A DNA stretch of 64,000 nt. Source: Candidatus Methanoplasma termitum. GTDB lineage: Archaea > Thermoplasmatota > Thermoplasmata > Methanomassiliicoccales > Methanomethylophilaceae. Below the pieces are notes generated by a model. It was not told the origin of the DNA and made no database searches. It was given only the letters and a program-made list of their open reading frames with translations. The stretch lies in assembly GCF_000800805.1 (NCBI RefSeq), contig NZ_CP010070.1, forward strand, positions 62,001 to 126,000, read 5' to 3'. Shown in pieces: positions 1 through 64,000 of this stretch; the stretch's first letter is position 1; each line of letters starts with the position of its first letter. A program made the position numbers and the translations under genes.

Positions 1-1
1 G

Positions 2-613
2 TTCCAATCCGTCGCAGGAGGAATGGCATACATGACAGGCAATATGATCATGGAGGCCAAGTTGGAAGGGGGCCTGCTGAAGGGGATTGGAAGGTCGTTG
101 TCGGGCGCATCCATGTTCCTCGTGCAGTACAGGTCCAAAGGGGGCACGGGCATAGTGGGCCTCGGGGGATCGGTTCCGGGGAAGATAGTCGATCTCGATA
201 TAGGAAAAGGCAAGTGGATAGTTCAGAAGACAGGATACTTGGGGTCGCAGGAGACCGTCGATCTGAAGATGGCATTCCAAAAGAAGTTGGGCAGCATATT
301 CTTCGGAGGAGAAGGCCTCATTCTTCAGGAACTGAGCGGGACAGGGATAGCTTTCGTTGCCGCATGCGGCGACTTCAACATCGTGGACCTCAGGCCCGGA
401 GAGCAGTATAAAGTGGCAACGGCGAAAGCGGTCGCATGGCAGGACACAGTGACATATGATATCGCGGCGGCAGGCGGAATAAAAACGGCATTGTTCGGAG
501 GGGAAGGATTGTTTGTAACGACCCTAACCGGCCCGGGTAAGATAATAATCCAATCAATGACGCTTCAGGATCTGGCATTTGCATTGGTGCCGTATCTTCC
601 GTCCAACAAGTGA
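2..613 (+). CDS. AIM24/TIGR00266-family protein, 5' end outside window
   Basis: The frame is open from base 2, and the protein matches the AIM24 (DUF124, TIGR00266) family by its glycine-rich beta-strand repeats: an opening like AYMTGNM..MEAKLEGGLL, then repeated FFGGEGL-type strands (FFGGEGLILQ near the middle, LFGGEGLFVT near the end). In this family the segment resembling VAGGMAYMTGN follows about 20-30 residues of N-terminal sequence, so the true start probably lies upstream of the window and the ATG at 23 is internal. The family forms a double-stranded beta-helix-like fold. Its function is not established in archaea; in yeast mitochondria AIM24 affects inner-membrane organisation. It is followed after 7 bp by a small membrane protein, possibly co-transcribed. 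Confidence 0.8.
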   Translation, partial: FQSVAGGMAYMTGNMIMEAKLEGGLLKGIGRSLSGASMFLVQYRSKGGTGIVGLGGSVPGKIVDLDIGKGKWIVQKTGYLGSQETVDLKMAFQKKLGSIFFGGEGLILQELSGTGIAFVAACGDFNIVDLRPGEQYKVATAKAVAWQDTVTYDIAAAGGIKTALFGGEGLFVTTLTGPGKIIIQSMTLQDLAFALVPYLPSNK

Positions 614-620
614 GGCAGAG

Positions 621-938
621 ATGGCAAACTCCGGGAACATAGAAAAGAAAAGTACGCTGGTCTCTGCGCTGTCACTGTTGCTTCTGGCGGTTGTGATAGT
701 GGCGGTCGTAGTGTTCCTTGCTTTCAACCTCGACCTTTTGAGGAATCTGGCCGCGATCGCGGTCGTTGTGACAGTTGTGATCGTTGTCATTGTGATAATG
801 ATCTATGTGGTCATGGCATTGCTGGCGCTTCCGTATTATGCGGCAAAGGGAGAGACCTATCAGACCGACGCCTCCTACGATCTTGATGATGTAAAACCTA
901 TAAAAGAGAAGGATTCGGAGAAGAAGGAAGATCACTGA
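621..938 (+). CDS. Small two-helix membrane protein, unknown function
   Basis: This 105-residue protein has a short charged N-terminus, two long runs of V/I/L/A (about residues 13-37 and 42-70) that look like transmembrane helices, and an acidic/lysine-rich C-terminus ending KEKDSEKKEDH. I chose the ATG at 621 rather than the in-frame start at 579, which would overlap the upstream gene by 35 bp; the 621 start leaves a 7-bp gap and AGGCAGAG just before it. No family is recognised. Its position directly after the AIM24-like gene suggests co-expression, nothing more. Confidence 0.6.
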   Translation: MANSGNIEKKSTLVSALSLLLLAVVIVAVVVFLAFNLDLLRNLAAIAVVVTVVIVVIVIMIYVVMALLALPYYAAKGETYQTDASYDLDDVKPIKEKDSEKKEDH

Positions 939-950
939 GCATCTAAACAA

Positions 951-960
951 CTTTATCAAT
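951..960 (+). promoter_or_regulatory. TATA box for radB (leaderless transcript likely)
   Basis: CTTTATCAAT lies about 26 bp before the GTG start at 981, the normal archaeal distance from TATA centre to transcription start. The message would therefore begin at or next to the start codon with no Shine-Dalgarno sequence. Confidence 0.45.
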
Positions 961-980
961 TCCTTTTACTTTTCATTGAC

Positions 981-1640
981 GTGAACAGAATACCCACCGG
1001 ATGTGTAGCGTTCGACAACCTTCTCGGAGGAGGGATAGAGAAAGGCAGCATAACACTCCTCTACGGTGAGGCGGGAGCGGGCAAGTCCAACGTATGTTTG
1101 CAGGCCGCCCGCAATGTGATAAGGAACGGGCAGAAGGTGGCATACATCGACTCCGAAGGGTTATCATATGATCGCGTAAACCAAATATTCGGGACTGAGG
1201 GGGAAAGTGCGAAAGACCTTTTGGTATCACAGGTACACAGTTTTGAGGAACAGTCGGACAAGGTGGATAAGACCGCAAACCTGGCAGATAAAGGAGTGGT
1301 CGTTCTGGCGATAGTGGATTCCATCAATATGTTCTACAGGATCAACCACGATGATACAAAGACAAGGAATGACTTTGTCAGGCAGATAGAGGTCCTCATG
1401 GGGATGGCAAGGAGGAACGATGTGGCCGTTCTGCTGACGTCGCAGGTCTACACCAACATCGCCACGGGAGGCATCGAGTTCATCGGGGGGCATGCGTTGA
1501 GCCACAACGCCAAGACAATACTCCGGTTAGATAAGAAGCTCAACAGCGTCAGGACAGCGGTAATAATAAAACACCGCAGTCTGCCGGAGGGCAGGTCTGC
1601 GAATTATAAGATAACGGCGACAGGCATCGAAGATCTATGA
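981..1640 (+). CDS. radB: DNA repair and recombination protein RadB
   Basis: RadB is the short euryarchaeal RecA/RadA paralogue thought to act as a recombination mediator. At 219 residues it has the usual RadB length and lacks the N-terminal helix-hairpin-helix domain of RadA. Visible motifs are the opening IPTGCVAFDNLLGGGIEKG, Walker A GEAGAGKS (residues 29-36), a Walker B-like stretch LAIVDS near residue 110, and the RecA-core segment LLTSQVYTN. The start is GTG with no clear ribosome-binding site but a well placed TATA box, so it is probably leaderless. Its stop abuts the stop of the convergent prenyl synthase gene with no gap. Confidence 0.93.
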   Translation: MNRIPTGCVAFDNLLGGGIEKGSITLLYGEAGAGKSNVCLQAARNVIRNGQKVAYIDSEGLSYDRVNQIFGTEGESAKDLLVSQVHSFEEQSDKVDKTANLADKGVVVLAIVDSINMFYRINHDDTKTRNDFVRQIEVLMGMARRNDVAVLLTSQVYTNIATGGIEFIGGHALSHNAKTILRLDKKLNSVRTAVIIKHRSLPEGRSANYKITATGIEDL

Positions 1641-2624
1641 TCAGACGTCCCTGTCTATCGCATATTTTGCGAGTGCGATCATGAATTCTTTGTATTCGCT
1701 GGGAGGAAGGATGCTCAGCTTAGATATCGCCTCATCGACCTTCTTTTTGGCCATTCGTCTTCCGTAGGCGATGCTTCCCGCATTCTCCATGATGGATCTG
1801 GCCCTTGATACTTCTTCTTCCGTGGCGTCGCTCTTCCCGATGATGCCTTTGAATTCATCAAGCACCTTTGCGTCCTTGATGTTCCTGACGGCGTGAGTTA
1901 CCATCACCGTGCATTTTCCTTTACGGATGTCGTTGCCGACGGATTTTCCTGTTTTTGAGGGGTCACCCGCAATACCCAGATAGTCATCGAATATCTGGAA
2001 TCCCAGGCCCAGCGCCATTGCGTATTCGTGGAGAGCCTTAACGGTCTTTTTGTCGGCTCCGCCCGCAAGCGCACCTCCCGCTGCAGCGGCGGCGAAGAGG
2101 ACGCTTGTTTTCAACCTTATCGTTTCGATGTAAGCTTCTTCCGAGACGATCTTCCTTTCGTTATTGACGTCCATTTGCTGTCCGCGCGCCAGGTCCCAAA
2201 CAGCTGTCGTTACGTATTTCAGGATCTCTCTGACCTTCTTATCCGGAACATCAAGCTCCGAAATGATCTGGAACGCTTTTGCGAACAGCGCATCGCCTGC
2301 GAGGATCGCCGTCGGCATGTCGTATGCGATATGTATTGTTGTCATGCCCCTTCTCTGTTCGTCGCCGTCCATGAGATCGTCATGGACAAGTGTGAAATTG
2401 TGTATGTATTCGATGGCGACGGCAAGCGGCACAGCTTTGGACACATCCCCCCCTACCGCACCTGCGGCGGCAAGCACCATCGCAGGACGCATCCTTTTCC
2501 CGCCGGCATAGGGGTATTGCCTCGACGCGGCGATTAGATTGGCCGGTTCCTCGTCTCCGATGTACTTTCTTATCGGGTCATCCAACTGTTTGGATGTTTT
2601 GATCAGATATTCTTTTGCGTCCAT
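1641..2624 (-). CDS. idsA: Polyprenyl (geranylgeranyl) diphosphate synthase
   Basis: This trans-type prenyltransferase condenses IPP with allylic diphosphates to make the C15/C20 chains of archaeal ether lipids. In the 327-residue product, GGKRMRP (41-47), the first aspartate-rich motif DDLMD (82-86) and the second DDYLG (213-217) are in the normal order. Phe77, five residues before the first motif, is the chain-length position typical of archaeal GGPP synthases. I start at the ATG at 2624; the frame stays open far upstream, but that part overlaps the IDI gene and does not resemble the family. It overlaps the IDI gene by 22 bp and is third in the IPK-IDI-synthase operon. The product could also be FPP; length specificity is inferred. 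Confidence 0.93.
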   Translation of the reverse strand: MDAKEYLIKTSKQLDDPIRKYIGDEEPANLIAASRQYPYAGGKRMRPAMVLAAAGAVGGDVSKAVPLAVAIEYIHNFTLVHDDLMDGDEQRRGMTTIHIAYDMPTAILAGDALFAKAFQIISELDVPDKKVREILKYVTTAVWDLARGQQMDVNNERKIVSEEAYIETIRLKTSVLFAAAAAGGALAGGADKKTVKALHEYAMALGLGFQIFDDYLGIAGDPSKTGKSVGNDIRKGKCTVMVTHAVRNIKDAKVLDEFKGIIGKSDATEEEVSRARSIMENAGSIAYGRRMAKKKVDEAISKLSILPPSEYKEFMIALAKYAIDRDV

Positions 2625-3679
2625 AGTAGCCCTTCCAACCATTTTTTCGTCTCGCCGAGCACTATGTACCTGGCCTTGGAAAGCTGTTTGACATTTGACG
2701 ATCCGGTAAGCAGCATCGCCGCCCTGAGCTCTTCCCTTATGAGCGTGAGTTTCTCTGTCACCGCTTCCGGCGATTCGGTAGCCTCTCTCAGGACGGCATG
2801 TGCGGCACCCGCACAACATGCGCCCATTGCGATAGAAGACGCAACATGTATCCCGTCAAGTATCCCCCCGGAAGCTATCAGCGGGAGTCCGTTTTTTGCC
2901 TCAAGCAAAGATACGGGGGACGGGATCCCCCAATCGAAGAACGATTCTCCCATGTTGGTCCTGATGATGTCCCCATCGGCCATCGCCCTGTACAATTCGA
3001 CGGCGGAGAAACTGGTCCCGCCCATGCCTGCGATATCCATCCCCAAGATCCCGGTGCCTTTCAGTCGGTTCGCAACCTCTTTCGATATCCCGGCACCGGT
3101 CTCTTTCACGATTATCGGATAGTCTTTTGCGAGCTCTCTTATAGCATTAAAGCAACCCTCGGCGTTCGTGTCGCCTTCCGGCTGTACAATTTCCTGCAGG
3201 AAGTTAAGGTGTACCGCCATAACGTCCGCATCTATGAGGTCCTTTGCTTTACCGATGTCGTCTTTGGAGAATATGTCCTTGCTGTGCTGGCGAACCAGTT
3301 GAGGTGCCCCGACATTTCCTATTACCAGAGGAATATCGTATTCTTTTATTACGGAATAGCTGTCCGGTTCTATGCCGGCGATGCCGGCCCTTTCACTCCC
3401 TACACCCATACCTATCCCGAGTTCGGAACATGCGATGGCGATGTTCTCATTGATCTTCTTTGCACCCGGGAATCCTCCCGTTATCGCTGTGACGATGAAT
3501 GGGAATTTCAATTTCTTTCCCAGAACATATGCGGACATGTCAATCTTATCGGCATTCACCTCGGGGAGGGCGTTGTGTATCAATTTTATATCATCCCAAT
3601 AGCAGTACCCCGGCTCTACCCTTTCATTCAGGCAGATATCGATGTGGTCTGCTTTCCTTTCTTTGATGGGGGTCATCAC
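2603..3679 (-). CDS. fni: Type 2 isopentenyl-diphosphate delta-isomerase (FMN-dependent)
   Basis: It interconverts IPP and DMAPP using FMN and NADPH, providing the allylic primer for the downstream prenyl synthase. The 358-residue protein begins TPIKERKADHIDICL, a hallmark of the family, and carries the TIM-barrel segments ITGGFPGA, GVGSERAG, IGNVGAPQ, VHLNFLQE.VQPEGD and ASGGILDG that build the FMN and substrate site. The start ATG overlaps the stop of the upstream isopentenyl phosphate kinase by four bases (ATGA), indicating translational coupling. Type 2 IDI is the usual archaeal form. Confidence 0.95.
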   Translation of the reverse strand: MMTPIKERKADHIDICLNERVEPGYCYWDDIKLIHNALPEVNADKIDMSAYVLGKKLKFPFIVTAITGGFPGAKKINENIAIACSELGIGMGVGSERAGIAGIEPDSYSVIKEYDIPLVIGNVGAPQLVRQHSKDIFSKDDIGKAKDLIDADVMAVHLNFLQEIVQPEGDTNAEGCFNAIRELAKDYPIIVKETGAGISKEVANRLKGTGILGMDIAGMGGTSFSAVELYRAMADGDIIRTNMGESFFDWGIPSPVSLLEAKNGLPLIASGGILDGIHVASSIAMGACCAGAAHAVLREATESPEAVTEKLTLIREELRAAMLLTGSSNVKQLSKARYIVLGETKKWLEGLLWTQKNI

Positions 3680-4455
3680 AGTCCTCCTTTGGCTGTGGTG
3701 GAGATAACTTTCTCCCCCTTTAATAGTGACTGTAACCTTCCGGGCACGGAACCGTTGACCAGTATGCAGTCCCGGCCGGGCGAGGTCATTCTCAGCATGG
3801 ATTCTGCCTTGGCCATCACTCCGCCCGTTACATCGTCGACACTGCTCTTTCCGGATACTTTTTTAAGAATATCCGAGGTCACTTCTCTAAGTAGCTTTGC
3901 GTCAGGGTTCTTCTTCGGGTCTTTATCAAAAAGTCCGTCGACGTCTGACACGAACACAACTTTTTTCGGATCATAAAGTTTGCAAAGGACCTCCATTATC
4001 TGGTCGCCGGAACAAATGCCGAACCCCTTTGTTCTGTCAAAGACCACGTCTCCGAACATCACCGGCATTATCTTCATTCTGGATGCGGAAAGCAATACCT
4101 CGGGGTTCTCCAGGATCAGTTCTCCGTTATCCATCATAAAACAAGATCCCGGCGGTATGGATATTGCGGGTATCCCCGCTTTCAGCAGTTCATTTATGAC
4201 CATAAGGTTCAGCTCCCTCACGTCATACTGCACTCTTGCGACCGCAGGTATCTGTTCGGGCCTGCTGAATCCGTTCTGCAGGGAGAATTCTTTTGCGAGA
4301 ACATGCCCGAAAGAACCTGCCCCATGGGCGATAAGTGTATCGGCCTCAGAAGCTCGGATCTCTTTGCAGAGTCTGCTGATGGTGTCTTTATTGAACGTCC
4401 TATACTGGGTCTTATCGGTGATAACGCTTCCGCCCAGCTTGATCAGTATCATCAC
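3676..4455 (-). CDS. Isopentenyl phosphate kinase
   Basis: It phosphorylates isopentenyl phosphate to IPP, the last step of the archaeal modified mevalonate pathway. This 259-residue amino-acid-kinase-fold protein has KLGGSVITDK at the N-terminus, HGAGSFGH (44-51) carrying the family's catalytic histidine, and SDVDGLFDKDP plus DVTGGVMAKAE in the ATP-binding half. It is the promoter-proximal gene of the isoprenoid operon. An aspartokinase or UMP kinase assignment is less likely given the HGAGSFGH motif and the operon partners. Confidence 0.93.
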   Translation of the reverse strand: MMILIKLGGSVITDKTQYRTFNKDTISRLCKEIRASEADTLIAHGAGSFGHVLAKEFSLQNGFSRPEQIPAVARVQYDVRELNLMVINELLKAGIPAISIPPGSCFMMDNGELILENPEVLLSASRMKIMPVMFGDVVFDRTKGFGICSGDQIMEVLCKLYDPKKVVFVSDVDGLFDKDPKKNPDAKLLREVTSDILKKVSGKSSVDDVTGGVMAKAESMLRMTSPGRDCILVNGSVPGRLQSLLKGEKVISTTAKGGL

Positions 4456-4874
4456 TGAATGATGGCGGAGGTTGTTTTAATAGTTATCAGAGATCTCGGC
4501 CCCTCTCGCCCTATGCATTCAAAGTTCCCCGGCAACTCTGGGCAAGACAAATTGCGCTTTGTCTCCGAAGCATACAGGTCAGCCGTTGCACACAAGACGC
4601 ATGCCCACCTCTTCGCTCCTAAGATACGGGGTGCTGGAGTTCCTGTAAGAAACGGTTCAGGTATACACTGATTTCCAACCAGGCCCGGCATTATGATTCA
4701 AGCAGTGAGGGGAAATTCTATCTCCCGAAAACGATAGTCTTCTGGGATATCGGTGATTTCACATTCCCTTCGCAGTATTATTTCATAGCGAAGATAGGGG
4801 ACGAACTGGAGATCCGCTCCGTAAAAGGCGGCGCAAACGTCGAATGGTTTCAGACAGCCGATCTGCATAAGCAG

Positions 4875-5483
4875 GTGACCGATAGTTCAGTGGTAGCAAA
4901 AATGCACGGTTCGTTGTTGAGCATCATTGAATTCTTGAAGGATTATAAAGAACCAGAGAAGCCCAAGGTGCCGAGGATAGAAGGCGTGAAGCTTAATAAA
5001 CAGGCAATGGAGAGGTTCCTCGTTCAATTGGGCGCTAATAATGTAAATGCGCAAAGGATCGTCGACATGGCAAACTCTCCGTCCGACAACTTCGAGAAGA
5101 ACGAAAAGGAGCTAAGGAAATATCAGATACTCGAACCCTCCAAGGAGATGTATCTGTTATTTTTGGTTGCGGTCATGGAAGAGGATGGGATCATGGCAAC
5201 GGTCGATTGGAAGGCTGAGTATTCTGATGTCGTATATGCACTGAAAGAGATAAGCGGCATCTCGCTTGAGAGCGACGACGGCGGTAAACACAAACGCAGC
5301 ACTGCCGAGAAAATACTCTCCGTTCTGAATCAAGAAGTAGAGAGCAGAACCGACAAGACCATTTTCGTCATCGGCACCGACTCTGATAGCTATTCTTTCG
5401 GTCTGATTGAGAAAGACAAGCTGAATGAACTGAAAAAGACAGGGAAGGAACTGGGAATCAAAGTAAAACAGCCGAAAAAATGA
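4875..5483 (+). CDS. Hypothetical protein, probably lacking its N-terminus
   Basis: I do not recognise this protein. The first usable start codon is the GTG at 4875 (202 residues), but the same frame is open back to 4623 and reads like protein, with segments such as FYLPKTIVFWDIGDF and YYFIAKIGDELEIRS, and contains no ATG, GTG or TTG before 4875; a stop lies at 4620. The gene may therefore be a 5'-truncated remnant, start at a rare codon, or be frameshifted near 4600. The C-terminal part is mostly hydrophilic, alpha-helical and lysine/glutamate-rich. No signal peptide or membrane segment is seen in the readable part. It converges on the minus-strand 5S rRNA 5 bp downstream. Confidence 0.5.
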   Translation: MTDSSVVAKMHGSLLSIIEFLKDYKEPEKPKVPRIEGVKLNKQAMERFLVQLGANNVNAQRIVDMANSPSDNFEKNEKELRKYQILEPSKEMYLLFLVAVMEEDGIMATVDWKAEYSDVVYALKEISGISLESDDGGKHKRSTAEKILSVLNQEVESRTDKTIFVIGTDSDSYSFGLIEKDKLNELKKTGKELGIKVKQPKK

Positions 5484-5488
5484 AAGTG

Positions 5489-5611
5489 GTTGACAGCGTG
5501 TCTAGGTTCCCGTATGCTTGCGCAATACAGTACAGGTAGATACGCGGGCGGACTTTACTGCCGGGTTCGAAATGGGACCGGGTGTCACCCCGCCGCTTTG
5601 ACCGTCATACC
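5489..5611 (-). rRNA. rrf: 5S ribosomal RNA
   Basis: Read on the minus strand, the block holds the 5S core GGTGACACCCGGTCCCATTT followed by CGAACCCGG, which matches archaeal and bacterial 5S rRNA loops B-C. The ends pair as helix I: TGACGG near the 5' end with CTGTCA near the 3' end, extended by GGT/ACC. Length is about 123 nt. No 16S or 23S gene is near, so it is an unlinked 5S gene, as known for Thermoplasmata. Exact ends are estimated from the terminal helix. Confidence 0.85.
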
Positions 5612-5633
5612 AATTCCTCCGATATCTAACGAG

Positions 5634-5643
5634 TATATTAAAT
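5634..5643 (-). promoter_or_regulatory. TATA box of the 5S rRNA gene
   Basis: On the minus strand the box reads ATTTAATATA and sits 23-32 bp upstream of the predicted 5S 5' end at 5611, the standard archaeal spacing. It lies between the hypC stop and the 5S gene and suggests that 5S is transcribed on its own. Confidence 0.55.
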
Positions 5644-5677
5644 TATCTCATGTGGCAGGGTGTTACGGAAAGTTACG

Positions 5678-5908
5678 TCAGTTTGCCGATCTGCGATCGT
5701 GTTCTAAGACATCATTCCATAATTTAAGGGTCTCTTGAGCCTCTTCCTCATCCATTATCTCTATGGCGAAGCCCGCATGCACCACTGCCCAGTCCCCGAT
5801 CTTTGCTTCGACCATTGTTATATTCGCCTTTCTGATCACGCCGCCGAAGTCGATATCTCCGGTGTCGCCGTCGATCTTAACTATTTTTCCGGGTACAGCT
5901 AAACACAT
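5678..5908 (-). CDS. hypC: Hydrogenase maturation chaperone HypC
   Basis: HypC works with HypD in assembling the Fe(CN)2CO cofactor of [NiFe] hydrogenases and chaperones the large subunit. The 76-residue protein opens MCLAVPGKIV, the family signature with the essential Cys2, and continues with GDWAVVHAGFAIEIMDEEEA, all conserved. It starts 4 bp after the NAC gene and is the last gene of an alaX-nac-hypC cluster. No other hyp gene is in the window. Its presence implies [NiFe] hydrogenases elsewhere in the genome, expected for a hydrogen-using methanogen. Confidence 0.95.
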   Translation of the reverse strand: MCLAVPGKIVKIDGDTGDIDFGGVIRKANITMVEAKIGDWAVVHAGFAIEIMDEEEAQETLKLWNDVLEHDRRSAN

Positions 5909-5912
5909 ATCA

Positions 5913-6281
5913 TCAGCTCGTCATTATCTTGAGTATCGCTTCCGCAGGCTGTCCTTTCGCATCCTCAAGCGCTTTTACTGCCTTCTCTTTATCGCAGCCT
6001 GTCTGGGACATCACAAGCTCTATATCTTCGGCCGGGAACGTAACAGTCGCAGGAGCGGAAGCCGTACCCAATTCGCGCGTTATCTCATCTCCCGCGATCT
6101 GATAGTTGCGGCTGCCCTGCATCTCTATCAAAGTGACCTCGGCATTGGTGATGACGATCTCTTTGTTGTTCGTTCTGATTATCACTTCGGTGACGTTCTT
6201 GATGTCGGTCTGTTTCATCCCCATCTTTTTCATTGCCTGCTGCATCTGACGGGGGTTGACGCCTCTCATTCCTGCTGCCAT
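5913..6281 (-). CDS. nac: Nascent polypeptide-associated complex protein (archaeal NAC)
   Basis: Archaeal NAC is a homodimeric ribosome-associated chaperone contacting nascent chains at the exit tunnel. The 122-residue product has the basic N-terminus AGMRGVNPRQMQQAMKKMG, a central NAC beta-domain (about 30-80), and a C-terminal UBA-like domain (about 83-122) with MSQTGCDKEKAVKAL. It lies 23 bp downstream of alaX and 4 bp upstream of hypC, so the three genes are probably co-transcribed. Confidence 0.93.
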   Translation of the reverse strand: MAAGMRGVNPRQMQQAMKKMGMKQTDIKNVTEVIIRTNNKEIVITNAEVTLIEMQGSRNYQIAGDEITRELGTASAPATVTFPAEDIELVMSQTGCDKEKAVKALEDAKGQPAEAILKIMTS

Positions 6282-6304
6282 ATCGGTCCCTCATAGTGTT
6301 TCTA

Positions 6305-7483
6305 TTAATTAAGTAATGATGCGATCCTTTCCATAAGCTTTTGGAATATGCTCTCCGCTAATGCGGCATCTGCAACTCCGCCTTGAGCGAAACCCGTGGT
6401 CCCCCCGCCTCTCCCACCGAACTCGGAAAGCACTTTTGACAAAACGTCTTTACAATCCACCCGCTTTGTTCCGGAAGAAAGTATCACCGACACACTGCTT
6501 CCCGCAGAGACGATGACGCACACTTTTCCCGAGCTCTTGTACGCTTCCGCTGCATCTGAGAGAACGGACCTCTCTACAGCTGGGAATATGCCTCCGATGA
6601 CATCCGTTCCGTTGATGCTGGTGGGAGGAAGGCTCATGATCTGTTTCTTTACGAAAGAACCGGCGGATCTCCTCAGCGACTCCGACTCGTTCTTCAGATT
6701 GGACACCGCACGCACGAGGTCTTCCGGTTTGCTGTCCGCCGCCTCAGAGGATTGAAGACAAACGTTAGCCAAAGACATCGCAGAATCCTTTGCCTCGTTC
6801 CCCACCTTGAAATGTATCGCAACCCCGTCCTTCCCGGCGGAGACCTTTCTGTCTACGAACAGCATTTCCAACTCTCCGGTCTCCATCACATGGAGCCCGC
6901 TGCATGCCGACAGGTCGATATCGCCGATCGAGACGACCGAGACATCCTCTCCCTCGGGGATCCTCTCTTTCTTGATCCTCACTCTTTCAAGCTCTGGGTC
7001 ATCAGCGCCCATTATCGTTTTGGTAACGAGAAGGTTATCTCGTATCGCTCGGTTCGCGAAGATCAGAGCTTTGTTGATGTCTTCCCAGCTGATGTCCCTG
7101 TCGACAATGACATACTTGCTTTCCGGCGATATGAAGATCTTGTTGATCGTAAGTTCCGGGACCTGCTTCCTGAGAGAAGAGAACAATAGATGTTCTCCGG
7201 TATGCCCCATCATCAGATCGTATCTCCGGTCCCAGTCGACGCTGCACCACACGGTGTCCCCCACCTTCAGTTCGCCGCTTTTGATCTTGTGGATTATTTT
7301 ATTTCCTTTGTAGAAGACCTCGGTGACCTCGAAACCCATGATCGTTCCGGTATCGCATACCTGCCCCCCGCCGCCCGGATAGAAGGCTGTCAGATCGAGT
7401 TCTATCTCATTCCCATTGACAGATATAACTTTGGCCTCGAACTCAAAAGCATAACCGTCGCGTCTGAAGACCTCTTCCGTCAT
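6305..7483 (-). CDS. Alanyl-tRNA editing protein AlaX-L with DHHA1 domain
   Basis: Free-standing AlaX proteins hydrolyse Ser- or Gly-mischarged tRNA-Ala. The 392-residue protein has an AlaRS-like beta-barrel segment (LDLTAFYPGGGGQ.CDTG, residues 30-45), zinc ligands in GHTGEHLL (His94, His98) and SACSGLHV, and a C-terminal DHHA1 domain ending GGRGGGTTGFAQGG. The length fits the long AlaX-L class rather than AlaX-S. It is the first gene of the cluster with nac and hypC and diverges from an Lrp-family gene across a 72-bp gap that holds both promoters. Confidence 0.93.
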   Translation of the reverse strand: MTEEVFRRDGYAFEFEAKVISVNGNEIELDLTAFYPGGGGQVCDTGTIMGFEVTEVFYKGNKIIHKIKSGELKVGDTVWCSVDWDRRYDLMMGHTGEHLLFSSLRKQVPELTINKIFISPESKYVIVDRDISWEDINKALIFANRAIRDNLLVTKTIMGADDPELERVRIKKERIPEGEDVSVVSIGDIDLSACSGLHVMETGELEMLFVDRKVSAGKDGVAIHFKVGNEAKDSAMSLANVCLQSSEAADSKPEDLVRAVSNLKNESESLRRSAGSFVKKQIMSLPPTSINGTDVIGGIFPAVERSVLSDAAEAYKSSGKVCVIVSAGSSVSVILSSGTKRVDCKDVLSKVLSEFGGRGGGTTGFAQGGVADAALAESIFQKLMERIASLLN

Positions 7484-7555
7484 GTGAAAGGATATGAAAA
7501 TCCTATGTAATAAATATGCGATAGGAGGTTTGGAGATAATATCGGTGTAAGGGCA

Positions 7556-8026
7556 ATGGCGAACATAAAGGATTTTGACGATCTGGACAGGAAGATCATA
7601 GAATTGTTATGCACATCGAGCCAGGGTTCTTTCAGGCAGATAGCCAAGCAGCTGAACGTACACCCTACGACGCTGATCCAAAGAGTAAAGAACCTTGAGG
7701 CCAAAGGAGTCGTTAACGGATACCGCGCAAAGATCAACTATCTGAAATTGGGGTTCGATTACATGGGTGTTGTACACATATACATGGATGATGTGATAAA
7801 CGTCCAGGAAAGGATCAAGGCGATCCCTCAGGTGATGGCCATCTATGACGTCACGGGAGATGCCGATTGTATCGCGATGATATCGTGCATGGACAGGGAC
7901 GAGTTCTCCGAGACCGTGAAGAAGATAAACTCGGTCGAAGGCGTTAAGAAAACGAACACGTCCGTGATACTGAACGTGATAAAGGACATGAGCGATTTCG
8001 TTCCGGTGCTGAAAAGCAGAGAATGA
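7556..8026 (+). CDS. Lrp/AsnC-family transcriptional regulator
   Basis: The 156-residue protein has an N-terminal winged helix-turn-helix (about 5-60: LDRKIIELLCTSSQGSFRQIAKQL.VHPTTLIQRVKNLE) and a C-terminal RAM ligand-binding domain (about 70-145) with DVTGDADCIAMISC. Such proteins form octameric rings and sense amino acids. Its target is unknown; it sits 76 bp before aspS and is divergent from alaX, so local regulation is possible. The start is ATG at 7556, with only a weak GTAAGGG-like sequence in front. Confidence 0.9.
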   Translation: MANIKDFDDLDRKIIELLCTSSQGSFRQIAKQLNVHPTTLIQRVKNLEAKGVVNGYRAKINYLKLGFDYMGVVHIYMDDVINVQERIKAIPQVMAIYDVTGDADCIAMISCMDRDEFSETVKKINSVEGVKKTNTSVILNVIKDMSDFVPVLKSRE

Positions 8027-8052
8027 CAACCGCCCCCATGGGACAAACAAAG

Positions 8053-8062
8053 ATTTATATAA
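8053..8062 (+). promoter_or_regulatory. TATA box for aspS
   Basis: ATTTATATAA lies 41-50 bp before the aspS ATG. The predicted transcription start near 8082 leaves a leader of about 20 nt that includes the ribosome-binding site AGAGGT at 8091-8096, six bases before the ATG. AspS therefore has its own promoter, separate from the Lrp gene, and is not leaderless. Confidence 0.6.
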
Positions 8063-8102
8063 CACACTTCTTAGCTGGAATCCGCCAAACAGAGGTACTG
8101 TT

Positions 8103-9920
8103 ATGAGAAGAACGAACACCTGCGGAGAACTTAGGTCGAGAGACATCGGAAAGAAAGTATGTCTTCAGGGCTGGGTAAGGTTCTCCAGAGACCACGGCGG
8201 AGTAGCATTCGTCGACCTCGCCGACAGATACGGAATAACACAGATCGTCTTCGACCCGGAAGATGTTCCCAAGGGGACCGATGTGAATAATCTGTCTAAT
8301 ATAATGAGGACATTCACACGTGAATCTGTGGTCTCTGTCAACGGTATCGTCAGGAAAAGGGTGGAAGGCACCGACGACGGCAGGAACCCGACGGGAGAGA
8401 TAGAGGTCCTGATAACCGAAGCCGAACTTCTCAACAGGTCGAATTCACCGCCCTTCGAGTTGGGCGACCAGAAGGAAGGGGTCCTTCCCAATGAAGATAC
8501 GAGAATGAGATACAGATATCTCGACCTCAGAAGGACGGAAATGGTACAGGCTATCGAGACCAGGAGCAAATTTGTCCATCTGATCAGACAATATATGGAG
8601 AAGAACGGGTTCTTGGACATCGAGACGCCGATCCTCGCAAGGTCCACGCCGGAAGGCGCAAGGGACTATCTGGTGCCGTCAAGGGTACACCCCGGAACTT
8701 TCTATGCACTTCCGCAGTCCCCGCAGCTTTTCAAACAGATGCTGATGGTCGGGAGCATGGACCGCTATTACCAAATAGCCAGATGTTTTAGGGATGAGGA
8801 TTCCAGGAAGGACCGTCAGCCCGAGTTCACGCAGATCGATATGGAAATGTCGTTCGTGGACGCAAAAGATATACAGAACATGATCGAGGGGCTTGTAGCA
8901 TATATCTGGAAAGGACTCTACGGCAAAAATCTGAAGACCCCCTTCATGCGGATCGGATACAAAGAGGCAATGGAATCATACGGTTCCGATAAACCCGATC
9001 TGAGATACGGCCTCAAGTTCGTCTCTCTCACAGAGACGGTAAAGAACGCACCCTATGATATATTCCAGAGGATAATCAAATCCGGAGGGATAGTCGCAGG
9101 TATCAACCTTAAAGCGAATATCGCCGGCGAGAAGATCGGAAGGAACGAGGTTGACAGATATATCCACCAGGCAAAGAAATTCGGTCTCGGCGGTCTCACA
9201 TGGATGAGATGCAAGGACGGCAAACTGGACAGCAACATTGTGAAATACTTCACGCCCGAGGTATTGGACAAAATAAAACAAAAGATGGGCGCCGAAGAGG
9301 GAGACCTGTTATTCCTTATCGCCGGACCATGGAAATCCACGTATGAAGGCGGAGGCGCCCTCAGAAGGAAAATAGCAGAGGATCTCGACCTTGTACCGAA
9401 GGACGAGATGCAGTTCCTGTGGTTGGTCGATTGTCCGATGTTCGATATCGACCCGGTCTCGGGAAAGCATGATGCGTTCCACCACCCATTCGTTCTCCCG
9501 GAGAACGATCTGGATGCTCCGTATGTCGGGGGAGCGTGTTTCGATCTTTGTCTTAACGGCAATGAATTGGGATCCGGCTCGATAAGGATACACAACCCGG
9601 AACTTCAAAGAGAAGTGTTCAGGAAGATCGGGATGTCAGATGAAAAGATAGAGGCGGACTTCGGTTTCTTCATCGAAGCTCTCGGTTACGGTGCGCCTCC
9701 GCATGGCGGCATGGCTTTGGGAGTAGATAGGTTCGTTACGTTATTGCTGGGGAAAGAAACGATAAGGGATGTCATCGCATTCCCGAAGAACAAGAAGGCC
9801 ATATCGCTGCTTGACAAGTCACCCGCAAAGGTGGACGAGTCTAAGCTGGAAGAGCTGCAGATAATATCAATGGCGATCGGCGATATCGACTTCGACAACT
9901 TGGAGAACACAGAAGAATAA
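8103..9920 (+). CDS. aspS: Aspartyl-tRNA synthetase, bacterial type with GAD domain
   Basis: It charges tRNA-Asp, and probably also tRNA-Asn, with aspartate. At 605 residues it is much longer than the usual archaeal AspRS (about 430-440) and has bacterial-type architecture: N-terminal OB fold (1-110), class II motif 2 FRDEDSRKDRQPEFTQ, an inserted GAD-like domain (about 280-410), and motif 3 with GMALGVDRF near the C-terminus, preceded by GYGAPPHGG. GatCAB, encoded 1.2 kb away, would convert Asp-tRNA-Asn to Asn-tRNA-Asn if this enzyme is non-discriminating (inference). A bacterial origin by transfer is likely. Confidence 0.95.
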   Translation: MRRTNTCGELRSRDIGKKVCLQGWVRFSRDHGGVAFVDLADRYGITQIVFDPEDVPKGTDVNNLSNIMRTFTRESVVSVNGIVRKRVEGTDDGRNPTGEIEVLITEAELLNRSNSPPFELGDQKEGVLPNEDTRMRYRYLDLRRTEMVQAIETRSKFVHLIRQYMEKNGFLDIETPILARSTPEGARDYLVPSRVHPGTFYALPQSPQLFKQMLMVGSMDRYYQIARCFRDEDSRKDRQPEFTQIDMEMSFVDAKDIQNMIEGLVAYIWKGLYGKNLKTPFMRIGYKEAMESYGSDKPDLRYGLKFVSLTETVKNAPYDIFQRIIKSGGIVAGINLKANIAGEKIGRNEVDRYIHQAKKFGLGGLTWMRCKDGKLDSNIVKYFTPEVLDKIKQKMGAEEGDLLFLIAGPWKSTYEGGGALRRKIAEDLDLVPKDEMQFLWLVDCPMFDIDPVSGKHDAFHHPFVLPENDLDAPYVGGACFDLCLNGNELGSGSIRIHNPELQREVFRKIGMSDEKIEADFGFFIEALGYGAPPHGGMALGVDRFVTLLLGKETIRDVIAFPKNKKAISLLDKSPAKVDESKLEELQIISMAIGDIDFDNLENTEE

Positions 9921-9923
9921 ACA

Positions 9924-11060
9924 TTATTTTGGGCGGTCAAGCCGTCCGGCATTTTTCTTCTCATAATCATTATTCAGAGTGTAATTCACGCTGCGCCCGC
10001 CCGCTTCCTCTCTCTTTAAGATGCCTTTTGCTATCAGGTCCTGAATGTCACGCAAGGCTGTGTCGGAAGAGGTCTTGGTGATCTTTGCCCATTTAGATGA
10101 TGTGAGCTTTCCATCAAAACCGTCGAACAACTTATTGATCATCATACGCTGGCGCTCGTTGATCTGAGTGTTTCTGTGTTTCTCCCAAAATTCAGCCTTA
10201 TGCAGAACGCTCTGAATGCTTGCTTCTGTCTCTTGAAGAGCATGCTTCAAGCAATTCAAGAACCAAACGAGCCACTCTGTAATGTCGCTGCCGTATTGAG
10301 ATCTTTTTAGAATTTCGTAATAACCGCTCCGCTCGTGCTGTATCTGTTTCGATAAACTGTAAAACCGTTCCGAATTATTCTCGCTGCGTGCAAGCATCAT
10401 ATCTGAGATCGTTCGTGCGATACGGCCGTTCCCGTCATCGAAGGGGTGGATGATTATGAACCAAAAATGTGCGATCGCTGCCTTTATTATGGCGTCTATC
10501 ACGATGTTATCATCATTCAGCCACAAGAGGAACTTGTCCATTTCCGCATTTACGTCTTTTGCCGGAACGGCTTCGTAATGAACTTTCTCTTTCCCGATCG
10601 CTCCAGAGACCACCTGCACCTCATCTTTGCGGTACTGTGCAACTGTGATGGCATAAAATGTACTGTATCCCGTCGGAAACAGTGCCGCGTGCCATCCGAA
10701 CAAACGTTCTTTTGTAAGGGGTTTTTTGTAATTGTAGGTGGCATCCAGCATCATCTCCACAATGCCATCCACATTCCTGGGCGACGGCACAAGCCCGGCA
10801 GTGTTCATCCCGAGGCGTCTGGCAATGGATGAGCGCACCTGTTGATAATTCAGCATCTCGCCCTCTATCTCCGACGATTTAACAATACTGAACGTCAACA
10901 TCTCAAGGTTCCTTTCGTTCTTTGATTCAAAACCGAGTGAATGGATCTGTCCGAGTATCTTTCCCTGCAGAAGACGGACCTCCCCCAAAGCCGCACTGAC
11001 AACTGCATTTTCCCAACTGAAATCCGTCCAGTTATCATATTGGTAGATGTATTTTGTCAT
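9924..11060 (-). CDS. Fic-family protein (AMPylase type) with C-terminal winged helix
   Basis: Fic proteins transfer AMP or related groups to target proteins. The N-terminus resembles DUF4172 and carries SSEIEGE, matching the (S/T)xxxE(G/N) autoinhibitory motif of class II Fic enzymes. The Fic core has HPFDDGNGRIAR (HPFx(D/E)GNGRxxR, catalytic His intact). The last ~90 residues look like a winged helix (SSKWAKITKTSSDTALRDIQDLIAKGIL). I prefer the ATG at 11060 (378 residues) over 11072, because the TATA box at 11083-11092 places the transcription start about there. It follows gatB after 98 bp containing two palindromes. It is probably of bacterial origin; the target is unknown. Confidence 0.9.
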   Translation of the reverse strand: MTKYIYQYDNWTDFSWENAVVSAALGEVRLLQGKILGQIHSLGFESKNERNLEMLTFSIVKSSEIEGEMLNYQQVRSSIARRLGMNTAGLVPSPRNVDGIVEMMLDATYNYKKPLTKERLFGWHAALFPTGYSTFYAITVAQYRKDEVQVVSGAIGKEKVHYEAVPAKDVNAEMDKFLLWLNDDNIVIDAIIKAAIAHFWFIIIHPFDDGNGRIARTISDMMLARSENNSERFYSLSKQIQHERSGYYEILKRSQYGSDITEWLVWFLNCLKHALQETEASIQSVLHKAEFWEKHRNTQINERQRMMINKLFDGFDGKLTSSKWAKITKTSSDTALRDIQDLIAKGILKREEAGGRSVNYTLNNDYEKKNAGRLDRPK

Positions 11061-11073
11061 GATGAATGCCAAT

Positions 11074-11133
11074 GCGGTGAAAGTATAAAATATTCACCGC
11101 AAAAATGCGGCGAATAAAGTCGCTATTCACCGC
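11074..11133. promoter_or_regulatory. Two tandem 27-bp palindromes covering the fic promoter
   Basis: GCGGTGAA (11074-11081) and TTCACCGC (11093-11100) flank 11 bp; GCGGCGAA (11107-11114) and TTCACCGC (11126-11133) flank another 11 bp. The two palindromes repeat at exactly 33 bp. The first encloses the minus-strand TATA box TATTTTATAC (11083-11092), 23-32 bp before the preferred fic start at 11060. This is the arrangement of a repressor operator; autoregulation by the winged helix of the Fic protein is an attractive inference. Confidence 0.7.
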
Positions 11134-11158
11134 ACGCGTACAGCGGAGGAGCGGGTCA

Positions 11159-12496
11159 TCACAGCCGGTGGCACAACGCATTCTTGGTCTCTGACACTAT
11201 GTCCGCCGAGGAGTATTTGCCGCCCGTTTCTTTCATAACGTGGCCGATGACGCGGTTGATGGCTTTCTCGTTCCTCTTGATCTCGTTCACGATCTCGGGG
11301 TTGGCATCAAGATACTTCTCGATGATCTTACAGAGATCGCCGCACTGCTCTCTGATCGCGCATGCGTCCCTGCCTGCCATATAAGCCTTAAGCTCGATAT
11401 CCGCTTCGACATCGGTGATCCTTCCTTCTGAGAGTTTCTTTATGATCTTTGTAATGCCCTCGGGATCCTTCCCGCAGGCTTCGAAGGTCTTCCAATTTGC
11501 GCTTATGGTACCCTTGGTCCACGACAATGCGGTCTGAATATCGGTCGCCTTTACAAGGACCTCGAACATCTTTGCGAGACCTACGGATGTGGAAACGAAC
11601 TGGTCGGCCGTTTTCTGATCTATTTTGTATTCTTGGCTCAGTCTTACGGCCATTTTCGTCGGACTTTCTTTTATCGTTATGGATCTCGCAAGGTCCCCGA
11701 TGTGGAATATTCCGAGATCCGGTTCGTTGATGTATCCGTAGTCGGCTTCCCATTCTTTCTTCCTTACCGAAAATGTCACACCTCTTTCCTCATCGAAACC
11801 TCTGGTCTCCCTCTCTATCTTACCGCCGGCCTTTAGGATCTTTGTCTGTCTTACGAACTCGAAGGTCAGGGCCCTCTCCACATTCTTCAGGCCGCTTACG
11901 TTCTTAACTTCGACCCTCTCCACGCCGACGGAGATGTTGCAGTCGGCCCTGATGCTTCTCTCCCCGTCGTCGGGAAGGTCTATGGTGTGGCGGATATCGG
12001 CTATCAGCTGTCTGAGGAATTCTCTGGCCTCGGCGGGGGTCTTGAAGTCGGGGTCGGTGACTATCTCGGTAAGAGGTGTTCCCGCTCTGTTGTAATCGAC
12101 GAGCGAGGACTGGTCGCCGAACCTTTTTGTCTTTCCGGGATCCTCCTCAAGCTGTATCTTTGTTATATGGATGGGTCTGCCGCCGTTTACGTAATAGATG
12201 CCCTTCTTTCCTACGGTGTTCTCATACTGGGTGATCTGGACCCCTTTGCTCATATCGGGGTAGAAGTATGTCTTTCTGGAGAACCACATTACTTCGGGTA
12301 TCTCACAGTTGAGCATCTTTGCCAATTTGATGCCGTATTCAACGGCCTTCTTGTTCATCACCGGCTTTACGCCCGGCATACCCAGACATGTAGGGCATAC
12401 GTGTGTGTTGGGTGCTTCCGCATCCGTCGTCGGGCAAGAGCAGAACATCTTCGATCTTGTGGGAAGCTGCACATGCACTTCCAATCCGATCTTCAT
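11159..12496 (-). CDS. gatB: Asp/Glu-tRNA amidotransferase subunit B
   Basis: GatB binds the mischarged Asp-tRNA-Asn or Glu-tRNA-Gln and carries out the kinase and amidation step. The 445-residue protein opens MKIGLEVHVQLPTRSKMFCSC, continues with CPTCLGMPG, the cradle segments EEDPGKTKRF and DYNRAGTPLTEIVTDPD, and ends with a helical/YqeY-like tail (VNEIKRNEKAINRVIGHVMKETGGKYSS). It overlaps the gatA stop by 4 bp. The order is gatC-gatA-gatB. Archaea typically use GatDE for Gln and GatCAB for Asn, so Asn formation is the likely role. Confidence 0.97.
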   Translation of the reverse strand: MKIGLEVHVQLPTRSKMFCSCPTTDAEAPNTHVCPTCLGMPGVKPVMNKKAVEYGIKLAKMLNCEIPEVMWFSRKTYFYPDMSKGVQITQYENTVGKKGIYYVNGGRPIHITKIQLEEDPGKTKRFGDQSSLVDYNRAGTPLTEIVTDPDFKTPAEAREFLRQLIADIRHTIDLPDDGERSIRADCNISVGVERVEVKNVSGLKNVERALTFEFVRQTKILKAGGKIERETRGFDEERGVTFSVRKKEWEADYGYINEPDLGIFHIGDLARSITIKESPTKMAVRLSQEYKIDQKTADQFVSTSVGLAKMFEVLVKATDIQTALSWTKGTISANWKTFEACGKDPEGITKIIKKLSEGRITDVEADIELKAYMAGRDACAIREQCGDLCKIIEKYLDANPEIVNEIKRNEKAINRVIGHVMKETGGKYSSADIVSETKNALCHRL

Positions 12497-13815
12497 AGCG
12501 GCACCTCCGGGCGTCTCACGTCAAATACGGCACCCCATTCCTTCGCGAACGTCAGGAGCCGATCTTCCTGCCAGTGGTCGGTCACGATCTGCATTCCCAT
12601 CGGCATTCCGTTCCCGTCGTATCCGCACGGAACGGACATGTGCGGCATGCCTGTCAAATTGGGGGGCACGGTCAAGCGATCCGCGCTGTACGATTCTACG
12701 GGTGACATGTTCGATATCTCGTCGAATCTGGGAGAAACGAACGGCATCGTGGGGGTAAGCACGGCGTCGTGCTCCTTCAGGATCTCTTTGTAGGATGAAA
12801 TGATATGGAGTCTGACCCTGAGCGATTTGGAATAATATCTGTCTCTGAGGCCTGCCATCCTGGCGTATGTTCCCAGGATTATACGCCTCTTGGTCTCGTC
12901 CCCGAAGTATTCTGTTCTGAAGTAATTGAAATAATCGTCGAACTTGAGTGAAAGGTCGCCGTCCTGCCGGCCGTACCTCATACCGACGTAACTGGCAAGG
13001 TTTGTGGATGCTTCCGAGGTCTCGATGATATAGTAAGCCGGGATGGCATATTTCAGGGAAGGCATGGTGATCATTTCCACATCGATGCCCATTCCCCTTA
13101 GGGTATCCAGCGATGCATTGAAGCCTGAACGGACGTCTTTGCTTAATCCGTCCAGAGCATTTTCCGGGACCGCCACCGACTTGATCTTCTTTCCTTTGAT
13201 CTCAAGCTCGGGCTGGCAGCACGATGTCGGATCCTTTGGATCCTTTCCCGAAATAATGGGTAGGAACTTTGCTATCTGGAACGGACATGAGGAAAGAAGT
13301 CCGACCTTATCCAGTGAGTTGCCGTTGTCGATGACCCCGTATCTGGAGACCCTGCCGTACGTCGGCACAAGGCCGTACACCCCGCAGAAACTGGCCGGGC
13401 AGCATACCGAGCCCCCCGTCGATACTCCGAGGGCAACATGGTATTCGATGACGGATGCCGCGCACGCGGCACCTCCCGAGGAACCTCCGCAGGATCTCTC
13501 GAGGTCGTAAGGATTCTTAGGTACACCGAAGGGGGAGTTGGTGCTGAACGAACCGAACCCGAACTCATCCATGTTGGTCTTTCCGATGAGCTTTCCTCCC
13601 GCCTCTCTCATCTTAGCAATGGCGGTGGCGTCGAATACGGGACGATATCCCTCAAGGATCCTGGAACCGCATTTCGTCTCCATATCTTTGGACGTAAGGC
13701 CGTCCTTTGCCGAGAACAGGAATTTCGAATCACCGGCATCTTTGTCGGCGGTGATCGTGGTGAACATAGAGTACTTATCGTTGAGTTTCGAAAGCTTGGC
13801 CAAGAGGTCCTTCAT
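12493..13815 (-). CDS. gatA: Asp/Glu-tRNA amidotransferase subunit A (amidase)
   Basis: GatA releases ammonia from glutamine and channels it to GatB. The Ser-cisSer-Lys triad of the amidase-signature family is present: Lys37 in SAKDG, Ser112 in CGGSSGG and the nucleophile Ser136 in STGGSVC. At 440 residues it is a little shorter than bacterial GatA (about 480). It overlaps gatB by 4 bp (ATGA) and gatC by 4 bp, so the three subunits are translationally coupled. Confidence 0.96.
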   Translation of the reverse strand: MKDLLAKLSKLNDKYSMFTTITADKDAGDSKFLFSAKDGLTSKDMETKCGSRILEGYRPVFDATAIAKMREAGGKLIGKTNMDEFGFGSFSTNSPFGVPKNPYDLERSCGGSSGGAACAASVIEYHVALGVSTGGSVCCPASFCGVYGLVPTYGRVSRYGVIDNGNSLDKVGLLSSCPFQIAKFLPIISGKDPKDPTSCCQPELEIKGKKIKSVAVPENALDGLSKDVRSGFNASLDTLRGMGIDVEMITMPSLKYAIPAYYIIETSEASTNLASYVGMRYGRQDGDLSLKFDDYFNYFRTEYFGDETKRRIILGTYARMAGLRDRYYSKSLRVRLHIISSYKEILKEHDAVLTPTMPFVSPRFDEISNMSPVESYSADRLTVPPNLTGMPHMSVPCGYDGNGMPMGMQIVTDHWQEDRLLTFAKEWGAVFDVRRPEVPL

Positions 13816-14084
13816 AGCAACCTGGGCCCCCTGACGTAGTTCTCATATGTTTTCATGTCTTTCAAAAGTTCGTATGGATCGTAGAAGATGCCCGGCTCGT
13901 CCTCTCTGAGGACATCTGCGATCTCTACCGGATTGACACCGAACCCTTCTCCTTCGGGAGCCTCGTCGAGTATCTTGAAATAGTCAAGTATCTCGCTCAG
14001 GTCTTTGCCGTATCTCTCGAGTTCTTCATCACTCAGTGCAATGTGTGCGGTTTTCGCAACTTTCTTCACTGTCTCTTTATCCAT
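13812..14084 (-). CDS. gatC: Asp/Glu-tRNA amidotransferase subunit C
   Basis: GatC is the small scaffold that wraps around GatA and GatB. I start at the ATG at 14084, giving 90 residues beginning MDKETVKKVAKTAHIALSDEE, which matches the family's usual start; an upstream in-frame start at 14141 would add 19 residues with no family resemblance. The segment EGEGFGVNP and the C-terminal YENYVRGPRLL correspond to the linker and GatA-binding tail. An AT-rich stretch around 14115-14127 (AATAATTTAAC on the minus strand) could be its TATA box. It heads the gatCAB operon. Confidence 0.9.
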   Translation of the reverse strand: MDKETVKKVAKTAHIALSDEELERYGKDLSEILDYFKILDEAPEGEGFGVNPVEIADVLREDEPGIFYDPYELLKDMKTYENYVRGPRLL

Positions 14085-14137
14085 ACAGTTCACGCCTTGA
14101 TTGTATGCTTCAGTTAAATTATTTCCTAATAGAGGAT

Positions 14138-14701
14138 TCAATCGGGCTCGTTGTAAAGTATCAGCCCGTAGAGGGTCATGCTGTCCTTCTCGAATTTAAA
14201 ATCGATGTTCTGGGACTTCATGTAATCCTCCATCATTATTCCGTAACAGGATATCGACGTCACGATCTGGTCCGGGAACCTGCACGGTTCATCAGGATAT
14301 GAGCATTTTTTGCAATATCTGCACCCCCCGTCGGAAAGCGGGAGGGCATCATACCCTTCTTTTCTGAGAGCGTTCCAGAATCTCCTGCAAAGTTCCTGAT
14401 GCCCGCTGCCCAGAGTCTCGAGGCTTTTAAGGTCGCTTATATCGATATTATCGAACTTCTTGATCAACACGACCGCATTCGAGAATTTTCTGACCGTGTT
14501 CAGACATTCCTTCTCTGTCCCCACTCCCGGGGGGCATCCCCAAGAGGTGCCGTACGCTCCGCATAAATTCTGGGAGCATAACTCCCTGCATTTGCTCATT
14601 GTTCTTCTGTCGGGTGATGGAGGATCGATCTTCTTAAAAGAATAGCCGATCGTTAACGGGTCAGCCGATATCTTCTTCCAAACGTCTTCTATCATATTCA
14701 T
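14138..14701 (-). CDS. DUF2284 cysteine-rich metal-binding protein
   Basis: The 187-residue protein has the DUF2284 pattern: CRELCSQNLCGAYGTSWGCPPGVG near residues 38-62 and a ferredoxin-like cluster GCRYCKKCSYPDEPCRFP near residues 126-143, which suggests iron-sulfur or other metal binding. The role is unknown; the family is common in methanogens and anaerobes. I start at the ATG at 14701 rather than the TTG at 14719, because a TATA-like ACATATTT sits about 23 bp upstream and no ribosome-binding site is visible. Its promoter overlaps a GTAAC-N5-GTTAC palindrome. Confidence 0.85.
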   Translation of the reverse strand: MNMIEDVWKKISADPLTIGYSFKKIDPPSPDRRTMSKCRELCSQNLCGAYGTSWGCPPGVGTEKECLNTVRKFSNAVVLIKKFDNIDISDLKSLETLGSGHQELCRRFWNALRKEGYDALPLSDGGCRYCKKCSYPDEPCRFPDQIVTSISCYGIMMEDYMKSQNIDFKFEKDSMTLYGLILYNEPD

Positions 14702-14723
14702 GCATGATTCTTTGAACAAATAT

Positions 14724-14738
14724 GTAACTTTTTGTTAC
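14724..14738. promoter_or_regulatory. GTAAC-N5-GTTAC palindrome at the DUF2284 promoter
   Basis: A perfect inverted repeat (GTAAC 14724-14728, GTTAC 14734-14738, spacer TTTTT) overlaps the upstream half of the minus-strand TATA-like element TTACATATTT. The position suits a repressor site, or it may be an accidental short palindrome. Confidence 0.35.
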
Positions 14739-14740
14739 AG

Positions 14741-14771
14741 GGCGTTGAACAAGGATGCTCATCCGAACGCC
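14741..14771. terminator. Two-part hairpin between ilvD and the DUF2284 gene
   Basis: GGCGTT (14741-14746) pairs with AACGCC (14766-14771), enclosing an inner stem GGAT-GCTC-ATCC (14753-14764) and a six-base bulge. It lies 70 bp after the ilvD stop and just upstream of the DUF2284 promoter. It might end or process the ilvD transcript. Archaeal terminators are normally T-tracts, and the T5 next to it on the plus strand would be A5 in this transcript, so the assignment is weak. Confidence 0.3.
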
Positions 14772-14843
14772 TAGAGACGCAACATTTCTGCTGCTGGCTA
14801 TATCACTTTTCCAGTATATCGGGGTGAGATAAACGGAAAAAGG

Positions 14844-16490
14844 TCACTCCAGATAAGCGCCGTTCGCACCGTTCGTGACCAGTTTTCTGTATTTCTTTTG
14901 CACGCCCGTAACAGGGCGCTCGACGATCTTGACCTTTGAAAGACGCTCCTTCATCTCCGCATCGGATATCTTCACATTGAGTTTCCTTTCTTTTATGTCG
15001 ATCTCGATGATATCTCCGTCCTTAACAGCGGAGATCGGACCCTTTTCGTATGCCTCGGGGGAAACATGACCTATCGCCCCTCCTCTTGTGGCACCCGAGA
15101 ACCTTCCGTCAGTTATCAATGCGACCGAATCACCCAACCCTCTGCCCATGATCAGGCTCGTGGGTGAAAGCATCTCGGGCATTCCAGGAGCACCCTTCGG
15201 CCCCTCATACCTTATGACAATGACATCCCCGGAAACTATCTTGCCTGATTTTATTGCCGCGGTCGCATCGCTCTCGGAGTCGAACACTCTCGCTTTCCCG
15301 GTGAACTTCATCATTTTTTCGCTTACGGCGACCTGTTTAACGACCGATCCCTGCGGTGCTAGGTTCCCCTTCAATATTGCGATGCCGCCCTGTTTGTGGA
15401 ACGGGTTGTTCAACGGCCTCAGAACCTCATCGTTCAGGACCTTTGCTTCTTTTGCGATCTGCATTATACTCTTCCCGCCTGCGGTGGGAGCATCCTCCAT
15501 GAAATCCTTCAGTCTGTTCAATACAGCCGGCATTCCTCCTGCGCTGTCCAGATCTTTCATCGAATAGATACCCGACGGTCTTATGCTTGTGATATGAGGG
15601 ATCTCTCTGGATATCTTATCAAAATCGTCCAATGTGATATTCTGCCCGAATTCTTTCGATATTGCCGGAATGTGTAATGCGGTGTTGGTCGATCCGCCTA
15701 TTGCCATGTCGATGCGCACAGCGTTCCTCAGAGACTTCATAGACACTATGTCCCTTGGCTTGATATCCTTCTTGACAAGCTCTACTATTCTTTTCCCCGT
15801 CTCTCTTGCGATCGCCAACTTCTTTCCGTCGACCGCAAGGGATGTTCCGCATCCCGTTAAGCTCATTCCCATTACCTCGGTCAGACACGCCATCGAGTTT
15901 GCTGTGAAAAGTCCCGAACAGCTCCCCTTTCCGGGACAAGCTGCGCACTCTATCGTTCTGACGAAGTTCTCATCCACCGTACCGGCGGAGTAAGATCCCA
16001 GGGCTTCGAACACCGACTGCAGGTCAAGATCCTTTCCGTCAAGGCGTCCGGGCTCCATTGCTCCGCCCGTTACCATTATCGCGGGGAGGTTCATCCTGCC
16101 TGCCGCCATCAGCATTCCCGGGGTTATCTTGTCGCAATTTGTGATGCCGACCCAGCCATCGAAAGCGTGGCCTTCGACCACCACTTCGCAGCAGTCGGAG
16201 ATAACATCTCTTGAGATCAGAGAATATCTCATGCCGTTGTGGCCCATGGCGATGCCGTCACAAATGCCAGGAACGCCGAACATGAACGGCTTTCCTCCCG
16301 CCTCGATTATGCCTTCTTTGACAGCCTCACTCAACTCATTCAAATGAAGATGTCCCGGAATGATATCATTCCACGAATTGGCTATGCCGATGAACGGCTT
16401 CTCGAAATCCTCGTCTGTCAGGCCGTCTGCTCTCAGCAGGCTTCTGGCAGGTGCACTTTCTATCCCCTTTCTGACGACCTCGCTTCTCAT
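14844..16490 (-). CDS. ilvD: Dihydroxy-acid dehydratase
   Basis: IlvD dehydrates 2,3-dihydroxy acids to the 2-keto acids of valine/isoleucine synthesis and needs an Fe-S cluster. The 548-residue protein (normal length 550-560) has the cluster-binding cysteines in GITNCDKITPGML and ACPGKGSCSGLFTANSM, GGSTNTALH, and the C-terminal GRFSGATRGGAIGHVSPEA. It is monocistronic by position: 70 bp of intergenic DNA separates it from thiE, and it is far from ilvB and ilvC in this window. Confidence 0.97.
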   Translation of the reverse strand: MRSEVVRKGIESAPARSLLRADGLTDEDFEKPFIGIANSWNDIIPGHLHLNELSEAVKEGIIEAGGKPFMFGVPGICDGIAMGHNGMRYSLISRDVISDCCEVVVEGHAFDGWVGITNCDKITPGMLMAAGRMNLPAIMVTGGAMEPGRLDGKDLDLQSVFEALGSYSAGTVDENFVRTIECAACPGKGSCSGLFTANSMACLTEVMGMSLTGCGTSLAVDGKKLAIARETGKRIVELVKKDIKPRDIVSMKSLRNAVRIDMAIGGSTNTALHIPAISKEFGQNITLDDFDKISREIPHITSIRPSGIYSMKDLDSAGGMPAVLNRLKDFMEDAPTAGGKSIMQIAKEAKVLNDEVLRPLNNPFHKQGGIAILKGNLAPQGSVVKQVAVSEKMMKFTGKARVFDSESDATAAIKSGKIVSGDVIVIRYEGPKGAPGMPEMLSPTSLIMGRGLGDSVALITDGRFSGATRGGAIGHVSPEAYEKGPISAVKDGDIIEIDIKERKLNVKISDAEMKERLSKVKIVERPVTGVQKKYRKLVTNGANGAYLE

Positions 16491-16560
16491 ATTGGTCTAC
16501 CTTTGACCTACTGAGTGGAACCGAATGTAAATATTTATCTGAGACCCTAAAATGGGAGAT

Positions 16561-17175
16561 TCAACGCATTTTCTGCCACTGCTTCTCTGCTTCGCGGTAT
16601 TTTGAGACGACCTCGTCCGGATGTCTTGTCCTCATGAATCCTTCTTTCATGCATACGCCCGCCGTATCTGAGGCCAGGACCTCTAGGAAAACATCAGGCA
16701 TGATGCCTCCTGCACCCACCACGGGGATGTCCACAGATCCCAAGAGGTACCTGAGGACGGCTAAGCCCTTTGCGTTCCTGCACGCTTTACAGTTGACGTC
16801 GAACACGCCCTGAAATATCAGAAGCGTTGCGCCGCGCCTCTCCGCTTCCTGTGCTTCCTTCTCATTATGCACGCTTGTCAGGATCTTGTCGAACCCCTCG
16901 GGTTTTTCCTCCCTCAGTGTTCCGAGGCTTACATAGACGGTCTTGACCCCGAGTTCTTTTGCGACATCGAAGAATTTATCGATACAGAACTCCACTCCGT
17001 TCTTATCACACTCGGCTTTGCACGATAGAGCCAGATCCTTATACTCAGAAGCGGACATGTCCCTCTCCGAAAGTATGATGATGTCCGGTCTTGCCTTTGC
17101 GATCAGCGCGAACTGTTCTCCGAACGGAAGCATCGAGGTCTTTCTGTCTGTGACGGCTATTATCATATCTGGCAA
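16561..17175 (-). CDS. thiE: Thiamine-phosphate synthase-like protein (ThiE/TenI)
   Basis: ThiE joins HMP-PP and thiazole phosphate into thiamine monophosphate. The 204-residue TIM-barrel protein begins MPDMIIAVTDRK and has RGATLLIFQGVFDVNC and PVVGAGGIMPDVFLEVLASDTAGVCMKEGFMR, corresponding to the phosphate-binding end of ThiE. The classic TDR(K).L start is recognisable but some ThiE motifs are weak, so a TenI-like regulator or other barrel enzyme is possible. It is divergently placed against thiL, which uses its presumed product, and this supports the call. Translation may start at the second methionine, three residues in. Confidence 0.75.
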   Translation of the reverse strand: MPDMIIAVTDRKTSMLPFGEQFALIAKARPDIIILSERDMSASEYKDLALSCKAECDKNGVEFCIDKFFDVAKELGVKTVYVSLGTLREEKPEGFDKILTSVHNEKEAQEAERRGATLLIFQGVFDVNCKACRNAKGLAVLRYLLGSVDIPVVGAGGIMPDVFLEVLASDTAGVCMKEGFMRTRHPDEVVSKYREAEKQWQKMR

Positions 17176-17276
17176 ATCGATTTATGACATATTTTAATAC
17201 ATTTATGCAACCGAATTTATAGCGCAGGCTGAATGTAATGTATGAAGAGCACCGAGTCTCTGTATGAGCCTATAAC

Positions 17277-17285
17277 CTTATTTAT
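17277..17285 (+). promoter_or_regulatory. TATA box for thiL (leaderless)
   Basis: CTTATTTAT is centred about 26 bp before the thiL ATG at 17307, so the transcript should begin at the start codon. The 131-bp thiE-thiL spacer therefore has no room for a riboswitch in the thiL message, and I see no THI-box sequence in it. Confidence 0.5.
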
Positions 17286-17306
17286 CGAGCTGAATATACC
17301 TCAGCA

Positions 17307-18248
17307 ATGGTCTCCTTTAGCGAATTAGGGGAAAGAGGGATCGTCAAAGGTATCCGGAACTTATTGGGGAGCCCGAAGGGCATAGGCGCCGGGGACGATT
17401 CAGCCGTTATTCCGTTCCCGATAGGAGATGTCGTCGCTTGTGTGGACAGCGTTACTTTCGAGAGGCATTTCCCGAAAGGTATGACGTATGAAGATTTCGG
17501 ATGGACCGCCGCAGCGGTCAGCATAAGCGACCTGGCCGCCATGGGTGCTTCTCCCGTAGGATTGCTTGCCGCTTTGATGCTGCCGCCAGATCTTAAAGAA
17601 ATAGACATCTACAACATAATGAAGGGGATGAACAACTGCGCCCACATGGCCGGAGCATTCATCTACGGCGGGGATACAAAGTTCGGACAGGGTGCGGTGT
17701 CATGCACCGCCCTCGGAACTATGAACGGCAGGAAACCGATGCTAAGGTCGGAGGCGATGCCGGGTGATATAATCGCAGTTACAGGCTCGCTCGGATCTGC
17801 GGCGGCGGGATTCTATGCGATAGAGAACGGTCTTCAGGATAAAGTATCGTTGAATCCGCTCATGTCGCCTATGCCGAGGGTGGAAGAGGGCATTGCCATG
17901 TCCGGATCGGGAGCCGTAACATCATGCATCGATCTTTCCGACGGTCTTGCCGAGGCGGCGAGAAGCATCTGCAGTGCCAGCCATGTCGGAATGGACATCT
18001 TCATGGACTTCCTGCCGGCAGGCGAAGGCGTTGATATCATCACATCCAATACAAACATCACGAGGGAAGAGATGATGCTTTATTGGGGCGGCGAATATGA
18101 GCTCTTGTTCACATTCGATAAAGAAAAACGGGACGCGTTATACGATCACGATGTGGAATTTACCATCATCGGCAAGGTCACAAACGAGAATGCGCCTTAT
18201 ATCAACTATGAAAACAAAAGGACAGTGATGAAGAACGGCAGGTATTAA
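17307..18248 (+). CDS. thiL: Thiamine-monophosphate kinase
   Basis: ThiL phosphorylates thiamine monophosphate to thiamine diphosphate using ATP. The 313-residue protein has the PurM/ThiL-fold motifs GIGAGDDSAVI (metal-binding Asp pair), DSVTFERHFPKGMTYEDFGW, SISDLAAMGASPVG, GGDTKFG and SCIDLSDGLAEA. Length is typical (about 310-330). It is followed after 7 bp by a radical SAM gene on the same strand and is probably co-transcribed with it. Confidence 0.96.
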   Translation: MVSFSELGERGIVKGIRNLLGSPKGIGAGDDSAVIPFPIGDVVACVDSVTFERHFPKGMTYEDFGWTAAAVSISDLAAMGASPVGLLAALMLPPDLKEIDIYNIMKGMNNCAHMAGAFIYGGDTKFGQGAVSCTALGTMNGRKPMLRSEAMPGDIIAVTGSLGSAAAGFYAIENGLQDKVSLNPLMSPMPRVEEGIAMSGSGAVTSCIDLSDGLAEAARSICSASHVGMDIFMDFLPAGEGVDIITSNTNITREEMMLYWGGEYELLFTFDKEKRDALYDHDVEFTIIGKVTNENAPYINYENKRTVMKNGRY

Positions 18249-18255
18249 CCCGAAC

Positions 18256-19248
18256 ATGGAGGCCAGATATTACCACAGGGACGGTAATGTGTATATCTGC
18301 GATCTGTGCCCGCACCGATGTCATATACAGGTGGGAGGATTCGGAAGATGCGTTTCAAGAAAGGCCGAAGAGGACAAACTCATCGCCAATAATTATGGAA
18401 AAGTATCATCTTTTAATGTCGATCCGATAGAAAAGAAGCCATTTTACCACTACTATCCGAAGAGCAAGATATTCTCGATCGGAGGGATAGGATGCAACAT
18501 GTCCTGCAGACACTGCCAGAACTGGTCGATCTCCGCCTCACCATCGGGAAGGAAACGGACAACTTACGAATCCCCGGAGGACATAGTATCTTTCTGCAGG
18601 AAAGAGAGGTTCGATGCCATTGCTTTCACATATAACGAGCCGATAATCTGGTTCGAGTATATCATGGACATAGTGAAAGAGGCACCGGATCTGAGGTATG
18701 TACTTGTCAGCAACGGATTGGTGTGCGAAGATCCGTTGAGAGACCTGTGCAAGGTCACCGACGCAATGAACATAGATATCAAAGGTTTCACGGATGATTT
18801 CTATATGAAGGTCTGCGGGGCGCATCTTGCGGATGTTATGAGGGCTTCAGAGATAATAAACGAGGAGGGAGTGCATTTGGAACTGACATATCTCGTAATC
18901 CCCGGATATAATGATAAAGAAAGCGAGATAGAGGAGTTTTCCGAATGGGTGCGCGATGAGCTGTCTCCGGATACTCCTGTACATTTCACAAGATTCCATC
19001 CGGATTTTGAGATGATGAATGTCCCCATTACGCCTCTTGAGACGATGTTCATGTGCAGAGAGACCGCAATGGAATGCGGACTCGAGTATGCATATGTCGG
19101 GAATGTGATGACCGATGAGGCCTCGGACACATACTGCCCCAACTGCGGGGCGCTGGTGATCCGCCGTACCGGATATCTCGTAGAACTTGTCGGTCTGAAT
19201 GGAGACAGATGCGCCCAGTGCAGGCACAGGATGAATGTCAAAAGATAA
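18256..19248 (+). CDS. amrS: AmmeMemoRadiSam-system radical SAM enzyme
   Basis: The 330-residue protein carries the radical-SAM cluster motif CNMSCRHCQN (CxxxCxxC), preceded by a Cys-rich lead-in CDLCPHRCHIQVGGFGRC and followed by a C-terminal CPNCG...CAQCRH zinc-ribbon-like pair. This arrangement is that of the AmrS/pyruvate-formate-lyase-activase-like enzyme named from its frequent linkage with AMMECR1 and Memo. Neither partner is in this window. The reaction is not known with certainty. The final 11 bp overlap the convergent peptidase gene. Confidence 0.9.
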   Translation: MEARYYHRDGNVYICDLCPHRCHIQVGGFGRCVSRKAEEDKLIANNYGKVSSFNVDPIEKKPFYHYYPKSKIFSIGGIGCNMSCRHCQNWSISASPSGRKRTTYESPEDIVSFCRKERFDAIAFTYNEPIIWFEYIMDIVKEAPDLRYVLVSNGLVCEDPLRDLCKVTDAMNIDIKGFTDDFYMKVCGAHLADVMRASEIINEEGVHLELTYLVIPGYNDKESEIEEFSEWVRDELSPDTPVHFTRFHPDFEMMNVPITPLETMFMCRETAMECGLEYAYVGNVMTDEASDTYCPNCGALVIRRTGYLVELVGLNGDRCAQCRHRMNVKR

Positions 19249-20101
19249 GGAACAGCGGATTTCCGATCAAGACTATTATCACCACGGCAACTGTGATGAA
19301 GATGATGAAAGGCATCATCGGAGTGACCCACACTTTTTCATGTCCGGCTTCTTTCAGTCTTGCATAGATATCGCCCATTTCTTCTTCGTTCGGTATCTTA
19401 ATATGTTCCAATTTTCCGTCGATGATATCCTCCATCGGCCAAACATCGGCATTCTCGGCTTTGGAGATGTCCATTCTGTAACCTGTGAACATCCTTCCGG
19501 AAAAATCCTCCTCTTTCGAATTCCTTACTGCGAAATAAAGGATTATAGGTGCGGTCAACACCGCAGCGACGAACAGTACCGAGATCGAAAAAACAAAGAT
19601 TTGGCTGAGAACATTGTCCGGAATATCGATCACAGGCAGTCCGAAAAAGAAAGGATAGAGCGGGAACACGATGGAAAGCGCAATGAGACACTTAACATCC
19701 GCACCTCCTCTGACTATACTTGCAAAATACATCCCGATGAAAATGATATAGCATAAGGGAATGGAGGCCCAGGCTCTGAAGATGCCCTCGGATATGTTAT
19801 CATAAAGCGGAACAATGAAGAGTACCGCCATAACAAAGTAAAAAATAAAAGCGTTGAACTCCCGATCAATGAAGATATCTACAATTATCATTCCGGTGCC
19901 CGCCGCCAGCAGGACATACTCCCATCTGAATCCTGTCAAATAGACGGAGTATGATAAGAATATGACGAGACCGATAACGCTCAGTATTATCCAGGGTAGG
20001 TCGGGGACCTCTCTTTCTTTCCAGTCCCTGATGCTTGCATATACAAGTGCGACAACCGTTATGACGAATGCGGATATCCCGAGTATCTCCTCTACTTCCA
20101 C
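19238..20101 (-). CDS. A24-family prepilin/preflagellin peptidase
   Basis: These membrane aspartyl proteases cleave class III signal peptides of type IV pilin-like proteins. The 287-residue protein has several transmembrane segments and both catalytic aspartates in context: SIRDWKEREVPD (first Asp, near residue 26) and GGADVKCLIAL (second, the GxGD-type motif as GGAD). The C-terminus adds a soluble loop and a last hydrophobic helix. No obvious pilin operon adjoins it. It starts nearly back-to-back with the MscS gene. Confidence 0.85.
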   Translation of the reverse strand: MEVEEILGISAFVITVVALVYASIRDWKEREVPDLPWIILSVIGLVIFLSYSVYLTGFRWEYVLLAAGTGMIIVDIFIDREFNAFIFYFVMAVLFIVPLYDNISEGIFRAWASIPLCYIIFIGMYFASIVRGGADVKCLIALSIVFPLYPFFFGLPVIDIPDNVLSQIFVFSISVLFVAAVLTAPIILYFAVRNSKEEDFSGRMFTGYRMDISKAENADVWPMEDIIDGKLEHIKIPNEEEMGDIYARLKEAGHEKVWVTPMMPFIIFITVAVVIIVLIGNPLFLIF

Positions 20102-20176
20102 GGCAACCTAATGTATCGGCTGATATTTAATGGAATAACAGATATTATTTTATTCTTTCATAAAGTCAAGGTTATT

Positions 20177-21769
20177 ATGAGATCTGTCAAGGCCCCGGTA
20201 ATCTTGCTGATTATAGTAGCGTTTTCTGCGCTGGTCATCATACCGGGTATTGAATCTGCCTCCGGTGTCTCAGACACGGACGTGGGAGTGGTCTCATATG
20301 TCGATAAAGTGAAGATCAATGCTGGGAACTCGGACAGTTTCAAGATAGAGGTTGTGAACTATCTCGGCTTTATCGAAAACGACATCACAAATTCCAGAAT
20401 GGTATCTATTGCATTCACTTCTCCGAACGAAACAACGGTCTCGGTTGCAAAGAATGACGGGGACTTTGTTCTTGCCGGGCAAGAGCATCGCTCCATCATA
20501 GTCAATGTTGATATCGACAGATATGCGACCGCCGGAAAATACACGATCAACATTGCCCTTACCGTGAGGGATCTGAACGGCGACTCGGAAACTACGACCT
20601 CGCCTATAGAGGTTCAGCTTGTCATCATGTCGGCGCTTTCTTCGGGAGAGACATACAATAAGATAATGGGATTATTCGCCAACCCCCTTCCGGAACCGTT
20701 CAACGGCCCACTTGCGACCGCCATCATCTCATTCCTGCTCTGGATGGTGATCGGTATAGTTGCAATGCTCATACTGATACCGGTTCTTACACGTATAATC
20801 ACGAAGAACAACGAAGAAAGCAGAAAGAAGATCAAAAAAGGACTCAGAGCGCTCTTCCCTCTCGCAGTCCTGTTGTTCGCCTTTGATAATGGACTGCGCG
20901 TTTACGGCGCGCCGGAAGATGTGATCGGTCCCATCGAGGCATGGTTCAATGTTATCTACATTGTGGTGGGGGCCGTCATCGCTTGGAGATTATACATAAT
21001 ATTCATCCAGTACATGCTGTCCAGAATAGAAAAGAATAATCGTATCGATCAAAAAGATATGGATCTCGAACCTCTGTTCCGCCTTCTCGGAAAACTGGTC
21101 CTGTGGGTCCTCAGCGTCGCCCTGATAATGTCGGTTCTGGGATTCGATCTCACTGCGATAATAACAAGCGCAGGGATAATCAGCCTTGGAATCACGTTCG
21201 GCGCACAGAGCATACTGAGCCAGTTCTTCAGCGGCATGGTGTTGCTGACCACACGTCCGTTCAAGAGCGGGGATCTCATAAGGGTTGGGGATTCCGGGAT
21301 ATACCGTGTCAAAACCGTCAATATTATGAACACCATTTTCGAGAACTGGGACAATGAGGAGACGGTCACGATGCCCAACAATGCGGTATCGTCATCGACA
21401 ATAGTGAACCTCACCGGAGACGGCCTGATCTATAAGATACAGGTAGTAATGAACATCGATTACGAGAACGATGTGGATCTCGCTAAATCCCTCATGGTAA
21501 AGGCTGCGATGGAACACCCGAGCGTTATAACCAACAAGTCCGTGGATCTGCCGTATACAAGACTGACGGCTTTCCGCGATTCCAGCATCGAACTCAGACT
21601 TACCAGCTACGTTTATGATTTCAATGACAACGGAAGGGTCGGCGGAGAGTTGAGAGAGGTCATTTTCAAGTTGTTCAAGGAGAATGGAATATCGATACCA
21701 TTCCCTCAGGCGGATGTGCATATCGACTACGCCAGCAAAGAAGAAGCGAAAAATGGCCACGGCGACTGA
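20177..21769 (+). CDS. MscS-family mechanosensitive channel with extracellular N-domain
   Basis: The 530-residue protein starts with a signal/anchor segment (APVILLIIVAFSALVIIPG), then a ~150-residue beta-rich extracellular domain (NEW3/CARDB-like by pattern: VKINAGNSDSFKIEVVN ... AGKYTINIALTVRD). It continues with transmembrane helices and the MscS pore and beta-domain: AIITSAGIISLGITFGAQSILSQFFSG, then GDLIRVGDSGIYRVKTVNIMNT and VTMPNNAVSSSTIVN. I chose the ATG at 20177, just before the signal-like stretch; the in-frame ATG at 20111 would put 22 extra residues in front. It protects against osmotic downshift; the extracellular domain is an elaboration found in many archaeal homologues. Confidence 0.9.
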   Translation: MRSVKAPVILLIIVAFSALVIIPGIESASGVSDTDVGVVSYVDKVKINAGNSDSFKIEVVNYLGFIENDITNSRMVSIAFTSPNETTVSVAKNDGDFVLAGQEHRSIIVNVDIDRYATAGKYTINIALTVRDLNGDSETTTSPIEVQLVIMSALSSGETYNKIMGLFANPLPEPFNGPLATAIISFLLWMVIGIVAMLILIPVLTRIITKNNEESRKKIKKGLRALFPLAVLLFAFDNGLRVYGAPEDVIGPIEAWFNVIYIVVGAVIAWRLYIIFIQYMLSRIEKNNRIDQKDMDLEPLFRLLGKLVLWVLSVALIMSVLGFDLTAIITSAGIISLGITFGAQSILSQFFSGMVLLTTRPFKSGDLIRVGDSGIYRVKTVNIMNTIFENWDNEETVTMPNNAVSSSTIVNLTGDGLIYKIQVVMNIDYENDVDLAKSLMVKAAMEHPSVITNKSVDLPYTRLTAFRDSSIELRLTSYVYDFNDNGRVGGELREVIFKLFKENGISIPFPQADVHIDYASKEEAKNGHGD

Positions 21770-21876
21770 ACTCTTTGTAAAAAAACAATGTTTTTCGTTG
21801 CGTAATAAATAGATATCATAACAATTTTTATATCGTTGAGGACATATGCGCAGTCTGCTTACGAAATCAAGCAAAA

Positions 21877-22311
21877 ATGGTGACTTTGATGATAGATAAC
21901 CTTGACAAGCGTATCTTGGAGATCATGAGGAAAGACTCCCGCCGCCCCTTCGTAGAGGTGGCAAGTCAGCTCGGAGTTTCGGAAGGGACAGTAAGAAGCA
22001 GAGTGCACAGAATGACCGAGGAAGGGATCATCCGCGGTTTCACTATCAAGACCAGTTCGAAAAATGTAAAGGCGCTTGTAGAGATCAGGATAGACGTCAA
22101 CACCGACACGGAAGTCATTGCCAAAGAATTAGCGAGCTATGAAGGCGTGACAGAGGTCTTTGAAGTGACCGGGGATCAAGACATAATAGTTCTGGTTGAT
22201 GTTGATACTTCTCAGAACCTCAACGATATAATCGAGCGGGTCAGAAGATATGAGAATATCCTGAGCACCCGCACCAGACTCATATTGAAGGAGCATTTCG
22301 GGGAGAATTAA
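21877..22311 (+). CDS. Lrp/AsnC-family regulator heading the lysine operon
   Basis: The 144-residue protein has an N-terminal winged HTH (LDKRILEIMRKDSRRPFVEVASQL.VSEGTVRSRVHRM) and a RAM domain with VTGDQDIIVLVDVDT. It is immediately followed, one base after the stop, by dapA, and it opens a seven-gene run for lysine synthesis. This makes it the likely lysine- or DAP-sensing regulator of its own operon (inference). An AT-rich TTTTTATATCG about 40-50 bp before the start is the probable TATA box. A second possible start is the ATG at 21889. Confidence 0.92.
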   Translation: MVTLMIDNLDKRILEIMRKDSRRPFVEVASQLGVSEGTVRSRVHRMTEEGIIRGFTIKTSSKNVKALVEIRIDVNTDTEVIAKELASYEGVTEVFEVTGDQDIIVLVDVDTSQNLNDIIERVRRYENILSTRTRLILKEHFGEN

Positions 22312-22312
22312 G

Positions 22313-23185
22313 ATGTTCAGAGGCATTTCCACCGCAATAATCACTCCTTTCACTAAGGGCAACAAGGTTGACGAGGAAGGCCTCAGAAGACTTGTAGAGT
22401 TTCAGGAAGAGAACGGCATAGATACTATCGTTCCATGCGGCTCCACGGGTGAATCCGCAATGCTCAGCCACGATGAACACATACATGTGATAGAGGTAGT
22501 TGTGGATCATGTAAAGAAGGCAAAGGTCCTGGCCGGCGCAGGCAGCAATTCGACGTCCGAGGCGGTCATGCTGAGCAAGCGCGCGGAGGATCTGGGCGTC
22601 GACGGTCTTTTGTCAATTTCCCCATACTATGTCAGGCCGACCCAGGAGGGAATATATCAACACTTCAAGGCGATCGCCGAATCCGTCAATATTCCGGTAG
22701 TGGTGTATAACATCCCCGGAAGGACAGCTTCCAACGTTACGGCGGAGACCATGCTCAGGATGGCGGAGATCGAAGGTATCAAGGCAGTGAAGGAAGCCAG
22801 CGGCAACCTCGAACAGATAAAGGAAATAATAAGGAAAAGGCCGAAGGGATTCGAGGTCCTTAGCGGCGATGATGCATTCACCCCGGCACTCATAAGAAGC
22901 GGCGGCGATGGCGTTATCTCAGTGACATCCAATTGTCTTCCGAGAAAGATGTCAGAACTTGTGAACGCACTTCTCAGCGGCAACAATGTTTCGGCTGACA
23001 AGATGGTCGCAGAGCTCACTCCCGTATTCGATGCGTTATTCATAGAGACCAACCCGATCCCGATCAAATATGTCATGTCAAAGATGGGATACGGTACCGG
23101 GGCGCCGAGACTTCCGTTGACAAGGATCACCGATAAGAGCCGTGTGTCCGTTGATGCGGCGATGAAGAACATTGGGGCGTGGTAA
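22313..23185 (+). CDS. dapA: 4-hydroxy-tetrahydrodipicolinate synthase
   Basis: DapA condenses pyruvate with aspartate semialdehyde. In the 290-residue protein the Schiff-base Lys160 (AVKEASG), Tyr132 (VVYNIPGR) and the GSTGE loop (43-47) are all present. One base separates its ATG from the regulator stop, and one base separates its stop from dapB. Other members of the family (aldolases such as KDG aldolase) are excluded by the surrounding dap genes. Confidence 0.97.
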   Translation: MFRGISTAIITPFTKGNKVDEEGLRRLVEFQEENGIDTIVPCGSTGESAMLSHDEHIHVIEVVVDHVKKAKVLAGAGSNSTSEAVMLSKRAEDLGVDGLLSISPYYVRPTQEGIYQHFKAIAESVNIPVVVYNIPGRTASNVTAETMLRMAEIEGIKAVKEASGNLEQIKEIIRKRPKGFEVLSGDDAFTPALIRSGGDGVISVTSNCLPRKMSELVNALLSGNNVSADKMVAELTPVFDALFIETNPIPIKYVMSKMGYGTGAPRLPLTRITDKSRVSVDAAMKNIGAW

Positions 23186-23186
23186 A

Positions 23187-23966
23187 ATGATAAATGTAGC
23201 ATTAGGAGGCGCTTCCGGTAAGATGGGGAGCACGATCTGCGACATAATACAGAAAAGCAGCGACATGAAGCTGGTCGGTGCAATGATCGCACCGAATGAG
23301 CCGATGTTCGGGAAAGAGATATACCCCGGTGTCATCGCAAAGGGGCAGGACAGCCTGAAGGAAGTGCTGGAGGATGCTGATGTCTATGTTGATATAACGG
23401 CACCTAAGCCGGCTGCGAACATTATCACAAGGATCCCGGCAATGGGGGTCAACATCGTCCTCGGGACAACGGGAATACCAGCCGACATCATCAAGAATAT
23501 GACGGACGAGATCGCAAAGAACAAAACATCCGCCGTCCACTCCGCGAACTTCGCCGTCGGGGTGAACGTGTTCTGGAAGACGTGCGAGATATTGGCGGCA
23601 ACGTTGAAAGATTATGATATTGAAGTGATAGAAGCACATCACAACCAAAAGATAGATTCACCCTCCGGGACCGCAATGGAGGCAGTGAAGAGGATGCAGA
23701 AGATCACCGGCATCGAGTCCGTCGTATACGGCCGCGAAGGTCACGTCGGAGCCAGAAAGAGGGAGATCGGAGTGCATTCCATACGCGGCGGCGACATTGT
23801 CGGCGATCACACCGTAATGTTCGTCGGCAACGGGGAAAGGATCGAGATAAAGCACAGCATGGCATCAAGAGATGCGCTTGCCAGCGGCTTCATTGAATCG
23901 ATCAGATGGATTTATGGTAAAAGGGACGGAAAGGTCCACAACTTAGACGAGGTTCTTGGCCTATGA
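23187..23966 (+). CDS. dapB: 4-hydroxy-tetrahydrodipicolinate reductase
   Basis: DapB reduces HTPA to tetrahydrodipicolinate with NAD(P)H. The 259-residue protein starts INVALGGASGKMGSTI (Rossmann GxxGxMG), has GTTGIPAD, SANFAVGVNVFWK, EAHHNQKIDSPSGTA (catalytic His/Lys region) and HSIRGGDIVGDHTV. I start at the ATG at 23187; an in-frame GTG at 23172 would overlap dapA. Its stop overlaps the lysC start by 4 bp. Confidence 0.97.
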   Translation: MINVALGGASGKMGSTICDIIQKSSDMKLVGAMIAPNEPMFGKEIYPGVIAKGQDSLKEVLEDADVYVDITAPKPAANIITRIPAMGVNIVLGTTGIPADIIKNMTDEIAKNKTSAVHSANFAVGVNVFWKTCEILAATLKDYDIEVIEAHHNQKIDSPSGTAMEAVKRMQKITGIESVVYGREGHVGARKREIGVHSIRGGDIVGDHTVMFVGNGERIEIKHSMASRDALASGFIESIRWIYGKRDGKVHNLDEVLGL

Positions 23967-25333
23967 TAACTGTAATGAAATTCGGAGGTACCAGCATGGG
24001 TTCTCCCGAGGCTCTGCAAAGAGCTGTGAAGATAGTAATGCGTGAAGGGAACAGTCCGATCGTCGTAGCATCGGCGATGTCCGGTGTGACCAACTTCCTT
24101 GTGAGCGGTGCCGAGAACCTTCCGGCCAGTAAACGGGATCTATTGGACGGATTCGAGAAGAAGCACATCGATGCCGCATCCCAGATATTGAACAAGGAGC
24201 AGATGAAGGAATTCATGAAGGACTTCAACCAAAGGATGGGGAAGTTCAGAGACCTCCTTGAAGACAAGAACGCAATTAACGATCCATACTTCAAAGACAA
24301 TGTCACATCCCAGGGAGAGAGATTCTCGACCCTCATTCTATGCCACGCACTGATGGCGGCAGGAGCAAAAGCGGTAGCCCTCACATCCGAGGACAGCGGG
24401 ATAGTCGCCGAGGGAAGGCCGCTTTCCGGAAGCGCGGATCTTGTCAGGACAGAGTCATTGATGGCAATGAAGGTCAAACCATATGTGGAGGAAGGCATAA
24501 TCCCCGTGATCACCGGGTTCTACGGAACGAATCTAAGCAACGACGGGAAACCGCTGACCTTCGGGAGAGGCGGAAGCGATTATTCGGCGGCTGTCGTTGC
24601 GAATGCCATGGATGCTGATCTTCTGGAGATATGGACGGATGTGGACGGATTCATGTCCGCCGACCCGCGCATCGTATCGGATGCGATAAAGATAGAGGAG
24701 ATGAACTTCGGCGAGGCCGCCGAACTTGCATACTTCGGTGCGAAGGTGCTTCACCCGAGAACGATCGAACCGGTGAGGATGAGACAGATCCCTCTCACGG
24801 TCAGGAACTCGTTCAAACCCGAAGAGCCGGGTACAATCATCCATCACCTGAGGAAGCAAAATACGGATATGCTGATGAGCGTCGCACTAAAGGCGGATCT
24901 ATCCATCATATCGATAAGTTCGGCCGAGATCGCTTACCGGCCGGACATGATCGCCCGTATAATCGAAAAGATCGCGGAGAACGAAGTGGTCATCTATTCC
25001 ATTTCAACCTCGCTCTCCACTGTAGCGTTCCTTGTGCATAATAACGACATCAAGGCGATATTGTCCAAGCTGAACACCCTCGACCCCGAGGACATCGAAA
25101 GGATCGAGGTAAAGAGCGATATGGCGCTCATATGTGCAGTGGGAGACAATCTGCTTTCGAAGTGCGGAGTATCGGCAGAGATATTCACCGTAGTGAAAGA
25201 AGCGAGAGCGAACGTGGAGATGATATCGGAAGGAGCTTCCGATGTATCTTTGAACTTTGTTGTTCCGATGTCGATGGCGACCGAGGTCGTCAAGTTGCTG
25301 CACAAAAAGTATGTGAGGGGAACAGTCGAATGA
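23963..25333 (+). CDS. lysC: Aspartate kinase
   Basis: It phosphorylates aspartate, the first step toward lysine, threonine and methionine. The 456-residue protein begins TVMKFGGTSMGSPEAL (KFGGTS), has TFGRGGSDYSAA and DVDGFMSADPR, and two C-terminal ACT domains (about 310-456) for allosteric feedback, probably by lysine here because of the operon (inference). ATGA overlaps join it to dapB upstream and lysA downstream. Confidence 0.96.
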   Translation: MITVMKFGGTSMGSPEALQRAVKIVMREGNSPIVVASAMSGVTNFLVSGAENLPASKRDLLDGFEKKHIDAASQILNKEQMKEFMKDFNQRMGKFRDLLEDKNAINDPYFKDNVTSQGERFSTLILCHALMAAGAKAVALTSEDSGIVAEGRPLSGSADLVRTESLMAMKVKPYVEEGIIPVITGFYGTNLSNDGKPLTFGRGGSDYSAAVVANAMDADLLEIWTDVDGFMSADPRIVSDAIKIEEMNFGEAAELAYFGAKVLHPRTIEPVRMRQIPLTVRNSFKPEEPGTIIHHLRKQNTDMLMSVALKADLSIISISSAEIAYRPDMIARIIEKIAENEVVIYSISTSLSTVAFLVHNNDIKAILSKLNTLDPEDIERIEVKSDMALICAVGDNLLSKCGVSAEIFTVVKEARANVEMISEGASDVSLNFVVPMSMATEVVKLLHKKYVRGTVE

Positions 25334-26586
25334 GAAATTTCGAAAGTAAGAACGGCGTGATGATGTTCGGCGGTATACCGGTCACGGATATCGCAAAGGA
25401 GTTCGGAACTCCCGTTTATGTTACCGAGGAGAAGAGGCTCAGAGAGAACTACCGCAACATATACAATGCGTTCTCAAAGCATATGGACACCAGGATCAAC
25501 TATGCGTGCAAAGCGAACACCAACCTTGCCATACTGAAGATCCTGGAAAGCGAAGGGTGCGGCATCGATGCCGTTTCCGTAGGAGAGGTCATGACCTGCC
25601 TGAAGGCCGGGTTCGATCCGGACAAGATAATGTACACCGGAGTGAATGTAAGCAATGAGGAATTGAAAGCCGTGACCGACATGGGCGTGATGATCAATGT
25701 TGATTCCGCATCCGAACTGGAAAGACTCGCTAAGATCAACAGATCTCTCCCGATATCGTTCAGGATCACCCCTGACGTGGGTTCGGGGCACAGTGCGAAG
25801 GTCGTCACCGGCTCAAAGGGATCGAAGTTCGGCATTCCTAAGAGCCAGGTAATAAAAACATACCTGCGTGCGAAGGAACTTGGCTTTAAAATAAAAGGGA
25901 TCCATGCACACATAGGTTCCGGAGGACTTACCGTTGAACCATTCGTCGATGTTGTTGAAGTACTGATAGAGATCACTAACAAACTGAAAGAGAAGGGGAT
26001 AGATCTTGAGTTCATAGACATCGGAGGCGGAATAGGCGTACCTTATCATCAGAATGAGCCGGAGATGGACATCAATGATCTGGGCGCGACCCTAACAGAG
26101 ATGATACTCGAAGGTACGGATGTAAGAACAATACTCCTTGAACCTGGAAGATATATCGTGTGCGACAGCACGGTCCTTCTTACAAAATGCGTTGATGTCA
26201 AGGATGCCGGCGTGAAGAAGTACATCGGTGTTGACGCAGGATTCAACACACTCGTCAGACCGGCGATGTATGATTCCTATCATCATGTTGAAATAGGGAA
26301 TAAATTCGGAAAAGCCTGCACGGCAAAGTATGATGTCGTAGGGCCGATATGCGAGTCCGGCGACCATCTGGCACATGACCGCGTGCTTCCGGATCCGGAT
26401 GAAGGGGACATAGTCGTTGTATATGATGCTGGGGCATACGGGTTCTCAATGTCAAGCAACTATAACACACGCCCTCTATGCAGAGAGGTCCTTGTGAATG
26501 GCGGCAAAGCGGAATTGATCAGGGAGTCTGAGACCGTTGAGGAACAATGGAGACATCAGAGGATACCTGCGAGGCTAATGAGATGA
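25330..26586 (+). CDS. lysA: Diaminopimelate decarboxylase
   Basis: LysA decarboxylates meso-DAP to lysine using PLP. The 418-residue protein has the PLP lysine in NYACKANTN, GSGHSAKV and the glycine loop EFIDIGGGIGVPY, and the active-site CESGDH near the C-terminus. The start at 25330 overlaps the lysC stop by 4 bp; the frame is open upstream but that portion is antisense-free lysC sequence read out of frame. It overlaps dapF by 4 bp. Confidence 0.97.
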   Translation: MRNFESKNGVMMFGGIPVTDIAKEFGTPVYVTEEKRLRENYRNIYNAFSKHMDTRINYACKANTNLAILKILESEGCGIDAVSVGEVMTCLKAGFDPDKIMYTGVNVSNEELKAVTDMGVMINVDSASELERLAKINRSLPISFRITPDVGSGHSAKVVTGSKGSKFGIPKSQVIKTYLRAKELGFKIKGIHAHIGSGGLTVEPFVDVVEVLIEITNKLKEKGIDLEFIDIGGGIGVPYHQNEPEMDINDLGATLTEMILEGTDVRTILLEPGRYIVCDSTVLLTKCVDVKDAGVKKYIGVDAGFNTLVRPAMYDSYHHVEIGNKFGKACTAKYDVVGPICESGDHLAHDRVLPDPDEGDIVVVYDAGAYGFSMSSNYNTRPLCREVLVNGGKAELIRESETVEEQWRHQRIPARLMR

Positions 26587-27416
26587 AGTTCTGGAAATAT
26601 CATGGGATAGGGAATGATTTCATCCTTTTCGACTGGATCGGGAACGATATCGAAATCGACAAGGACAGATGTAAACTTCTCTGTGATAGGAACTACGGCA
26701 TCGGCGCAGACGGCGTGCTGTTCCTTCTCTCCGGGGACAAGGCGGATGTAGGAATGAGAGTTATCAACGCAGACGGCACGGAAGCGGAGATGTGCGGTAA
26801 TGGGATAAGGTGTCTCGCAAAGCATGCATATGATTTTGGGGTCGTTGACAAAACAGAATTCACCATCGATACTCTTGCCGGAATAAAGACCGTAAAGGTA
26901 GCTTTAGATGCCGATAAGGTCGTCACTGTCAGAGTGGACATGGGCGCACCGATCCTTGATGGCAGGTCCATACCGATCGATCACGACGGAAAATTCATCG
27001 ACAGGCAGCTAAAAGTGGATAATTTGGTTATCAGAGGCAACGCTGTTTCAATGGGCAACCCCCATTTCATAACATTTTCGGATCTGGATGACGGTGAGGT
27101 CATCAGACTCGGGCCGATACTGGAGAAATACAAACTATTCCCGAAAAGAACTAATGTAGAGTTCTGCAGGATTGAGGACGGAAATATTCACATAAAAGTG
27201 TATGAAAGAGGAGCCCAATGGACGCTGGCATGCGGCACAGGTGCGTGCGCATCTACGGTGGCCGCTGCCGTGAACGGTCTGGTCTCTTTCGATGAACCGG
27301 TCGCCGTCCGTCTTCCGGGCGGATGGTTGACGATAACGGTAAAAAAAGACCTCAGCCATGTTTACATGGAGGGGCCCGCAGAATTGGTATATGAAGGTAA
27401 TATCTCGGATGAGTGA
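26583..27416 (+). CDS. dapF: Diaminopimelate epimerase
   Basis: DapF converts LL-DAP to meso-DAP through a two-cysteine mechanism. Both cysteines are seen: EMCGNGIRC and ACGTGACAS in the 277-residue product, which opens MKFWKYHGIGNDFIL, the standard start of the family. An in-frame ATG at 26547 would overlap lysA by 40 bp and is rejected. The next gene (LL-DAP aminotransferase) supplies its LL-DAP substrate, so the aminotransferase variant of the pathway is complete here. Confidence 0.97.
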   Translation: MKFWKYHGIGNDFILFDWIGNDIEIDKDRCKLLCDRNYGIGADGVLFLLSGDKADVGMRVINADGTEAEMCGNGIRCLAKHAYDFGVVDKTEFTIDTLAGIKTVKVALDADKVVTVRVDMGAPILDGRSIPIDHDGKFIDRQLKVDNLVIRGNAVSMGNPHFITFSDLDDGEVIRLGPILEKYKLFPKRTNVEFCRIEDGNIHIKVYERGAQWTLACGTGACASTVAAAVNGLVSFDEPVAVRLPGGWLTITVKKDLSHVYMEGPAELVYEGNISDE

Positions 27417-28594
27417 TTTGTGTGGCAAAATTCGAACAATCAGAAAGACTCAAGGCGCTTCCCCCCTACTTGTTTGTAAGGCTGGAGGAGCTTGCGGCGG
27501 TAAAGAGAAAGGAAGGGATGGACATGATAGATTTTGGTATCGGCGATCCGGACCTTCCCACGCCGGAAAAGATAGTTAAAACGATGCAGATCGCAGCCGC
27601 CGTGAACGATAACCAGAAATATTCCTCATCACAGGGTGAAAAGGATCTCAGGATAGCAGTTGCAAAATGGTATAAGAAGAGATTCGGTATCGATGTCGAT
27701 CCCGATAAACAGGTCTGCATCACGATAGGATCCAAAGAAGCGATTTTCAACATCTCTCAGGCGTTCGTCAACCCCGGAGAGACGATAATCGCCCCGAGTC
27801 CAGGATATCCTGTCTATTCGGGCGCCTCTACGCTCTTCAACGAAGCAAAATGTGTACTGGTCCCGCTCAGGGCGGAAAAGGATTGGCTATTGGATATGAA
27901 CGAGTGCCCCAAAGGCGCAAAGATGCTGTACATCAACTATCCGAACAATCCGACAGGTGCGACATGCGACCTTCAATATCTGAAGAAGGTGTATGAATGG
28001 TGCCAGACGAATAACACGATCTTATGTTACGATAACGCTTATTCGGAGATGTGCTACGATGATTACCGCGCACCTTCCGCACTTCAGGCTGGACCCGACT
28101 GCATTGAATTCGGATCATTCTCAAAAACATTCAACATGACGGGATTCAGGTTGGGTTATGCGGTGGGCCATCCCGACCTTGTCGCAGGGCTTAAGAAGTG
28201 CAAAGGTCAGATAGACTCGGGCGCGCCGATATTCATACAGAAGGCTGCGATAACGGCACTGGAACTTTACAATGACGACGGGAAATTACCCGGTGTTCTG
28301 AAGAACAATATGGACATCTATGCCGAGAGACGGAGGGTCCTGGTCGATGGCCTGAGGGAACTCGGTTTCAATGTTACAATGCCGAAAGGCACGTTCTATG
28401 TTTGGTTCAACTGCAGAATGCCGTCGGAAGAATTCACCAGGATGATGCTTGACATAGGTGTGATCGTCACACCCGGACCGGGATTCGGGAATTCGGTCGA
28501 AGGTTATATACGGATGACGGTAACGGAGCCCGTCGAACGCATCAGGGAAGCACTTGCCAGGATGAAATGCAGATGCGTTGACCCGCATCACTGA
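27413..28594 (+). CDS. dapL: LL-diaminopimelate aminotransferase
   Basis: This fold-type I PLP aminotransferase of 393 residues has SERLKALPPYLFVRLEEL, GIGDPDLPTP, NYPNNPTG, DNAYSE and the PLP lysine in GSFSKTFNMTGFRLGY. The motifs suit both DapL and other class I/II aminotransferases; the operon with dapA, B, F and lysA makes LL-DAP aminotransferase the best call. The GTG at 27413 overlaps the dapF stop as GTGA, like the three junctions before it; a second GTG at 27422 is possible. The end overlaps the convergent pgk gene by 7 bp. Confidence 0.88.
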   Translation: MICVAKFEQSERLKALPPYLFVRLEELAAVKRKEGMDMIDFGIGDPDLPTPEKIVKTMQIAAAVNDNQKYSSSQGEKDLRIAVAKWYKKRFGIDVDPDKQVCITIGSKEAIFNISQAFVNPGETIIAPSPGYPVYSGASTLFNEAKCVLVPLRAEKDWLLDMNECPKGAKMLYINYPNNPTGATCDLQYLKKVYEWCQTNNTILCYDNAYSEMCYDDYRAPSALQAGPDCIEFGSFSKTFNMTGFRLGYAVGHPDLVAGLKKCKGQIDSGAPIFIQKAAITALELYNDDGKLPGVLKNNMDIYAERRRVLVDGLRELGFNVTMPKGTFYVWFNCRMPSEEFTRMMLDIGVIVTPGPGFGNSVEGYIRMTVTEPVERIREALARMKCRCVDPHH

Positions 28595-29760
28595 GCGGAG
28601 AACTTCTCTTTCGAATACTTCAGGGCCTCTATTACCGGGAGCGGCTCCTGCAGAATGAATGTCTCCAGCGCACCGCCTCCTGTGCTTACATATGAAACAC
28701 GGTCCGCAAGGTCGAATCGTTCCGCCGCGCCTGCTGTGTGCCCTCCTCCGAGGACGGAAAGCCCCTTGCTTTCAACCATCGCCATCATCAACTGTTTCGT
28801 GCCGACCTCGAAGCCCGGTTTTTCGAACATGCCAGCGGGACCAGACATGAACGATGTCTTTGAAGAAAGTATGACCTTTCTGAATTTATCTATTGACTGA
28901 TCTCCTATGTCCAGCGCAGGTTCCGGAGTCGGCATATCTCCTGTGCTCACACAAACTCTTTTGCCGTTCCTTTCAACTGCCACATCCACAGGGAGCAATA
29001 TTTTTTGCCCGTGCCTGGACAGAACATCCTTTGCCCTCCGGAAATTCTCCTCAGTGAGTTCGTCGGCAAGTACTTTTTTGCTGGATTCCCCGATGTCAAC
29101 TCCTCTTGCGAGCAGGAATGCGTTACCTGTGAGTCCGGTCAAGATAACTGTGTCTGCTATTCCGCTTGTCAGGACGGTATTGATCATATGGGGGACATCC
29201 GCAAATTTAGCCCCGCCGAGAATGAATACGGAGGGGCGTCTCGGTTTTTCCAAGATCGTCCTCAGGGCGTACAGCTCCCTTGCCATCAGTCTCCCCGATG
29301 CCGACGGGACCTTCATAGGGAACCCCACCAAAGAACACTGAGAGCGGTGTGACGCACCGAATGCGTCGCAGACGTAATAATCGATCAGAGGAAGCAATTC
29401 GGTAACCAGTTTAGCTTCTGCGTGCTCGGACATCTCCACTTCACGGGATTCACATTCCAATTCTCTCACGTTACCCAGGAGAATGACCTCTCCGGGTCTA
29501 AGCTGGGTAATTGCTTTTTTCGCTTCATCGCCAATCACATCGTTCACATATCTCACCGGTGCGTTGAGGTTCTTGGAAAGGAGTGCCGCATGCTGCTCCA
29601 AACTGATGAAATCCCATGCACCCTTTCTGCTCTGGTGCGCAATGATGATGACCTTTGCCCTCTTCCCCATCAGTTCCCTCACTGTCGGAACAATGCTTCT
29701 GATCCTCACATCATTCAATATTTTGAGCGTCTTCTTGTCGAGAGGACAGTTTATATCCAC
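28588..29760 (-). CDS. pgk: Phosphoglycerate kinase
   Basis: The 390-residue protein has the archaeal PGK features: HQSRKGAWDFISLEQHA (where most PGKs have SHLGRP), FLLGGAKFADV, GPAGMFEKPGFEVGT and the C-terminal GGGHTAGAAERF and STGGGALETFI. It works in glycolysis/gluconeogenesis between 1,3-BPG and 3-PG. It is downstream of gap on the same strand with 70 bp between, so co-transcription is likely. The atypical N-terminal motif is worth noting but the fold and C-terminal nucleotide site are intact. Confidence 0.93.
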   Translation of the reverse strand: MDINCPLDKKTLKILNDVRIRSIVPTVRELMGKRAKVIIIAHQSRKGAWDFISLEQHAALLSKNLNAPVRYVNDVIGDEAKKAITQLRPGEVILLGNVRELECESREVEMSEHAEAKLVTELLPLIDYYVCDAFGASHRSQCSLVGFPMKVPSASGRLMARELYALRTILEKPRRPSVFILGGAKFADVPHMINTVLTSGIADTVILTGLTGNAFLLARGVDIGESSKKVLADELTEENFRRAKDVLSRHGQKILLPVDVAVERNGKRVCVSTGDMPTPEPALDIGDQSIDKFRKVILSSKTSFMSGPAGMFEKPGFEVGTKQLMMAMVESKGLSVLGGGHTAGAAERFDLADRVSYVSTGGGALETFILQEPLPVIEALKYSKEKFSAQ

Positions 29761-29830
29761 CCTTAAAAGGACCGTCTTGTCTTTGAAGTTGAAATCCTCC
29801 AGCGTATTGAAGTCTTTCGTGCTACCACCC

Positions 29831-30847
29831 TTATTGGCGTATTCCTAAGGATTTGTTGGTCTTTGAGATGGATACAGATGCATCCTCTTCCATCTTACAC
29901 ATGGACCTTATGCAGTCTATGTTCTCCGGCACGACGTCGGATTCCTGATGCACCGCTTGATAGTAGTAAAGCATTTTTCCCACAACCTTCACCCCATCCT
30001 CCCATACCACTATCTCATACATGTCGGATCTGTTCCTTCCCATCTCTCTTCCGAGCTCCATTATCTCTGCAGTGCCTTTGATCCCGCTGCTGCTTTTTAT
30101 GAGTTTCACACGCGGGGATGTTCTCATTATGTTGAGGATCTCGTCGGTGCCCGTCTCTTTTTCAAGTTCTACCACCACAGTGTGGAGGTGCATGAGGGTC
30201 GTCGATGCTTTAATCGCCATCGTGTTGATGTTCAGCCACGGCATTATGCTCTTTACATCCGGCCCGTGGTGTGTGGGCAGTTTAACGGTCGGCTCCAAAC
30301 CGTTGATCGGACCGCCTTTGCTGTCTCCGGGATCAACGCCCCTTCTGACCAGCGTGACATAAGCATTCTTTATCTTGATCTTCTTATCGATCGGGTTCAG
30401 AGTTCTGAGCAGTCCGGTCGTATTGCATGAGACGACCCTTGAGAATTGCGCACCCCAGGATTCGCTGTAGTTGGCGGTCGAGTTGAAGGATATGCCCGTC
30501 AAACTGTGATCCTCGCCGCCTTGGAATATCGCTTTGATCCCCGCCGCCTCATATTCGGCCTTGTATTTCTCTCCGACATCTCCGGGTGTGCAGTCCACCA
30601 TTATCTCTGCCGCTTTGTAAAGGTCTTTGATCGTTCCTTTGACAGGCATCTTTGCGTCCCTGAAGGCTTTCAGACTATCTTCCGGCACATATAAGCTGAA
30701 TCCTTTGTCAATTGCTGTCTGCGCCTCAAATGTCGGTCTCGTCTTTGTTACTCCGACCACTTCCATATCGTTTTGTGCTTTTACCGCATCAGCCACTCTT
30801 TTGCCGATAGTGCCGTAACCGTTAATCCCAACCTTTACTTTTGACAT
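29831..30847 (-). CDS. gap: Glyceraldehyde-3-phosphate dehydrogenase, archaeal type II
   Basis: The 338-residue enzyme has the Rossmann start VKVGINGYGTIGKRVADAV, the catalytic cysteine in VVSCNTTGLLRT, RRGVDPGDSKGGPINGL and HHGPDVKSIMPWLNINTMA, all typical of the archaeal phosphorylating GAPDH (NADP/NAD). It likely runs mainly toward gluconeogenesis in a methanogen (inference). A TATA-like TTATTTTATC lies about 30-40 bp upstream on the minus strand. It precedes pgk. Confidence 0.96.
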   Translation of the reverse strand: MSKVKVGINGYGTIGKRVADAVKAQNDMEVVGVTKTRPTFEAQTAIDKGFSLYVPEDSLKAFRDAKMPVKGTIKDLYKAAEIMVDCTPGDVGEKYKAEYEAAGIKAIFQGGEDHSLTGISFNSTANYSESWGAQFSRVVSCNTTGLLRTLNPIDKKIKIKNAYVTLVRRGVDPGDSKGGPINGLEPTVKLPTHHGPDVKSIMPWLNINTMAIKASTTLMHLHTVVVELEKETGTDEILNIMRTSPRVKLIKSSSGIKGTAEIMELGREMGRNRSDMYEIVVWEDGVKVVGKMLYYYQAVHQESDVVPENIDCIRSMCKMEEDASVSISKTNKSLGIRQ

Positions 30848-31252
30848 CGGGTCCCTCTGGTTCCTAATAGTAAACAGATAAAATAATCTTATGTGTCGCC
30901 GGTGTCAGTGGACACGGACTCGCAGTTTGTTTCTGCACTTTGGCCGGCAAGTTGTAACAGGATGCGGGAATGCAGTAAGATAATTTTACACATTGAAATA
31001 TGGCCGGATAGTAGATCAGAACCCGATCTTGATTTACCGATACAATCGCGGTATGAGATAAATGTTAATATATGATAACTTTCTATAGATATGGTTATAG
31101 CGGTCTTAACTGAAGACAGAGGGACTCATACGGGGGGTGAATGAGGTCCGGTGGCTTTATTCTATGCTATTCGGGCCACATCCCTCTCCGATGATTCTGC
31201 CGGTCGTTTCAGGTTACGACTTTATATGTTAAAAAACAGGAGGGGGGCAAAA
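30848..31252. other. Gene-free spacer between gap and the giant surface gene
   Basis: This 405-bp spacer holds the divergent promoters. Toward gap there is TTATTTTATC. Toward the giant gene there are two candidates: TTAATATATG at about 31064-31073, giving a leader of some 150-160 nt, and TTTATATGTT at 31221-31230, which is too close to the ATG to leave the strong Shine-Dalgarno in the transcript. A short hairpin GTGTC-AGTG-GACAC lies near 30902-30915. I see no coding frame or known RNA in it. Confidence 0.5.
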
Positions 31253-34200
31253 ATGAAATTCAATTCATACAAGAGCAGGCGCATGTCGACACTGGTAGTT
31301 TTGGCTGCAGTGTTGGTATTGCCTGGAGCATTTGTAGTAATGGCGGTAGATTTCGATCAATCATCGGATTCGTCGGCGGAACCGCCGACCGACACAGATT
31401 ATAGGATCCTATCGTCCGACTCATACACAGTTCAAGTAGGTGACGGAACAGATTGGCAAGATCTTGCCGTAAACGTCACAAGTATTCAATCCGCCATCGA
31501 GGAGATCAATACGAACGCCGCCGGCAGAGCATGTTCTATAACATTTTGGGGAGATATAGGTGCGAACCCGTATTCACCCGGCATATTGGATATCGGAGCA
31601 GTGGGCATATCTTTCAACAACGACTCGGTGACATGGGGCACCATCACGCTTTACGGCAAAGTAACGTCGATCGTCTCCGGTTCGCCGGGCCCGGCAGCCG
31701 CGACGGTCTCCGTCGAAGACGGCATAATCGTAGACAGTTATGCAGACATCTCTAACGATGTCGACCTCCCACAAATAGTCAACGCATATGTCATCTATAA
31801 CTCCGGTACGGTGAACATATTAGGCGGCACGGTCGCGTTCACTACCGTGTCGACCTCAGCCAAGCCCGGCTCCGCTTATAATATCTATAACGATGTCGGT
31901 GGAAAATTGGACATCTCCGGTAATGCTGTTGTGAAGTCTGTTTATGGCGTTGTAATATATAACGCATCCACGCTTGACGGGGCAGTAACGATCCGGGATA
32001 ATGCGCTCATCAGTTCCTCAGGTTCCGGTACGGCAATTAATAACTATCCCACATCAACGACCGACACGACGTTAAAGATCTTTGGCGGTACTGTGGAGAA
32101 CATAAGCACGGGTGATGCAATATGTAACGGCCAATCGGCGAATATGGAGGTCAACGGCAGTACGGTAACGATCAAGGCGGGAGCAGGTACAGGTAGTGCA
32201 ATTTCAAACAGCGGGGTGTTAAATATTTTTTCAACATCCCCAATTGGCATCACAAGCGCTGCCACACATCTCACAGTAAACACAGGCACGATTGATAACT
32301 TGGGCATAGTGAACATATATGGCGGCACAGTTGAGAACACATCCTCCACCTCCGGCATCCGTTCAGGTGCGATATGGAACACCAACGGTGCGACGGTAAA
32401 TATCAGCGGAGGCATAGTGAAGGCGAATGCCGGCCCGGCGATCTATAATCTAGGGAACGTCAGTGTTTCCGGCGGCACCGTCACCAGTCAGAGCAGCACT
32501 AACGGCCAAGGCACCATAATGGTCGCTTCAAGTGCCTCGGGTACGCTGACCATGACCGCCGGCACAGTCGAGAACACATCGACAGGTACCAATGCTGTTG
32601 CGATCTACTGTGCCAATTCGGCAAGCACGGTGAGCATAAGCGGCGGCACGGTGCAGCTGAGCGGCGCAAGCGCCACAGGCAGCAGGGCAATTCATTTTAC
32701 CTACGGAACATTGACAATGACAAACGGCGATGTGAAGATCCTCAGCGGTGCAAGCACCGGGATCCTCATCAATCCCGGAGCAACGGCGAACATATCCGGC
32801 GGCACGGTCACGGCGATCACAGGCCCGGCAATTCAGAATAACGGAACGGTCAATATTTCCGGAAGCGCCAAGATTACCAGTGCGAACAGCAGTTCCACAC
32901 AAGGCACCATTTTGAATGGTTCAGCGAGCAGTGCCGGTATGCTGACCATAACCGCTGGCACAGTAGAGAACACATCGGCCGGCAGCAGTGCAACCACGAT
33001 CTACTGCACGAATGCGGGAAGCACAGTGAGCATCAGCGGCGGCACGGTGCAGCTGAGCGGTGCAAGTGTCGCAGGCAGCAAGGTAATTAACATATCCGCA
33101 GGAACGCTGACAATGACCAACGGCGACGTGAAGGTTCTCAGCGGCGGAGCAGGCACTGGGATTATCACCGGTTCCACAGGAACGGTGAACATCTCTGGCG
33201 GCACGGTCACGGCGAACACCGCTCCGGCGATATCCAATTCAGGAACGGCCAATGTCTCGGGAAATGCCAAGATCACCAGTGCGAACAGCAGTACCTCCGT
33301 AAGAGGCACCATTGTGAATAATTCCGGGGGCGTTTTAAACATCTCCGGCGGCTTGGTGGAGAACACCTACACCGGCAGTACCGTCAATAATGGTGCTGTT
33401 GTGATTCTGAACAGCTCTGCTCTCAACAACGCAGTGAACATATCCGGCGGAACGGTGCAGAACAATTCCACAGGCGACAATGTAGCCAACAGCCCGACCA
33501 TCTACAACAATGCTGGAGGAACGATAAGCATCTCTGAGACAACACCCCTCGTCCCGACCCTGATACAGAATTTGGGCGATGGGGGAGCGATATACAACAC
33601 CGCCGGAGGAACGATAGATATCTCCGGCGGCAAGGTCACCAGCAAGAACGCCAACTCTGCCTCGGGTACGATCCTGAGCAATAACAACGGCGTGTTGAAG
33701 ATATCTGGTGGCACAGTGGACAACACGTCCACCGCCACCACTGCCAGAACGATCTCCAATCAGTCTACTGGTGGAGTAAACATCTACGGCGGCACGATCC
33801 AAACAATCAATGGCAGAGCGATCGATAACAGCGTTGCATTAGGAAGCATAAGCATCAGCGATGCCCTGATCCAGGCGACCGGCACGGGCATAGCGATCGA
33901 CAACAGAAATGTGTCGGGGTCTATCATGATCGTCAACAGTACTGTCCAATCCGACACTGGCCTGGCAATCTCAAATATAGGAAGCATAAACATAATCGGC
34001 GGCGATTTCATGTCGAATGCCGCTAAAGCAATCGACACCACAGGTCCGCTTTCCTTAGGCGGGGATCCCTACGTTAAGGGCAGGATCAGCGCACCGAAAG
34101 AAAAGATAACAGCATGGAACGAGGAGTTCAACACCGACCCTCTCGTAGGCAGTAATGTTTACTATATCGAAATAACAACTCCTGCTGTAGGCGATAAAGC

Positions 34201-37200
34201 GGTGTTCCAAGGCGCGAGCGCTGATTGGAAGTTCGAGTATTATGACTCGACCTTCTACTTGGTCCCATCCAACGGGGACCTTCTCCTGGGACAGCCAGTG
34301 TATGAATACAGGATAATATATGGCGATAACAGCGGCGGCACTCAAACCTTCACTGCTCAGGTAAAGATCAGCGCAGGCTCCACCGCTTACTATTGGGAGG
34401 ATCTAACATTCCCCATCAGCGGGGTCGATAAGCCCGTACAAGATTCTGTTGATGCCATCAAGGCCAATGCAGCAGGCAACCCATGCTCGATAACATTCTG
34501 GGGAGACGGAAACGAAGAGGACTATAACACTTCGCTGGACACTGGAGAGGCCGCCATGACATTCAACGGCGGAGCAACAGGCAAAGATTGGGGAAAGATC
34601 ACACTCTACGGCAACCTTTCTGGAACTCCCACGACGAGTCTGGTCACAATAAGCAATGGGGTCACGGTCGACAATGAGGCGACCCTCGCCAACAACTCAA
34701 TATCTACTGGCAACACGGTGACTGTCAGCAACAGTACGTTCAACGTCAACATCGGCGGCAAGGTCCAAAGGCCCAACACCTCCGTCCTCGCTTCCGGCTC
34801 GACTATCACCGCTACCGGAACGGCAACAGTGAACATCAACGGTGGCTATGTGATTTCAGAACTTACTCAGTCTGCGATATACTGTTCGGACAACACGGTG
34901 CTGAACATATTCGACGGTACGGTGCAGGGAGAGGGGACCGCTGTAGGATTATCGGGCGGCGCGGCCATGAATATATCAGGCGGCAACATAGAGTCTACTA
35001 ATTCGACCGACGGACACGCGATCGTCAGCGACAGCAACGGAAAGATCACAATAGATCAGATCCCGGGCAAGGTCACAACAGTGACATCATACAGCCCCAC
35101 AGCCGCTGTTGTCATTTCCGGAGGCACGACAGCTGCCACATTGCTTGAGATCAAGGGAGGTTTGGTGGGAAATGCCTCAACCTCTCCGACAAGCGCAGCG
35201 ATCAGCATCGCCGATTCTGGCACAGTAATCATAACCGGCGGTAACGTCATGACGATGGGCGGTTACGCCATCAAGGCAGGCGCAGATGTATATGTGGAAC
35301 TGGGCGGAGATCCGACAATCAACGGCATGATATACGCAGGGGTAGAAAGGATAAGCGTGATAGTATCTCCGGATGCACCAGCTTTCGATCCGACCGCTAC
35401 ATACACCATTGATATATTCAACCCGGCATTCGGTGCCAACGCAGTAATCAACGGTACGGCGTTCTCTGATAACTTCATACTTGGTCCTATTTCGGCAAAC
35501 CAAGGATATTTCCTTGCAAAAAGCGGAGCCGACATCATTCTCAGTGCGTTCTCCATCACCTACGACGCCAACGGCGGAACGGGCGCACCCGCAACGGAAA
35601 CGGACCTCATACCCGGAACATACAACCTGTCATCGACAGAGCCCACCCACTCGGACATCGGTGGATCGCCGGTGCTGTTCATGGGATGGTCCCTCGAGCA
35701 GGTCGGGGTCCTGATATACGGCGACCCGGTACCTCCTCTTAACACGGATGTCCTGATAGTCAACGCGGACGTCACGGTCTACGCTGTATGGGGAATAGAC
35801 ACCAACAGCAACGGCATACCCGACGTCACCGAGACAGGATTCTCGCTGATATATGACGCCAACGGCGGAACGGGCGCACCCGCAACGGAAACGGACCTCA
35901 TACCCGGAACATACAACCCGTCATCGACAGAGCCCACCCACTCGGACATCGGTGGATCGCCGGTGCTGCTCATGGGATGGTCCCTCGAGCAGGTCGGGGT
36001 CCTGATATACGGCGACCCGGTACCTCCTCTTAACACGGATGTCCTGATAGTCAACGCGGACGTCACGGTCTACGCTGTATGGGGAATAGACACCAACAGC
36101 AACGGCATACCCGACGTCACCGAGACAGGATTCTCGCTGATATATGACGCCAACGGCGGAACGGGCGCACCTGCAACGGAAACGGACCTCATACCCGGAA
36201 CATACAACCTGTCATCGACAGAGCCCACCCACTCGGACATCGGTGGATCGCCGGCGCTGTTCATGGGATGGTCCCTCGAGCAGGTCGGGATCCTGATATA
36301 CGGCGACCCGGTACCTCCGCTTAACACGGATGTCCTGATAGTCAACGCGGACGTCACGGTCTACGCTGTATGGGGAGTAGACACCAACAGCAACGGCATA
36401 CCTGACGTCACCGAGAACACATACTCCGTCACCTACGACGCCAACGGCGGAACGGGCGCACCGGCGAAGGAGACAGGCCTCCTCGACGGAGCACACACCC
36501 TGTCCCCGACGGCGCCGACCCACGCGCAGCAGGGCGGATCGGACGTCCTCTTCATGGGATGGTCCCTGGCTCAGACGGGCGTCCTCGCAAAGGGCGACAC
36601 CGTGCCGGCACTCGTCACATCGGTGACGATCAGCGGCAACGATGAGACCGTCTACGCTGTATGGGGAATAGACACCAACAGCAACGGCATACCTGACGTC
36701 ACCGAGAACACATACTCCGTCACCTACGACGCCAACGGCGGAACGGGCGCACCGGCGAAGGAGACAGGCCTCCTCGACGGAGCACACACCCTGTCCCCGA
36801 CGGCGCCGACCCACGCGCAGCAGGGCGGATCGGACGTCCTCTTCATGGGATGGTCCCTGGCTCAGACGGGCGTCCTCGCAAAGGGCGACACCGTGCCGGC
36901 ACTCGTCACATCGGTGACGATCAGCGGCAACGACGAGACCGTCTACGCTGTATGGGGAATAGACACCAACAGCAACGGCATACCTGACGTCACCGAGAAC
37001 ACATACTCCGTCACCTACGACGCCAACGGCGGAACGGGCGCACCGGCGAAGGAGACAGGCCTCCTCGACGGAGCACACACCCTGTCCCCGACGGCGCCGA
37101 CCCACGCGCAGCAGGGCGGATCGGACGTCCTCTTCATGGGATGGTCCCTGGCTCAGACGGGCGTCCTCGCAAAGGGCGACACCGTGCCGGCACTCGTCAC

Positions 37201-39424
37201 ATCGGTGACGATCAGCGGCAACGACGAGACCGTCTACGCTGTATGGGGAATAGACACCAACAGCAACGGCATACCTGACGTCACCGAGAACACATACTCC
37301 GTCACCTACGACGCCAACGGCGGAACGGGCGCACCGGCGAAGAAGACAGGCCTCCTCGACGGAGCACACACCCTGTCCCCGACGGCGCCGACCCACGCGC
37401 AGCAGGGCGGATCGGACGTCCTCTTCATGGGATGGTCCCTGGCTCAGACGGGCGTCCTCGCAAAGGGCGACACCGTGCCGGCACTCGTCACATCGGTGAC
37501 GATCAGCGGCAACGACGAGACCGTCTACGCTGTATGGGGAATAGACACCAGCAGCAACGGCATACCTGACGTCACCGAGAACACATACTCCGTCACCTAC
37601 GACGCCAACGGCGGAACGGGCGCACCGGCGAAGGAGACAGGCCTCCTCGACGGAGCACACACCCTGTCCCCGACGGCGCCGACCCACGCGCAGCAGGGCG
37701 GATCGGACGTCCTCTTCATGGGATGGTCCCTGGCTCAGACGGGCGTCCTCGCAAAGGGCGACACCGTGCCGGCACTCGTCACATCGGTGACGATCAGCGG
37801 CAACGACGAGACCGTCTACGCTGTATGGGGAATAGACACCAACAGCAACGGCATACCTGACGTCACCGAGAACACATACTCCGTCACCTACGACGCCAAC
37901 GGCGGAACGGGCGCACCGGCGAAGGAGACAGGCCTCCTCGACGGAGCACACACCCTGTCCCCGACGGCGCCGACCCACGCGCAGCAGGGCGGATCGGACG
38001 TCCTCTTCATGGGATGGTCCCTGGCTCAGACGGGCGTCCTCGCAAAGGGCGACACCGTGCCGGCACTCGTCACATCGGTGACGATCAGCGGCAACGATGA
38101 GACCGTCTACGCTGTATGGGGAATAGACATCAACAGCAACGGCATACCTGACGTCACCGAGAACACATACTCCGTCACCTACGACGCCAACGGCGGAACG
38201 GGCGCACCGGCGAAGAAGACAGGCCTCCTCGACGGAGCACACACCCTGTCCCCGACGGCGCCGACCCACGCGCAGCAGGGCGGATCGGACGTCCTCTTCA
38301 TGGGATGGTCCCTGGCTCAGACGGGCGTCCTCGCAAAGGGCGACACCGTGCCGGCACTCGTCACATCGGTGACGATCAGCGGCAACGACGAGACCGTCTA
38401 CGCTGTATGGGGAATAGACACCAACAGCAACGGCATACCTGACGTCACCAAGAACACATACTCCGTCACCTACGACGCCAACGGCGGAACGGGCGCACCG
38501 GCGAAGGAGACAGGCCTCCTCGACGGAGCACACACCCTGTCCCCGACGGCGCCGACCCACGCGCAGCAGGGCGGATCGGACGTCCTCTTCATGGGATGGT
38601 CCCTGGCTCAGACGGGCGTCCTCGCAAAGGGCGACACCGTGCCGGCACTCGTCACATCGGTGACGATCAGCGGCAACGACGAGACCGTCTACGCTGTATG
38701 GGGAATAGACACCAACAGCAACGGCATCCCGGATGTACTGGAAGATCCGAACCAACCTGAACACAAGCAATACACCATCACAGCGACAGCCGACTCAGGA
38801 TCCACAATAACCCCGAGCGGAAGGGTCGCAGTGCTGCAAGGTAACAGCCAAACGTTCACATTCAAGGCAAAGGTTGGCTACACAATAACGGAAGTGGTGA
38901 TAGACGGGCTCTATAGCTTAACCCAAGCGCAGATTGACTCTGGTATATACACTTTCACCGATGTGATGTCCAACCACACTATTGCTGTGAAGAGTGCAAT
39001 GGACTCCGGAGGAGGAGATGGTGACGGCGGCGCCGGAGGCGGAGACAATGGTATCGGCGGTAACGGTGATTCGAGCCGCTTTGGCGGTTCTTTATCGTTG
39101 GCTATCTATATGTTAGCGATCGCGACCGTGTTGCTGCTGTCACTGATAATCTTGCTGTGGGTAAGAGTAGGCCTGTTCCTGACTGTAACGATCGGAGAGG
39201 AGGCAGCGAAGGGCGCAGAGATCACCTATAGGGTGGAAAAGGACGGCAAGACCGAGAACGGAACCAAGTCAACGAACTCGAGAGGTAAGATCAGGATACC
39301 CGCAAAGAAGAACTCCATGGTCACAATCCCAATGGCGGCTAAGGACGGACACATTGCTGTAGGTCTGCCTCTGATAATCTCGATGGAGAACAGGAGAGAG
39401 TACAGAGAGATGGTCCTCAGGTAA
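31253..39424 (+). CDS. Giant repeat-containing surface protein (adhesin-like)
   Basis: This is a predicted 2,723-residue cell-surface protein. I start at the ATG at 31253, preceded by a strong GGAGGGGGG and followed by a signal peptide (MSTLVVLAAVLVLPGAFVV). Residues ~60-1430 form two homologous modules of parallel beta-helix type, each opening with an NAAG.(A/P)CSITFWGD segment and then many ISGGTV-like turns. Residues ~1433-2499 are eleven 97-residue units of the Listeria-Bacteroides/InlB B-repeat type (YDANGGTGAPA ... MGWSL ... VYAVWG), each ending in DTNSNGIPD. A bacterial-Ig-like segment, a Gly/Asp-rich linker, one transmembrane helix (~2613-2640) and an ~80-residue cytoplasmic tail follow. 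Probable role: adhesion or host/particle contact. The long antisense frame across the repeats is not real. Confidence 0.88.
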   Translation: MKFNSYKSRRMSTLVVLAAVLVLPGAFVVMAVDFDQSSDSSAEPPTDTDYRILSSDSYTVQVGDGTDWQDLAVNVTSIQSAIEEINTNAAGRACSITFWGDIGANPYSPGILDIGAVGISFNNDSVTWGTITLYGKVTSIVSGSPGPAAATVSVEDGIIVDSYADISNDVDLPQIVNAYVIYNSGTVNILGGTVAFTTVSTSAKPGSAYNIYNDVGGKLDISGNAVVKSVYGVVIYNASTLDGAVTIRDNALISSSGSGTAINNYPTSTTDTTLKIFGGTVENISTGDAICNGQSANMEVNGSTVTIKAGAGTGSAISNSGVLNIFSTSPIGITSAATHLTVNTGTIDNLGIVNIYGGTVENTSSTSGIRSGAIWNTNGATVNISGGIVKANAGPAIYNLGNVSVSGGTVTSQSSTNGQGTIMVASSASGTLTMTAGTVENTSTGTNAVAIYCANSASTVSISGGTVQLSGASATGSRAIHFTYGTLTMTNGDVKILSGASTGILINPGATANISGGTVTAITGPAIQNNGTVNISGSAKITSANSSSTQGTILNGSASSAGMLTITAGTVENTSAGSSATTIYCTNAGSTVSISGGTVQLSGASVAGSKVINISAGTLTMTNGDVKVLSGGAGTGIITGSTGTVNISGGTVTANTAPAISNSGTANVSGNAKITSANSSTSVRGTIVNNSGGVLNISGGLVENTYTGSTVNNGAVVILNSSALNNAVNISGGTVQNNSTGDNVANSPTIYNNAGGTISISETTPLVPTLIQNLGDGGAIYNTAGGTIDISGGKVTSKNANSASGTILSNNNGVLKISGGTVDNTSTATTARTISNQSTGGVNIYGGTIQTINGRAIDNSVALGSISISDALIQATGTGIAIDNRNVSGSIMIVNSTVQSDTGLAISNIGSINIIGGDFMSNAAKAIDTTGPLSLGGDPYVKGRISAPKEKITAWNEEFNTDPLVGSNVYYIEITTPAVGDKAVFQGASADWKFEYYDSTFYLVPSNGDLLLGQPVYEYRIIYGDNSGGTQTFTAQVKISAGSTAYYWEDLTFPISGVDKPVQDSVDAIKANAAGNPCSITFWGDGNEEDYNTSLDTGEAAMTFNGGATGKDWGKITLYGNLSGTPTTSLVTISNGVTVDNEATLANNSISTGNTVTVSNSTFNVNIGGKVQRPNTSVLASGSTITATGTATVNINGGYVISELTQSAIYCSDNTVLNIFDGTVQGEGTAVGLSGGAAMNISGGNIESTNSTDGHAIVSDSNGKITIDQIPGKVTTVTSYSPTAAVVISGGTTAATLLEIKGGLVGNASTSPTSAAISIADSGTVIITGGNVMTMGGYAIKAGADVYVELGGDPTINGMIYAGVERISVIVSPDAPAFDPTATYTIDIFNPAFGANAVINGTAFSDNFILGPISANQGYFLAKSGADIILSAFSITYDANGGTGAPATETDLIPGTYNLSSTEPTHSDIGGSPVLFMGWSLEQVGVLIYGDPVPPLNTDVLIVNADVTVYAVWGIDTNSNGIPDVTETGFSLIYDANGGTGAPATETDLIPGTYNPSSTEPTHSDIGGSPVLLMGWSLEQVGVLIYGDPVPPLNTDVLIVNADVTVYAVWGIDTNSNGIPDVTETGFSLIYDANGGTGAPATETDLIPGTYNLSSTEPTHSDIGGSPALFMGWSLEQVGILIYGDPVPPLNTDVLIVNADVTVYAVWGVDTNSNGIPDVTENTYSVTYDANGGTGAPAKETGLLDGAHTLSPTAPTHAQQGGSDVLFMGWSLAQTGVLAKGDTVPALVTSVTISGNDETVYAVWGIDTNSNGIPDVTENTYSVTYDANGGTGAPAKETGLLDGAHTLSPTAPTHAQQGGSDVLFMGWSLAQTGVLAKGDTVPALVTSVTISGNDETVYAVWGIDTNSNGIPDVTENTYSVTYDANGGTGAPAKETGLLDGAHTLSPTAPTHAQQGGSDVLFMGWSLAQTGVLAKGDTVPALVTSVTISGNDETVYAVWGIDTNSNGIPDVTENTYSVTYDANGGTGAPAKKTGLLDGAHTLSPTAPTHAQQGGSDVLFMGWSLAQTGVLAKGDTVPALVTSVTISGNDETVYAVWGIDTSSNGIPDVTENTYSVTYDANGGTGAPAKETGLLDGAHTLSPTAPTHAQQGGSDVLFMGWSLAQTGVLAKGDTVPALVTSVTISGNDETVYAVWGIDTNSNGIPDVTENTYSVTYDANGGTGAPAKETGLLDGAHTLSPTAPTHAQQGGSDVLFMGWSLAQTGVLAKGDTVPALVTSVTISGNDETVYAVWGIDINSNGIPDVTENTYSVTYDANGGTGAPAKKTGLLDGAHTLSPTAPTHAQQGGSDVLFMGWSLAQTGVLAKGDTVPALVTSVTISGNDETVYAVWGIDTNSNGIPDVTKNTYSVTYDANGGTGAPAKETGLLDGAHTLSPTAPTHAQQGGSDVLFMGWSLAQTGVLAKGDTVPALVTSVTISGNDETVYAVWGIDTNSNGIPDVLEDPNQPEHKQYTITATADSGSTITPSGRVAVLQGNSQTFTFKAKVGYTITEVVIDGLYSLTQAQIDSGIYTFTDVMSNHTIAVKSAMDSGGGDGDGGAGGGDNGIGGNGDSSRFGGSLSLAIYMLAIATVLLLSLIILLWVRVGLFLTVTIGEEAAKGAEITYRVEKDGKTENGTKSTNSRGKIRIPAKKNSMVTIPMAAKDGHIAVGLPLIISMENRREYREMVLR
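32500..33291 (+). repeat. Duplicated 396-bp beta-helix segment
   Basis: Two consecutive units of about 132 residues inside the giant gene share most of their sequence, e.g. VENTS...YC.N..STVSISGGTVQLSGAS followed by TLTMTNGDVK and AKITSANSS. Matching points at 32546 and 32942 are exactly 396 bp apart. It is a tandem duplication of several beta-helix coils, clearly more diverged than the 291-bp repeats downstream. Boundaries are approximate. Confidence 0.7.
35549..38749 (+). repeat. Eleven tandem 291-bp in-frame repeats (3 type A + 8 type B)
   Basis: The anchor sequence CTACGCTGTATGGGG recurs every 291 bp from copy to copy. Copies 1-3 (type A) read ATETDLIPGTYN..STEPTHSDIGG; copies 4-11 (type B) read AK(E/K)TGLLDGAHTLSPTAPTHAQQGG. 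Copies within a type are nearly identical at DNA level, with scattered single-base changes, and the type B DNA is visibly richer in G+C than the flanking genes. Such an array is expected to expand and contract, and its length in an assembly should be treated with caution. Confidence 0.95.
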
Positions 39425-39571
39425 GTATCCGGAGGCAATCTTCCAAAGACCCCCAAACCTTTTAATAAACAAATTAATCATTTTTTCCAAGTAAGGATGG
39501 ATCATCGCTCCTTTACTGCATGTTCCGAGAGGATGAACCGATACTTGCGAACACAGTACGTTTTTACCTCA

Positions 39572-39580
39572 ATTTTATAA
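39572..39580 (+). promoter_or_regulatory. TATA box for ilvB
   Basis: ATTTTATAA lies 35-43 bp before the ilvB ATG; the predicted transcription start near 39603 just includes the ribosome-binding site GAGGT (39604-39608), six bases before the ATG. Confidence 0.5.
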
Positions 39581-39614
39581 AGAGGTCCTTTGATACACAT
39601 GCTGAGGTACACTC

Positions 39615-41294
39615 ATGAAAGGATCTAGAGCACTACTCAAAATGCTGGAGGATAAGGGAGTTGAAACAATGTTCGGGTACCCGGGCGGTGTAGTGATCCC
39701 TATCTATGATGAAATATTAGACTCATCGATCCGGCACGTACTCGTACGCCACGAGCAGTGCGCAGCCCATATGGCGGACGGTTTCGCCAGAGCAAGCGGT
39801 TTCCCCGGTGTTTGTATGGCTACAAGCGGACCCGGCGCAACGAACCTCGTCACCGGAGTGGCGACCGCATATGCAGATTCATCGCCCATGATCGCACTGA
39901 CCGGTCAGGTCGGAACAGCATCTCTGGGATTGGATGCATTCCAAGAGGTCGACGCATACAGCCTTATGATGCCAATCACCAAACACAACTTCAGGGTCTT
40001 GGAATTGAACAGGCTTCCGCACGCGGTCCTGGAGGCGTGGGACATCTGCCAGACAGGAAGGCCGGGGCCTGTGCACATAGATTTCCCCGCAGACCAGATC
40101 AACGCTAACATAGACGAGGCCCTGCTCAATGAGACATTCGGCATCAAGGTCCCGAAAGAAGATTATTCGGGGATAGATCAGGCCGTACAATGGATAAAAG
40201 AAGCTCAGAGACCAGTCATGATGGTGGGCGGGGGAGTGATAAGCGCAAACGCCAGCGCAGAACTCATCAAACTCGCCGAAATGACGAACATACCGGTGAT
40301 AACGCCGCTTATGGGAATAGGCGCGATACCTACATCCCACCCCCTCTGCCTGGGATCGCTGGGTATGCATGGCCGCATGTGCTCGCTTCATGCGTTCAGG
40401 GATGCCGATCTGATCATTGCGATCGGGACAAAGTTCTCTGACAGAACATACAGCGCACAGACAGCTCCCGCAAAGTCATGTAGGATTATTCAGATCGATA
40501 TCGACCCTACGGTCTTCAACAAACACGGAAGAGAAAGGATCAACATAGCGGGGGATGCCAAGAAGGCAATGCGCATGCTTATCGATAAACTCGGAGGTCA
40601 CGTTGACAATCACAAGCCGTGGGATGCGAATATCCAGGATCTGAAGAAACGCTGCAAGTGCAAGTTCAATTACGATCAGACGCCGATCCTCCCTCAAAAA
40701 GTAATGTATGAGATCAACCGGATAACAAGCAAGGATCCGGGCGACTATATCATCACAACGGATGTCGGCCAAAATCAGATGTGGGCCATGCATTATCTTG
40801 AGATCGAAAGGCCGAGGCACTTCATATCGTCCGGAAGTTTCGGCACAATGGGATTCGGTCTTCCGTCGGCGATAGGCGCAAAAGCCGCATGCCCCGATAA
40901 GAAGGTCATGACCGTAACAGGCGACGGAGGTCTGCAGATGGTCATGCAGGATATCGCCACATCGGTCGCAGAGGATTTCCCCATCGTGATATGCTTGCTG
41001 AATAATGGGTGGTTGGGAATGGTCAGGCAGTGGCAGAAACTGTTCTGGAACAGGAGGTTCAGCAACACCGAGCTGAAAGCCGATCCGGATTTCGTTAAGA
41101 TCGCGGAGGCGTTCGGAGCGAAAGGGATACGCGTCGAGAGGTCCGGAGAGGTAGGCGACGCTCTGAAACAGGCATTCGACAGCGACGTGACCTGTCTTGT
41201 GGAGATAATGGTCGACTGCGAGGAAGACATTACTCCGATGATCCCGGCAAACCCGGCGCAGCCGTTGGTCAAAGGACGTTGCAAATTCCAATAA
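39615..41294 (+). CDS. ilvB: Acetolactate synthase large (catalytic) subunit
   Basis: This TPP enzyme condenses two pyruvates, or pyruvate with 2-ketobutyrate, in branched-chain amino acid synthesis. The 559-residue protein has the N-terminal VETMFGYPGG and the catalytic Glu in RHEQCAAHMADGFARA, the FAD/quinone-like middle domain, and the TPP motif GDGGLQMVMQD ... NNGWLGMV (GDG-N). The regulatory subunit gene ilvN, usually next in line, is absent; a zinc-ribbon gene and a surface-protein gene lie between this gene and ilvC. Confidence 0.95.
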   Translation: MKGSRALLKMLEDKGVETMFGYPGGVVIPIYDEILDSSIRHVLVRHEQCAAHMADGFARASGFPGVCMATSGPGATNLVTGVATAYADSSPMIALTGQVGTASLGLDAFQEVDAYSLMMPITKHNFRVLELNRLPHAVLEAWDICQTGRPGPVHIDFPADQINANIDEALLNETFGIKVPKEDYSGIDQAVQWIKEAQRPVMMVGGGVISANASAELIKLAEMTNIPVITPLMGIGAIPTSHPLCLGSLGMHGRMCSLHAFRDADLIIAIGTKFSDRTYSAQTAPAKSCRIIQIDIDPTVFNKHGRERINIAGDAKKAMRMLIDKLGGHVDNHKPWDANIQDLKKRCKCKFNYDQTPILPQKVMYEINRITSKDPGDYIITTDVGQNQMWAMHYLEIERPRHFISSGSFGTMGFGLPSAIGAKAACPDKKVMTVTGDGGLQMVMQDIATSVAEDFPIVICLLNNGWLGMVRQWQKLFWNRRFSNTELKADPDFVKIAEAFGAKGIRVERSGEVGDALKQAFDSDVTCLVEIMVDCEEDITPMIPANPAQPLVKGRCKFQ

Positions 41295-41413
41295 ACACTA
41301 AACGGCTTTCAGGCACTTGCCTGAAAGCCATATTTTACAATACGGGGTTCGCAGACCGTTCTTATAGGTTCGACCGAAAAATTTAAGGGGGCAAATAAGA
41401 GATACGCTCCTTC

Positions 41414-41572
41414 ATGACACTGAAATACTGTCCATACTGCAAGCAAAATGTAGATACAAAACGCGACACCGGCATGTGGGTAGTCGGCGGAGTATTTGCT
41501 TTGGCAGCCAAAAAGCGCTGCCCGATTTGCAACGCAAAAGAAAGCGAACTTGAAGGGCCCAGACGGCAATAA
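41414..41572 (+). CDS. Small zinc-ribbon protein
   Basis: This short gene encodes 52 residues (MTLKYCPYCKQNVDTKRD...) with two CxxC knuckles, CPYC and CPIC, about 34 residues apart, as in rubredoxin-like zinc ribbons. A hydrophobic stretch (VVGGVFALAA) lies between them. AAAATTTAAGG about 27-35 bp upstream may be a TATA box, and the ATG starts right where a leaderless message would begin. The function is unknown. The paired CxxC motifs argue that it is a real gene despite its size. Confidence 0.6.
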   Translation: MTLKYCPYCKQNVDTKRDTGMWVVGGVFALAAKKRCPICNAKESELEGPRRQ

Positions 41573-41691
41573 GAATGTATATCGGAGTGGTGAAGTCAGC
41601 CATAAAATGAGAACGGCAGCCGAGATTTGCGCATTAGTTAATCAGTGAAAATTATTTTAAAAGGTTTGAAACAGGTTTGTCCGTTATCGCC

Positions 41692-43797
41692 TCAATTTTT
41701 CTTCATTGACGAGAATATATTCTTTATTATCTCTGACAGCTTTTTGAACAACTCAACGAAGAAGAAAGTCTTGCCTTTACCTACGAACAGGAACCATATC
41801 ACTTCGATGAGAATAACAATTATCACTATGGCGAGAATGACATATAATGCGATGTTGGATCCACCACCACCCCCCTCCCTTTTATTCTCATTGTTTTTAC
41901 TCTCAACGGAATAACTGAGTATCGGCAATCCGGATCCTGTTCCTAATGTCCATACGTTGTCAAAGTCCCATCCGCTTATGGTATCGGTTCTGATCGTTGT
42001 TGTTCCGATGTAGTAGATGGAGTTGCCGCCCTTTGCATCAGACGAACTGGGTTTCATGTCAGATAGTGATTTTGAACCTGATCCTTGAGCGCCCGCCCTA
42101 GGACTGCCGTTGGAGTTTCCATCGACCCAGATCTTTCCCTCGTTGTATAGTACTTCATTGGCGGTATCGCCCTTTACTACCTTACCGGAAGTGAAATAAC
42201 AATTCACAATTGCTATGACCCCTGTCTCTATGTATGATCTGCCGACAATTCCTCCTGAGCATTGGTTTGTTCCGGACAGAGTAGCAACCGCCCCATCGTT
42301 ATAACAGTTGGATATCAAAATAAGGCCAGAAGATCCCGATTCAGCATACCCGATCACACCTCCGGCGCAAGGATAGTTGTTTGCTTTAACAGAGATCGAG
42401 CCTGTGTTATAACAATCTGCTACCTTTATGCGCGACCCGATCTCCGAATATACATAACCGATAATGCCTCCCGCTTCTGTTCCATATGCATAGGATGAGG
42501 TCGAACTGCCGCTGCCGGTGTTATAGCATTCACTGATCGATACCGATGCTGACTGGCTTGACATGATGGAACCCGCAATGCCTCCGGAGTCCGCCCAACC
42601 CTTCGTCGTCGACTCAGATGAAGTTATTCCGGTGTTGTAGCATTTGGAAAAAAGCGTATTCGATCTCTCTTTTTCTGCATATACAAGACCCGTAATGCCG
42701 CCGACGACCGCATCGGATGCGGTGGACACAGCATTTACGGTACCTGAGTTGTAGCATTCTATGTAAGACAACGTTGTCACCTGTTCTGTGTCTCCAGATA
42801 TGCCGCCTGCAAAAGCCACCCACCCCGTCGATGAAGCAGAGACAGTACCTTTGTTATAGCAGTTAGAAATAATCGCCCCCGGCCCGGTGCTAGTACCGAG
42901 ACTGTTATTAGTCAACGCCCCCACAATGCCGATGATGCCTCCCGCCAACGAACCCTGATAGGCAGTGATCGAGGAGATATGGCTGGTGTTATAGCAGTTG
43001 TCTATTGTTACGGGATCAGTTCTGTTAGCATCTGCTACGGCTGAAATTCCCCCTGCGGATGCGTAGCCGTTTCCGCTCGTTATCGCCGTCGCAGAACCGT
43101 TCACAATCCCTAAATTAGAGAAGTTGGCATTCAGGGTATATCCGAACAGACCGGCCAGAGCAAAATCGTTACTGGTTACATATATCGCCGTATTCATTCC
43201 CGAGATACGGTGGCCGTTACCGTCGAATGTTCCCGTGAACGGATTCTTGTCAGTACCTATCGGTGTAAAATTACCGTTACTGTTGAAAGTCACATTATTG
43301 ATGATCGTGGTACCGCCGCTTACCGCTGAGTTAATCCACACAGAATAAGCGAAAGGATAGCCGTCGAGGTATCCGCCCAAATATAACATGTTACTGCCCG
43401 AGCTGATATTGTCTAAGGTTATTTCCCCAATCGAATTGTTTTTGCTAACTGTCCCATACCACGCCTGTAAATCATTGATCCTTCCCACCGAAGGCGTAAG
43501 CTCTATACTCAGGCTGTTGCTTCCTGATTTTTTTACAGTGATATTTATGTTAGTTCCGCCGTTAGTGTCACCGTTGAAATCAATGTCTCGTGTCAAATAG
43601 TATTTTCCGTCCAGAGGATAACCTCCGTCGTTCCCTATCTTTGCGAGATCCTGGTAGTTCGAGATCGGTTTCCATGTTCCGTCATTGAAATTGTTCGCCG
43701 CACTGCTCTCAGACTTGTCCAGTGCAACTGGGACCAAGGACGCAAATACAAGCATTACTAACGTGATCACACACAGCAGAGATGATATTTTTTTCAT
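41692..43797 (-). CDS. Surface protein with GLUG-type repeats and C-terminal membrane anchor
   Basis: The 701-residue protein starts with a signal peptide (KKISSLLCVITLVMLVFASLV) after an AGGTGAT ribosome-binding site; the open frame upstream of the ATG at 43797 lacks such a signal. The body contains at least seven coils of the pattern CYNTGS.S......AGGI.G.V, the GLUG motif of bacterial IgA-protease-like and adhesin proteins, predicted to form a beta-helix. The C-terminus is a Gly5 linker, one transmembrane helix (ALYVILAIVIIVILIEVIW) and a lysine-rich cytoplasmic tail. It shares this anchor plan with the giant protein. It lies, inverted, between ilvB and ilvC. Confidence 0.85.
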   Translation of the reverse strand: MKKISSLLCVITLVMLVFASLVPVALDKSESSAANNFNDGTWKPISNYQDLAKIGNDGGYPLDGKYYLTRDIDFNGDTNGGTNINITVKKSGSNSLSIELTPSVGRINDLQAWYGTVSKNNSIGEITLDNISSGSNMLYLGGYLDGYPFAYSVWINSAVSGGTTIINNVTFNSNGNFTPIGTDKNPFTGTFDGNGHRISGMNTAIYVTSNDFALAGLFGYTLNANFSNLGIVNGSATAITSGNGYASAGGISAVADANRTDPVTIDNCYNTSHISSITAYQGSLAGGIIGIVGALTNNSLGTSTGPGAIISNCYNKGTVSASSTGWVAFAGGISGDTEQVTTLSYIECYNSGTVNAVSTASDAVVGGITGLVYAEKERSNTLFSKCYNTGITSSESTTKGWADSGGIAGSIMSSQSASVSISECYNTGSGSSTSSYAYGTEAGGIIGYVYSEIGSRIKVADCYNTGSISVKANNYPCAGGVIGYAESGSSGLILISNCYNDGAVATLSGTNQCSGGIVGRSYIETGVIAIVNCYFTSGKVVKGDTANEVLYNEGKIWVDGNSNGSPRAGAQGSGSKSLSDMKPSSSDAKGGNSIYYIGTTTIRTDTISGWDFDNVWTLGTGSGLPILSYSVESKNNENKREGGGGGSNIALYVILAIVIIVILIEVIWFLFVGKGKTFFFVELFKKLSEIIKNIFSSMKKN

Positions 43798-44049
43798 GCC
43801 ATCACCTTTTGATTTGTTGTCCCCTCTAACTGCCCCCCGAAGTTTCGAGAACGTGAATATATCTGCATAATAGGTATATAACCCACTCAGTGACGGTAAT
43901 GCGCCGGCAACTTTATTCTGCCATAAATACAGACCATCATACAAATGACAAAACAATAACGGCTGACCGCTGACAGCTCCCCGCGTGCGGGTCTGCGATA
44001 AGTATTAAGTGTATCGATTGATTGAACCCATTATCTTAAGGTGGAATTA

Positions 44050-45042
44050 ATGCACATTTACCACGATTCAGATGTGGACCTGAAGGTCCTCAAAGGAAAA
44101 AAGATCTCGGTACTCGGTTACGGATCGCAGGGAAGAGCACAGGCCCTCTGTTTCCACGACTCAGGATTGGATGTTACAATCGGAGTCAGAAAGGACGGAA
44201 AGTCTTGGAAGAAAGCAAAAGAGGACGGCCTGAAGGTCGCAGAACTTGCAGACGCCGTCAAAGGAGCGGATGTTGTTATGATCCTGCTCCCCGATGAGGT
44301 ACAGCCCGACATCTATGAGAAGTATGTAAAACCAAACCTCAAAAAAGGCGCCGCACTCGAGTTCGCTCACGGATTCGCAATAACATACAAACTTATCGTA
44401 CCGCCGAAGGATGTTGACGTCATTATGATGGCGCCTAAATCTCCGGGCGACATGGAGAGGGAGATGTTCCTTCAGGGATTCGGTGTACCGGCTCTCGTTT
44501 GCATACACCAGGACGCAACTGGAAATGCGAAAAAGATCGCACTGGCACTTGCGAAAGGACTCGGATCGACCCGTGCGGGAGTGTTCGAAACTACCTTCGA
44601 CAACGAAACGAAAACAGATCTGTTCGGCGAGCAGGCGGTCCTTTGCGGAGGATTGACCGCTTTGATCAAAGCGGGATTCGAGACGCTCGTCGGCGCAGGG
44701 TACCCCCCCGAGATGGCTTATTTCGAGGTACTTCACGAAGTGAAGCTTATCGATGACCTCATAAACAGAGGGGGATTCGAGCTTATGTGGCAGGTCGTTT
44801 CCAACACAGCGGAGTACGGCGGACTTACCAGAAGGGACAGGGTAATCACGCCTGAGTCCAAGGCCGGAATGAAGTCGATACTGAAAGACATCGAGTCCGG
44901 TGCTTTCAAGAACGACTGGCGCGCCGAGTGGGCGGCAGGCCTTGTGAACCTCAAGAGGTTGGAAGAGGAAGAGAAGAAACTGCAGCTCGAAGTGGTCGGA
45001 AAAGAGATCAGAAAGCTTTTCGAAAGAAAAGACAAAAAATAA
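44050..45042 (+). CDS. ilvC: Ketol-acid reductoisomerase
   Basis: IlvC isomerises and reduces acetolactate to dihydroxyisovalerate using NAD(P)H and Mg2+. The 330-residue class I enzyme has GYGSQGRAQALCFHDSG (Rossmann loop), MAPKSPGDM, DLFGEQAVLCGG (metal Glu/Asp) and EYGGLTRRDRV. I prefer the ATG at 44050, five bases after AAGGTGG, to the in-frame GTG at 44041 that lies within that ribosome-binding site. Together with ilvB and ilvD it covers three of the four branched-chain steps. Confidence 0.97.
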   Translation: MHIYHDSDVDLKVLKGKKISVLGYGSQGRAQALCFHDSGLDVTIGVRKDGKSWKKAKEDGLKVAELADAVKGADVVMILLPDEVQPDIYEKYVKPNLKKGAALEFAHGFAITYKLIVPPKDVDVIMMAPKSPGDMEREMFLQGFGVPALVCIHQDATGNAKKIALALAKGLGSTRAGVFETTFDNETKTDLFGEQAVLCGGLTALIKAGFETLVGAGYPPEMAYFEVLHEVKLIDDLINRGGFELMWQVVSNTAEYGGLTRRDRVITPESKAGMKSILKDIESGAFKNDWRAEWAAGLVNLKRLEEEEKKLQLEVVGKEIRKLFERKDKK

Positions 45043-45062
45043 ACTTCAAAGGGCCGATGGCA

Positions 45063-45440
45063 ATGAGCGGCATCCGCATCAGGACAAGGAACGGCGAATA
45101 CCGCGCCGAACTTGACGGTTCAGACATCTCGAATGCCATCTGGCTCTCTTTACCTTTCAGAACCGCAATAAACATGATGGGCGGTCAGATATACTTCGAG
45201 ATGCCCATCGATCACGCAGACCCAAAAGAAATGGTCACTAAGCTGAATGTAGGCGATATTGCATATTGGCCTAAGGTCGGCGCACTGTGTTTCTTCTACG
45301 GCCCCACACCGCTCAGCGGCGATGACAGGCTGCCGGTCTCTCGGTACCCAGTGACAAAAATAGGGCGTATGATCGATGACTGCTCATCGATGGAGGACGC
45401 CGGCGATCGTCAGCATATCACCATCGAACAGGCATTCTGA
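45063..45440 (+). CDS. Cyclophilin-like fold protein (DUF369/TM1367 type)
   Basis: The 125-residue protein resembles the small cyclophilin-like beta-barrel family by IWLSLPFRTAINMMGGQIYFEMP and VGDIAYWPKVGALCFFYGPTPLS. This family lacks the known peptidyl-prolyl isomerase active-site set, and its role is unknown. I chose the second ATG (45063), about nine bases after AAAGGG; the first (45057) is too close. It follows ilvC after 20 bp. Its stop abuts the stop of the convergent peptidase gene. Confidence 0.8.
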   Translation: MSGIRIRTRNGEYRAELDGSDISNAIWLSLPFRTAINMMGGQIYFEMPIDHADPKEMVTKLNVGDIAYWPKVGALCFFYGPTPLSGDDRLPVSRYPVTKIGRMIDDCSSMEDAGDRQHITIEQAF

Positions 45441-46529
45441 TCAGACGAAAGTGATTCTTCTGTCAAAGTCGGTGAGCCTTTCGCATCCGTTCTTTGTTAT
45501 CAGGCAAGTATCCTCTATCCTTATGCCGCCTACACCCTGAATGTATATTCCGGGTTCTGCCGAAACGATGTTCCCTTCTCTTAAAATGTGCTTGGATCTG
45601 GGCGAGACCGATATCCCCTGATGGACGTCCATGCCTATGCCGTGGCCGAAGGCATGGATGAACTTCCCTTTGAATTCGGATTCGTCAATCACCTTCCTTG
45701 CGGCGAGGTCCGCTTCCTTCGCAGGCGCTCCGTCCCTGTACTTCTCGATCCCGGCAGTCTGTGCTTCAAGGACCACTTCATACGCGCGTGCCAATATCTC
45801 CTGCGGTCTTGAAAGGAACACCGTTCTGGTCATATCCGAACAATATCCCTCGTACTTCGTGCCGAAGTCGAAGAGAGCGGCATCTCCCTTTGCAAGTTTG
45901 TAATCTGTGGGAGAATGGTGCGGTCTCGAACTGTTCGCACCGAACGCGGAGATCGTTTCGAAAGCATTTCCCATTCCGCCGAGCTCCCTCATCCTGAAAT
46001 CCATCTTGAAGGCCATCTCCTTCTCTGTTATACCTTCAGAAAGCATATCAGGTATCTCTTTCGCGACTTGGGAGGAGATCTTGCAAGCCTTCCTTGTTTG
46101 TTCTATCTCTTTCTGGGTCTTTACCGTCATGGTTGAAAGGATCGCCGGTGCGGCGTCATTTACCCTGATATTTTTGACCGTTTTCTCTACATAAGCCACG
46201 CTCGAATACGACACACGGTCAGCATTGAACCCTACTCTTTTTGCACCCGCAAGTGCTTTTCTGAGGTAGTATTCTCTCTCCCCGCGCTTTTTGTAAACGT
46301 ATATATTTCCCTTACCGGCAGCAGCGGCTTCCGACTCCATCTCACTCACAATGACGTCCAAGCGCCCGTCCTTGCCGACGATGGCGATAGCTCCCTCGAA
46401 AACACCCCCGCTCAGCTCCGTCAGGTACCAGAATGTAGAGTCCAGATAGGGGCTTCCGTCATTCATTATCACTATGGCATCAAGACCTTCCGCTTTGGAG
46501 ATCATCCTTTCGGCGCGGGATTTTTCCAT
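45441..46529 (-). CDS. pepQ: M24-family Xaa-Pro aminopeptidase/dipeptidase
   Basis: The 362-residue protein has an N-terminal creatinase-like domain (about 1-120) and a pita-bread catalytic domain with the five metal ligands in their usual settings: LFDFGTKYEGYCSDMTRT (two Asp), HAFGHGIGMDVHQG (His), EPGIYIQGVGGIRIED (two Glu). It cleaves peptides with proline in second position. The start at 46529 gives the short N-terminus MEKSRAERMI. It appears to be monocistronic. Confidence 0.93.
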   Translation of the reverse strand: MEKSRAERMISKAEGLDAIVIMNDGSPYLDSTFWYLTELSGGVFEGAIAIVGKDGRLDVIVSEMESEAAAAGKGNIYVYKKRGEREYYLRKALAGAKRVGFNADRVSYSSVAYVEKTVKNIRVNDAAPAILSTMTVKTQKEIEQTRKACKISSQVAKEIPDMLSEGITEKEMAFKMDFRMRELGGMGNAFETISAFGANSSRPHHSPTDYKLAKGDAALFDFGTKYEGYCSDMTRTVFLSRPQEILARAYEVVLEAQTAGIEKYRDGAPAKEADLAARKVIDESEFKGKFIHAFGHGIGMDVHQGISVSPRSKHILREGNIVSAEPGIYIQGVGGIRIEDTCLITKNGCERLTDFDRRITFV

Positions 46530-46565
46530 GCTTCGGGATAAAAGAATAATGACTAAAAGGTTTGC

Positions 46566-47372
46566 TCAGACACCGAACCATTCGTTGCGGACGATCCTCT
46601 TCAGCGCGGATATCGCAGAGAGCGTTGCCAGGTGGGATGTCCTCGGATTGTCAGGTTCGGGAACGTTATAGGTGTGGCAGTTCATTTCCCCGAAAATTCC
46701 CTTTATCCTGAGTTCGTGGGAGTTGCTCTTTATGTCCGGATCTAGGACCACGGTGACCTTCGTCCTGTCGAACCCTATTCCCAGCAGACTAACCGTTGCC
46801 GCGACGTTGACATTCCTGGGGAATAACTTAACAGCTTCTCTCGCATAACCTGTGTATATAACGGTCCTTTCTCTGATCTTATCGACGTCTATCCCTTTCT
46901 CCTCGATGTACGGAACGCCGAGAAGGCTCTTCGGGCCCTTCATTGATATCAGCTCGACCTCATCCAATTCTTCGACGGAAGCGGATCTAAGGCCGTCGAC
47001 GCCGCAGAGAGCACCCGTCGGGATGTATATTCTTGCTTCGCTCACTTTGGCCTTTTCGAATACAAGCGCCCTGAAGTCATCGTCGACAAGCGCACCCACC
47101 GACATTATCATCATATCCACTCCTCTCGCCGCCACTTTGGGAAGGAGCTCTTTTGCCGCCGCTTGCGATGCCGATTCTATCACAAGATCTGAGTGATACA
47201 ACTCTTCTTCAACGGAATCTATCACTATCCCTTTGTTAAGGCCGGCGGCAACCTTCTCTGCCACCTTTTTGTTGATATCCAACAAATAGATCCTTTTTAC
47301 ATCATTCATCTCATCGGCGGCTTTTGCAAGTTTCGAGCCGATGGAGCCGCAACCGACGATGGTTATACGCAT
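46566..47372 (-). CDS. nadX: L-aspartate dehydrogenase (NadX type)
   Basis: NadX oxidises aspartate to iminoaspartate for NAD synthesis. The 268-residue protein has the Rossmann start ITIVGCGSIGSKLAKA, VIESASQAAA, SVGALVD, PTGALCGVDGLRSA and NVNVAATVSLLGIGFDRTKV, which match the DUF108/aspartate dehydrogenase family including its catalytic-histidine region GEMNCHTYNVPEPDNPRTSHL. NadA/NadC are not in the window. Among alternatives, only the homoserine-dehydrogenase-like fold is shared, and the length fits NadX. Confidence 0.9.
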   Translation of the reverse strand: MRITIVGCGSIGSKLAKAADEMNDVKRIYLLDINKKVAEKVAAGLNKGIVIDSVEEELYHSDLVIESASQAAAKELLPKVAARGVDMMIMSVGALVDDDFRALVFEKAKVSEARIYIPTGALCGVDGLRSASVEELDEVELISMKGPKSLLGVPYIEEKGIDVDKIRERTVIYTGYAREAVKLFPRNVNVAATVSLLGIGFDRTKVTVVLDPDIKSNSHELRIKGIFGEMNCHTYNVPEPDNPRTSHLATLSAISALKRIVRNEWFGV

Positions 47373-47743
47373 GACGTGGCAGAATGGAAGCTAAATATTA
47401 ATGTTTACTCCCACGGTTTTGAGGATTTCGTAGTTAAGCTACCGTATTTCGTAAATATTCTATGAACACACTATTAAAACAGAACGAATAAATGCATCTT
47501 TTAGAAAAATATGGGGATGATATGGTGATTGCAGCTTGTGCACTTCCGATACGATCAAGCATCTGCGGCACACGCCTGAATTATTTAGGAGGTTGCCGGA
47601 GCAGGAAAGCAAGCAAGTAAAAAGACTTCACAACTTCCGGCACATCTCTTTACGACCGGACCGGTATTTTAATCGGGTACCGTACAGGTAGACTACGTTC
47701 TCATTTCGGACATAGCATATACTTCCCCGACATTCTTTGGAAT
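47373..47743. other. Gene-poor spacer with inverted repeat
   Basis: This 371-bp spacer lies between divergent nadX and the archease gene. It contains a 42-codon open frame (47492-47620) with no recognisable product, and an inverted repeat TGCCGGA (near 47594) / TCCGGCA (near 47637) with a loop of about 36 nt. Downstream are GGTATTTTAATCGG (about 47664) and TAGCATATACT, either of which could be the archease TATA box. A structured or small RNA is possible but unproven. Confidence 0.4.
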
Positions 47744-48151
47744 GTGAAAAGATATGAGGTCTTGGACCACACCGCAGATCTGATGGTCAAAGCGTACGGA
47801 AACACTCTGGAGGAGTGTTTTGCAAATGCGGGCTATGCATTATTCGACCAAACCGTAGATCTTTCGGGGGTCGGACCGATCGAGACATTTGAATTCTCCG
47901 TTTCCGGCGAAGATAAAGAGGATCTGTTATACTCGTTCCTGTCAGAGCTGTTGTTCCTCGAAGACAGCGACGGCGCGATATTCTGCGAGCTTGAAGTAAG
48001 GTTCGGGGGGAACGGACTGAGGTGCACAGGGAAAGGAGAGATCCTCGATAAAAGCAGGCACCGTGTGAGATCGGAGGTCAAGGCGGTGACATATCACATG
48101 ATGTCCGTGGACGTCGACGAGCCGTCGGTGACCGTCATTTTCGACGTATAA
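47744..48151 (+). CDS. Archease
   Basis: Archease activates the RtcB tRNA ligase and some methyltransferases. The 135-residue protein opens KRYEVLDHTADLMVKAYGNTLEE, containing the conserved DHTAD motif, and has LLYSFLSELLFLEDSDG and the C-terminal TYHMMSVDVDEPSVTVIFDV, all typical. The start is GTG at 47744. It is 34 bp upstream of the formyltransferase gene on the same strand. Confidence 0.95.
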   Translation: MKRYEVLDHTADLMVKAYGNTLEECFANAGYALFDQTVDLSGVGPIETFEFSVSGEDKEDLLYSFLSELLFLEDSDGAIFCELEVRFGGNGLRCTGKGEILDKSRHRVRSEVKAVTYHMMSVDVDEPSVTVIFDV

Positions 48152-48185
48152 AGAAATATACTGTCATTTCTTTCTGTGGAATGAT

Positions 48186-49010
48186 ATGCTTAGATTAGGG
48201 TGGTTCTCCACAGGAAGAGGCCCGGGTTCCAGGAACCTTTTGAAAACAGTCATGGACAAAAAAGAACAGGGTCTGCTGGATGTAGAGATATCTTTCGTTT
48301 TCTGTAATTGGGACAACAACGAAGAACCGAACCCGAAGAAAGACCAAAGGAAGATGTTCTTCGACATGGTCGAGGGGTACGGGATACCGCTCATCACATT
48401 ATCATGGAAAGAGTTCCGCCCGGACATCCGCAAGAGCGACGAGACCGAATGGAGGAACGAGTACGGGAAGAAGCTCAGAGAGCTCACAAAGAAGTACAGA
48501 TTCGATCTTGGCGTGCTTGCAGGCTATATGCTGTGGATGGATGATGAGACATGCAGAGAATACGACATGATCAACCTCCATCCCGCCCTCCCCGACGGAC
48601 CTAAAGGAACATGGGAGGAGGTCATTTGGACCCTGATAAGAGAAGATGCAAGAGAACACGGGGTCATGATCCACATCTGCACAGAGGAGTGGGACAGGGG
48701 AGCCGCTCTGACCTACTGCGTGTTCCCGATAAGAGGCCCCGGGTTCGATGAGCTTTGGTCCGACATGGAAGAAAAGATCGCATCCTCGTCCTTGGAGAAT
48801 GTGATCAAGGCTGAAGGCAACAACGAACCTCTCTTCAAGAAGATAAGGGAAGAAGGCGCCAAGCGGGAGCTTCCGCTCATCGTTTCTACCATCGGATTAT
48901 TCGCCGGCGGCGTCGTGAAGATAAAAAATAAGAGGCTTTTCAAAGACGGAAAGACGATAGAGAGGCCGTATGACATGACATCCGAGGTCGATCGGTCCCT
49001 GAAGGTGTAA
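48186..49010 (+). CDS. PurN-like formyltransferase family protein
   Basis: The 274-residue protein begins LRLGWFSTGRGPGSRNLL and has YDMINLHPALPDGPKGTWEEVIW, where the HP and following residues match the formyl-transfer motif of GAR transformylase, and then DRGAALTYCVFPIRGP. It lacks the usual GSN-start of bacterial PurN but resembles a distinct archaeal/bacterial branch annotated as phosphoribosylglycinamide formyltransferase. The folate or sugar-nucleotide substrate cannot be told from the sequence. It is closely followed (2 bp) by the HAD-like gene. Confidence 0.7.
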   Translation: MLRLGWFSTGRGPGSRNLLKTVMDKKEQGLLDVEISFVFCNWDNNEEPNPKKDQRKMFFDMVEGYGIPLITLSWKEFRPDIRKSDETEWRNEYGKKLRELTKKYRFDLGVLAGYMLWMDDETCREYDMINLHPALPDGPKGTWEEVIWTLIREDAREHGVMIHICTEEWDRGAALTYCVFPIRGPGFDELWSDMEEKIASSSLENVIKAEGNNEPLFKKIREEGAKRELPLIVSTIGLFAGGVVKIKNKRLFKDGKTIERPYDMTSEVDRSLKV

Positions 49011-49012
49011 AG

Positions 49013-50116
49013 ATGGACGAGTTCGATCCCGCAGCTGAATTGGGTCTTGTGCAAGACAAACAACTCATCTGCAGTTGCACCGGATTCCTCCAGAGGAACA
49101 ACAGTTCCAGGGATCTTTGCGAAAGGTTCATCGACCACGGCGATAAACTATACGATATGATATCCAGATATGATGACCTTACGGCATTCATCCTCAACCG
49201 TACCGACGGACGGTCCGGTAATACGGCCAGATTCATAGCCCCGTTCCTGAAGGCCTTCGGCATGACCGATTATGCCGCAATGGAACACTGTAAGGTCTCA
49301 CTCAGACTGACGGACGAATCGAAGAAAGTGATGAAACATCTGATGCAGACCCTGCCGACATTTGTCACAACATCTTCGTATGAGCATAATGTGATCAATC
49401 TGTGTGATGAGCTTGATATCCCCCGCGCAGTGGTAGACTGCACTGATATCTCTTTCGATGACAAAGAGATGACAAAACAGGAGGCCAGGACAATCAGGGG
49501 GATGGCGACGACCATTACAAGCCTGAGGATGCCTCCGCACGAGTACAGGATGGACATCCCCGCCAAACTCAGGCAGGAAGAGGTCGATATGGTCATGACC
49601 CTGGACGAGATCTTCAAAGACGGTCTCAGGAACACTTCCGCAGAAGGCATGATGAGGCAGTCCAGGGTCGTCGGGGCCAATGAGAAAGCGTATTTTATGA
49701 TCGATATGTGCAAAAAGATGAATATCGAGTTCGAAGGAACGGCATTCATCGGAGGGGACATGACCGATGTTTCCGCGCTTTACACGGTCAGGGACAAGAG
49801 CGGTCTAGCAATGTCGTTCAACGGCTGCGACTTTGCGGTCAGGAATTCAAATATCGCAGTGATGTCAAAGGACTGTACGGTCGCCGCCATACTCGTGCAG
49901 GAGTTCTATAACGAAGGGATCGAAGCTGTGTATGATCTTGTGGAGAATTGGGACAGGAAGACACTTGAGAAAAAGGACTTCCCGGACCCGTATCTTATGA
50001 GAACGATGCTCGATTCGAATAAAAAGAAACTGCCGGAGGTCCATATCGTTAACAAGGATAATGTGGACAATATCGCAGAGAAGAGCGAGAAATACCGTAA
50101 GAATTTGTGTAAGTGA
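49013..50116 (+). CDS. HAD-like archaeal protein (COG4030/EhaR-like)
   Basis: The 367-residue protein resembles the archaeal HAD-superfamily group that includes the EhaR protein of methanogens: DHGDKLYDMISRYDD, RFIAPFLKAFGMTD, TFVTTSSYEHNV and a C-terminal GGDMTDVSAL that fits HAD motif IV (GDxxxD). Motif I, where the family should have its nucleophilic aspartate, reads LICSCTGFLQRNNSSRD here, with Ser and Thr where Asp and Glu/Asp are expected, so it may not be an active phosphatase. The family assignment rests on recalled motifs and is tentative. It is probably co-transcribed with the formyltransferase gene. Confidence 0.5.
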   Translation: MDEFDPAAELGLVQDKQLICSCTGFLQRNNSSRDLCERFIDHGDKLYDMISRYDDLTAFILNRTDGRSGNTARFIAPFLKAFGMTDYAAMEHCKVSLRLTDESKKVMKHLMQTLPTFVTTSSYEHNVINLCDELDIPRAVVDCTDISFDDKEMTKQEARTIRGMATTITSLRMPPHEYRMDIPAKLRQEEVDMVMTLDEIFKDGLRNTSAEGMMRQSRVVGANEKAYFMIDMCKKMNIEFEGTAFIGGDMTDVSALYTVRDKSGLAMSFNGCDFAVRNSNIAVMSKDCTVAAILVQEFYNEGIEAVYDLVENWDRKTLEKKDFPDPYLMRTMLDSNKKKLPEVHIVNKDNVDNIAEKSEKYRKNLCK

Positions 50117-50127
50117 GGAGAGTGATG

Positions 50128-50200
50128 TGCTCTGATCGGGATTCGAACCCGAGTGTCGGCCTCGAAAGGGCCGAATGATTGGCCGCTACACTATCAGAGC
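50128..50200 (-). tRNA. tRNA-Glu (anticodon UUC)
   Basis: On the minus strand a 73-nt cloverleaf is seen: acceptor arm GCTCTGA pairing with TCAGAGC plus discriminator A, TA at positions 8-9, a D arm starting GTGT, an anticodon stem-loop CGGCC-CTTTCGA-GGCCG with TTC, and the T arm CTCGGGTTCGAATCCCGA. CCA is not encoded. There is no intron. Upstream, a TATTTTAA element about 26-33 bp before the 5' end is the likely TATA box. Confidence 0.95.
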
Positions 50201-50398
50201 TTAGCCGCTCATAATTAGATATGGTTAAAATAGTTTTTTGTTCAGGCAACGGCGAAAGCGGCGGATCTGATCACGTTCAATGTTTTTATTGGAGCATATA
50301 TCGGAACCGTAGAAAGGTTCGGTGTCGGACAATTGGTCTAATTTTTAGGATAACATTTAAAAGCATTTAGTATTACATGCTGTAAAGGAGATCAAAAA

Positions 50399-50731
50399 AT
50401 GCCCGCAGAAGAGCAGCCATTCGAGAGTACAGAGGAGGACGTATCACGTGTACGCATGCCGAACATAAAAGAAGGAGAGATGTTCGGGATAGCCGACCAG
50501 CTGCTCGGCGCATCAAAGATCAAAGTGATGTGCGAGGATGGCGTGTCGAGAGTGGGCCGTATCCCCGGCAAGATCAAAAAGAGGATGTGGATACGCGAGG
50601 GTGATCTCCTGATAATCTCGCTTTGGGATTTCCAGCCTGACAAATGCGATGTCAGGTTCAGGTATACCCGGACACAGGCGGTAAATCTCAGCAAGAAAGG
50701 AAAAGTGCCGAAGAGTCTGGATGTTTTCTGA
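50399..50731 (+). CDS. eif1a: Translation initiation factor aIF1A
   Basis: aIF1A binds the ribosomal A-site during start selection. The 110-residue protein has an acidic N-terminal tail followed by the S1-like OB fold: EMFGIADQLLGASKIKVMCEDGVSRVGRIPGKIKKRMWIREGDLLI, all conserved. An AAAGGAGAT ribosome-binding site precedes the ATG. It opens the cluster with the Rio1 kinase and the KH protein, a conserved archaeal order. Confidence 0.96.
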   Translation: MPAEEQPFESTEEDVSRVRMPNIKEGEMFGIADQLLGASKIKVMCEDGVSRVGRIPGKIKKRMWIREGDLLIISLWDFQPDKCDVRFRYTRTQAVNLSKKGKVPKSLDVF

Positions 50732-50777
50732 AACGGTGGTGTTCTGACTGCCCTCATATGACGAGAAATTTGCCTAT

Positions 50778-51545
50778 TTGGAACAGCGCGTCGATGCGCT
50801 GAAGACCCATAAAACAGGTGACGAGCGTCAGACAGAGGGTGAAGTTTTCGATAAAAAGACGCTTTTGACCATATATGATCTCATGAAAGGCGGTTTCATC
50901 GACACCATTCAGTTCCCTATTTCAACGGGGAAAGAGGGGAATGTGTTCTTCGCAACAGATGAGGACGGCGATCCGCTGGCGATCAAGATATTCAGGACCT
51001 CGACGGCCACTTTCAAAAGCTTCGGTAAGTATATCGAGGGGGATCCGCGGTTCAAAGGTATCGGCGGTAACAGATGGAAGCTGATCTATGCATGGACCAA
51101 CAAAGAGTTCAAGAACCTCCAGAGGTACGCCGAAGCGGGGTTGCCCGTACCGGAACCTATTACATTCCAGCAGAACTGTCTTCTTATGGAATACATCGGC
51201 AACGAGAACGGCCCGGCGCCGCAGCTGAAGGATGTGAAGCTTGAAGAACCGACCGAAATGTACGATGAGGTCCTTTCCTTTATCATCGACGGATGGAAGG
51301 ATGCGCATCTGGTACATGGGGATCTCAGTGAATATAACGTACTCGTATTGGACGGTCAGCCGATCATGATCGACTGCGGACAGGCGATGACCAATGACTT
51401 TTTCAATGCAAAGGACCTATTGATAAGGGACATAGCGAACATCAACCGATTCTTCAAGAACAGAGGAGCGGACATAATAGATTCCGCCAAAGTTCTGGAC
51501 GAAGTACTTAATGGTTCGGATGACGACGAGGAGGAAGAGGAATGA
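50778..51545 (+). CDS. rio1: RIO1-type serine kinase
   Basis: Rio1 acts in late maturation of the small ribosomal subunit. The protein has the RIO nucleotide loop STGKEGNVFFA, LAIKIFR (Lys), the catalytic LVHGDLSEYNVLV and MIDCGQAM (Asp), and an acidic Asp/Glu tail. The TTG at 50778 gives 255 residues, but the frame is open to 50748 and reads LPSYDEKFAYLEQR, with CTG as the only early start-like codon, so the true N-terminus may be ten residues longer. Its stop overlaps the KH gene by 4 bp. Confidence 0.93.
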   Translation: MEQRVDALKTHKTGDERQTEGEVFDKKTLLTIYDLMKGGFIDTIQFPISTGKEGNVFFATDEDGDPLAIKIFRTSTATFKSFGKYIEGDPRFKGIGGNRWKLIYAWTNKEFKNLQRYAEAGLPVPEPITFQQNCLLMEYIGNENGPAPQLKDVKLEEPTEMYDEVLSFIIDGWKDAHLVHGDLSEYNVLVLDGQPIMIDCGQAMTNDFFNAKDLLIRDIANINRFFKNRGADIIDSAKVLDEVLNGSDDDEEEEE

Positions 51546-52087
51546 GGTCCGTTAAGATACCGAGCGACCGCATCGGTACGCTCGTAGGAAAGGACGGCGC
51601 GACGAAAAGGATGATCGAGAAGATGTCCGGGATAAGGCTGGACATCACTCCGGAGGGGGATGTGAACTTCAACGAAGAAGCGAAAGGCGCCGATCCTCTT
51701 AAGGTCCTGATGCTGATGGATGTTCTGAAAGCGGTCGGAAGGGGATTCAACCCCGACCGTGCGGTGAGACTGTTTGAGGATGACGAATACTTCGAATCAT
51801 TCGACCTGAAAGAAGCGGCGGGGAGCAAATCCAACCAGCTTGAGAGGGTCAGAGGAAGGCTGATCGGCGCCGGGGGCAGAACAAGACAGATAATAGAGGA
51901 ACTGACCGGCTGCTATATGTCGGTGTACGGGAATACCGTCTCTTTGATAGGGAACTCCGTAAGCCTTCCAGTGGCGAAGCATGCGGTCGAACTGATCCTC
52001 AACGGAAGCGAACATGCCACAGTCTACAGTTACCTTGAAAGTCAGCGTCCCAGGCTCAGAATCGCCGAGATGGGCTTTGATCTGTGA
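51542..52087 (+). CDS. KH-domain ribosome-maturation protein (Dim2/Pno1/Krr1-like)
   Basis: This is an archaeal homologue of Dim2/Pno1, which binds the 3' end of pre-16S rRNA. The 181-residue protein has two KH domains: the first with VKIPSDRIGTLVGKDGATKRMIEK (GKDG loop) and the second with RGRLIGAGGRTRQIIEELTGC (GAGG loop). It follows rio1 with a 4-bp overlap and itself overlaps the Pus10 gene by 4 bp; this Rio1-KH pairing is widely conserved in archaea. Confidence 0.92.
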   Translation: MRSVKIPSDRIGTLVGKDGATKRMIEKMSGIRLDITPEGDVNFNEEAKGADPLKVLMLMDVLKAVGRGFNPDRAVRLFEDDEYFESFDLKEAAGSKSNQLERVRGRLIGAGGRTRQIIEELTGCYMSVYGNTVSLIGNSVSLPVAKHAVELILNGSEHATVYSYLESQRPRLRIAEMGFDL

Positions 52088-53331
52088 GTGATCATATGGA
52101 AGACTGGGTATACGATAACTTAGATAAGGCCGAAAGGTTGGCATCGGAAGGACTATGCGACCACTGTCTCGGCAGGATGTTCGGGAAGGTCGGAACGGGC
52201 ATGACCAATGACGCACGCGGCCGGATGATAAGAGAGGCGCTTTCTGAAAAAGGGGTCAAGACAGAGAATCCGGAGATGTGCAGCCTCTGCGAGAATGTTT
52301 TTAATCTCATGCCGAGGTTCGCCGATGCTGTGGCAGAGAACATCAACAGCGTCCGATCGGACAATTTCCTTGTAGGGTCAAGGGTCGAGCCGGAGATAGC
52401 GGATAAGGAGAAGGCCTTATGGGAAAAATACGGGCTTGAGAACGCCGAATCCATCAAGACAGAGCTGAATCGCGAGATAGGAAAACTCGCACTGCCGAAG
52501 ATCAACCGTCCGGTCGAGTTCAAGAACCCTCAGGTCGTGGCATGCATAGATACCAGATTTGCAGATGTGACGCTGGACATCGCACCCATTTTCATCGCCG
52601 GAAGATACTTCAAGTACAGCCGCGAGATCCCTCAGACCATCTGGCCGTGCAGGGTCTGCAAAGGTAAAGGATGTCCGAGATGCGGCGGCACGGGCAAGAT
52701 GTACCAGACATCTGTTCAGGAGATCATAGGCGATATCGCGGCGGAGATGTCCGAAGGAACCGAACATTTCTTCCACGGTATGGGAAGAGAGGACATCGAC
52801 GCCTGCATGCTGGGTAACGGAAGGCCGTTCGTGCTTGAGATAAGCAAGCCCAGGATCAGGGATATAGATCTCGACGAACTTGAGAAAAGAGCAAATATGT
52901 CCGAGCTTGCGGGATATATCGGTCTTCACTTCGTACCGCGCGAAGCGGTGCAGGAATACAAAGCCGCAGATCCCGATAAAACCTATAAAGCAAGAGTAAG
53001 ATCTGAGGGTAAAGTTAATAAAGAAAGGCTATATGAGGTAGCTTTATCATTCAAGAATGTCCACATTGACCAGAGGACTCCACGCAGGGTCGAGCACAGA
53101 CGCGCCGACCTTGTGAGAAACAGAGAGGTCCGATGGGTCGAGGCGGAGATGATCGGAGATGACGTGTTCGACCTCACCGTGAACGCCGATGCCGGGACCT
53201 ACATCAAAGAGTTCGTTTCGGGCGACGACGGAAGGACCGTACCGAACTTCTCCGATGCGCTCGGCGTGAAATGTGTGGTGCAGACGCTTGACGTGATATC
53301 GATCAACTATCAAGAATCAACGAGGGATTAA
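52084..53331 (+). CDS. pus10: tRNA pseudouridine synthase Pus10
   Basis: Archaeal Pus10 makes pseudouridine 54/55 in the T-loop of tRNA. The 415-residue protein has an N-terminal zinc-binding part (CDHCLGRMFG ... CSLC), a THUMP-like region, an inserted Cys-rich turn CRVCKGKGCPRCGGTGK, and the catalytic domain with Asp in GMGREDIDACMLGNGRPF; NADAGTYIKEFVSGD lies near the C-terminus. Start ATG overlaps the KH gene by 4 bp; L21e starts one base after its stop. Confidence 0.93.
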   Translation: MSDHMEDWVYDNLDKAERLASEGLCDHCLGRMFGKVGTGMTNDARGRMIREALSEKGVKTENPEMCSLCENVFNLMPRFADAVAENINSVRSDNFLVGSRVEPEIADKEKALWEKYGLENAESIKTELNREIGKLALPKINRPVEFKNPQVVACIDTRFADVTLDIAPIFIAGRYFKYSREIPQTIWPCRVCKGKGCPRCGGTGKMYQTSVQEIIGDIAAEMSEGTEHFFHGMGREDIDACMLGNGRPFVLEISKPRIRDIDLDELEKRANMSELAGYIGLHFVPREAVQEYKAADPDKTYKARVRSEGKVNKERLYEVALSFKNVHIDQRTPRRVEHRRADLVRNREVRWVEAEMIGDDVFDLTVNADAGTYIKEFVSGDDGRTVPNFSDALGVKCVVQTLDVISINYQESTRD

Positions 53332-53332
53332 G

Positions 53333-53626
53333 ATGAAGGCATCCAGAGGAACAAGGACAAAGACCCGCCAGCTGTTGCAGAAGAAACCGAGGGCGCGCGG
53401 ACTTTCGCCCATAACAAAAGCTTTCCAGCAGTTCGAGGCCGGAGAGAAGGTCAACATTATTATAGACCCGAGTGTCCACAAGGGAATGCCATTTTCCAGA
53501 TTCCACGGGAAGACCGGCGTCGTCGTCGGCCCCAGAGGGGCGGCGTATGAGGTCGAGGTAAAGGAAGGCGACAAGACCAAGATGGTCGTTGCACGCCCGG
53601 AGCACCTTGTAAGGAACAGGGCATAA
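53333..53626 (+). CDS. rpl21e: 50S ribosomal protein L21e
   Basis: The 97-residue basic protein (MKASRGTRTKTRQ, FEAGEKVNIIIDPSVHKGMPF, FHGKTGVVVG, PEHLVRN) matches L21e over its whole length. It starts one base after the pus10 stop. L21e adjacent to the RNA polymerase subunit F gene is a familiar archaeal order. Confidence 0.97.
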   Translation: MKASRGTRTKTRQLLQKKPRARGLSPITKAFQQFEAGEKVNIIIDPSVHKGMPFSRFHGKTGVVVGPRGAAYEVEVKEGDKTKMVVARPEHLVRNRA

Positions 53627-53647
53627 ACATTTTGACCGGTGATACAA

Positions 53648-53965
53648 ATGTCTGAGCAATACATAACATTGGCCGAGGTCAGGGACCTTCTCACTGAAGA
53701 GCATGAGAAAAGGGAGCTCCTTACTTCGCAGAAGGCCGCAATGGAACATGCGAGGACAATTTGCGAGCTCTCCGCAGAGAACGCAAAGAAGATCATCGAA
53801 GAGGTCCGCACAATAAACGGTGTGACGGAATATACCGCGGTAAAGGTTGCGGATATACTTCCCCAATACCCGGAAGACGTAAGGGCGATATTTTCAAAAG
53901 AAAGGATAACACTTGACCAAAAGACCATCGATCGAATAATCGAGGTAGTAGGTAAATATCTGTAA
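53648..53965 (+). CDS. rpoF: RNA polymerase subunit Rpo4 (RpoF)
   Basis: Rpo4 forms the stalk of archaeal RNA polymerase together with Rpo7. The 105-residue protein has ITLAEVRDLL, an all-helical body, and the C-terminal HRDC-like segment AVKVADILPQYPEDVRAIFSKERITLD. An in-frame ATG at 53639 is possible; I use 53648 because the upstream GGTGATAC fits as ribosome-binding site. It is 21 bp after L21e. Confidence 0.92.
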   Translation: MSEQYITLAEVRDLLTEEHEKRELLTSQKAAMEHARTICELSAENAKKIIEEVRTINGVTEYTAVKVADILPQYPEDVRAIFSKERITLDQKTIDRIIEVVGKYL

Positions 53966-53990
53966 CACGTTTCAGCGTTGGTGATTGCAT

Positions 53991-54539
53991 TTGGAAGAGT
54001 ACGCATACGTTCTGGACTATCTTTCTCAGGGTGTGCCCACAAGTAATTTCGGCAAGAAGGAGCCGGTTTGCTATGCCTTGGGTGATGACGAATTCAAACT
54101 TTTCGAGCTTGTTCCGAAACCGACCGCGATCGTCAACATCGGCGAGAGAGTATACATAGGGAAGGATCCCGCAAAGAGGATGGTCATCGACCACGTAAAG
54201 AGGCGGGTCGGACCGGGAGATCTCACGAACAGCGCGCTGTCAGAGCTGGAATACTGCATCACCGATATCGTTATGGCAAATCAGCAGAGATTCATCAGAT
54301 TCTTCAACGAGGCAGAACCGATATCAATGAGGAAGCACCTTCTTGAAGAACTACCCGGGCTGGGAAAGAAGACGATGACCGCGATACTCGATGAGCGCAG
54401 CAAGAACGGCCACTTCAAGGATTTCAAGGATCTCAGCGAACGTGCCGCCATAAAGAATCCCGAGAAGCTGATAACCGCACGCATTGCGCTTGAAGTGAAA
54501 AGCAACGACATGAAGCGCTACCTATTCGTGTCCAAATGA
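53991..54539 (+). CDS. DUF655-family protein with helix-hairpin-helix
   Basis: The 182-residue protein matches archaeal DUF655: EEYAYVLDYLSQG at the N-terminus, an OB-like first half (VNIGERVYIGK) and a helix-hairpin-helix in LLEELPGLGKKTMTAILDER, suggesting nucleic-acid binding. The start is probably TTG at 53991 (MEEYAYV), five bases after GGTGATT; another TTG at 53985 would add two residues. The family is almost always next to ksgA in archaea, with which it overlaps by 4 bp here, hinting at a role in rRNA maturation. Confidence 0.88.
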   Translation: MEEYAYVLDYLSQGVPTSNFGKKEPVCYALGDDEFKLFELVPKPTAIVNIGERVYIGKDPAKRMVIDHVKRRVGPGDLTNSALSELEYCITDIVMANQQRFIRFFNEAEPISMRKHLLEELPGLGKKTMTAILDERSKNGHFKDFKDLSERAAIKNPEKLITARIALEVKSNDMKRYLFVSK

Positions 54540-55336
54540 ACCGAGGCGAAACGGGAAGGCTGATGGCCGAGACCGGCGTGGTCCCTAAGAAGAGCAAGGG
54601 TCAGAATTTTCTTATCGATGACAGAGTAGCCGACCGTCAGGTGAATTTCTCAGGCATATCCAAAGAGGATAGAGTATTGGAAGTGGGCCCCGGGCTCGGC
54701 ATACTGACTTCGAGGCTTATAGAACGCACCGATCACCTGACATGCATAGAGATCGACGAGATCCTTGCGGGCCATGTCGAGAGCACATACGGAGACCGTT
54801 TGGATCTGATAAGGGGCGATGCCGTCAGGATCCCGTTCCCGCCGTTCGATGTGTTCGTCAGCAACCTCCCCTACAGCGTCTCCACGCCGATAATATTCAA
54901 GCTTCTGGAGTATGATTTCAGGAAAGCGATCGTGATGGTGCAGAAAGAATTCGCCGACAGGATGATCGCCGACGTAGGAAGCCCCGATTATTCAAGGCTG
55001 ACAGTGAACCTGTTCTATAAGGCGGAATGCAGGCTTTTGGAGAAGGTACCGAGGTCGAGATTCAAACCTCAGCCCAAGGTCGATTCCGCGATAGTGGAGA
55101 TCGTCCCGAGACCCGCTCCCTTTGAAGTACTGGATGAGAAAACGTTCTTTGATGTGACAGAAGCGACATTCAATCACAGAAGGAAGAAGATAGGAACATC
55201 TCTGAAAGCAGCGAAGATGATCAAAGACGATTGGGATGTCCCGTTCTTGGACTCGAGGGTGGAGGAACTGCGCCCGGCAGAGATCGCCGAGATAGCCAAC
55301 TCTGTATTTGTTTTAAAGAAAGAATGCACTCGTTGA
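54536..55336 (+). CDS. ksgA: 16S rRNA dimethyladenosine transferase (KsgA/Dim1)
   Basis: It dimethylates two adjacent adenosines at the 3' end of 16S rRNA using SAM. The 266-residue protein has KKSKGQNFLID, the SAM loop VLEVGPGLGILTSRL, the catalytic NLPYSVSTPI and the C-terminal RRKKIGTSLKAA. It ends the translation cluster. With Dim2-like KH protein and Rio1 nearby, three late 30S maturation factors are in one transcription direction within 5 kb. Confidence 0.96.
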   Translation: MNRGETGRLMAETGVVPKKSKGQNFLIDDRVADRQVNFSGISKEDRVLEVGPGLGILTSRLIERTDHLTCIEIDEILAGHVESTYGDRLDLIRGDAVRIPFPPFDVFVSNLPYSVSTPIIFKLLEYDFRKAIVMVQKEFADRMIADVGSPDYSRLTVNLFYKAECRLLEKVPRSRFKPQPKVDSAIVEIVPRPAPFEVLDEKTFFDVTEATFNHRRKKIGTSLKAAKMIKDDWDVPFLDSRVEELRPAEIAEIANSVFVLKKECTR

Positions 55337-55456
55337 ACGCCGGTGCATGCGGCGGCAAATGCCAACACTTAAAAAATACAATTTGATATATATACATACA
55401 AATCAGTGGAATAGATAATGCGCTTTCTGAGCAGAACAGAACAACGGGAGTGACAA

Positions 55457-55972
55457 ATGAAGAAAATTGAGGTCGCGCTGATAGTCTTTGGCGTTCTTGT
55501 TATTGCAGGCAGCATTGCCTCCATCGTAGTCATGTTCAATGTATTGTCAAAAGAGCAGCCGCCGGCTCCGTGGGAAAGGGATCCATATTATAATTATTAC
55601 ATAGACTATGGGAGTTATGAGACTGAGATATTGCAAAATGGTTGGACAGGGAAAACTACTGAAGCCGGTCAAGATCCGCTTCTGGTGTTGAAGGAATTGA
55701 CCGACACAACAGTGGACTCTGAAGGAAGGATCATTTCAATCAACGGAGTCGCTCCCGATCAAAGTATAGGAGAGAGCTGGGTCATATGGAAATATGACTA
55801 TAATGCTGAGGATTATGGCAATAGGTGGGTGGAAATGGACTCGGTACCGCACTATGCATTCGGAGAGGGAACAGATTATTACTTGGGATTAACGCAGATC
55901 GATCCGGTCACGAAAACTCCTTATTTGAATCCTAATGATGGAGATATCTTTGTGGCTATACTCTGTGATTAA
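55457..55972 (+). CDS. Membrane-anchored secreted protein, unknown
   Basis: The 171-residue protein starts with an uncleaved-type signal anchor (EVALIVFGVLVIAGSIASIVVMF) and continues as a soluble Tyr/Asp-rich domain outside the cell. ITDTTVDSEGRIISINGVAPDQSIGESWVIWKYD-like spacing faintly recalls DUF4430/transcobalamin-type domains, but I would not name it. A GGAG ribosome-binding site and an upstream GATATATATAC TATA box (about 55384) support expression as a single gene. Confidence 0.6.
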   Translation: MKKIEVALIVFGVLVIAGSIASIVVMFNVLSKEQPPAPWERDPYYNYYIDYGSYETEILQNGWTGKTTEAGQDPLLVLKELTDTTVDSEGRIISINGVAPDQSIGESWVIWKYDYNAEDYGNRWVEMDSVPHYAFGEGTDYYLGLTQIDPVTKTPYLNPNDGDIFVAILCD

Positions 55973-56069
55973 GGAAGCCTCATATCCTGCGGCGGGATTT
56001 GATGAAACCGATTCTTTTCTGAGCCGAGAACAGTAAAGGTATAACTCTTTGACCGCATACCATGGACAT

Positions 56070-57257
56070 ATGCAGGTCGGTATAGTAGGAAAACCGAATG
56101 TGGGGAAGTCGACATACTTCAGCGCCGCAACGATGGCTACGGTGGAGATCGCAAATTACCCCTTTACCACGATAGCTCCGAACAAAGGCATCGCATACGT
56201 CAGGACGCCTTGCGCATGCAAGATCCTCGGAGTTCAATGCACCCCACACAACTCAATTTGTATGAACGGGACGAGGATGGTCCCGATAGAATTGCTGGAT
56301 GTCGCGGGTCTGGTCCCGGACGCCTGGGAAGGAAAAGGTCTCGGAAATAAATTCTTGGATGATCTGAGACAGGCGGATGCGTACATCAATGTGGTGGATG
56401 CCAGCGGGACCACTGATATTGAAGGGAATGTCATCGCCGCGGGGAAGTACGATCCCACCGAAGATGTTGTCTTCCTGAGAAAAGAGATCGCGCTTTGGAT
56501 GAGGGAGATCATAAAGAACGGACTGGGCAAGATCGCAAGACAGGCGAAGATCCAGGGTACAAAACAGGAGGCCATACTTCAGGAGAGACTCACCGGCCTC
56601 AATATCACCGAAGGGCAGATCAAAGAAGCTCTGAGGCATGTGGAACTGCCGCAGGACCCCACATTATGGGATGACGATACTCTGCTGTCACTATGCATAA
56701 GGATAAGAGAATTGTCCAAACCGATGATAATCGCAATGAATAAATCTGACATCGCTCCGCCCGAGAACCTTGAAAAATTGAGGAAGATGGGGGATCACGC
56801 GATCCCGACACTCGCCGAGACCGAACTCGCTTTGAAAAAAGCAGCTACGGCGGGACTTATTGATTATATACCGGGCAATCCAAGTTTTACTATCAAACCC
56901 GGGATCACCCTTAACGACGGTCAGAAGAAAGCGCTTGGCTACATGGCGGACAAAATGAAACTGTTCAACGGCACAGGCGTACAGTCTTGTTTAGAGGAAT
57001 GCGTCTTTAGGATATTGGACCTTATCGCCGTTTATCCGGTCGAGGACGAGTCGAAGTACACCGATCACTTCAACCGGGTGCTGCCAGATTGCATCTTGAT
57101 GAAAAGAGGCTCCAACGCAAGGGATCTGGCATATAAGGTACACACCGAACTCGGGGACAAGTTCATAAGAGCGATAAACGCCAAGACGAAACGGACCGTC
57201 GGTGCGGATTATGTGCTTCAGGATGGGGATGTAATAAGAATAGTGGCAAACAAGTGA
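56070..57257 (+). CDS. YchF/Obg-family GTP-binding protein with TGS domain
   Basis: The 395-residue protein has G1 GKPNVGKST at residues 6-14, G3 DVAGL, G4 NKSD, a helical insertion with a Cys-rich loop CACKILGVQC near residue 50, and a C-terminal TGS domain (VLPDCILMKRGSNARDLAYKVHTELGDKF). This is the archaeal YchF-like branch, ribosome-linked and possibly ATP- rather than GTP-specific. I start at the ATG at 56070; a TTG at 56049 is possible but adds seven residues not typical of the family. It is 4 bp upstream of polB. Confidence 0.92.
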   Translation: MQVGIVGKPNVGKSTYFSAATMATVEIANYPFTTIAPNKGIAYVRTPCACKILGVQCTPHNSICMNGTRMVPIELLDVAGLVPDAWEGKGLGNKFLDDLRQADAYINVVDASGTTDIEGNVIAAGKYDPTEDVVFLRKEIALWMREIIKNGLGKIARQAKIQGTKQEAILQERLTGLNITEGQIKEALRHVELPQDPTLWDDDTLLSLCIRIRELSKPMIIAMNKSDIAPPENLEKLRKMGDHAIPTLAETELALKKAATAGLIDYIPGNPSFTIKPGITLNDGQKKALGYMADKMKLFNGTGVQSCLEECVFRILDLIAVYPVEDESKYTDHFNRVLPDCILMKRGSNARDLAYKVHTELGDKFIRAINAKTKRTVGADYVLQDGDVIRIVANK

Positions 57258-57261
57258 TCAG

Positions 57262-59676
57262 ATGGAAACTACCGATATCCGACTCATAACGGCATCTTAC
57301 AGCAGCGACGCCGCCGGCAACGTCCTTGTTGAGCTGTTCGGTAAAACAAGAGACAAGAGATCCATAACCGTCCTTTACGGCGGGTTCGATCCTTATTTTT
57401 TCATTGTGGACCCGAGCAGCAATACCGAAGCGAGCCTGAAACCGGATCCGGAGATAATAAGAACGGAAAAGAACCGCCTTTTTTACAAAGGAGCAGACCA
57501 TGATGTTCTGAAGGTCACCATCAAGTCCCCATGGAAGGTCCCCGATTACAGGAACGAGTGGAAAAAGAAAGGTTTCATAGTGCTGGCAGCAGACATACCT
57601 TTCCATCACAGATTTGTCTACGACAAAGATATGGGCTCCTGTATAAGGGTCGTCGGAGAGAGAACAAAAGGTCCCTATACGACAGACATTATCATGAAGA
57701 TGTCCTCTTTCGAGAACATCGAGTCCTTCGATCCAGGACTGAGGATCCTTTCGTTCGATATCGAGAACAGCATCAAGAATGATGCCATTTACACCATTTG
57801 TTCGGTAGTCGAAGAGGATGGCATATATCGGACACTCGAAGCCCTGACAGGTGGCGAAGAGGATATAATAACAAGATTTGCAGAACAGATAAGGAAAGAG
57901 GATCCGGACGTCATTACAGGGTACAACATAGACAACTACGATATCAGACACATACTGAAAAGGGCAGATGCCAACAAAATGAAGGAAGCGATGCCCTGGG
58001 GCAGGGATCTCGGACAGCCGCGTGATGTGAACGACAGATTTTGGAGGCTTAAAGGAAGAATAATAATCGATGCGTGGTGGGCGGTAAAGCGCGAACTCAG
58101 ACCTAAACAAGAGACGCTGAACGCAGTTTCCATGCAGCTTCTCGGCGAATCGAAGATGGATGTCGATCCTAAGCAAATGGATGATGAATGGAAGAACAAC
58201 AGAGAAAAGGTCATCGAATATTGTAAGAAAGATGCAGAGCTTGCTCTGAAGATACTCATTAACGTGGGAACAGTAAGGAAAGGGATGGATCTAGCGACCG
58301 TAGCAAAGCTTCCGCTCGACGATGCTCTTAATGCGGGTTCTTCGCAGCTTGCCGATTCCCTTTTGATAAGGGAAGCGGACAGGCAAAAAGTAGGCATCCC
58401 TCTCACAGGAAGGAGAGAATCAGAAGACCAGATCGAAGGAGGATATGTTCACACGATGAACCCGGGATTGTACCACTGGGTATGTGTACTCGATTTCAAA
58501 TCGATGTATCCTTCTCTGATAATCGCCAAGAACATCTGCTTCACTACTTTGTCCCAACAAGGTACTATCGTTGCGCCCTCCGGCGCAAGGTTCCTGTCTC
58601 CCGAGAAAAGAGTGGGGATACTGCCAAAGATCCTGAAAGACCTGATGCGTCAAAGAGATGAGATCAAAGCGAGAATGAAAGCGACATCGGACGAATATGA
58701 GAAGAGATACCTCAACGGTCTTCAGGAGGCCGTAAAGGTGCTTATGAACACATTCTACGGGGTTTTCGCATCATCCTTTTACAGATTCACAGATAAGAGC
58801 ATAGGCGCCGCAATAACCGCATTCGCAAGGGAAAATGTGAAGAGGATCATCAGCGACGTTGAGAGCGAAGGGATATCCGTGATCTATTCGGACACGGACT
58901 CTGTGTTCATGCATTCTCCCAAAGAGGATCTGGAAGGCGCGGTAGAGTTCGGAAAGAGGATGGCAAAGAGATTCTCCGAAGAGGGAAGGACCTTGGAATT
59001 CGAGAAATTGATGGAGCCCCTCTTCTCACACGGAAAGAAGAAGAGGTATGTGGGAAGGGTGGTCTGGCCTACAAAGAGCGAAGAACTCCTTGTAAGAGGG
59101 TATGAGATAAGGAGGTCGGACTCATTCGATCTCCAGAGCCGTCTTTTAAAGGAATTGTTCGAAAAGATCCTCGACGAGAAGAACGATGAGGCCATGGCAA
59201 TGGTCAAGGGCATGATCAAAGACACAATTTCCAAGAATGTCGACGTCGCCGACCTGGTGATATCCCGAACGTGTAAGGACCCAGCATCATATGAGAACCC
59301 GGAGAGAATGAGCAATGTCCAGGCGGCGTTGAAAATGAAAGAGAGAAAATACAACTTCATTCCGGGAATGAAGGTCTCCTGGATAGTTACGAACGGCGGC
59401 GTTGTGCCGCAGCAGGTGGAACCGTACATGAGCGGCGTAGAGTTCACAGCGGAACCGGATTACAAATATTATGCGGAAAGATTGGCACAGACGGCTTCCA
59501 GGATCACGGAGGTATTCGGTTGGACCGAGAGCGATCTCTTGGCAGGAAGCCAACAGAAGACCCTGTTCGATGACGACTTTGGCGGGAAAAGCGCACCGGA
59601 GAAAAAGAAAAAAGAAGAGACCGTGACTTCGGCAAAGGCTCCTCCGAAAAGACCTAAACTGGATGATTTCTTCTGA
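57262..59676 (+). CDS. polB: Family B DNA polymerase with PCNA-binding tail
   Basis: This is a replicative/repair polymerase of 804 residues. Exonuclease motifs are intact: Exo I LSFDIENS, Exo II GYNIDNYDI, Exo III YCKKDAELA. Polymerase motifs are A DFKSMYPSLI, B KVLMNTFYG and C YSDTDSVF. The C-terminus has QKTLFDDDF, resembling a PCNA-interacting box, and a final PKLDDFF after a lysine-rich linker, so it may hold two clamp contacts. It follows the YchF-type gene by 4 bp and was probably translated from the same message. Confidence 0.96.
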   Translation: METTDIRLITASYSSDAAGNVLVELFGKTRDKRSITVLYGGFDPYFFIVDPSSNTEASLKPDPEIIRTEKNRLFYKGADHDVLKVTIKSPWKVPDYRNEWKKKGFIVLAADIPFHHRFVYDKDMGSCIRVVGERTKGPYTTDIIMKMSSFENIESFDPGLRILSFDIENSIKNDAIYTICSVVEEDGIYRTLEALTGGEEDIITRFAEQIRKEDPDVITGYNIDNYDIRHILKRADANKMKEAMPWGRDLGQPRDVNDRFWRLKGRIIIDAWWAVKRELRPKQETLNAVSMQLLGESKMDVDPKQMDDEWKNNREKVIEYCKKDAELALKILINVGTVRKGMDLATVAKLPLDDALNAGSSQLADSLLIREADRQKVGIPLTGRRESEDQIEGGYVHTMNPGLYHWVCVLDFKSMYPSLIIAKNICFTTLSQQGTIVAPSGARFLSPEKRVGILPKILKDLMRQRDEIKARMKATSDEYEKRYLNGLQEAVKVLMNTFYGVFASSFYRFTDKSIGAAITAFARENVKRIISDVESEGISVIYSDTDSVFMHSPKEDLEGAVEFGKRMAKRFSEEGRTLEFEKLMEPLFSHGKKKRYVGRVVWPTKSEELLVRGYEIRRSDSFDLQSRLLKELFEKILDEKNDEAMAMVKGMIKDTISKNVDVADLVISRTCKDPASYENPERMSNVQAALKMKERKYNFIPGMKVSWIVTNGGVVPQQVEPYMSGVEFTAEPDYKYYAERLAQTASRITEVFGWTESDLLAGSQQKTLFDDDFGGKSAPEKKKKEETVTSAKAPPKRPKLDDFF

Positions 59677-59766
59677 TTGGAAGAATGAACCCAACTATTT
59701 GAAAACGAACAAAAATTGTTTTTGGAAATGGTTTATCGTGGCAATGTACCTATGGCACATTCACTC

Positions 59767-60714
59767 TCAGGTCGCTCTTTGATCCACATTGTAATGCTCT
59801 GTTGTGCCGGCTTTGTCGGTTACCTCAGAGAGATACAGTATTATCGAAGTCGTCGCTGAGATCACGATGCCGACGGTGTATACCATCTTTGATTCCTGAT
59901 CATAACCTACTGCCATGTTGGTTAGAGCCCATACTTCTGCGTCCACATCGTTGCCTTCTACGGTCAGTGCAATGGTACTTCCGGTGTCGAATGCATCAGC
60001 AGGTAACCCCTGAGGACCATTACAGAGGAAGTATACATCCGTGTTTCCGTATTTCAATCCAAACTGACCATCGATGCAGTCCGCAACGCATACTGTCGTG
60101 AAACTGCCTGCTGTTCCCGAGTAAGTACTGGTAGTACCGATGGTATCCGATTCTTTGTATGAGCCCTTATCCTGCACTGCGACCCCATAGTTTCTCAGCT
60201 CGGCTGTCATTGTGTATGTTGGATATGTATAGACCATCCGATACGGTATATTATTTTTTGTGTCAGCGTAGATCTTGGCTGTAACATCATCAGTGACCAT
60301 CGAGTACACATTCAATTTCAATTTGCCATAATTGGCCGTTTCTATCTCTTCTATGCCTTTGAATTGTGTATCATTATCCGATGAATACTTGGGCATAAGT
60401 GTATATTGGATTGTGTTTGTTGTGGTCGTGCCTGTGGCCGTGGTTGTGATCACGCCGGTGGTTGTCTTTACAAAATATTCGTCCGCATTCTGACCGACGA
60501 ATTCCATCTTTAAAGAGTCTACCGTGGCGACCCCGTTGATATCAAAGTCGAGGACCGTCCCGGGTGCTAATTCTTGTTCTTTATTGTTATCGCCGGATAA
60601 GACAATATACAACGCAACCGCCACAATGACCACAATAATGATCACTATGACGACCAACAGGATCGTGCTTATTTTGCCGGACCTGTCCGTTTTAATTTTA
60701 TTAATAAGTTGCAT
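59767..60714 (-). CDS. Membrane-anchored surface protein, one VADC-GQ module
   Basis: The 315-residue protein has a basic N-terminus, KISTILLVVIVIIIVVIVAVALYIV as a single membrane anchor, and one extracellular beta-rich module of about 260 residues with LAPGTVLDFDINGVA, EFVGQNADEYFVKTT, Thr-rich TTTATGTTTT and VADCIDGQFGLKYG. It is a paralogue of the 62212-63864 protein, which has two such modules. I start at the ATG at 60714, eight bases after GGAG; the longer frame would translate the conserved leader. The N-terminus lacks the E5 and G/A cleavage site of type IV pilins, so it is not called a pilin. Confidence 0.7.
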   Translation of the reverse strand: MQLINKIKTDRSGKISTILLVVIVIIIVVIVAVALYIVLSGDNNKEQELAPGTVLDFDINGVATVDSLKMEFVGQNADEYFVKTTTGVITTTATGTTTTNTIQYTLMPKYSSDNDTQFKGIEEIETANYGKLKLNVYSMVTDDVTAKIYADTKNNIPYRMVYTYPTYTMTAELRNYGVAVQDKGSYKESDTIGTTSTYSGTAGSFTTVCVADCIDGQFGLKYGNTDVYFLCNGPQGLPADAFDTGSTIALTVEGNDVDAEVWALTNMAVGYDQESKMVYTVGIVISATTSIILYLSEVTDKAGTTEHYNVDQRAT

Positions 60715-60790
60715 AGTTTTTCTCCAATGCAAGCGGGCATACCCCACATGCTAACTGTTAGATAAGAAACGCCTTTGTTAATATAAATAA
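60715..60790 (-). promoter_or_regulatory. Promoter and conserved leader of surface gene 1
   Basis: TATA element TTATTTATATTAA (60778-60790, minus strand) followed by a leader of about 44 nt that shares GGCGTTTC, TAACAGT.AGCATG, GCCCGCTTGCAT and GGAG-AAAACTATGCA with the leader of the paralogue at 63865-63943. The shared sequence between TATA and start codon is more than a ribosome-binding site needs. Confidence 0.6.
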
Positions 60791-60829
60791 GCCAATGCGC
60801 AACTCTTTTTAAAAACTGTGTTTACTATA

Positions 60830-60851
60830 GTTGCGAACCTAACTTATTTGA
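60830..60851 (+). repeat. Left terminal inverted repeat of the IS630 element
   Basis: GTTG followed by CGAACCTAACT and TATTTGA; the 11-base core is identical to the complement of the right end. It directly follows the TA target copy. Confidence 0.85.
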
Positions 60852-60874
60852 ATGATTAAGTTCATATCTCTTTC

Positions 60875-61914
60875 ATGGCGGGAATTGAACTGATACCGAT
60901 CTCGAAGCCTGTCGACCTGAAGTTCATCGAAGGAAAGCTGAAAGAGATAGAGGCAGAGAGCAAGAAACAAAAGAAAGCGGGCGAAAGACTTGAGTTCATC
61001 AGATTGAGGTATCTTGGATATTCGGTCCCGGAAGCGTGCATGATCAAAGGCATAACCATTCAGACCGGATACAATTGGCAGAGTTCCTGGAACGAGAACG
61101 GCATTGATTCCGTAATGCCTAACTACGGAGGCGGGAGACCCTCCGCCATGACCCTTGAACAGAAAGAAAGGTTCAGGGATGCGGTGGCAAGGGACATGAT
61201 GACCACCGTTGAGGCCGGGGCGTTCGTAAGAGAACATTTCGGTATCGAATTCACTCCGAAACACATCCGTTCCATGCTCAGGTCCATGGGATTCAGACAT
61301 GCCAAGCCGTATGATGTCGATTATCGGCGCCCTGCCGATGCGGAAGGCATTTTAAAAAAAGACTCGGAACAGCGCTGGACTCTGTGAGCCTGAACGATAT
61401 CGCCTGGGGGTTCGCAGACGAATCCGCACAGAGGATCAGCGTAAACACCGCAAGAGTGTGGTCGTTGGGAAGACCCGTTCGAAAGATGAACTCCGATCGT
61501 GTGAACGCCAACACATTCGGGTTCTATGCGATCAACGGTAATTCTTCCGTGCTGTTCCCGGAATCATCCAAAGGCGCTGACATGTGTGCTTTTCTTGATG
61601 CGATCCGCGCAGCCAACGGAAACACGAAAGTGCTGATGATATTGGATAACGGCAGGATCCATCATACAAAGGCAGTGAGATCCCATGCGGCCGAACTCAA
61701 TATCGAGTTCCTTTTCCTTCCGCCGTATTCTCCGCAGTTCAATCCGATCGAATTCATATGGAAGACCGTCAAAGCAAGGGTCTCCGGTATGTTCCTTCTC
61801 TGCAAAGATCATCTGGTGGAGTTTGTTAAAGAGACATTCATGAAAGAATCCCTGAAAATGAGCTATGCTGAAGGATGGAAGAGGACTTTTTTAATCGACC
61901 ATGAGTCTAAATAG
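60875..61914 (+). CDS. IS630-family transposase made by -1 frameshift
   Basis: Frame 1 (60875-61387) encodes an N-terminal HTH part (FIRLRYLGYSVPEACMIKGI, YGGGRPSAMT, FTPKHIRSMLRSMGFRHAKP). The second frame, open across the junction to 61914, encodes the DDE catalytic domain: DES, LMILDNGRIHHTK, LPPYSPQFNPIEFIWKTVK. The join is at A7 (61354-61360), phased in frame 1 as TTA-AAA-AAA, which suits a -1 slip on A-AAA-AAA; reading then continues RLGTALDSVSLNDIAWGF. The fused product is about 347 residues, the family norm. It ends in TAG, unlike every other gene here. Catalytic residues look intact, so the element may be active. Confidence 0.85.
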
Positions 61915-61927
61915 TTAGGTTCGTGAT
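61906..61927 (-). repeat. Right terminal inverted repeat of the IS630 element
   Basis: Read on the minus strand: ATCA, then CGAACCTAACT and ATTTAGA. The transposase TAG stop at 61912-61914 lies within this repeat, and the next in-frame TGA (61924-61926) is also within it. Confidence 0.85.
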
Positions 61928-62211
61928 TATAATTCATCTTGAGAATTCAGAGGGACATGTGATGCAGCAGTGCGATATTTGTAGTATTTGTTGCATTTCT
62001 AAAATTATTCTTAACTATAATGAGGTCGTCTTAAAATACTGCCTAAATTGAACCAAATTTAGTGATAGCAACTTGCGGAGATAGCAATATTTCTTGTTTT
62101 GTGTTAGATAAGGCAGTTCATGGCCAAATGCTCGTCAGCCTTAATTTTTCAGTCTTTGAATAGCTTGACATTGAAAAGATTTTAAGGAGTTTGAAGGTTG
62201 TTTTGTTTATT
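61928..62211. other. AT-rich spacer after the IS element
   Basis: This 284-bp spacer separates the right IS end from the stop of the second surface gene. It is AT-rich, with poly-T runs that could end minus-strand transcription of that gene (GTTTGAAGG...TTTTGTTT next to 62200). No coding frame, tRNA or repeat is recognised. Confidence 0.4.
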
Positions 62212-63864
62212 TCACACCACAGTTGATGAGCCGCCCTCTTGTGATATGCTTTTCAGTGTGAATACTATTGTCGTGGATCCAGATATCATGTCGATCTGGT
62301 ATATGACTTTAGACGCAGAATCAATGTAGAAGGTAAGTCCGTCCGCTGTATCATTCCATATTTGGACAGACCTAGTGCCATCTCTCGTTTCGAGTGTCTT
62401 AACAGAGCCACTGTTTTGTGCATTGACCAATAACCCTTGAGGATTATTTCCAAGAGAATACATTTCACCGATACCCATTGATGATAGATCATAAACAAAT
62501 CCATATTGGCCGTTTGTACAATCCGCAACACATTTAACCTTCATCGTATAGCCGGTTCCGGCGGGGTCTGTAAGTGCATAATTATACGTTGTACCTACCG
62601 AGTCGGATTGGGTGTATGAACCTGAGTTCTGCATTTTCAGAGCATAGTTTTTCAGTACGAAGGTTGTTGTTTTTCCGGAAACCATCAATATCATTTTGTA
62701 CGGTAATCCTGTCATCTGATCAAGGTATTGTGTTGTCGTTACTCCACTTGTTGTTGTATTGACTACATTCAGCGTTTTCTGTCCGTCTACAGTATCCATT
62801 GCCTGTGTGCCAACAAGCTGGTAGCCGCTGGTGTCTGGATTTTTAGACTCCAGAATATAATCTGAGCTGCTTCCACTTGATGCATAATATGTGGTCTTTA
62901 CAAAATCTGAATCTGCATTTTGACCAATATACTCCAATTTCATCTCGGTGTACTGGCTCCCTGTAACTGTGTAATCCATCATCGATCCGGGTGCCATTTC
63001 AATGTCCGTACCGATATTGTCCACGACCTTTGCGACCGGGTCATAATACAGGTACAGCGTATCGCCCATACCGTCTGTGTACATCCATATGTGGGTGGTG
63101 GCACCGCTAGATGTGATGCCGCTCATATTTGTTTCCACCGCATCGATCGGCAATCCAAGCGGACTGTTGCTAATTGTGTCTATTGTGGATCCACCGAGAG
63201 AACTGAGATCATATTCGACGCCATACTGTCCGTTCCGGCAATCAGCGATGCACGTGCTCGTCACTGTATATGGTGTTCCGTCGTATGTCAGCGTGTAACT
63301 TTTTCCGGTGCCTATTGCGCTAGATTGCTTATACGAGCCCGAATTTTGCCTTATAAGACTATACTCATTCAAAACAGCGGTGACGGTAGAGTCCCCATTA
63401 ATCGTTGTTATCTTGTACACCAACCCGGTTGACGGATCTACAAATAATGTTGAGCCGTCAGTCAGATCAGTTGCCACATCCAGCATTTTTTCGCCGTCAT
63501 GTATAGTAGTTATCTTCTCTGTGCCAGTAACCTGATATTTACTGCCGCCGGGCTTAGCCATTGTGGAATAAAGCACGATATCGTTTCCGTTCACAGTGTA
63601 CGTAGTTTTAGCGAAATAAATGTCCTTACTTTGTCCGATTATTTCTGCTTTCAACTCTGTAATCGGCTCTCCTCCGGTAACTGTGAAATCCAGTGTTGTT
63701 CCAGGCGCCATTTCAGGGGTACCCTTTTGCTGGTTATCGCCGTTGTTTGTTACTATGATAAATACTGCGACGACCACAATGATAACGACAATGATCGCGA
63801 CGATCGCAAGCATGATGGTGCTTATTTTGCCAGAGGTGTCTATTTTCATTTTATTCAGTTGCAT
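62212..63864 (-). CDS. Membrane-anchored surface protein, two VADC-GQ modules
   Basis: The 550-residue paralogue of the 59767-60714 protein has the same short basic start (MQLNKMKIDTSGKIST), a membrane anchor (IMLAIVAIIVVIIVVVAVFII), and two tandem modules. Each opens with EMAPG(T/S).(L/M)D(F/Y)TVTG and includes IGQ.(K/A)D..F(A/V)KTTY and C(I/V)ADC.NGQYG; the module boundary is near residue 295. The start ATG follows GGAGGA. The body is rich in Thr, Ser, Gly and Tyr, as in secreted proteins. Function is unknown; a role in the cell envelope or surface contact is inferred only from topology. Confidence 0.7.
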   Translation of the reverse strand: MQLNKMKIDTSGKISTIMLAIVAIIVVIIVVVAVFIIVTNNGDNQQKGTPEMAPGTTLDFTVTGGEPITELKAEIIGQSKDIYFAKTTYTVNGNDIVLYSTMAKPGGSKYQVTGTEKITTIHDGEKMLDVATDLTDGSTLFVDPSTGLVYKITTINGDSTVTAVLNEYSLIRQNSGSYKQSSAIGTGKSYTLTYDGTPYTVTSTCIADCRNGQYGVEYDLSSLGGSTIDTISNSPLGLPIDAVETNMSGITSSGATTHIWMYTDGMGDTLYLYYDPVAKVVDNIGTDIEMAPGSMMDYTVTGSQYTEMKLEYIGQNADSDFVKTTYYASSGSSSDYILESKNPDTSGYQLVGTQAMDTVDGQKTLNVVNTTTSGVTTTQYLDQMTGLPYKMILMVSGKTTTFVLKNYALKMQNSGSYTQSDSVGTTYNYALTDPAGTGYTMKVKCVADCTNGQYGFVYDLSSMGIGEMYSLGNNPQGLLVNAQNSGSVKTLETRDGTRSVQIWNDTADGLTFYIDSASKVIYQIDMISGSTTIVFTLKSISQEGGSSTVV

Positions 63865-63943
63865 AGTTTTCCTCCATATGCAAGCGGGCACAATCCCCCC
63901 ATGCTCACTGTTACATTCGAAACGCCATTGTTACTATAAATAG
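63865..63943 (-). promoter_or_regulatory. Promoter and conserved leader of surface gene 2
   Basis: TATA element CTATTTATAGT (63933-63943, minus strand) and a leader of about 48 nt that aligns with the leader of surface gene 1 nearly base for base around GGCGTTTC, TAACAGTGAGCATG and GCCCGCTTGCAT. Similarity continues upstream of TATA (CTCTTAAAAAG versus CTCTTTTTAAAAA), up to the point where the IS interrupts the other copy. Confidence 0.6.
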
Positions 63944-64000
63944 ACCCGCACACCCCTCTTAAAAAGTACCTTTAAATAGCTAATTTGTATGGGCGGTAGT

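Follow-up and report, generated by a model that had tools for sequence, protein, structure and literature searches.

An in-frame array of eleven 291-bp repeats in a putative surface protein gene of 'Candidatus Methanoplasma termitum', a candidate periscope-like stalk in an archaeon

Surface stalks of variable length have been described as a bacterial strategy and are often tied to immune escape. For the Periscope Proteins, a change in reach through the gain and loss of modules has been proposed as mechanism; these proteins were described from bacteria, and the founding papers make no mention of archaea (PMC8201768, PMC9704523). In gut methanogens, proteins of the PF09479 type are known from Methanomassiliicoccales and Methanimicrococcus (PMC9723798, PMC7883539), and InlB-B-repeat-type domains are reported to be common to gut archaea and gut bacteria (PMC9723798). 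Here we describe a repeat array from 'Candidatus Methanoplasma termitum' MpT1, whose complete genome is 1.49 Mb long and has 49% G+C (CP010070; PMC5011839). The window, that is the whole stretch of DNA analysed, comprises 64 kb and corresponds to bases 62001-126000 of this single-contig genome (1,488,669 bases). We think it probable that the gene encodes a periscope-like adhesin stalk which would be able to grow and shrink in steps of 97 residues by in-frame recombination.

The gene is located on the forward strand at 31253-39424 of the window and, according to the ORF list and its translation, encodes 2723 amino acids if the likely ATG at 31253 is used. The mechanical open reading frame begins with a GTG at 31151; the ATG at 31253 was chosen by reading the sequence and has an AGGAGG just upstream. 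There are only two long homopolymers, a G6 at 31132 and a G6 at 31242; the latter (31242-31247) is flanked by the ribosome-binding site and the ATG, and is a short but possible slippage site. Residues 10-36 (31280-31360) form a hydrophobic segment (Kyte-Doolittle maximum 2.87) which may be a signal peptide or an anchor. It is followed by a region of approximately 1400 residues with recurring ISGGTV-type motifs (31361-35551), which could be parallel beta-helix-like, judging by motif resemblance only. For residues 1-1433 no Pfam family was found at E-values up to 1, hence no beta-helix domain, and no PHROGs family either; since no family model recognises this region, an outward-facing, distal "head" with a role in binding is a guess. 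Downstream of the array lies a beta domain (38753-39079) that is common to the sister surface proteins (matches in the same genome with up to 76% identity) and shows a weak match to Flg_new_2, under the cut-off. A transmembrane region (residues 2610-2649, 39080-39199, Kyte-Doolittle maximum 2.81) and a tail of about 74 residues (39200-39424) complete the protein, and about nine sister genes of the same genome have this anchor and tail in common with it (44-68% identity). The hydrophobic ends suggest that the repeat protein is exposed on the cell surface, and we infer a membrane-anchored, adhesin-like protein with a role in adhesion.

Comparison of the units showed that 11 copies of exactly 291 bp each are arranged head to tail and in frame between 35552 and 38752, without a single indel. 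Tandem Repeats Finder placed the array at 35551-38727 (period 291, 10.9 copies, score 4674) and reported no other array of long period across the 64 kb of the window. The units fall into two types. Units 1-3 (type A, 35552-36424, 3 x 291 bp) differ from each other by 8-17 bases, units 4-11 (8 x 291 bp, 36425-38752) belong to type B, and between the types 76-93 of the 291 bases differ (26-32%). Copies 4-10 of type B show 0-4 differences per 291 bases, units 5, 6 and 8 are identical, and the sequence is perfectly periodic across 36644-37342. Unit 11 differs from the other type-B units at 13-15 positions, nearly all of them within its last 25 bases, the place where the array joins unique sequence. 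Apart from this junction there are five variable sites inside type B, all of them transitions, of which four are non-synonymous and one is synonymous. The end of unit 3 is B-type, whereas units 1 and 2 end differently; the A/B junction is located at 36378-36434, and an exact lag-291 match of 265 bases starts at 36378. The G+C content is 0.59 in type A and 0.65 in type B, compared to 0.52 in the remaining gene and 50.2% in the window. An antisense ORF of 852 amino acids (36212-38770, reverse strand) runs along the array; it was rejected as a gene and is regarded as a by-product, since one antisense frame of the unit is free of stops and is repeated along the array.

Mean dS is about 0.006 within type B (junction excluded) and 0.03 within type A, whereas between the cores of A and B (unit positions 13-225), which are as unlike as units of different genes, it reaches 0.75. 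The edges of the A and B units are nearly identical including the silent sites (5' codons 4-13 and 3' codons 76-94). When A1 is compared with B5, the third base agrees in 18/19 of the identical residues of the 3' edge, as against 17/36 of those in the core (Fisher p = 0.0004). Protein selection does not explain this edge identity, since in one sister gene the 3' edge is 89% identical in amino acids, but third-position identity there is only 0.47-0.53. Near-identical edges around strongly diverged cores thus argue for recombination inside the gene. Variants are also shared by non-adjacent type-B units (G46A in units 7 and 10, C219T in units 4 and 9), which indicates block duplication or conversion. 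Together, the A/B mosaic and these shared variants point to intragenic recombination as a process that shaped the array. Because dS is so much lower within type B than between the cores, the data support an amplification or homogenisation that was recent for type B and less recent for type A. An ancient array preserved by protein selection was considered and is ruled out by the silent sites together with the empty site in congeners.

The original prediction had described eleven near-identical repeats with conserved third codon positions, recently amplified or homogenised, in a surface protein of an archaeon. The 11 in-frame copies without indels and the archaeal host stand, and the surface protein agrees with the N-terminal hydrophobic and the C-terminal transmembrane segment. 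Near-identity and conserved third positions apply within type B and within type A but are lost between the two cores; accordingly, recency was borne out for type B and, to a lesser degree, type A, whereas a joint amplification of all eleven copies is unsupported because the divergence between the A and B cores is old. Recombination inside the gene, likewise proposed, fits the mosaic and the variants common to non-adjacent copies. Phase variation has to be abandoned: the unit consists of 97 codons and never shifts the frame, so that a change in copy number would be a change in length only.

A match to PF09479 above the gathering score of 27 was obtained for the whole ORF (90.6 bits) and for a pair of type-B units (33.7 bits); a type-A pair alone remained without a match to PF09479 at E below 1. 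The AlphaFold model of a single type-B unit, calculated with an alignment of 36 sequences, reached a pLDDT of 96.5; the two-unit model was poor (pLDDT 47.3), probably through the shallow alignment. Among 350,542 PDB chains searched with Foldseek, the best six matches were all to the InlB B-repeat (2y5p) or to SHIRT of Sgo_0707 (7avh, 7avk), with probabilities of 0.47-0.96 and E-values of only about 0.1-0.2; the top match was 2y5p (probability 0.96, E-value 0.095, TM 0.49/0.62). Searching the PDB sequences with a profile of the unit returned nothing but insignificant matches to cytochrome oxidase. Each unit is predicted to be an InlB-B-repeat/SHIRT-like beta-grasp domain with an EF-hand-type loop, and from the single-unit model the repeats are predicted to fold individually. 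The pattern DxNxNGxxDxxE, with one relaxed position tolerated, matched in 11/11 units, giving one EF-hand/TSP3-like loop (DxNxNGIPDxxE) per unit at 35798-38743, the first at 35798-35833 and the last at 38708-38743. Presumed ligand residues are altered in unit 7 (N to S) and unit 10 (E to K), and for unit pairs no TSP3 or EF-hand Pfam family was listed at E-values up to 1. The stalk contains 114 D+E versus 19 K+R and no cysteine. The loops may bind calcium, and the stalk as a whole might be an elongated rod.

The gene is flanked by GAPDH on the left (29831-30847, reverse strand; Pfam) and by the acetolactate synthase large subunit on the right (39615-41294, forward strand; Pfam TPP-enzyme domains and synteny). 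In eight congeners these two genes are direct neighbours with a spacing of 122-146 bases (523 in one species), and the promoter regions at both sides align with the two flanks in the window. In a ninth congener (G003) the gap is about 1.65 kb long and contains no large surface-gene frame. None of the congeners examined has an ortholog of the surface gene at this locus; the same eleven copies in related species, which the original prediction had named as evidence against itself, were not seen in these genomes. Likewise, no congener examined has a relative that covers the C-terminal part over its full length. Since the flanking genes adjoin in eight congeners, the surface gene is most simply a lineage-specific insertion. 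The best match of the unit outside the family was found in 'Ca. Methanimicrococcus labiotermitis' (47% over 96 residues), followed by gut Clostridia, which fits the reported occurrence of such domains in gut archaea as well as gut bacteria (PMC9723798). A second surface gene is located in the window at 41692-43956 (reverse strand, a frame of 754 amino acids with repeated CYNTG-type motifs and a C-terminal membrane segment), between acetolactate synthase and KARI; those two are adjacent in congeners G004, G006 and G007, which marks this gene as another lineage-specific insertion.

The array is not the only recent duplication of this kind in the genome. In 308 kb of sequence, picked around related surface genes, sister surface genes were found to contain at least five further tandem duplications that are recent and in frame. 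They include two-copy duplications of 264 bp (97%), 300 bp (96%) and 291 bp (98%), an array of 270 bp x 2.7 (94%), an in-frame duplication of 801 bp x 2 with one difference in 807 bases (G000:C1:993350-994957, L058), and an array of 495 bp x 4 (98.8%) in a surface protein of 2382 amino acids (G000:C1:1252638-1254674, L059). The latter protein has the same C-terminal tail as the product of the array gene, and dN of its 495-bp module is far below dS. The sister duplications use different modules. Near-duplicates of 537 bp and 565 bp were kept off the in-frame list because of frame breaks, a 273-bp near-duplicate was left out because its ungapped identity goes down to 0.89, and a 258-bp array in G024 (97%) was dropped as support since it lies outside any open frame. 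Two giant surface genes (G000:C1:1187532-1199601, L061, and 1428752-1433441, L068) are split by a frame change that sits in or beside near-duplicates with periods of 565 and 537 bp; these splits could stem from errors in sequencing or assembly, from decay or from a genuine switch of frame. In the congener G001, a 90-residue FTITEGTN module, which differs from the 97-residue unit, occurs approximately 26 times (81% identity) in a frame of 5434 amino acids (L134, 6772-13941). Three further loci of the genome were recorded in passing: an array with period 61 and about 53 copies at 68%, which looks like a CRISPR array (G000:C1:1021385-1024609, L071), a C-terminus with dockerin-like duplicated DINRSGSVTVADYSAI motifs (G000:C1:560643-566102, L054), and a leftover piece of the shared C-terminal tail, interrupted in frame by one TGA and one TAG (G000:C1:920056-920298, L072), which is probably a decayed sister gene.

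A periscope-like stalk would consist of 11 InlB-B-repeat-like beta-grasp modules in tandem, every one of them closed by an acidic loop that probably binds calcium, and the protein would be ordered as secretion segment, beta-helix-like region, stalk, beta domain, transmembrane segment and short tail. Growth of the stalk would result from in-frame unequal recombination between the 291-bp units. An older block of three type-A units might have been joined to one type-B unit, which would then have been multiplied to eight, and further exchange would uphold the near-identity of the copies. Each exchange would add or remove whole modules with the frame intact and thereby change the distance of the outer part from the cell, as has been proposed for the Periscope Proteins of bacteria. 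Ongoing length variation of the stalk is what we infer here; the analysis covered one genome of the species.

The same array could be a mere snapshot of ordinary unequal crossing-over, or of slippage, in a surface gene rich in repeats, with length changes that have no function. Such a neutral tandem duplication would fit the ratio of non-synonymous to synonymous sites in type B, which is near the neutral expectation, as well as the similar duplications of other modules in several sister genes. However, frame and unit length are perfectly kept across all 11 copies, the periods of the clearest sister duplications are likewise multiples of three, and dN in the 495-bp array is far below dS; we therefore regard a purely neutral origin as unlikely.

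How many copies the cell really has is a separate matter, and the original prediction was right to doubt the assembled number. Identical type-B copies may have been added or lost where the repeats outlast the reads, for which units 5, 6 and 8 and the perfectly periodic stretch offer the opportunity, and the frame breaks in or beside near-duplicates of two other repeat-rich surface genes would agree with such errors. On the other side, the nine distinct unit sequences in one ordered array set a floor of at least about nine real copies, and the genome is a single contig, so that a partly artefactual copy number appears improbable. The least probable of these alternatives is concerted evolution, with gene conversion acting on a constant number of copies, in which the copies would be old and their number structurally fixed. 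Although the shared edges and variants of types A and B fit conversion, the absence of the gene from the locus in congeners speaks against an old conserved array, and strong conversion along the whole array would have erased the difference between A and B, which are still distinct.

Beyond this one gene, we put forward with considerable reserve that the genome contains an archaeal periscope counterpart at the level of a family: lineage-specific, transmembrane-anchored proteins in which stalk modules have repeatedly been multiplied in frame and homogenised through recombination within the gene, and whose reach might differ between cells of one population. All components belong to known kinds; notable are their occurrence in an archaeon and how often such events are found in a single genome. 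A clear case in an archaeon that lives in the insect gut, a setting free of adaptive immunity, would help to tell whether such stalks vary for the sake of adhesion and reach or of immune evasion, and the array provides a locus for surface-protein length variation in an archaeon that can be sized by PCR.

Several known systems resemble parts of this protein. In 'Ca. Methanimicrococcus labiotermitis' (L147), which also lives in the termite gut but belongs to another order, there are likewise several tandem units with a similar loop (DTTGNGVPDV); those units are diverged and show no recent amplification in the available piece, in which the array is cut by the contig end. Methanogen ALPs with parallel beta-helix repeats (PMC7883539) have a similar long N-terminal region of the ISGGTV type and a presumed surface location, whereas the protein described here has no beta-helix Pfam match, and ALPs by definition need no stalk of domain repeats. 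The PF09479 proteins of gut methanogens (Flg_new, Listeria-Bacteroides repeat/InlB B-repeat) share the domain family, the gut-methanogen host and the presumed function in adhesion; in contrast to them, the units here are longer (97 amino acids), carry an extra EF-hand-type loop and make up an array that was homogenised recently. The Periscope Proteins (SasG, Rib and Sgo_0707 with SHIRT; PMC8201768, PMC9704523) are anchored by LPXTG instead of a transmembrane segment, and their class is defined by length variation between strains, whereas the present array is known from one genome. Like them, however, it belongs to a single surface-anchored chain with a C-terminal anchor and consists of tandem, highly identical domains (type-B units, last copy excluded), and SHIRT of Sgo_0707, one of the founding Periscope Proteins, ranks with the best structural matches to the unit.
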